This document shows, in pieces, positions 1 through 22,439 of a stretch of DNA of 22,439 nt. The notes beneath the pieces were generated by a model. It was not told the origin of the DNA, made no database searches, and saw nothing but the letters and a program-made list of their open reading frames with translations. Each line of letters starts with the position of its first letter. Position 1 is the first letter of the stretch. Both the position numbers and the translations under genes were made by a program. Origin of the DNA: a virus; the IMG/VR virus record IMGVR_UViG_3300046007_013798, positions 1 to 22,439 of that record. One strand, 5' to 3'.

Positions 1-93
1 CTTGGCATTTTTCTGGTTCTCTATCGCGGTTAGATACGAATTAAAATCGCCTACTTCCCTTTTGGGCCAACAATAGTATTAACACCTATTATA
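1..93 (-). other. Left-edge stretch without an assignable gene
   Basis: On the minus strand one frame is open from after a TAA near 82 to the edge. It reads in part VGDFNSYLTAIENQKNAK, which looks protein-like, but it has no ATG, GTG or TTG start. A separate ATG at 6-8 could begin the next gene with only two codons visible. The local sequence is slightly less AT-rich than the neighbours. Nothing firm can be assigned. Confidence 0.3.
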
Positions 94-246
94 TTATTGT
101 TTTACTTCTTGTATTGTAGCTAATTTCTCTTCAAATTTTCTTAAAAGGTTTGACACTGTATGAGCATCTTTACCATAAATTTGTACATTATGGATAGCTG
201 CTATTGCAAATTGTATTTCTTGGGGTTCTAATCTAACTTGTAACAT
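94..246 (-). CDS. Small 50-aa helical protein after the tail fibre gene
   Basis: ATG at 246 reads 50 codons to a TAA at 94-96. The product starts MLQVRLEPQEIQFAIAAIHN, continues VQIYGKDAHTVSNLLRKFEE and ends LATIQEVKQ. It is predicted helical and charged, with no membrane segment. It resembles the 68-aa protein at 4910-5116 in its L-x-x-E...I-x-x-x-x-x-x-G-x-D pattern. The A-rich leader (TTTATGTTAAA) is like those of the neighbouring genes, and it follows the fibre stop by 20 nt. No family is recognised. Confidence 0.55.
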   Translation of the reverse strand: MLQVRLEPQEIQFAIAAIHNVQIYGKDAHTVSNLLRKFEEKLATIQEVKQ

Positions 247-266
247 TTTAACATAAATTTAATTTA

Positions 267-2717
267 TTAGGCATATATATAAATATCACTATTAGAGGTA
301 TTAATATACATTTGGCCAATAGAATTAAGACTATCTCCTGTTCCAAAATTAACAGGAGTACCTATAGGGACCCCAGCTGATCCTGTAACAGTAACTATAA
401 AATCAGATGAGGTTGAAAATACATTATTTGTAGCATTCCAAGCTACTGACCCACTTCTATTAACTACCCATCTATTATTTTCTTGGTCATAGTAAAGAGC
501 AGTACCATAAGCTTCACCACCAATTGTAGTTGTTTGGACAATAATACCACCTTCATTTGGAACTCCTCCTTTAGAACCACTATTTAATAATATAAACTTA
601 TCTTCAATTAATAAATCTTGTACATTAACATATGTTGTAGTACCATTAACAGTTAAATTTCCTGTTATAGTGGCGTTATTAGTAACTGTTAAATCAGTGG
701 TAGAAGTAGTACCATTAATAGTTACATCTTGGTTTAATGTATTTACATATGAAGCAGTTGACGCGTTAGTAGCATTAGTCGCGTTAAGAGCATAAGAAGC
801 ACTAGTTGCACTATCGGCACTTGTAGCGTTTAAAGCATAGGAAGCACTAGTTGCACTGTTAGCGTTTGTAGCATTAAGGGTATAACTTGAACTTAAAGCA
901 TAGGAAGCACTAGTTGCACTATCCGCGCTTGTAGCGTTTAAAGCATAGGAAGCACTAGTTGCACTATCTGCGCTTGTAGCGTTTAAAGCATAGGAAGCAC
1001 TAGTTGCACTATCTGCGCTTGTAGCGTTTAAAGCATAGGAAGCACTAGTTGCACTGTCTGCACTTGCAGCATTTAAAGTATAGGATGAACTTAAGGCATA
1101 AGAAGCACTAGTTGCACTATTGGCACTTGATGAACTTAAAGCATAGGAAGCACTAGTTGCACTGTTAGCATTTGTAGCATTAAGGGTATAACTTGAACTT
1201 AAAGCATAGGAAGCACTAGTTGCACTATCCGCGCTTGTGGCTGTAGAAGCATAACTAGCACTTAATACAGACATTGAACCTGTATCAGCTGATGTTATAA
1301 CTTTACTACCATTCCAAGTAAAATTAGGTCCTACAACATATACTGAACCTGATAATATTTGAGTATCGCTCAATTCATCTCCAAAAGTATTTGAACCTGA
1401 GGAGTATATAATTGAGGATGAGATATAGTTTACTTGGAGTACATTAAATGAGCCGGTGTGAGCTGATAAATCACCATTAATTGTTACATTTTGGTTTAAT
1501 GTATTTACATAGGAGGCAGTTTGAGCACTAATTGCGTTTTGGGCATTAATAGCGTTTGAAGCTGATAAGGCAAAGCTAGACGTACCTATTAAACTACCAC
1601 TAGCAATAGTTATAGAACCACTTAAAATATTGAGAGAACCTGTTAAATTTATAGAACCAGTAGGTATTCCATCTGTAAATGAACCAATATTTAAAGTATT
1701 AGATAGGGCTTTATATGTAATACCATTATTAGCATCCGCAAATAATATAGCGTTATTACCATCACTAGTGACTGTAAATAATGGTCTAACAGTTATATCA
1801 TTGCTAAGACCAGCTACAAATACAGTGTTGGAAGCATTTGCTATAGTAGCATAACTCGCTGTTCCTGTTAGATTTCCTACAAAAGAACCAGTACCTACAG
1901 TAATAGAACCACTGGTTATAGTTATAGAACCAGTTGTAAAACTAATTGAACTGCTTGTAGATGTTATAGAACTTGATGTGAGTGTTATTGCTCCTCCATT
2001 AACTGTTATCCCACTACCACTAACTGTGAGAGAGCCTGTTATAACAGCACTACCTGAGAATGGGAAACCATTGCCAGAACCTCCACTACCACTAGCAATT
2101 ACTTCATTAGCGTATTTACCAATATAGATATAACCACTACCTGAGGTTGGAATGGTTGTGTTATCTCCATCTTGCCTAAATAGAATCCCAGAGTAATAAT
2201 CAAAATACCAGTCCATAATATCACCTGTAGTGATTTGGACTCCATTTTGATCTTTTAACACTACAAGATAATCTAAACCAAAAGAAGGAGGTACAAATTG
2301 AAGAGTACCTCCACTACCACTAGCATAATAATTATTAATAAAAGGAGGAGTACCTACTTTTGGATTATCAGAACCTAATGTTTCATAATTACTTTTTAAC
2401 TTTAAAGCAAAAGAATGAGTAGTTGAAGTAGAACTTTCAGCTTGTGAATCTGCATCTGTAGCTATGTAAGTAGTACCAATTATAGGAACTAAATCAAATT
2501 CAACTCTTTGAACTATAACTCCACTAGAAGTCTCATACATAGTTGTAGGAGGGGATACAGGTGGGGTCTGACCAAAAATAACGTTAGTTCCTATTTGGAC
2601 ATTAGAAGCTATAGTTTCCCCTAACTCTGTTTTAAACATTGAAGTATTAGCTACCCCTGAGAGTTTTTTAAAGGAGATAACTGTTTGAGTTAGGTTTGTT
2701 TTTTTATTAGTAGACAT
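267..2717 (-). CDS. Long repeat-containing tail fibre protein
   Basis: This 816-aa protein has an N-terminal part of about 220 residues (possible attachment region, including the VPPSFGLDYLVVLKDQNGV segment), then a beta-helix-like Ser/Thr/Gly region (about 220-400). A repeat array with nine copies of SATSASYAL follows (about residues 490-645). The C-terminal region contains ITGNLTVNGTTTYVNVQDLL and a tip ending SNSDIYIYA. A short module VNTLNQ(N/D)VTING occurs twice, flanking the repeat array. This is typical of a trimeric fibre shaft between an attachment end and a receptor-binding end. It is the last large gene of the fibre block. The leader is TTTATATTATATAG, with no Shine-Dalgarno. Confidence 0.8.
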   Translation of the reverse strand: MSTNKKTNLTQTVISFKKLSGVANTSMFKTELGETIASNVQIGTNVIFGQTPPVSPPTTMYETSSGVIVQRVEFDLVPIIGTTYIATDADSQAESSTSTTHSFALKLKSNYETLGSDNPKVGTPPFINNYYASGSGGTLQFVPPSFGLDYLVVLKDQNGVQITTGDIMDWYFDYYSGILFRQDGDNTTIPTSGSGYIYIGKYANEVIASGSGGSGNGFPFSGSAVITGSLTVSGSGITVNGGAITLTSSSITSTSSSISFTTGSITITSGSITVGTGSFVGNLTGTASYATIANASNTVFVAGLSNDITVRPLFTVTSDGNNAILFADANNGITYKALSNTLNIGSFTDGIPTGSINLTGSLNILSGSITIASGSLIGTSSFALSASNAINAQNAISAQTASYVNTLNQNVTINGDLSAHTGSFNVLQVNYISSSIIYSSGSNTFGDELSDTQILSGSVYVVGPNFTWNGSKVITSADTGSMSVLSASYASTATSADSATSASYALSSSYTLNATNANSATSASYALSSSSANSATSASYALSSSYTLNAASADSATSASYALNATSADSATSASYALNATSADSATSASYALNATSADSATSASYALSSSYTLNATNANSATSASYALNATSADSATSASYALNATNATNASTASYVNTLNQDVTINGTTSTTDLTVTNNATITGNLTVNGTTTYVNVQDLLIEDKFILLNSGSKGGVPNEGGIIVQTTTIGGEAYGTALYYDQENNRWVVNRSGSVAWNATNNVFSTSSDFIVTVTGSAGVPIGTPVNFGTGDSLNSIGQMYINTSNSDIYIYA
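278..286 (-). promoter_or_regulatory. ATATTTATA motif upstream of the 50-aa gene
   Basis: Exact motif inside the 3' end of the repeat fibre gene, 31 nt before the ATG at 246. Confidence 0.3.
789..1240 (-). repeat. Tandem array of 45- and 63-nt coding repeats in the tail fibre gene
   Basis: Nine copies of the core GAAGCACTAGTTGCACT begin on the plus strand at 796, 841, 904, 949, 994, 1039, 1102, 1147 and 1210. The spacings are therefore 45, 63, 45, 45, 45, 63, 45 and 63 nt. The units encode 15 residues (SADSATSASYALNAT type) or 21 residues, the longer form adding SSSYTL. Both lengths keep the frame, so unit gain or loss would only change shaft length. Confidence 0.9.
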
Positions 2718-2745
2718 CTATATAATATAAAATTAAATTTTATTC

Positions 2746-4905
2746 TTAAAAGGAAGGTATATTTATAGTCTTTAATTTCCCTGTAAATCCAGCATTAGCT
2801 GTTACTTTTATAACTACATAGTCATTATTAAGTATAGAGTTTGGAGTAGCTAAGTTTGACATTAAAGCTGTAATAGCTGTGTTAGTTGCTGATATAGAAG
2901 ATAAAGTTCCACTTCTTCCACTAGCCCCATTTATGGTTAAATCATCACTAGCATTTTGAGGTAGGGTTGCTCCTAAATCTAACCAAGCTGTAGCTCCTGG
3001 ATCTTTTATTTCGAGGTAAATATTGTTAGCTCCTAGAGCACTGCCTGTTGGTAAAACTGTTATAGTACCTGTATGAGTAGCTAATATAACATTAAAAGAA
3101 TCATAATTATTACCACTTTCATTTTTAAAAGCTCTATAATAAGTTCTATATCCTGTCACTCCTGTACTGTAATTAACATTAGAAGAAGGACCATTAGTGA
3201 ATACTGAGAAGTTTCCTCCTTGAGGTAAATAAGCAGTTGATCCACTTGGGTAAACTAACATACCTTCAAGGGGGGATTCTGTACCTCCATTAATCCAATA
3301 AGGCATAACTAACAATCCTTTGTTATAATTAGCTTCTCCACCATCAACTATAGTTTGGGAGGAATCCCATCCTCCTATAGCACTTATAACAGAAGCTTGA
3401 GTATCATAAGCTGCCGGGACTAATCTGTAAGACTCACTCACAAAACTTTCAGACTGATTAGTTTCAAGTTGTCCTATAGTTCTATTATCTATTAACAAAC
3501 CTTTAACAAATTGTTCTGTTATGGTAGATGTTGTTCTAGGAGTTCTAAGTATAGTACCACCAATACCTAAATCAGAAGTGGTATCATCATTATCAACCAC
3601 AAGTGAATAAGTATTACCTACTAGAGCCCCACCAGACACAGAAGCTGTTAATATTAAAGGATATAAATGAGCATTTGTAACCTGAGAGGCTGAGGGTAAA
3701 GAATTAGTTAAGGTAAATGACCCCCCAGCTGTAGTATTTGTGGTAGAACCGCTTTGGTATAAAGTATTTACTTCAAAAGTAGAAGTAGCACCTGTTAGAG
3801 TTATAGAAGTTCCATTAGGAGCGTTTGAATAAACTCTATTATATATATTAGTAGCAGAGGCCCTCAACTCAACATGCCCCCCAGTATGATATTTTACCCC
3901 AGAAATATTTTTATTTCCTGTTCCTGTAAAAGATCCTAATGTAGCTGTAACAGTTGAAGATTGATTGGATGTATCATTTATCCATTGGATATACTTGGTA
4001 GTTCTTTCAAAAGTACTGGAGGTGTGAATGATTCTTATAAAGTTCATACCTTCACGTTGGTGGGCTGTTTGGATAATAAAACTACCAGTTCTATTTATAA
4101 ACCCTGTATAAGGTGATCCACCCGCAAAAAAGGCTGAAGCTGTTTGACTTACTGTGACTGAGGCTGAAGTGTTAGAAGCATTTATAGCTGCTGGGGTAGA
4201 TTCTAGGTCAATTTCTAAACTTTGGGAATCTGTTCTATTAAGGTATAGATAAAGTTTTCCTACATTAGCGTCCCCAAAAGCTGTAGCAGGATAATTAAGA
4301 GCAGCTCCTGCAGTTCCTCCATTTTGAGCTACTGTTAAATTAAGTCTTCCTGTAACAGTCTGGTAAGAGGTACCATTATTAATACCTAATCTATAAGAAG
4401 TACTACCACTTTGTAAAGTAGTGCTAGTATATGTACCGCTAACATTAAGAGCAGTTAAAGTATCTAAAAGATCTACATTAGTAACTCCTGATATGGTGTT
4501 AGAAGGTCCAAAAGCTAAGTTAACAGTAGTCCAACCACTAGACTCAGTATCACCTAAAGATTGTAAAGCAGGAGCTTCAGCTGGGACTAAACTAGCTAAA
4601 ATTTCGTTTATATCATCAACAGCATCTGCTATAAGGGTGTTTGAGGTAAAGGGAAATAAGCCCCCGTCATAAGTAGCATCAGAAGGAGTTCCTATAGTAT
4701 TAGTACCAACATTAGAAGAAGCAGTATAATGAAATTTACCTGTTGATGGGATATAAGTTACAACATTGGTTGTATTAGCGGTCACTAGTGAAGCAAATAA
4801 ATCCCCACTAGAGCTGATATGGCTACCAGTAATAGCCCCGCTAGCAAATATATTATTTAATTCAGCGTTAGAACCTGATACTATTACCTTTTTCCACTCA
4901 GCCAT
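2746..4905 (-). CDS. Large fibre-like structural protein
   Basis: This 719-aa protein is Ser/Thr/Gly/Asn-rich and beta-rich, with low Lys and Cys. It begins EWKKVIVSGSNAELNNIF, a start I associate with large structural or fibre proteins of marine T4-like phages. Its body has many short beta segments (TLQSGSTSYRLGINNGTSY, SITLTGATSTFEVNTLYQSG) and ends TANAGFTGKLKTINIPSF. No enzymatic motif, Asp box or peptidase signature is seen. The position between the 68-aa gene and the repeat-rich fibre gene supports a tail-fibre or baseplate-fibre role. The leader is AAGAATTCTTAATTAA-like and lacks a Shine-Dalgarno. Confidence 0.65.
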   Translation of the reverse strand: MAEWKKVIVSGSNAELNNIFASGAITGSHISSSGDLFASLVTANTTNVVTYIPSTGKFHYTASSNVGTNTIGTPSDATYDGGLFPFTSNTLIADAVDDINEILASLVPAEAPALQSLGDTESSGWTTVNLAFGPSNTISGVTNVDLLDTLTALNVSGTYTSTTLQSGSTSYRLGINNGTSYQTVTGRLNLTVAQNGGTAGAALNYPATAFGDANVGKLYLYLNRTDSQSLEIDLESTPAAINASNTSASVTVSQTASAFFAGGSPYTGFINRTGSFIIQTAHQREGMNFIRIIHTSSTFERTTKYIQWINDTSNQSSTVTATLGSFTGTGNKNISGVKYHTGGHVELRASATNIYNRVYSNAPNGTSITLTGATSTFEVNTLYQSGSTTNTTAGGSFTLTNSLPSASQVTNAHLYPLILTASVSGGALVGNTYSLVVDNDDTTSDLGIGGTILRTPRTTSTITEQFVKGLLIDNRTIGQLETNQSESFVSESYRLVPAAYDTQASVISAIGGWDSSQTIVDGGEANYNKGLLVMPYWINGGTESPLEGMLVYPSGSTAYLPQGGNFSVFTNGPSSNVNYSTGVTGYRTYYRAFKNESGNNYDSFNVILATHTGTITVLPTGSALGANNIYLEIKDPGATAWLDLGATLPQNASDDLTINGASGRSGTLSSISATNTAITALMSNLATPNSILNNDYVVIKVTANAGFTGKLKTINIPSF

Positions 4906-4909
4906 TTAA

Positions 4910-5116
4910 TTAAGAATTTAAGATTTTTATAATGTCTTGTAATTTTAAAGCAGTGTTATATACAATTTGGATATCTTGTCCTTTAAAGTCAGAACGAGCT
5001 ATTAAAGCTAATAGATATTTAGCTTCTTCAAGTTGTAAATTTGGAAGAGGTTGTTGAGATTGTTCAACAGGTTCTTCTCTTTTTAATAGATTTCTAATTT
5101 CTTGAAAACTTGACAT
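4910..5116 (-). CDS. Small helical protein, similar to the 50-aa protein at 94-246
   Basis: This 68-aa protein has a short N-terminal helix (FQEIRNLLKREE), a Gln/Pro linker, and a C-terminal part LQLEEAKYLLALIARSDFKG followed by QDIQIVYNTALKLQDIIKIL. The pattern L-x-x-E...A-I-x-x-(S/N)-x-x-(F/I)-x-G-x-D resembles the 50-aa protein at the left edge, suggesting related small proteins each placed beside a large fibre gene. No known family is recognised. It ends 4 nt before the 719-aa fibre gene. A chaperone or accessory role for the fibre is possible but inferred. Confidence 0.6.
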   Translation of the reverse strand: MSSFQEIRNLLKREEPVEQSQQPLPNLQLEEAKYLLALIARSDFKGQDIQIVYNTALKLQDIIKILNS

Positions 5117-5136
5117 GATTATAGTATTTTACATAT

Positions 5137-5145
5137 TATAAATAT
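5137..5145 (-). promoter_or_regulatory. ATATTTATA motif upstream of the 68-aa gene
   Basis: Exact motif 20 nt before the ATG at 5116, in the 48-nt gap after the glycine-rich gene. Confidence 0.4.
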
Positions 5146-5164
5146 GGGATAAAAGGAGAAAATA

Positions 5165-5698
5165 TTATAAATATCCAAAATAAAAATCATTATCTTTATA
5201 AATTATTCCTCCGGTTACTGCTGTTGGAAAACTACTTGTAGGCATTAAAGTAAGTACACCTTGATTGTTAACTTTTACCTTAGTTACACCTTGTCTTTTA
5301 ATTATAAAAATATCATCTGAGGGTTTAGTAGTGGATTGGTCAATAGTTAATGAAGCCGATGATATTAATACATCTAAGCTTCCACTATTAACAATGTTAT
5401 TACTTATTAATTCCCAATACCCATCTCCTCCTCCACCTGTACTAGAAATTGTAATAGTGCCACTCCCCGTTGTAATGGTAATATTAGAACCAGCTATTAA
5501 ATCTATAGTTCCTGTTAATCCTTCTAAACTAGATACCCCAGCTACTCCTCCACCCCCACCACCATAACTCCCTGTGTAAAATAATTGTTGTCTTTCCTTA
5601 TCATATACTACAACTCCATCAGTGATACCTTGGGTATCCATTGATAGAGACGCATATAAAGCGGGAAAGCCTAAGTCTATTCTAAACCTTTCAGCCAT
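5165..5698 (-). CDS. Glycine-rich fibre-tip or adhesin-like protein
   Basis: This 177-aa protein has an N-terminal part of about 45 residues (FRIDLGFPALYASLSMDTQG, then GVVVYDKERQQLFYTGS), a six-Gly run, then fibre-like beta repeats (EGLTGTIDLIAGSNITITTG). A second Gly run (GGGGDG) and a beta-rich C terminus (VNNQGVLTLMPTS, then GGIIYKDNDFYFGYL) follow. Gly-rich loops alternating with beta strands are typical of phage fibre tips and adhesins. The leader is CCCCTATAACAAC, without a Shine-Dalgarno. It opens the fibre block, so a short fibre or fibre-tip role is plausible; no family is firmly recognised. Confidence 0.6.
   Translation of the reverse strand: MAERFRIDLGFPALYASLSMDTQGITDGVVVYDKERQQLFYTGSYGGGGGGVAGVSSLEGLTGTIDLIAGSNITITTGSGTITISSTGGGGDGYWELISNNIVNSGSLDVLISSASLTIDQSTTKPSDDIFIIKRQGVTKVKVNNQGVLTLMPTSSFPTAVTGGIIYKDNDFYFGYL
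5166..5174 (-). promoter_or_regulatory. ATATTTATA motif at the end of the 177-aa gene
   Basis: Exact motif overlapping the last codons of the glycine-rich gene, 49 nt before the ATG at 5116. It forms a pair with the copy at 5137-5145. Confidence 0.3.
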
Positions 5699-5719
5699 GT
5701 TGTTATAGGGGGTTTAGTA

Positions 5720-5727
5720 ATAAATAT
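5720..5727 (-). promoter_or_regulatory. ATATTTAT partial motif upstream of the glycine-rich fibre gene
   Basis: AATAAATAT on the plus strand, one base off the consensus, with 21 nt to the ATG at 5698. This is the typical spacing and would begin the fibre gene unit. Confidence 0.35.
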
Positions 5728-6336
5728 TTAAGCTTTATAATATTTTAGATAATCTCCTTTTAAGTACTTATCAAAACCGTATAATTTATCTTTATTTATT
5801 TGTAATAAAACTATATTTTTATTAGTTTGACCTACTTTATCTTTGTCACCTGTTAATGACCAAGGAATATTAAAAGGAAACCAAGATGTAAAATCTATAG
5901 TAGGATCTTTTTTAACTAATTTATCATAATCAGATTTAGAGATTTCTAAATAGGTAAATTCATTACGTTTTTTACAAAAATATCTTCTAAATTCTCCTAA
6001 TTTATAATCTTGTTCAGTTGGTTGAGTTAAATAAAGTTGAGGTAAACTTACTGAAAGATCTAAAGGAATATTTTTTAATTGGGTATAAACAAAATTTTCA
6101 TAATCAATTGATAATTCTAATTGAGAAGGGGTGTTTGTTTCATCTGGGATAGTGTATTCTTTAATAGCTATTAGTTGGTAATTAGGTTTATCATCTGGGT
6201 TTTTGCCTGTATAAATTTTTCCTGTATATAATTTATGATAATACCCAATATACTCAGGGTATATATTTGGTACATAAAATTCTTTCCCAGGAGTGTAAAG
6301 ATTAGTTTGGATTCGGCTTTTAGGAATATAGGGCAT
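5728..6336 (-). CDS. Conserved-looking baseplate-region protein of unknown function
   Basis: This 202-aa protein is rich in Tyr and Lys. Near the N terminus is YTPGKEFYV, then a pattern YIGYYHKLYTGKIYTGKNPDD, which I associate from memory with small structural proteins of marine T4-like phages. Later come a helical segment FTYLEISKSDYDKLVKKD and an aromatic segment SWFPFNIPWSL. No enzyme motif, signal peptide or membrane segment is visible. The start follows the hub stop by 3 nt (TAAGATATG), so expression is coupled to the hub. Being between hub and fibre genes, it may link the two, but no function can be assigned. Confidence 0.6.
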   Translation of the reverse strand: MPYIPKSRIQTNLYTPGKEFYVPNIYPEYIGYYHKLYTGKIYTGKNPDDKPNYQLIAIKEYTIPDETNTPSQLELSIDYENFVYTQLKNIPLDLSVSLPQLYLTQPTEQDYKLGEFRRYFCKKRNEFTYLEISKSDYDKLVKKDPTIDFTSWFPFNIPWSLTGDKDKVGQTNKNIVLLQINKDKLYGFDKYLKGDYLKYYKA

Positions 6337-6339
6337 ATC

Positions 6340-9174
6340 TTATACTTTATAAGTTTTTAATTTTCCTTGATCAGCTAATTTATAAGCTTTAGCTATTAAT
6401 CCGTTTTTATCTTTATCTCTACCTATTCTTATATGAAAATGATTACCTGTAGCTGCTTTTGTTGGAGTAGCATATTCATTTATAAATGATATTGGAAGAT
6501 TTCTATTCCCAGCAGCAAATCCTTGGAGGAGTAAATCTATCTTATTTCTATCTCCTTCACTAGCAGGTCTAGGAGTGATTACAAAATCTAGTCCATTTCC
6601 TGTTTTATGGGCTGAATTATAATCTAAAGTTTGATGATAAAAATCATTACCTGAGGTTACTTCAATTCCCATATTGGGGTATTCTTGTTTTATGGCTCTA
6701 AAAACAGCAGAAGCATATTTTACTAATGCAGGTGTTATATCTCCCCCGCTTGAAATTTCTTTACGTTTTTCTGTATAATTTAAACTTCTTAAAACAGCTC
6801 GTAAAGCATCAGCATTTGGAGTATTTTTATTATTAATAATAGCATTTAAAGCTGAGCTTTTAGTGTTAGCAGCTGGGATCGCCGCACTATTAACACCCCC
6901 AGATCCTCTAGCTGATGCTGGGGTAGATAAGGTAGCCATATCGTTATCTCCTTTAGGCATGCTTAAACTTTCTATTTTAGTGGCCCAACCATTTGAATCA
7001 ACATCATGAGTTAATCCTTTAACTATAAAATCAACATTATCTCTATAATTCTTAGGCAAAAACTCATCAGTTATAGTATATTTTTGAAATATCTCAGGCC
7101 CAGATATCCCATCTAAGGTTAAATTAAGTGAAATTGGTATAAAACTTTTTGGAGGTGTATTTGGATTTTGATTAAGATATCTAGTGTATCGGATTTTTAA
7201 ATAATCTTTAGCTGAGGTACTTAAATTAACAAGGTTATCTCCCCAATCTCCAACACTATATAATTTTATATAATTAGCGGCATCATTTAATAAACCTATA
7301 AAAGTAGTATCATCTTCTTTTGTTACGGGGGTAACTTTATTAGTTACAATTCGATCAGTTAAACCTTTATTCCATCTAGAGAAAGCCACAGATTCTACAC
7401 CTACATCTTCATTGTTGGCTTGGGCTCCAATAGCTATTTGAGTAGATAAATTAGGAGTTATTTCTGAGGTAATAGAAATGTCTTTAACAAAATTACCAAT
7501 TCCGGGTCTAACTAAACCAACATTAATTTTTGTAGGGGGATTAGTTTTAACTATTGGCCCAGGGTTGGAACGATCTATAACATATAGAGTGTTATCTTCA
7601 CCATTATAATAAGGTTCTAAAGCTACTAAACCAGCTAAAGCGTCATTAATTTTAGTTAATAAAGAAGAAAGAAAATCAAAAAGTGATAAGTTCCCCTCAG
7701 AATCTAAATTATCAGTTATAGTGGTTGTTATTTGATCTATGTTAATAAACATATACATATAATTTTTTATACCCCCTCCACTCATAATAAAAGCATTCCC
7801 AATTGGATCAGTCAAAACCCCAGCGCTATATGTTATACCATCATCTTTAAATACAAAACTAGCATTTGAACTTACTAAACATACCTTAGGATCAGCTGAG
7901 AATAGTTGGGGGTAGGTGAAACATTTGTTAGTATCATAGTTACAGTCTATATCAAATATAGGCGGTAAATTACCCTGTGATGTATCATATTTTAAGCAAA
8001 AACATTTAATTAATCTTAATAAAGCTCCTAAAGTTATATAATATTGAGCTTCACCATCTGTTTTAGGTGATAATTTTATAACTTCTTTAAAAGCCTTATC
8101 AGTACCTTCATTAAAATTATTACTAACTTTAATATTTAATTTAGCTGTTTCTCTTAATTTTTCTTCAGACAATTTATCAGGAAAATAACTAATTGTAAAA
8201 TTACCTCCTGAATCAGTTACCTCAGCAGGAGTCCCTAAAGGGAGATCACTTTCAAACCACCCTGTACCATCTAATGATCGTTTAACAGCTCCTAATAATT
8301 TACCTAAGATACTACTCTCAGCTGGGTTTTGAGGGTTGGTAGGTTGAGTACCCCCTTCACTTGGTGAAGGAGTAGTTATAGTCAAAGATTCTATTACATC
8401 TCCATGAGATACAGCTTTAACTGTTATTTCATATTCACCATTAGGTTTAACTCCCCAAGAGTAGTTAGTTACCCATCCTAAAAATCCATCATAATTTCCA
8501 TAACTATTTTTTCGCTCTTGTTTAATAGCTTCTAAAATAGATTTTAACCTACTATCTCCTGGCCCTGAAGTGGATTTTGGGTTGAAAAAAGTTTCATAAA
8601 CACCATCTCGGGGACTAGTTACTAAATTTCCACCATTATCAAAATACATACTATGACCCCACTCTAATAAAATAGTATATTTTAACCTTAAATAAAGAGT
8701 CTCAATAACATTAAATTGATAAACATTATGACATTTTATTTTGATTGTAGCTTCTTTAAGAGAACCTTGACCTTTTGGGGTTACATTAATGGACTCTATA
8801 CCAGGCATTGGAACTAAACCAAAATCATCAGCTGAGTTAAATCCGTAAGCTTCTCTTAGACTAAGGTTAGAATTATAACTAGAAGCAAGACCTCCTTTTA
8901 GTTTTTTAGATAATGAATCAATAGTATTATAAGTACCTCCAAATAAAGTATACTTACGAGCTAAAAAAGAACCTTGATCACCTGTAGAAAAACCAAGTTC
9001 AGTTAATTTACCACTAGTGACATCTACCCCAGAACAAAGTCTTACCCAACTAGTTTTTCCAGTTTCGTAAGCTAAAATATTATTATCTTTTTGAAAAGCT
9101 CCTAACTTACTTTGTCTAATTTTTATCTGCCCATCAACGTAATCAGCAAAACTTTCACCTATAATCTGTCCCAT
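6340..9174 (-). CDS. Baseplate hub / spike protein with C-terminal M15-type peptidase
   Basis: This 944-aa protein carries hub-like beta-rich regions from the N terminus (QIIGESFADYVDGQIKIRQ; GIESINVTPKGQGSLKEATI; YLRLKYTILLEWGHSMYF) to about residue 740. A linker rich in Ala, Ser and Gly (about 750-795) follows, then a C-terminal enzyme-like domain (about 795-944). That domain has S854-A-H856-K-T-G859-N-G-L-D863, matching the SxHxxGxxxD zinc-binding motif of peptidase family M15, and H912-F-H914 near the end, which supplies the third ligand. It would cut peptidoglycan peptides during penetration, a job done in T4 by the lysozyme in gp5. A Cys cluster (C391, C393, C411, C418, C432) may bind metal or form disulfides. 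The next gene starts 3 nt after its stop. Confidence 0.75.
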   Translation of the reverse strand: MGQIIGESFADYVDGQIKIRQSKLGAFQKDNNILAYETGKTSWVRLCSGVDVTSGKLTELGFSTGDQGSFLARKYTLFGGTYNTIDSLSKKLKGGLASSYNSNLSLREAYGFNSADDFGLVPMPGIESINVTPKGQGSLKEATIKIKCHNVYQFNVIETLYLRLKYTILLEWGHSMYFDNGGNLVTSPRDGVYETFFNPKSTSGPGDSRLKSILEAIKQERKNSYGNYDGFLGWVTNYSWGVKPNGEYEITVKAVSHGDVIESLTITTPSPSEGGTQPTNPQNPAESSILGKLLGAVKRSLDGTGWFESDLPLGTPAEVTDSGGNFTISYFPDKLSEEKLRETAKLNIKVSNNFNEGTDKAFKEVIKLSPKTDGEAQYYITLGALLRLIKCFCLKYDTSQGNLPPIFDIDCNYDTNKCFTYPQLFSADPKVCLVSSNASFVFKDDGITYSAGVLTDPIGNAFIMSGGGIKNYMYMFINIDQITTTITDNLDSEGNLSLFDFLSSLLTKINDALAGLVALEPYYNGEDNTLYVIDRSNPGPIVKTNPPTKINVGLVRPGIGNFVKDISITSEITPNLSTQIAIGAQANNEDVGVESVAFSRWNKGLTDRIVTNKVTPVTKEDDTTFIGLLNDAANYIKLYSVGDWGDNLVNLSTSAKDYLKIRYTRYLNQNPNTPPKSFIPISLNLTLDGISGPEIFQKYTITDEFLPKNYRDNVDFIVKGLTHDVDSNGWATKIESLSMPKGDNDMATLSTPASARGSGGVNSAAIPAANTKSSALNAIINNKNTPNADALRAVLRSLNYTEKRKEISSGGDITPALVKYASAVFRAIKQEYPNMGIEVTSGNDFYHQTLDYNSAHKTGNGLDFVITPRPASEGDRNKIDLLLQGFAAGNRNLPISFINEYATPTKAATGNHFHIRIGRDKDKNGLIAKAYKLADQGKLKTYKV

Positions 9175-9182
9175 ATTTTTAA

Positions 9183-9488
9183 TTATATTTGATTTAACAA
9201 CCTATAATCTGATAAAATTTCTGTTATTTCAATAGGTATTCTAATTTGAACTCCTAAAGGAGGATATAATGAGTTAAAAGGTAATTTAGGGTTAGCTAAA
9301 GGTATAATCCACCATAAAGTATGATCTCTATAATACTCTATAGCATATAAATCATATCTATCTTCTTCTTGAGATATAACATAAAAATCAGTATCTCTAT
9401 AAGCTATTTCAGGATACCTAGCCCCATAATAATATTGTCTTCCTAATGAAGATGTTACTATAGGAGTCACATTAACATACCTATTCAT
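9183..9488 (-). CDS. 53: Baseplate wedge protein with LysM-like fold, T4 gp53-like
   Basis: This 101-aa protein matches the short form of gp53-like proteins. After ARYPEIAYRDTDFYVISQEE comes DRYDLYAIEYYRDHTLWWII and then the closing YPPLGVQIRIPIEITEIL. The D-x-L-A-x-x-Y-Y-x-D-x-x-L-W-W pattern and the final IRIP strand are those of a LysM-type domain, which in gp53 mediates wedge-to-wedge or wedge-to-hub contact. T4 gp53 is 196 aa, so this one is essentially only the LysM-like core. It lies between the 748-aa baseplate gene and the hub gene with gaps under 10 nt, and so is part of a single baseplate operon. Confidence 0.7.
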   Translation of the reverse strand: MNRYVNVTPIVTSSLGRQYYYGARYPEIAYRDTDFYVISQEEDRYDLYAIEYYRDHTLWWIIPLANPKLPFNSLYPPLGVQIRIPIEITEILSDYRLLNQI

Positions 9489-9491
9489 TTT

Positions 9492-11738
9492 TTATTCTAA
9501 AGGATTATCTTTATTTGAAATAAATGTTGAAGATCCATCTATAAGCTTATTATTATTATCAGCTATTACTGTAAAGTCAAACCCACTAACTTTAATTACC
9601 TTTGGTAACTTATAACCTGAACTTTCTCCTCTTGACCCATAGCCAGTTCGGCCTATGTCAAATCCTCCGTCAAATACCGGTTCAATTGAAAAACCTTTTA
9701 AAATACATGGGGTGTCTCTAAGATAATTTCCAAATGTAAGTTTAACAAAATTCCCACGTAAATAACCAGCCCCACTATAATTAGGAGCTAAATGACGAAT
9801 AAGATTTTGAAGTTTACTATAAATGGCTTTCATTTGATTATGGTGGGGAACTTCTATAGTAAAATCTAGTTTAATACTTCTACCAAAAGACTTATACTTA
9901 TAAAAAGAAGTACCATACCCTACATAATTATATTCATCATAAGAACTATTTATACTATCATTAAAAGATTCAATATAAGCCTGCCAGTATAGATATTGAT
10001 TATTCCCTGGGTTATTAGCATTTATAAGGTTTAAAGCGAAAGGGTATAATTGGTTACTAAATGGAGGAGAAGAACTTATAGGAGCGGTATTTAATTTTCT
10101 TGTATTTTCAGTATTAAATAAGTCTCTTTGGTTTCTAACTTGATTAAAATTTTCTTCTCCTAAAAAAGGAGAATTAATAACTCTATAATTAGGAAAAAAA
10201 GTTTGTTTTTTTGTATTAGGATCAGCAAACATATCAACTTCTCCTTGTCTACCTATTTGATATAAACTAGCATTTTTGTCTTCCCTTTTACTAGGGGTCC
10301 ATTCATAACGGTATTTGTCTCCATGACCATCATTAAGTTTATTTTGATCTAAAGGACCATATCTTTTTAATTGTTGATTTTCTTCATTAAATCCTGATTT
10401 ATCTTCCCCAGGTTGGGAGAAAGGGGCGTCAGGCCTATCTTGACCTCCATCATATACTTTTGAAACTCCTAATAAATTAGTATAATGTGAAAGAGTTTTA
10501 AGAGAAGTAGTATTAGAAGAAACTTGTAGGGATGAAGAAATAAGAGAATCCTTATTAGGATCAGTACTTAAAGTACTATTATTATCTTGTGGACCATAAG
10601 TTTTTAATTGAGAACCATCCTCAGGATTAATCCCTAAAAATTCAGGATCAGGGTCAGGAACTTGAATACCACTTATTTCAGTATAAGTAAAGTATTCACT
10701 AGAAGCTCCTAATAAATTAGTTAAATTTAAAGAAGTTTTAGAATTATTAGATTCATTTCTAGAAAATTCTAAAGATTTATCAATAAGTTTGGAACTTTTA
10801 CTTAGAGTACTTAAAGTGTTATTGTTACTTTGAGGGCCAAAAGTTTTAGATTGAGAACCATCTCCATCATTTATCCCTGTAATTTCCTCATTAGGCTTTG
10901 GAACTTCTATTCCACTAATTTTTTCCCCTGAGCGGGAGAAATACTGAGTAGTAGCTCCTAAAAGATTAAATAAGTTTAATCCTGTAATTGAATTAACTAT
11001 TTGGTCTTTAGAGTTATCTTTTGATATTGATATTTTTTCACCGCTATATCCTTTAGAACCTACTGTAAATTCTGTTCTATTAATAGAAGTATTTAATCCT
11101 GTTATACCTGCTCCAGGCCCACCTAAATAATTAGATATTAACCTATCATTAAAAAGAGCAATGCCATATTTAGTAGCATTAAGATCATTTACTCTAAGAA
11201 TTTTAGAAAATTTAGAGCCACTATCTTTTTCTAAACCTATTTTTTTTCTTGATAAAATGACAAGCCTATTATCTTCAGGCTGGGAAAAGTTGTTTTTATA
11301 TTCAGTATAGTAGGTGTTTCCTCCTATATTAAAAGAAAAATTACCTATATTAATAGGAGTGCTAGGTAAATCAATAGGAGTTTCACCTAAAAGATTTAAA
11401 TGGGTACCTATAGCATTAACACCAACTTGGGCTATAGTACTAGTTGGTAAATATAAATTTCTAGGTGCTCCTGGTATTTTAGGATTTTGGGCTGCTAAAA
11501 GGTTAGTGTTAGCTATAAATCTAAGTCCTCTAACTGTGGTAAATAATTGAGTTAATCTAGAAACATCTTCAAATCCTCTTCTTAAGGCTCCATCCCTTAA
11601 TATAAAATCAGGGATGTCAACTGGTCTTTCATCCGGTATGGGTTTAGTAATGAAAGGTTCCTTACTACTACCCATATTAGGTCTATCAAGTCCATATTTT
11701 ATAGACTTGAGATTTGTTTTTAGATCAACTAAAGGCAT
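9492..11738 (-). CDS. Baseplate / tube-initiation structural protein with three internal repeats
   Basis: This 748-aa protein has three parts. The N-terminal 150 residues start with LKSIKYGLDRPNMGSSKEPF. The middle (about 250-470) holds three diverged copies of a repeat of about 80 residues, each with NLLGA/V near its start (about 254, 337 and 417), a GI-x-V-P-x-P-type segment in the first two, and a (K-x-Y/F)GP-x-x-N-x-L motif. The C-terminal 170 residues have the pattern YIESFNDSINSSYDEYNYVG, RSIKLDFTIEVPHHNQMKAI, SGAGYLRGNFVKLTFGNYLRDTPCIL. This resembles the tube-like domain of baseplate proteins that start or cap the tail tube (T4 gp48/gp54 role). The repeats are unusual for that role. 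It is spaced 3 nt from the gp53-like gene. Confidence 0.6.
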   Translation of the reverse strand: MPLVDLKTNLKSIKYGLDRPNMGSSKEPFITKPIPDERPVDIPDFILRDGALRRGFEDVSRLTQLFTTVRGLRFIANTNLLAAQNPKIPGAPRNLYLPTSTIAQVGVNAIGTHLNLLGETPIDLPSTPINIGNFSFNIGGNTYYTEYKNNFSQPEDNRLVILSRKKIGLEKDSGSKFSKILRVNDLNATKYGIALFNDRLISNYLGGPGAGITGLNTSINRTEFTVGSKGYSGEKISISKDNSKDQIVNSITGLNLFNLLGATTQYFSRSGEKISGIEVPKPNEEITGINDGDGSQSKTFGPQSNNNTLSTLSKSSKLIDKSLEFSRNESNNSKTSLNLTNLLGASSEYFTYTEISGIQVPDPDPEFLGINPEDGSQLKTYGPQDNNSTLSTDPNKDSLISSSLQVSSNTTSLKTLSHYTNLLGVSKVYDGGQDRPDAPFSQPGEDKSGFNEENQQLKRYGPLDQNKLNDGHGDKYRYEWTPSKREDKNASLYQIGRQGEVDMFADPNTKKQTFFPNYRVINSPFLGEENFNQVRNQRDLFNTENTRKLNTAPISSSPPFSNQLYPFALNLINANNPGNNQYLYWQAYIESFNDSINSSYDEYNYVGYGTSFYKYKSFGRSIKLDFTIEVPHHNQMKAIYSKLQNLIRHLAPNYSGAGYLRGNFVKLTFGNYLRDTPCILKGFSIEPVFDGGFDIGRTGYGSRGESSGYKLPKVIKVSGFDFTVIADNNNKLIDGSSTFISNKDNPLE

Positions 11739-11742
11739 TTAG

Positions 11743-11967
11743 TTAGAAAGTTCTCCCTTCAGGAGCGTTATTTCTATAATTATTTGAAGGGATTTTGCCG
11801 TTTAAATCTAAAATAGAAGGAGCAGGTTTGTTTTTTAATCTAGGTTTACCATTTAAAGAATATTCATCATGTAATTTAGATCCTTTAAAATTAGGGATTT
11901 TAGCATCTCCTCCATCTAAGTTAGAGTAAATTGATCCTTGATTGAGTAGTTGATTAATTATTGCCAT
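11743..11967 (-). CDS. Small unknown protein at the head of the baseplate genes
   Basis: This 74-aa hydrophilic protein (Asn, Lys, Gly, Pro-rich, including LKNKPAPSILDLNGKIP) has no membrane segment and few predicted secondary elements. I do not recognise a family. It ends 4 nt before the start of the 748-aa baseplate gene and begins 16 nt after the tape measure gene, so it is cotranscribed with both. A minor baseplate or linker role is possible from context only. Confidence 0.6.
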   Translation of the reverse strand: MAIINQLLNQGSIYSNLDGGDAKIPNFKGSKLHDEYSLNGKPRLKNKPAPSILDLNGKIPSNNYRNNAPEGRTF

Positions 11968-11970
11968 GTT

Positions 11971-11979
11971 TATAAATAT
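11971..11979 (-). promoter_or_regulatory. ATATTTATA motif upstream of the 74-aa gene
   Basis: Exact motif only 3 nt before the ATG at 11967, inside a 16-nt gap. The spacing is too short for promoting this start with a leader, so it may act as a leader element or drive the downstream baseplate genes. Confidence 0.3.
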
Positions 11980-11983
11980 TTAA

Positions 11984-14374
11984 TTATTGCATCTTATAAG
12001 ATCCCACAGTCAAAGCAGTACCAACCTTATTACCATCTAAAGTGACAGTACCTTCTTTAGCTAATAATTGATTTAATATGGTGTTCATTTGGTCCATTTT
12101 AGCTAAAAGAGGACTTAAATCCATTGAGGGAGATGATGTTGGAGATGAAGAACCTTTTCTTCCTAGCTCTGTCCCAGCTACAACAGAATCATTTTCATTT
12201 AGTTTATAAGTTCCCTTCTCTCCAGAAACAACTAATCCCCCTTTAGGGTCTATCATACCATCATTCAAACCGATAGCTGAAGTTACTGCTTCTTTAAAAC
12301 TAAAGTCAATAGGTGAAATATTAACACCGGGTATTTTGTTAACCAAACGGAGGGCTCCGTTAATTGTCTCAGTGACTAGAATTGCAAAAACATCAAATGG
12401 AGCTAAAAGGACTCCTATAGCTGCCTTCCCTATACTCTTAAACCCAGATTCAAAATCTCCTTTAATTATACTTGTTATTCCTTTAAAAAAATCTTGAACA
12501 TTTTCTAAAGGAATTTTTATATTTTCTGATATTATATTACCAATAGTTTTAAGTCCATTAAGTATTGGAAATAATAATATATTAAGTAAAGGTAAAATAG
12601 TCGCGACTATATCCATTAAGGGAGATATTATATCTAGTATAGGCTCAGCTATCATTACAAATACATCTTGTAATTTAGCCATAGTAGCGTTAAAACGTTC
12701 TTGTACAGATTGAGATTTAAGTTGGGCCGCTAATTTTTCATCACCTAATTTAGCGGCTATAGCGTCATCTGATAAGCCTTGTTTTTTAAGTTTGTTATAA
12801 GCTTCTTGGGCTGTTCCTTCTTTCTCTCCTAATTTAGCTAAAACTTCTCTATCTAAAATAGATTGAGCTAAATCATCACGGGATAACCCAACAGATTTAG
12901 CTAAGGCTTCTTGTTGAATAACATTCATCCTACCAAACTCAGCTGACCCTCCTATTTGCTTAGCAACTTCAGCAGCGGCTTCTCCTGTTTTACCTTGTAA
13001 AGCTAAAAATCTAGCCTGTTCAAAATTTAATTGTTTACCAGTTAATAATTCAGCTTCTATTTCAGACTCAATAGAGGATTGAAAATTAAGTAATCCTTCA
13101 GATATTTTAGAAGCTTGTTCTAAATTAAGACCAAACTTTTTAGCTTGAAGAACATTATCAGCTAAAGCTTTAGTATTTTTATTAAATGTTAAAACTGTAG
13201 CAGCTCCTGTTTTAGCTACTTCTTCAACAATTTCTTTTTCATTAAGAGCTAATTTATTAGTGACATTAAAAGCAGACGCAGCTCCTAATATAGAGGCTGT
13301 ATTTTTAGATAAATCACCACCTGTAGCTTGGGTAATTTTACCTAAAGAAGTAGCAGCTTCAGCACTATAACCAGCTTGTTCTGTTATTTGAGTATAATCT
13401 TTTAATAATTCCCCACTTAATAAAGCATTAGTACCAAAAGCTTTACTTAAAGACATTTGAGCTTTGACTAAATTTTCAGTTGTGATATGAGTTTCACCTG
13501 AAAGAAGGGCTATCTCAGACATTGATGAAACCATATTTAAACTTTCATCATAGCTAACTCCCATATTTTTAGCTAATTCTCCTGTGTTTTTATCAGTTTT
13601 AATTAAAGCATCTACTAATTGAGTTATGGCGAATTGAATTAGATTAGCTTTGGAAAGCATTCCCTTTAAATTTTCTCCTGCTCTTTTAGTGAATTCTCCA
13701 ACAACATTAAATTCTTGACTTAATCCCTCAGCGGCTTGACCAGCTTTTAAGGTATCATTTAAAGCCTCTGAAAAACCAAAGTCTGGGAGTCCAAGTTTTG
13801 AAAGAGCTTTGTCAATTCCACCTGCTATTTTAGGCATAAAGCCTAACTTACTATTTATGTTTTCATAAGTATCTTCAATATCCTTTAAATTTTTTTCTAA
13901 ATCTTGAGTTGATGCTATTTGTTTATCTATCTCTTCTGTTGATTTTCCTTGTTTTATGTATGCATCTCTTACATTTCTTAAATTATTAAGATTTTCTCGA
14001 GTTTGTTCTTTTAATTTTTTAAGAATCTTATCATTAAGATCACTTTCACCTCTTCTAATAGATAAAGCTTGTCTAGCTATATTACTAATATCACTAAGAG
14101 ATGATCTTTGCATTTTAAGATACACATCTTGTTTAGAAAGTTCATTTAAACTATCAGTAAAAGATTTATTAATATAATCTAAATCATCTCTAACACTGTC
14201 TAGTCTATCTTCAACTCCTCTTAAACCATCTTCTAAAGCTCTAACTGCGGTAGTAGCATCTCTAAATTGATTAACATCAAAATTTTGAAAAGGATTAGTT
14301 TCTCCTAATCGTCTATAAGCAGCTTCTAATTTATCTAATAATCTTTGGATTTCTTGAGGGTTAGGAGTAGCCAT
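11984..14374 (-). CDS. Tail tape measure protein (T4 gp29 functional counterpart)
   Basis: This 796-aa protein has the standard tape measure layout. The N-terminal part (about residues 1-180) is a long charged coiled-coil region (VRALEDGLRGVEDRLDSVRD, EQTRENLNNLRNVRDAY). The middle is Ala/Leu-rich and helical with repeated SLGKITQATGG-type segments. Hydrophobic stretches follow at about 565-615 (FVMIAEPILDIISPLMDIVA and onward) and about 645-672 (IGVLLAPFDVFAILVTETIN). A soluble C-terminal tail ends the protein. It sits just downstream of the chaperone pair, the usual place. At roughly 0.15 nm per residue the length suggests a tail near 120 nm, longer than T4 (gp29 is 590 aa); this is inference. 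Sequence identity to gp29 itself is not evident. Confidence 0.85.
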   Translation of the reverse strand: MATPNPQEIQRLLDKLEAAYRRLGETNPFQNFDVNQFRDATTAVRALEDGLRGVEDRLDSVRDDLDYINKSFTDSLNELSKQDVYLKMQRSSLSDISNIARQALSIRRGESDLNDKILKKLKEQTRENLNNLRNVRDAYIKQGKSTEEIDKQIASTQDLEKNLKDIEDTYENINSKLGFMPKIAGGIDKALSKLGLPDFGFSEALNDTLKAGQAAEGLSQEFNVVGEFTKRAGENLKGMLSKANLIQFAITQLVDALIKTDKNTGELAKNMGVSYDESLNMVSSMSEIALLSGETHITTENLVKAQMSLSKAFGTNALLSGELLKDYTQITEQAGYSAEAATSLGKITQATGGDLSKNTASILGAASAFNVTNKLALNEKEIVEEVAKTGAATVLTFNKNTKALADNVLQAKKFGLNLEQASKISEGLLNFQSSIESEIEAELLTGKQLNFEQARFLALQGKTGEAAAEVAKQIGGSAEFGRMNVIQQEALAKSVGLSRDDLAQSILDREVLAKLGEKEGTAQEAYNKLKKQGLSDDAIAAKLGDEKLAAQLKSQSVQERFNATMAKLQDVFVMIAEPILDIISPLMDIVATILPLLNILLFPILNGLKTIGNIISENIKIPLENVQDFFKGITSIIKGDFESGFKSIGKAAIGVLLAPFDVFAILVTETINGALRLVNKIPGVNISPIDFSFKEAVTSAIGLNDGMIDPKGGLVVSGEKGTYKLNENDSVVAGTELGRKGSSSPTSSPSMDLSPLLAKMDQMNTILNQLLAKEGTVTLDGNKVGTALTVGSYKMQ

Positions 14375-14393
14375 TTAATATAATTTATTTTGT

Positions 14394-14402
14394 TATAAAT
14401 AT
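14394..14402 (-). promoter_or_regulatory. ATATTTATA motif upstream of the tape measure gene
   Basis: Exact motif directly following the U-tract of the chaperone terminator and 19 nt before the ATG at 14374. This is the same terminator-motif-gene layout and the same spacing as at 15422-15430. Confidence 0.5.
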
Positions 14403-14403
14403 G

Positions 14404-14438
14404 AAAAAGTAAGACCCTTACTTATATGTAGGGGTCTT
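14404..14438 (-). terminator. Intrinsic terminator after the chaperone unit
   Basis: In gene direction the sequence is AAGACCC, then a short inner stem TAC/GTA with one mismatch, then GGGTCTT (plus 14411-14438), followed by ACTTTTTC. The stop codon of the second chaperone frame (14418-14420) lies inside the 3' arm region, so termination is placed immediately at the end of translation. Confidence 0.75.
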
Positions 14439-14699
14439 CAAAAATTCCGGGGCTTGGATTTTACCTTTAGAATCTATAACTGTGGTTTTACCTTGACCAG
14501 AAGATTTTTCATATTCTTCTCTTTCTTTAGAGTAATAATTTTGTATCTCATTAAAAGTAAATCTTCTAAGCCATATGGGCATGTTATAAATTTCACTCCA
14601 TGAGTATCCTCCTTTACCATGAAATACTATTTCATGAATTTGCTTAAATAAACCTAGTCTAGCTTGAGGGATTATATCAAATGTCAGGCCAAAAAAAGT
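14418..14699 (-). CDS. Second frame of the tail assembly chaperone (gpT-like), probably expressed by frameshift
   Basis: Between the gp26-like stop and the tape measure gene there is an open frame of about 93 codons. From 14690 it encodes 90 residues: GLTFDIIPQARLGLFKQIHE, then VFHGKGGYSWSEIYNMPIWL, then RRFTFNEIQNYYSKEREEYE, ending KTPTYK. The central part (SWSEIYNMPIWLRRFTFNEI) resembles short second-frame chaperones that precede tape measure genes. The only in-frame ATG is about a third of the way in (NMPIW) and would remove the conserved front. The frame opens inside the end of the gp26-like gene at the T7 run. The most economical reading is a frameshifted extension, as in lambda G/T. A homopolymer sequencing error that splits one gene is the alternative. 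Confidence 0.65.
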   Translation of the reverse strand, partial: TFFGLTFDIIPQARLGLFKQIHEIVFHGKGGYSWSEIYNMPIWLRRFTFNEIQNYYSKEREEYEKSSGQGKTTVIDSKGKIQAPEFLKTPTYK

Positions 14700-15402
14700 T
14701 TAGATTTATTGGGATAGCAATCTCCTCATTGCTATCATCTATAAAGGTTAAATCAACATCAGGCTGGGTTTCTTTAATGTGTTTTCTTAAAGCTCTAGAA
14801 TCTCTAGCTAAAAGATAAGTGTCTACAAAAGTTCTAATATCTTTAGGTTCTGAAGAACCATTAACTGAGGTAATTATATATTTTAATCGAGTTGAGAGTT
14901 CAGGAGAATTATCTTTGTTAATTTTTTTTAATCCTTTAATCTCAGCATCTATTTTACTCTCATCATGCCCAGTTAATATTTTATATGTTATGGGAGTACC
15001 ACTGTCAGGTAAGGTATATGGGAAATTATTTTCCCCAGGAATTATAGAAGATTCATCAAAAGATTTATTTTCTAAGGTTGATAAATCAACAGTATACTGT
15101 CTATTATTATAACTGAAGGAATAGTCTTTACCATAACCTAAAACTCTAGCGGCTACTAGTAGAGCATTTTTATCTCCTATAATTAAGTCTTTAATATTAA
15201 TTTTAGTTACAACTAAGGATTTAAGAAGTTCATCTAAAACAATACCTCTTTCAATATAAGCTTGGTTAGTTAAAATATCCTCTTCTTTAGCTGTCATATA
15301 CTTCATTTCTACCTTGCCATCTCTCAAAGGATGACCTTCAGGATATAGTAAACCTTTTGAAGGTAATTCTATAATTTCAGTTGGGAATTTAAATTCACTC
15401 AT
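14677..15402 (-). CDS. 26: Tail assembly chaperone / baseplate protein, T4 gp26-like (T4_baseplate family)
   Basis: This 241-aa protein has the N-terminal signature of the T4 baseplate gp26 family: EIIELPSKGLLYPEGHPL followed by GKVEMKYMTAKEEDILTNQAYI. T4 gp26 is 208 aa. Members of this family encoded next to a tape measure gene look like tail assembly chaperones, comparable to lambda gpG. In keeping with this, its last codons run through a T7 tract (plus 14691-14697) and overlap a second open frame (14418-14699) that lacks an AUG. A frameshift at the run would make a fusion of about 327 aa. It is bracketed by two terminators and has its own candidate promoter motif, so it looks like a separately controlled unit. 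Confidence 0.8.
   Translation of the reverse strand: MSEFKFPTEIIELPSKGLLYPEGHPLRDGKVEMKYMTAKEEDILTNQAYIERGIVLDELLKSLVVTKINIKDLIIGDKNALLVAARVLGYGKDYSFSYNNRQYTVDLSTLENKSFDESSIIPGENNFPYTLPDSGTPITYKILTGHDESKIDAEIKGLKKINKDNSPELSTRLKYIITSVNGSSEPKDIRTFVDTYLLARDSRALRKHIKETQPDVDLTFIDDSNEEIAIPINLNFFWPDI
14691..14697 (-). promoter_or_regulatory. T7 slippery run, candidate programmed frameshift site
   Basis: In the gp26-like frame the mRNA reads AAC UUU UUU UGG CCU GAC AUU UGA. A +1 slip (or -2) of tRNA-Phe on the U7 run changes UGG CCU to GGC CUG and enters the downstream frame, which is open only from 14699. The usable overlap is therefore about 20 nt and the U-run is the only obvious slip site in it. 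Confidence 0.5.
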
Positions 15403-15421
15403 TTTTAATAACTTTGTTTAT

Positions 15422-15430
15422 TATAAATAT
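15422..15430 (-). promoter_or_regulatory. ATATTTATA motif after a terminator, upstream of the chaperone gene
   Basis: Exact motif lying directly after the U-tract of the tube terminator and 19 nt before the ATG at 15402. A gene immediately downstream of a strong terminator needs its own promoter, and this is the only repeated element in the gap. Confidence 0.5.
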
Positions 15431-15470
15431 ATGAAAACAAAAAAGAGCGCGAAAAATCGCGCTCTCTTTC
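15431..15470 (-). terminator. Intrinsic terminator after the tail tube gene
   Basis: In gene direction there is a perfect 9-bp GC-rich stem (AGAGCGCGA / TCGCGCTCT, plus-strand 15444-15465) with a 4-base loop. A U-rich tract (TTTTTTGTTTT, plus 15443 downward) follows. It starts 20 nt past the tube stop codon. This is a textbook rho-independent terminator and is far more GC-rich than its surroundings. Confidence 0.9.
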
Positions 15471-15485
15471 TATAATTATTTTCTA

Positions 15486-15971
15486 TTAGAAATTCAACAC
15501 ACAGTAATCAGGTTGAACTGTCATTGTTAAATTAATTATTCCTTCGTTATCCCAATTGTATTCACCAAAATTAGATTCAGTAATCAAGGCTCCTTTGATA
15601 ATCCATTGAGATACAACATCCCCTACAGGGCCTAAAACATCAAATGTTAAATCTTTTTTGTAGAAATCAGAATATCCATCTCTACCAGTGATTGATTCAT
15701 GATGTAATCTTACCCATTCCATTACTGATTGGGCACCTGAAGGTGTAATAGGATCAAATAAGGTAAATTGAATAGTACCCCACTTTGTTTTACCCTTTAC
15801 AAATCTTTGAATATTGATGTGGTTAAGCTCAAGAGCTCCTTGTGTTACTGTTATAGCACCAATAGCCTTTACTAGATAGCTTGGGAATCCATCAATATAC
15901 ATAATGAATCTATTCTGCTGTTTAGGCTCAAATGGTGTGAAAAATATTTCGTTTGGATCTAGTACTGCCAT
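15486..15971 (-). CDS. 19: Tail tube protein, T4 gp19-like
   Basis: This 161-aa protein (T4 gp19 is 163 aa) forms the inner tail tube as stacked hexameric rings. It carries the family pattern: PKQQNRFIMYIDGFPSYLVKAI at the N terminus, GKTKWGTIQFTLFDPI and SGAQSVMEWVRLHHE in the middle, and a C-terminal strand DNEGIINLTMTVQPDYCVL. It is immediately followed by an intrinsic terminator (15431-15470), so it is the last gene of the neck-sheath-tube unit. The leader ATAATAAAATACAACA is A-rich without a Shine-Dalgarno. Confidence 0.95.
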   Translation of the reverse strand: MAVLDPNEIFFTPFEPKQQNRFIMYIDGFPSYLVKAIGAITVTQGALELNHINIQRFVKGKTKWGTIQFTLFDPITPSGAQSVMEWVRLHHESITGRDGYSDFYKKDLTFDVLGPVGDVVSQWIIKGALITESNFGEYNWDNEGIINLTMTVQPDYCVLNF

Positions 15972-15984
15972 TGTTGTATTTTAT

Positions 15985-15993
15985 TATAAATAT
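15985..15993 (-). promoter_or_regulatory. ATATTTATA motif upstream of the tail tube gene
   Basis: Exact motif 13 nt before the ATG at 15971, in the short gap after the sheath gene. No terminator lies between, so it could add tube transcripts on top of sheath read-through. Confidence 0.4.
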
Positions 15994-16015
15994 TATATAT
16001 CTAAGTTTTTAATTA

Positions 16016-18019
16016 TTAGGCTGGGAACTCAGCTCCTGTTGGTAATACATTGAAGTCAAGTACTATAAATTCAGCTGTTCTGGTTGGTTGGATGAAAATC
16101 TGACCAACTAATTGATTTCTATCAATTACATCAGGAGTATTGTTTGAATCATCCATGACAACTCTAAAAGCATATACACCTTGTCTTTGTTGAACACTTT
16201 CAAGATATGGGTTAACTTGGGCTAAGAAGGCATTTCTTGTAGCAGCTGTATTTTGTTCAAATACTAAGTTGTTAGCTACTTGACCAATAAAGCTCTTAAG
16301 CTCAATTAACAATCTTCTAACATTAACTCTGTCAAGAGCACTAGCTCTTTTCTGTAATGTTTTCTGACCAAATACTGCTGGGCCTGTAGCTGGGAAGTTA
16401 GCTATAGGGTTGACATTATTTTCATACAATGTGTCTCTGTCTGATCTCTGAAGTTTTCTTTCAGGTCTAATGACTTGAGATAATCCTCCTCTATTGATAC
16501 CAGCAGGTGCAAACCAAGGTTCAGCCGCAGCATCATTAGCAGCATAAACACCAGGAATTAAGGTTGATGCTGGTACCCAATTGAACTTACCTGTGTCTGG
16601 GTTTAGGATTTGAACCCAAGGCCAGTAAGTAGCAGCATAGCTATTATTGATAGCATTAGCTTGAGTTGTAGTAGCTGTTATAGTAGCTCCATGGGCAACT
16701 AAGTCAACAACTGCTATAGCATCTCCTCTGTTTTGAACTGTTGTTATAAGAGTATTTAATTGAGAAGAATAATTAGCATCAGCATAATACAAACCAGGAA
16801 CAGTTATTACTTTATAAGAATATTCTTCTTTATTAGCTAACAAATTAAGAGCAGTTGTATAAGCAGCTCCTGTTAAACCTTGAGTGTTTGAAGAATCAAT
16901 ATTATCATAGAAATTAGCACCACCAATATTTAAACTTCCAGTAGCACTATCAAAAGTTCCACTTCCAATCAAAGGTATAGAGGCTGTAAAAGCTGATTTA
17001 ACTGTACCATCACTATTAAAGTAATTAGGAGTTGGGTAATTAACAGCGGATACATAAACATATCTACTAGCATTAGGATAGTTACCAATAGTTTCAAGAT
17101 AAGTCTCATCCCCATTAGTAGTTATTTGTTGATAAGTATCACCAATAACTCTAGCTACATAATTACTCTGCTCAGGATCAAGTGAAACATTAGCATATGT
17201 TTCTAAAATAACTTTTTCATTAGTTATATCATCTCCTCTTCTAATCAATAGAGTAAATGTACCTGAACCTGTATCAGCTTGAGAAATTTCCCATCTGACA
17301 TTATCAATAGTTCCGTTTGTAAGAACACCAGCTGAATTTTCAGTACCGCTGCTATTATTTATGTCACCTTCTGAAATGGTTTTTAAAACAAAAGGAACAT
17401 TACCTGTTATATCGTTAGCTTGGAGGGTAAAACTCATATTAGTATTGCCAGAGCTTCCAGCACCAAAACTTTGTGATCTGAATGTAATGACATCTCCAAC
17501 AGCAAAGTTTCCACTTTGACCTGTAATTGTAATAGATAAAATAGAAGATGTATTGGCTAAGGTTATAGAGGCTGTTACATTGGCATTAGAAGCTGAAACG
17601 CCTGTAAATGTAGTAGCGGCACTCCCTGAAAGGGTAAAACTACTAACAGATGTAAGAAGAGCATCAGCTATTGTACTTAAAGGACCTGGTACTCTACTAA
17701 AGATGTTATTACTAATAGCTGAGGTCCAACTAGCGGCTCCACTAACTACTCTGGTTACTAACAAAGTAGTACCACCATTTTGGAAATAGTTATAAGCTGA
17801 GATTGAAGTGAGGTAAGAATATGTTTGGTTACCACTAACAAAAGTGGTACCAAATTTATTTTGATATTCACTATATGAAGTTACTACAGTAGGGATTTCA
17901 ACTGGTCCTTTAACTGTAGGACCAACAATAGCGGCACCTACCTGTACCGGTTGTTGAGTTATAAATGACTGGTCATTTTCTCTTGTAAATACACCAGGTG
18001 ATACTATTTGTTCTGCCAT
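16016..18019 (-). CDS. 18: Contractile tail sheath protein, T4 gp18-like
   Basis: This 667-aa protein is close to T4 gp18 in length (659 aa). It starts with EQIVSPGVFTRENDQSF, the usual sheath N-terminal motif, followed by AAIVGPTVKGPVEIPTVV and a Ser/Thr/Gly-rich variable insertion (about residues 110-330). The conserved C-terminal sheath domain includes NPDTGKFNWVPAS, APAGINRGG, RRLLIELKSFIGQ and the terminal FIVLDFNVLPTGAEFPA. These are the hallmark order and motifs of the family. Sheath subunits polymerise around the gp19 tube and contract to drive it into the host. The leader is A-rich (ACATAAAACAAC before ATG), with no Shine-Dalgarno. The gap to the tube gene is short, so the two are probably cotranscribed. 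Confidence 0.95.
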   Translation of the reverse strand: MAEQIVSPGVFTRENDQSFITQQPVQVGAAIVGPTVKGPVEIPTVVTSYSEYQNKFGTTFVSGNQTYSYLTSISAYNYFQNGGTTLLVTRVVSGAASWTSAISNNIFSRVPGPLSTIADALLTSVSSFTLSGSAATTFTGVSASNANVTASITLANTSSILSITITGQSGNFAVGDVITFRSQSFGAGSSGNTNMSFTLQANDITGNVPFVLKTISEGDINNSSGTENSAGVLTNGTIDNVRWEISQADTGSGTFTLLIRRGDDITNEKVILETYANVSLDPEQSNYVARVIGDTYQQITTNGDETYLETIGNYPNASRYVYVSAVNYPTPNYFNSDGTVKSAFTASIPLIGSGTFDSATGSLNIGGANFYDNIDSSNTQGLTGAAYTTALNLLANKEEYSYKVITVPGLYYADANYSSQLNTLITTVQNRGDAIAVVDLVAHGATITATTTQANAINNSYAATYWPWVQILNPDTGKFNWVPASTLIPGVYAANDAAAEPWFAPAGINRGGLSQVIRPERKLQRSDRDTLYENNVNPIANFPATGPAVFGQKTLQKRASALDRVNVRRLLIELKSFIGQVANNLVFEQNTAATRNAFLAQVNPYLESVQQRQGVYAFRVVMDDSNNTPDVIDRNQLVGQIFIQPTRTAEFIVLDFNVLPTGAEFPA

Positions 18020-18043
18020 GTTGTTTTATGTGTTTAATTCTTA

Positions 18044-18295
18044 TTAGGTTTTTGTAAATAGTCCTGATTCTAAATCAATAGAACCATTACCATATTTTTC
18101 AGTCAATGATTTTCCCAAATTAACTTCTTCCTCTCTTAATTGAGTTAAAGATTCAATTAATTTGTCTTTTTGAGCTTCTAACACTTGTAATTGATATTCT
18201 ACCTGTCCAAAATTATTAATCAAATTTTGTTGAGTAGTTTGTAACTGCTTGATATTATCAAGTTCTTCTTGGGATAACTGTATTTGTTCACTCAT
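18044..18295 (-). CDS. Small coiled-coil protein between tail terminator and sheath
   Basis: This 83-aa protein is predicted mostly helical. From about residue 8 to 65 it has heptad-like hydrophobic spacing with many Gln, Glu and Leu residues (LDNIKQLQTTQQNLINN, then YQLQVLEAQKDKLIESLTQL), which suggests a coiled coil. The C-terminal 15 residues (GNGSIDLESGLFTKT) look like a non-helical tail. I do not recognise a named family. Its place between gp15-like and sheath genes suggests a role in tail assembly, such as a small chaperone or minor tail component, but that is inference. The start is preceded by an AT-only leader with two copies of the ATATTTATA motif. Confidence 0.7.
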   Translation of the reverse strand: MSEQIQLSQEELDNIKQLQTTQQNLINNFGQVEYQLQVLEAQKDKLIESLTQLREEEVNLGKSLTEKYGNGSIDLESGLFTKT

Positions 18296-18297
18296 AA

Positions 18298-18306
18298 TAT
18301 AAATAT
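18298..18306 (-). promoter_or_regulatory. ATATTTATA motif, proximal copy before the coiled-coil gene
   Basis: Exact motif ending 2 nt from the ATG at 18295. That is too close to be a conventional promoter for that start. It may be a duplicated element or a translation-leader motif. Confidence 0.3.
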
Positions 18307-18317
18307 TTTATGTTTTC

Positions 18318-18326
18318 TATAAATAT
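18318..18326 (-). promoter_or_regulatory. ATATTTATA motif, distal copy before the coiled-coil gene
   Basis: Exact motif 22 nt upstream of the ATG at 18295, in a 42-nt gap after the gp15-like gene. A second copy lies at 18298-18306. This copy has the typical spacing of about 20 nt. Confidence 0.4.
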
Positions 18327-18337
18327 CAGAGTTTTTC

Positions 18338-19216
18338 TCAAAAATTTCCTGTGTCTGTGTTTTGGGAATTTTTTATATCAATTGATTTTTGAGGACGATT
18401 ATTAATACCATTTATATCAACAACAGTCTCGGTCTCAACTACAAATTGACCTACACTAAATACTTTTTTATCTACTGTTAGATCTTTTTGAGGAATGTCA
18501 GGTATAATGTACCCATTCATGCTAATATCAAAAGTAGCTTTAGCTATTCTATCTGTACCATCTGTTAATTCTGTAACAGTGGCTATAGAATCTATATTAG
18601 CTTTAAACTTAAACCTTTCAGGATTACCCCAATATGAATCAGAAGCGTATGTGACTGATTCAACTATTTTGTTAAGTTGTTCCATATAATAAGTCATAAC
18701 AATACAGCTATAACTAACTGTTACATGATTTGGTACAACTACAGCGTAAAATTCATTTATAGGAACTCTGTTATTAAGAATATTAAATTTATCATAAGCA
18801 TTTTGCTTATTATATCTTTTTTGAAAATATGCTACGTTAATAGGATTATTAGCGTCTAATTTATTATATTGACCTTTAACAGGAGTAACAGAATTTCTTT
18901 TAAACATTATTATGGGAGCCATAATCTTTCCCTCCTTATCTCTATAATACCCATCACGTTGAATAGATTTCCATCTCTCAGGTGAACCATATATAACAGG
19001 AACAGCTACTCTTTGTCCATTTTGTATTACAAAAGGTTTGATAACATTTTGAAAATAATACATTATAGACTCATCTATATCTTTAAATTCTATAGAAAAA
19101 GGCTTAGTAGTATCTCCTTTAAAAGAATTTTTATTTCCTCTATTTAATTCTTTAGCTTGACCAGTTGAAATCTCATATTGAGATTTAGGGGTTGGAGTTC
19201 TTCCTTTAGTAGCCAT
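18338..19216 (-). CDS. 15: Tail terminator / tail-sheath completion protein, T4 gp15-like
   Basis: This 292-aa protein (T4 gp15 is 272 aa) probably caps the finished tube and sheath and docks to the neck. Features that match gp15 are VAVPVIYGSPERWKSI near residue 70, then IMAPIIMFKRNSV, then a segment equivalent to the gp15 stretch around IYELSIFTRYEDDMFQIVEQ (here VSYSCIVMTYYMEQLNKIVE), and FDISMNGYIIPDIP near the C terminus. The N-terminal 35 residues are Lys/Thr/Gly-rich and probably disordered. The start at 19216 overlaps the stop of the gp14-like gene by one base. The next gene downstream is a small coiled-coil gene rather than the terminase genes 16/17 found here in T4. Confidence 0.8.
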   Translation of the reverse strand: MATKGRTPTPKSQYEISTGQAKELNRGNKNSFKGDTTKPFSIEFKDIDESIMYYFQNVIKPFVIQNGQRVAVPVIYGSPERWKSIQRDGYYRDKEGKIMAPIIMFKRNSVTPVKGQYNKLDANNPINVAYFQKRYNKQNAYDKFNILNNRVPINEFYAVVVPNHVTVSYSCIVMTYYMEQLNKIVESVTYASDSYWGNPERFKFKANIDSIATVTELTDGTDRIAKATFDISMNGYIIPDIPQKDLTVDKKVFSVGQFVVETETVVDINGINNRPQKSIDIKNSQNTDTGNF

Positions 19217-19725
19217 TAGAGTCTTGTTAATTCTAAGCCTAGCTTATCAGCTGGGGTATAGTGGGTTGAACAAATTATTGAGTAGTTAGAACCAAATTGG
19301 CTTAATCCTGGGTTTAGTGGGTTAGTTTCATTTGGGTAGTCTGGGTCTTTCCCTAAGAGATATTGGTTAGAATTAGTGGAATCTACTTCATAATATCCTC
19401 CATTATATAAAATAACATCACCTACCTCAGGGACTAGATTAGCATCTATTAGGTCTTCTCTTAAGAATCTAAACACTACATTTCTAGCATATTCTACTCC
19501 AAAATCATCAACTGTGAATTGTTGGTCTTGTCTTTCAATTAAGCAATTAAATAATGTAGGTCCATCAAAAAATCTACCCTCGGAAGCTTCACCATATATA
19601 TTAATTGCTGTTTGTTCTAATTTATATTTGTAAAAAGCACATTGTTGAGTTATAATATCACCCATCAACTCTCTAGTGATAGTTGTGAATAAATTAATAT
19701 CTCTTTGTCTACCAAATAGTGCCAT
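19216..19725 (-). CDS. 14: Neck / head-tail connector protein, T4 gp14-like
   Basis: This 169-aa protein begins with the segment RDINLFTTITRELMGDIITQQ followed by FYKYKLEQTAINIYGEAS, a pattern characteristic of gp14 neck proteins in T4-like phages. It continues with a beta-rich connector-like part (PEVGDVILYNGGYYEVDS) that resembles the small beta-barrel found in head-tail connectors. It is shorter than T4 gp14 (256 aa), as is usual for gp14-like proteins outside the T4 core group. It overlaps the genes on both sides by one base (TAATG), so gp13-, gp14- and gp15-like genes form a tightly coupled translation block. It probably acts at the neck with the gp13-like protein. Confidence 0.8.
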   Translation of the reverse strand: MALFGRQRDINLFTTITRELMGDIITQQCAFYKYKLEQTAINIYGEASEGRFFDGPTLFNCLIERQDQQFTVDDFGVEYARNVVFRFLREDLIDANLVPEVGDVILYNGGYYEVDSTNSNQYLLGKDPDYPNETNPLNPGLSQFGSNYSIICSTHYTPADKLGLELTRL

Positions 19726-20876
19726 TAGCCAACATAAATTGTGTAAGGTACATTGTTTAATTCTTTTTGTAAACTATCAGATTCCTGTGCTCTTTTTTCT
19801 AATAATTTAGTTCTTGAAGTTTCATCTAAATAAGCTCTTAATCTTTCAATTAAAGCTGTTCTTTCTGCTGTAGCAGCTGATATTAAATCTCCATGATTTA
19901 AAGTTACTTCAGAGTTTGGTATGGGGACAGTTGAATATTTACCTCTAATATAACCTAACATTTCTTTACATAAAGCTAAGGCATATTCAAATATCCATTG
20001 TCTACCTATAGAATTTATATAGGAATATGTTGGATTAGTGTAAGGAACATTTGAAACATCAGTTATCTTACCTTGTCCCATACTACCGGATACTGTGGGA
20101 TTATTACGATCTGATTTTAGAATATATTCAAAAAATAAAGTTTGATCTGAGAGTGGGATGGGAAATATTCTGAGTTGGTTATTGATTAATTCAAAGCTAT
20201 AATTTGATTTTCTAATTTGATCATTAAATTCAATAGCTTGAATTTTTTGTAAATCATAATTAATAGGCATCAATAAAAAATTAATGCCTGGTGAATATGA
20301 ACCAAACCCAAAAGCTTGAAGTAGGCCCTGAACATCAGTACCTGTACCAGCATAAGGATCAAAATATCTTATAATAGGTGGAACTGATTCATAAAAAATT
20401 CTTTTAACCTCTAAATTACCAGCATCAATACTTTGGCTTGTAGCCCACTCATTTAAGTTATACTTTTGAACACCTTTTTGTAAAGATAAACTACCCGTTC
20501 TCCAAGTAACACTACCACCTACCCCAGCTTCAACACCATATTGTTCAGAAATTCTAACAATAGTTCCTAAATTAGGACGTGTTAAAGTATTATTTAAGTT
20601 TGAGCCAGTTGGGGCTCCTTCTAAAGATAGATAATTTTGAGCTACTTGATAAGCATAAACTTCATTACCATATGTTGTCACAGCTTCTTCAAAAGCTGAG
20701 TAAAAGTTAATATCTTGTAATTCAACATCTACTAGAGGATATCCTAATCTTCTAGCTACAAAAATGGCTACTTTATCAGCATCATTCTGAAAGTCAGTGT
20801 CATTATCATAAAATCCAAAAGGAGTATTACCTGGAAAGAATGATGAGGAGCCTGGCCAAATTGGGGTGTTTGCCAT
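19725..20876 (-). CDS. 13: Neck protein, T4 gp13-like
   Basis: This 383-aa protein is likely the neck protein that with gp14 closes the filled head and makes the platform for tail joining. The N-terminal third carries PFGFYDNDTDFQNDADK followed by RRLGYPLVDVELQDINFYSAFEEAV, a helical segment typical of gp13-like proteins of marine T4-like phages. The C-terminal quarter is helical and charged (ERTALIERLRAYLDETSRTKLLEKR). It is somewhat longer than T4 gp13 (309 aa). The stop overlaps the next start by one base (TAATG), implying translational coupling to the gp14-like gene. The start is preceded by AAAATATAAT, with no Shine-Dalgarno. Identification rests on sequence pattern plus order (13-14-15-18-19). 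Confidence 0.8.
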   Translation of the reverse strand: MANTPIWPGSSSFFPGNTPFGFYDNDTDFQNDADKVAIFVARRLGYPLVDVELQDINFYSAFEEAVTTYGNEVYAYQVAQNYLSLEGAPTGSNLNNTLTRPNLGTIVRISEQYGVEAGVGGSVTWRTGSLSLQKGVQKYNLNEWATSQSIDAGNLEVKRIFYESVPPIIRYFDPYAGTGTDVQGLLQAFGFGSYSPGINFLLMPINYDLQKIQAIEFNDQIRKSNYSFELINNQLRIFPIPLSDQTLFFEYILKSDRNNPTVSGSMGQGKITDVSNVPYTNPTYSYINSIGRQWIFEYALALCKEMLGYIRGKYSTVPIPNSEVTLNHGDLISAATAERTALIERLRAYLDETSRTKLLEKRAQESDSLQKELNNVPYTIYVG

Positions 20877-20889
20877 ATTATATTTTGTA

Positions 20890-20898
20890 TATAAATAT
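20890..20898 (-). promoter_or_regulatory. ATATTTATA motif upstream of the gp13-like gene
   Basis: TATAAATAT on the plus strand, reading ATATTTATA in gene direction, 13 nt before the ATG at 20876. It is one of the repeated intergenic copies and the candidate promoter or leader element for the neck genes. Confidence 0.4.
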
Positions 20899-20900
20899 GG

Positions 20901-22172
20901 TTAAGTTACAACAATACTACCCCCTGCTGTTGGGAGGAATGTATTAATATAGTAAGGGTTAAGATCCTTTTGAGGGGTTAAAATATCTGAATTACCCATA
21001 AAAACTACCATATTGTCTGAACCACTTGTTATTGGGGGAATTCTTAGTTCAAGTAAACCAAAAGACTGTGTGTTGAGAAAAGTGGGGAGGTCTGAGGTGA
21101 ATCTAGTTTCACTACTCCATGTTATACCTTGGTCAGTTGATTTTTTATAATATATATTCATATTAGTTAAATTTTCCCCACCTGTTGATTTACCTCCATA
21201 AAAGGCGTACCAAGTATTATCATTCATATCCCAAGTGAGTCCACAAGGACCTTGACCCCCTACCCCAGCTGCTGAACTAGTTATAACTGAGGTTTTTGTT
21301 GTTATACTTGAAGATGTTATAGTGTAACATCTTAATTGAGTCCCTAAAGCTGTAGAAGGACTAGCATATCCTGATTGGTTCCAAGCTATTAAAACACTCT
21401 GAGAATTAACCAGGTCTGAGAAAGCAGATAAATAATGACCACCATTAGATGTAGGATTGAGATGAATGGAACCAGAGCCAAAACTAGATGTAAACCAAGT
21501 ATTTAAAGAATTATCATAAAATTTTCTAAAAATATTGGATTTAGTTTCAGTCAATGTGAACATAACCATATCTTGAGAATCATCTGATGATAATTCAGGG
21601 AGGAGGAAAGCATTTTCTAAAAGATCTGGGTTGGGGTTGCCTGGTCCTAAGGAAGAAGTAACAACCCAAGAACTACCAGTATTAGTTGATTTAGCAAATC
21701 CTGATCGATATGTGCTTGAGATAAAATTATAGTATATCCCTAAGTTTCCTCCTTTAGCTCTAGTTATAGATAAACCCCCAAAATTCCCAGCGACTGTAAC
21801 ACTAAGGGGATAATTAATCACAGTAACTGGGGTAGAGAGGGTGTCGGTTAAAGTATTATAATTAACATAAAAATAATCTACAGCTGAAGTAACATAAACT
21901 ATATGAATTAGGTTTGAATTTATATCACTCCACCCATCATACCAAATACTATGTTGCATAATTGGGAACGTTTCCTGCTCTATTAGTCTAATAGGTTCAT
22001 CCCAGGTTAAACCATTATTTTTTGATTTAGCTAAAACCAAATCAGAATTTGTGTCTATATGAAAAAAATAAACCCCATTAGATGGAATTTGGACTAAATA
22101 CTGACTTCCTCCCCCCCCAGCTCTATAATTTCTATTATCACTATCAGCTAATTTTACATTTATTCTAGCCAT
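20901..22172 (-). CDS. BNR/Asp-box beta-propeller virion protein
   Basis: This 423-aa protein has three clear Asp-box (BNR) motifs of the form S-x-x-x-G-x-x-W: SKNNGLTW at residues 50-57, STNTGSSW at 162-169 and STDQGITW at 345-352. Asp boxes sit on turns of sialidase-type beta-propellers. The rest is beta-rich, with repeated strands such as GLSITRAKGGNLGIYYNF and many Ser/Thr/Gly residues. I do not see a clear set of sialidase catalytic residues, so the fold may serve glycan binding or decoration rather than hydrolysis. The start at 22172 follows ATAAGA, with no Shine-Dalgarno. It lies directly upstream of the neck genes, so a neck, whisker or capsid-surface role is plausible but inferred. 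An eight-base C run (plus strand, around 22110) encodes the GGGG at residues 19-22. Confidence 0.7.
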   Translation of the reverse strand: MARINVKLADSDNRNYRAGGGGSQYLVQIPSNGVYFFHIDTNSDLVLAKSKNNGLTWDEPIRLIEQETFPIMQHSIWYDGWSDINSNLIHIVYVTSAVDYFYVNYNTLTDTLSTPVTVINYPLSVTVAGNFGGLSITRAKGGNLGIYYNFISSTYRSGFAKSTNTGSSWVVTSSLGPGNPNPDLLENAFLLPELSSDDSQDMVMFTLTETKSNIFRKFYDNSLNTWFTSSFGSGSIHLNPTSNGGHYLSAFSDLVNSQSVLIAWNQSGYASPSTALGTQLRCYTITSSSITTKTSVITSSAAGVGGQGPCGLTWDMNDNTWYAFYGGKSTGGENLTNMNIYYKKSTDQGITWSSETRFTSDLPTFLNTQSFGLLELRIPPITSGSDNMVVFMGNSDILTPQKDLNPYYINTFLPTAGGSIVVT

Positions 22173-22174
22173 TC

Positions 22175-22439
22175 TTATGAAGATTTTGTTGTTTTGATTG
22201 CGATAACTATTTTAGCTACATTCCCTGAAATACTTTCAATTTCGGCTTGAACATAATCACCCGCTGTAATACTTGTCCAAGTTGAGAGTGAACTACTAAA
22301 ACTAGAAGACTGGTTAGTTAGAGTTGGTTTTTCACTTCCTGCCATACTGTTAGAACCTGATAGAGGGAGGGTAGCAAATCTTCCTTGTAAAATATCAACA
22401 ACACAAGAAGCAGTCATTAAAACATTACTTGAATTATAA
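22175..22439 (-). CDS. C-terminal end of a phage structural/fibre-type protein, truncated by the window edge
   Basis: An ATG at 22417 could give an 80-aa product, but the same frame stays open to the right edge of the window. It adds seven residues upstream (YNSSNVL) with no stop, so the real start is probably outside. The visible part, with CVVDI, then SEKPTLTNQSSS, then SLSTWTSITAGDYVQAEIES, ending in a beta-strand pattern, resembles a C-terminal domain common in phage structural proteins (pattern VVDIWK...KPTL...WTTxITAGDxxxFxVDS). That resemblance comes from memory of the family, not a search. The stop codon lies two bases before the next start, so the two genes are likely cotranscribed. 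Function beyond a virion surface or fibre role is unknown. Confidence 0.6.
   Translation of the reverse strand, partial: YNSSNVLMTASCVVDILQGRFATLPLSGSNSMAGSEKPTLTNQSSSFSSSLSTWTSITAGDYVQAEIESISGNVAKIVIAIKTTKSS

What the first reader, a model, noticed from the sequence alone, without database searches (positions are those of the whole stretch)
14418..14720. Unannotated second chaperone frame reached through a T7 slippery run
The gp26-like gene ends over AAC TTT TTT TGG, and a 90-residue frame with family-like sequence (SWSEIYNMPIWLRRF) opens there, without an AUG, just upstream of the tape measure gene. This is the layout of programmed-frameshift tail chaperones (lambda G/G-T and analogues), but here the shift needed is +1 or -2 on a U-run, not the common -1. 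The fused product would be about 327 aa. Seen: overlapping frames, U-run, missing start. Known: conserved tail-chaperone frameshifting. Inferred: that it operates in this gp26-like family.
Basis: partly seen in the sequence, partly recalled or inferred. Interest (0 to 1): 0.72.

Follow-up and report, generated by a model that had tools for sequence, protein, structure and literature searches.

The report
Forward-shifting phage tail-chaperone gene
This phage gene for a tail-assembly helper carries a hidden second half that ribosomes can probably reach only by skipping forward one base on a run of seven U's; many related phages keep this site almost unchanged, whereas more distant relatives appear to slip backward at the same two codons, tracking one neighbouring base.

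Summary
On the minus strand the gp26-like gene (14677-15402) ends over AAC TTT TTT TGG CCT GAC, and a 90-codon frame without a start codon (14418-14690) overlaps its end in the +1 frame.

It is not a sequencing error. A 99%-identical contig has the same T7, and in 160 of 160 loci where both parts were detected the second part lies in the +1 frame. A bare 16-base DNA search of IMG/VR gave 80 of 80 fetched loci at this junction.

TTT TTT, the CCT codon and the absence of T before the run are held far beyond amino-acid need. Natural variants (TTT CTT TGG, CTT TTT TGG) favour +1 ribosomal slippage on UUU_U over -2 and over RNA-polymerase slippage.

The frame-0 product corresponds to T4 gp26 (short tail assembly chaperone), the +1 extension to the gp51-type extension. 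T4 itself uses two genes.

Unexpectedly, jumbo relatives (121Q, RaK2, PA5oct, XacN1 and others) carry the extension in the -1 frame at the same Phe-Phe codons. All have T before the run (T_TTT_TTY); no +1 member does. Direction tracks one base.

No expression data exist here, and the closest paper (Vladimirov 2022) could not be read.

The parts
14677..15402 (-). Frame-0 gene (G): gp26-like short tail assembly chaperone, 241 aa including FFWPDI
   Evidence: PHROG 150 (baseplate hub, T4 gp26/gp51) E=6e-8; AlphaFold pLDDT 91 and viral-library matches to gp26/51-type proteins
14689..14700 (-). Shift site AAC TTT TTT TGG; proposed +1 slip on UUU_U with UGG in the A site; T7 run is 14691-14697
   Evidence: TTT TTT held in 82/82 and 82/82 representatives where Phe is coded; base 5' of the run never T
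14418..14690 (-). +1 frame (T): gp51-type C-terminal extension, 90 codons from GGC plus TAA stop, no own start codon
   Evidence: Conserved in 160/160 loci; weak matches of the family to DUF6760 and PHROG 634; T model pLDDT 82
14677..14690 (-). Dual-coded overlap: frame 0 (T)GG CCT GAC ATT TGA read in +1 as GGC CTG ACA TTT GA
   Evidence: Pro codon is CCT in 85/85 representatives against a background of 0.35
14684..14686 (-). TGA stop met in the -1 frame two codons after the run; makes a -1 slip unproductive
   Evidence: Stop at this distance in 64/73 representatives
14713..14736 (-). 5' hairpin GATAGCAAT-GAGGAG-ATTGCTATC ending 15 nt before the T7 run; candidate stimulator in the window's subclade only
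   Evidence: -12.6 kcal/mol, z -4.1; 82% of cells paired against 27-52% in slid controls, compensatory changes
14418..15402 (-). Proposed 327-aa long chaperone (G joined to T at NFF-GLT)
   Evidence: Inferred from the conserved +1 frame; a continuous G-T protein exists in a Bacteroidota locus, L174
11984..14374 (-). Next gene, tape measure by position
   Evidence: Synteny with the annotated tape measure gene of phage immuto
15486..15971 (-). Tail tube protein gene upstream
   Evidence: PHROG 4542 tail tube, E=1.4e-23

Best explanation
The locus encodes one tail assembly chaperone in two lengths. Most ribosomes read frame 0 and make the short gp26-like form (241 aa). A fraction, holding peptidyl-tRNA-Phe on UUU with UGG waiting in the A site, slip forward one base (UUU_U to UUU) and continue at GGC, making a 327-aa form with a gp51-like C-terminal domain. 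As in lambda gpG/gpG-T, the short form would coat the tape measure protein and the long form's extra domain would recruit tail tube subunits. Shown by sequence: both frames under selection, the conserved site, the +1 offset, the correspondence to T4 gp26/gp51. Inferred: that slippage occurs, its efficiency, its direction (+1, not -2) and the roles of the two forms.
For: 160/160 loci with both parts have the +1 offset; 80/80 loci fetched by bare DNA pattern are this junction. TTT TTT and CCT held beyond amino-acid need; third-position variation follows the +1 frame downstream. No start codon upstream in the window, and none of ATG/GTG/TTG in 29 of 73 representatives. Variants TTT CTT TGG and CTT TTT TGG fit +1. 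Distant phages RM378, SP-15, LIS04, GXN1 and LR756508 also have the T-like frame at +1 after UUU_U or UUU_C. PHROG 150 column mapping equates G with gp26 and G+T with gp51. Base before the run never T, -1 frame stops at once.
Against: No proteomic, ribosome-profiling or reporter data. No SD-like stimulator, no convincing 3' structure, and the 5' hairpin is subclade-only. The function of T is by analogy; its match to gp51's tail is weak in single sequences. LR756511 carries its T-like frame differently, with an ATG available. Representatives are not independent, so probabilities are indicative.
Confidence: 0.87

Rival explanations
1. RNA polymerase slips on the T7 run, and transcripts with six U's are read straight through into the second frame.
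For: A seven-base homopolymer at the exact joint, conserved in most loci.
Against: Relatives with the same frame offset have interrupted or shorter runs: TTTCTTT (L001, L079, L083, L168) and CTTTTTT (L151, L159, L164); SP-15, LIS04 and GXN1 have runs of six T or fewer.
Confidence: 0.06
2. The ribosome shifts -2 rather than +1 (as in phage Mu), re-pairing P-site tRNA-Phe two bases back.
For: Gives the same frame, and the first Phe codon is also held as TTT, which a +1 slip on the second codon alone would not need.
Against: TTT CTT TGG variants and the distant UUU_C sites cannot re-pair at -2. The second-codon TTT could reflect slip at either codon.
Confidence: 0.04
3. T is a separate protein started by a non-AUG codon (the conserved CTG), by reinitiation, or from the internal ATG at codon 37.
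For: A CTG overlaps the joint in 57/73 representatives; codon 37 is ATG in many; LR756511 has an ATG at its own joint.
Against: The Leu codon is CTA, CTT or CTC in 16/73; conservation starts at GGC, well before codon 37; a fused G-T gene exists in L174.
Confidence: 0.02
4. Sequencing error or a broken gene: the true run has six T's and the gene is continuous.
For: One T fewer would make the frame continuous in this contig.
Against: The 99%-identical contig and about 160 others, and isolate phages immuto, Mel-JY01, SP-15 and RM378, have the same offset.
Confidence: 0.01

Closest known systems
T4 gp26 / gp51, the tail assembly chaperones of T4-like phages (Vladimirov, Gautam and Davidson 2022, Virology 566:9; known here only through PMC10885494 and PMC12846349)
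   Same: G is a PHROG 150 member; short form ends where gp26 ends, long form's extension sits where gp51's does.
   Different: T4 makes the two lengths from two genes; here one gene with a +1 frame. T4 gp26 still ends KEFFELL.
Lambda gpG/gpG-T and analogues (programmed -1 frameshift, PMC5009743)
   Same: Two overlapping frames just upstream of the tape measure gene, long form expected to be minor.
   Different: Offset is +1, not -1; slippery site is U7 followed by GG.
HF1-group haloviruses and HSTV-2 tail chaperones (proposed +1; PMC7230728, PMC5009743)
   Same: +1 offset between two small genes before the tape measure gene, and in HF1 a conserved TTT codon at the joint (TTT-CGC).
   Different: Archaeal viruses; homology of the proteins was not tested here. 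The joint here is UUU_U with UGG.
Influenza PA-X UUU_CGU +1 site (PMC3498833)
   Same: P-site tRNA-Phe slip on UUU_N; phage GXN1 has the same TTT CGT.
   Different: Eukaryotic virus, unrelated gene; the window has UUU_U UGG.
Jumbo-phage members of the same family (121Q, RaK2, GAP32, BF, PA5oct, XacN1, RAS14, Atu_ph07, Phosso, Vibrio 2.275)
   Same: Same gp26/51-type protein with a T-like extension beginning at the same Phe-Phe codons.
   Different: Extension in the -1 frame, with T before the run (T_TTT_TTY).

Membership tests
T4 gp26/gp51 tail assembly chaperone family | Sequence match to the family profile | tested here: met
   PHROG 150, E=6.4e-8 for the window, up to 3e-31 for SP-15; Pfam T4_baseplate met by LR756508, RM378, SP-15 and GXN1 but not by the window or immuto
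T4 gp26/gp51 tail assembly chaperone family | A short and a long form sharing the N-terminal part | tested here: inconclusive
   Layout present in sequence; products not observed
T4 gp26/gp51 tail assembly chaperone family | Chaperone fold | tested here: inconclusive
   Top PDB match is HK97 gp13 but weak, E=0.37; strong matches to gp26/51-type viral models
Lambda-type frameshifted tail chaperone | Overlapping frames directly upstream of the tape measure gene | tested here: met
   tape measure identity by synteny
Lambda-type frameshifted tail chaperone | Slippery sequence conserved across relatives | tested here: met
Lambda-type frameshifted tail chaperone | -1 direction | tested here: not met
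   All 160 loci are +1; so it works like this class but is a +1 form
+1 programmed ribosomal frameshift on UUU_N | P-site codon able to re-pair one base forward | tested here: met
   UUU_U, CUU_U or UUU_C in all loci with a joint found, including LR756508 read as UUU_C
+1 programmed ribosomal frameshift on UUU_N | Slowly decoded A-site codon | not testable with these tools
   A site is UGG in nearly all, UAC or UUC in four loci; host tRNA levels unknown
[quoted passage not shown]
   SD-like score 3.10 against 3.38 in controls; A site is a sense codon
Any programmed frameshift | Both products made in cells | not testable with these tools
   Needs mass spectrometry or a reporter

The most novel reading that the evidence does not exclude
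Within one homologous chaperone family the direction of programmed frameshifting has switched between +1 and -1 at the same Phe-Phe codons, and the direction is set mainly by the single base 5' of those codons: T completes a -1 heptamer (T_TTT_TTY), any other base leaves only the +1 slip. All 12 phages with the extension at -1 have T (11 jumbo-type in one clade, plus LR756511), and none of 163 +1 loci nor the distant +1 phages do.
Probability: 0.55. Interest if true: 0.82.

Novelty: new variant of a known kind. Interest (0 to 1): 0.68.

Why it matters
Frameshifted tail chaperones are a textbook case of conserved recoding, nearly always -1, with T4 named as the exception. Here the T4 chaperone family itself appears to use frameshifting widely, in the rarer +1 direction, in phages whose known hosts include Flavobacterium, Rhodothermus, Microcystis, Bacillus, Listeria and Streptococcus, while jumbo relatives seem to use the same codons in the -1 direction. 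That gives recoding research an aligned natural set of sites in which direction can be tested by changing one base, and it adds an unannotated or misannotated protein part to many phage genomes. T4's two-gene arrangement may be a later replacement of a frameshift by gene duplication, but the tree here does not establish the order.

Tried and rejected
Direct comparison of G and T profiles with single T4 gp26 and gp51 sequences: not significant; replaced by mapping onto PHROG 150 columns. T against PDB by fold: no match; by sequence: nothing. 3' RNA structure: only a weak excess, close to the general background; not claimed. SD-like stimulator and CTG start: rejected. RNAalifold consensus of the 5' region: none predicted, although direct pair counting supports the hairpin in the subclade. 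DUF6760 in 198 Bacteroidota genomes: two hits. IMG/VR searches from LR756508, SP-15 and RM378: nothing beyond SP-15 and RM378 themselves. Plasmid search with a T sequence: nothing. The paper most likely to overlap is not held.

Full report
The observation. On the minus strand the gp26-like ORF (14677-15402, 241 aa) ends CTA AAC TTT TTT TGG CCT GAC ATT TGA. A second frame, offset by +1, is open from 14699 to a TAA at 14418-14420, and from GGC (14690) it encodes 90 residues. It has no ATG, GTG or TTG before GGC; its first ATG is codon 37. A fusion at the run is 237+90 = 327 aa.

It is real and conserved. A protein search of IMG/VR returned 80 loci. One is 99% identical with the same T7, and nearly all end frame 0 over TTT TTT TGG CCT with a long +1 frame across it. 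A second search, started from the Microcystis phage Mel-JY01 homologue with peptide patterns that do not include the junction, gave 80 more loci at 44-61% identity to that query. With profiles of both parts, 160 of 160 loci that hold both have T in the +1 frame and none is continuous. A separate search of IMG/VR for the bare DNA word CTTTTTTTGGCCTGAC gave 80 of 80 fetched loci at this junction with both frames in register; some of these contigs are the same as before.

Selection on the site. Among 85 representatives below 85% amino-acid identity the two codons are TTT wherever they code Phe (82/82 and 82/82, background 0.80), and the following proline is CCT in 85/85 (background 0.35). CCT reflects dual coding: its T is the second base of the conserved Leu in the +1 frame. 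Past the junction, variation is highest at the third codon position of the +1 frame (0.27, 0.20, 0.49 in one length class and 0.41, 0.30, 0.57 in the other). Related loci are counted separately, so these figures are indicative.

Direction and mechanism. The same frame results from +1 or -2. Variants favour +1. TTT CTT TGG (L001, L079, L083, L168) lets CUU slip to UUU or UUU slip to UUC but allows no good -2 re-pairing, and it interrupts the run, which argues against RNA-polymerase slippage, as does CTT TTT TGG (L151, L159, L164). Distant phages agree: RM378 TCC TTT TTT TGG, SP-15 GAA TTT TTT CAC, LIS04 GAG TTT TTT AGT, GXN1 GAA TTC TTT CGT (the UUU CGU of influenza PA-X, PMC3498833) and LR756508 AAC TTT CTA, all with the T-like frame at +1. 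In the main set the A-site codon is UGG in nearly all loci, UAC in three and UUC in one. There is no SD-like stimulator. In the window's subclade a 5' hairpin (14713-14736) ends 15 nt before the run; the window copy folds at -12.6 kcal/mol, z -4.1. On 34 sequences 82% of its cells are paired against 27-52% in slid controls, with C-G to U-A in nine sequences and G-C to A-U in three, though RNAalifold predicts no consensus. Across 73 representatives the 54 nt upstream are more stable than synonymous shuffles (mean z -1.5), against about -0.8 for downstream stretches. It is not a family-wide feature.

The preceding base. In the +1 group the base 5' of the two Phe codons is never T: C 57, G 13, A 3 in 73 representatives and C 124, G 33, A 6 in 163 loci. 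Given amino acids and codon usage, the log10 probability of no T in 71 informative cases is -30, again ignoring relatedness. A T would create T_TTT_TTT, a standard -1 heptamer, and the -1 frame runs into a stop two codons later in 64/73. The opposite holds in jumbo relatives: Atu_ph07, Phosso, PA5oct, XacN1, RAS14, 121Q, GAP32, BF, Vibrio 2.275, RaK2 and L301 carry a T-like extension in the -1 frame, and every one has T before TTT TTC or TTT TTT. LR756511 (GGT TTT TTC) also fits, although its T-like frame has an ATG as well. In a maximum-likelihood tree of the G proteins the eleven jumbo-type phages form one clade (100/99). The +1 phages lie in two well-supported groups (the window group with LR756508, and SP-15/LIS04/GXN1), with RM378 placed weakly near T4 on long branches. 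The ancestral direction cannot be read from this tree.

What the protein is. G matches PHROG 150. In that profile T4 gp26 covers columns 14-235, T4 gp51 covers 13-280, and the frame-0 proteins of Mel-JY01, LR756508, RM378 and SP-15 end at 232-235; the window's virtual fusion extends the match to column 264. So the frame-0 product corresponds to the short T4 chaperone and T sits where gp51's extra piece sits; T4 gp26 still ends KEFFELL. Some T sequences match PHROG 634 (best 4.7e-4) and Pfam DUF6760 (best 3.4e-5). G folds confidently (pLDDT 91). Its nearest viral models are gp26/51-type hub proteins and its top PDB match, weak at E=0.37, is the HK97 tail assembly chaperone. T is a small helical domain. 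A Bacteroidota locus with sheath- and tube-like neighbours encodes G and a DUF6760-type T as one continuous protein joined at FF, a natural example of the fusion.

Known and new. -1 frameshifting of tail chaperones is well known and T4 is described as an exception (PMC5009743). Vladimirov et al. [quoted passage not shown] citing papers say that some carry a short and a long gene (PMC10885494) and that poly-T -1 signals occur in T4-like chaperone genes (PMC12846349). I could not read that paper. That its genes are gp26 and gp51 is my reading, consistent. +1 shifts have been proposed for HSTV-2 and HF1-group haloviruses (PMC5009743, PMC7230728). In the searches I ran I found no account of +1 shifting in the gp26/51 family or of the direction switch. 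I call it a new variant of a known kind, with the reservation that the unread paper may cover part of it.

Noticed in passing
L296, L297, L299, L301, L304-L310: Jumbo-phage gp26-like genes carry a T-like extension in the -1 frame, begun at T_TTT_TTY; it is annotated, where at all, as a separate hypothetical protein.
   Followed up: yes
L174 859-1623 (+); L173: Bacteroidota loci with sheath- and tube-like neighbours (injection-system-like): L174 encodes G and a DUF6760-type T as one continuous protein; in L173 the DUF6760 frame overlaps the end of G at -1.
   Followed up: partly
L007 (LR756511): The T-like frame is open at -1 across GGT TTT TTC and also has an ATG overlapping the G stop (TAATG), so it could be shifted into or started separately.
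   Followed up: partly
window 15439-15470 and 14404-14438, minus strand: Terminator-like hairpins flank the G/T unit, one between the tube gene and G and one overlapping the T stop; phage SP-15 has an annotated terminator between tube and G. The chaperone may be transcribed apart from its neighbours.
   Followed up: partly
window 267-2717, minus strand: 816-aa protein with many tandem SATSASYALSS-type repeats, probably a fibre-like structural protein.
   Followed up: no
L001, L002: In the immuto and Mel-JY01 records the extension is annotated only as a short separate hypothetical protein beginning inside or near the true frame.
   Followed up: yes
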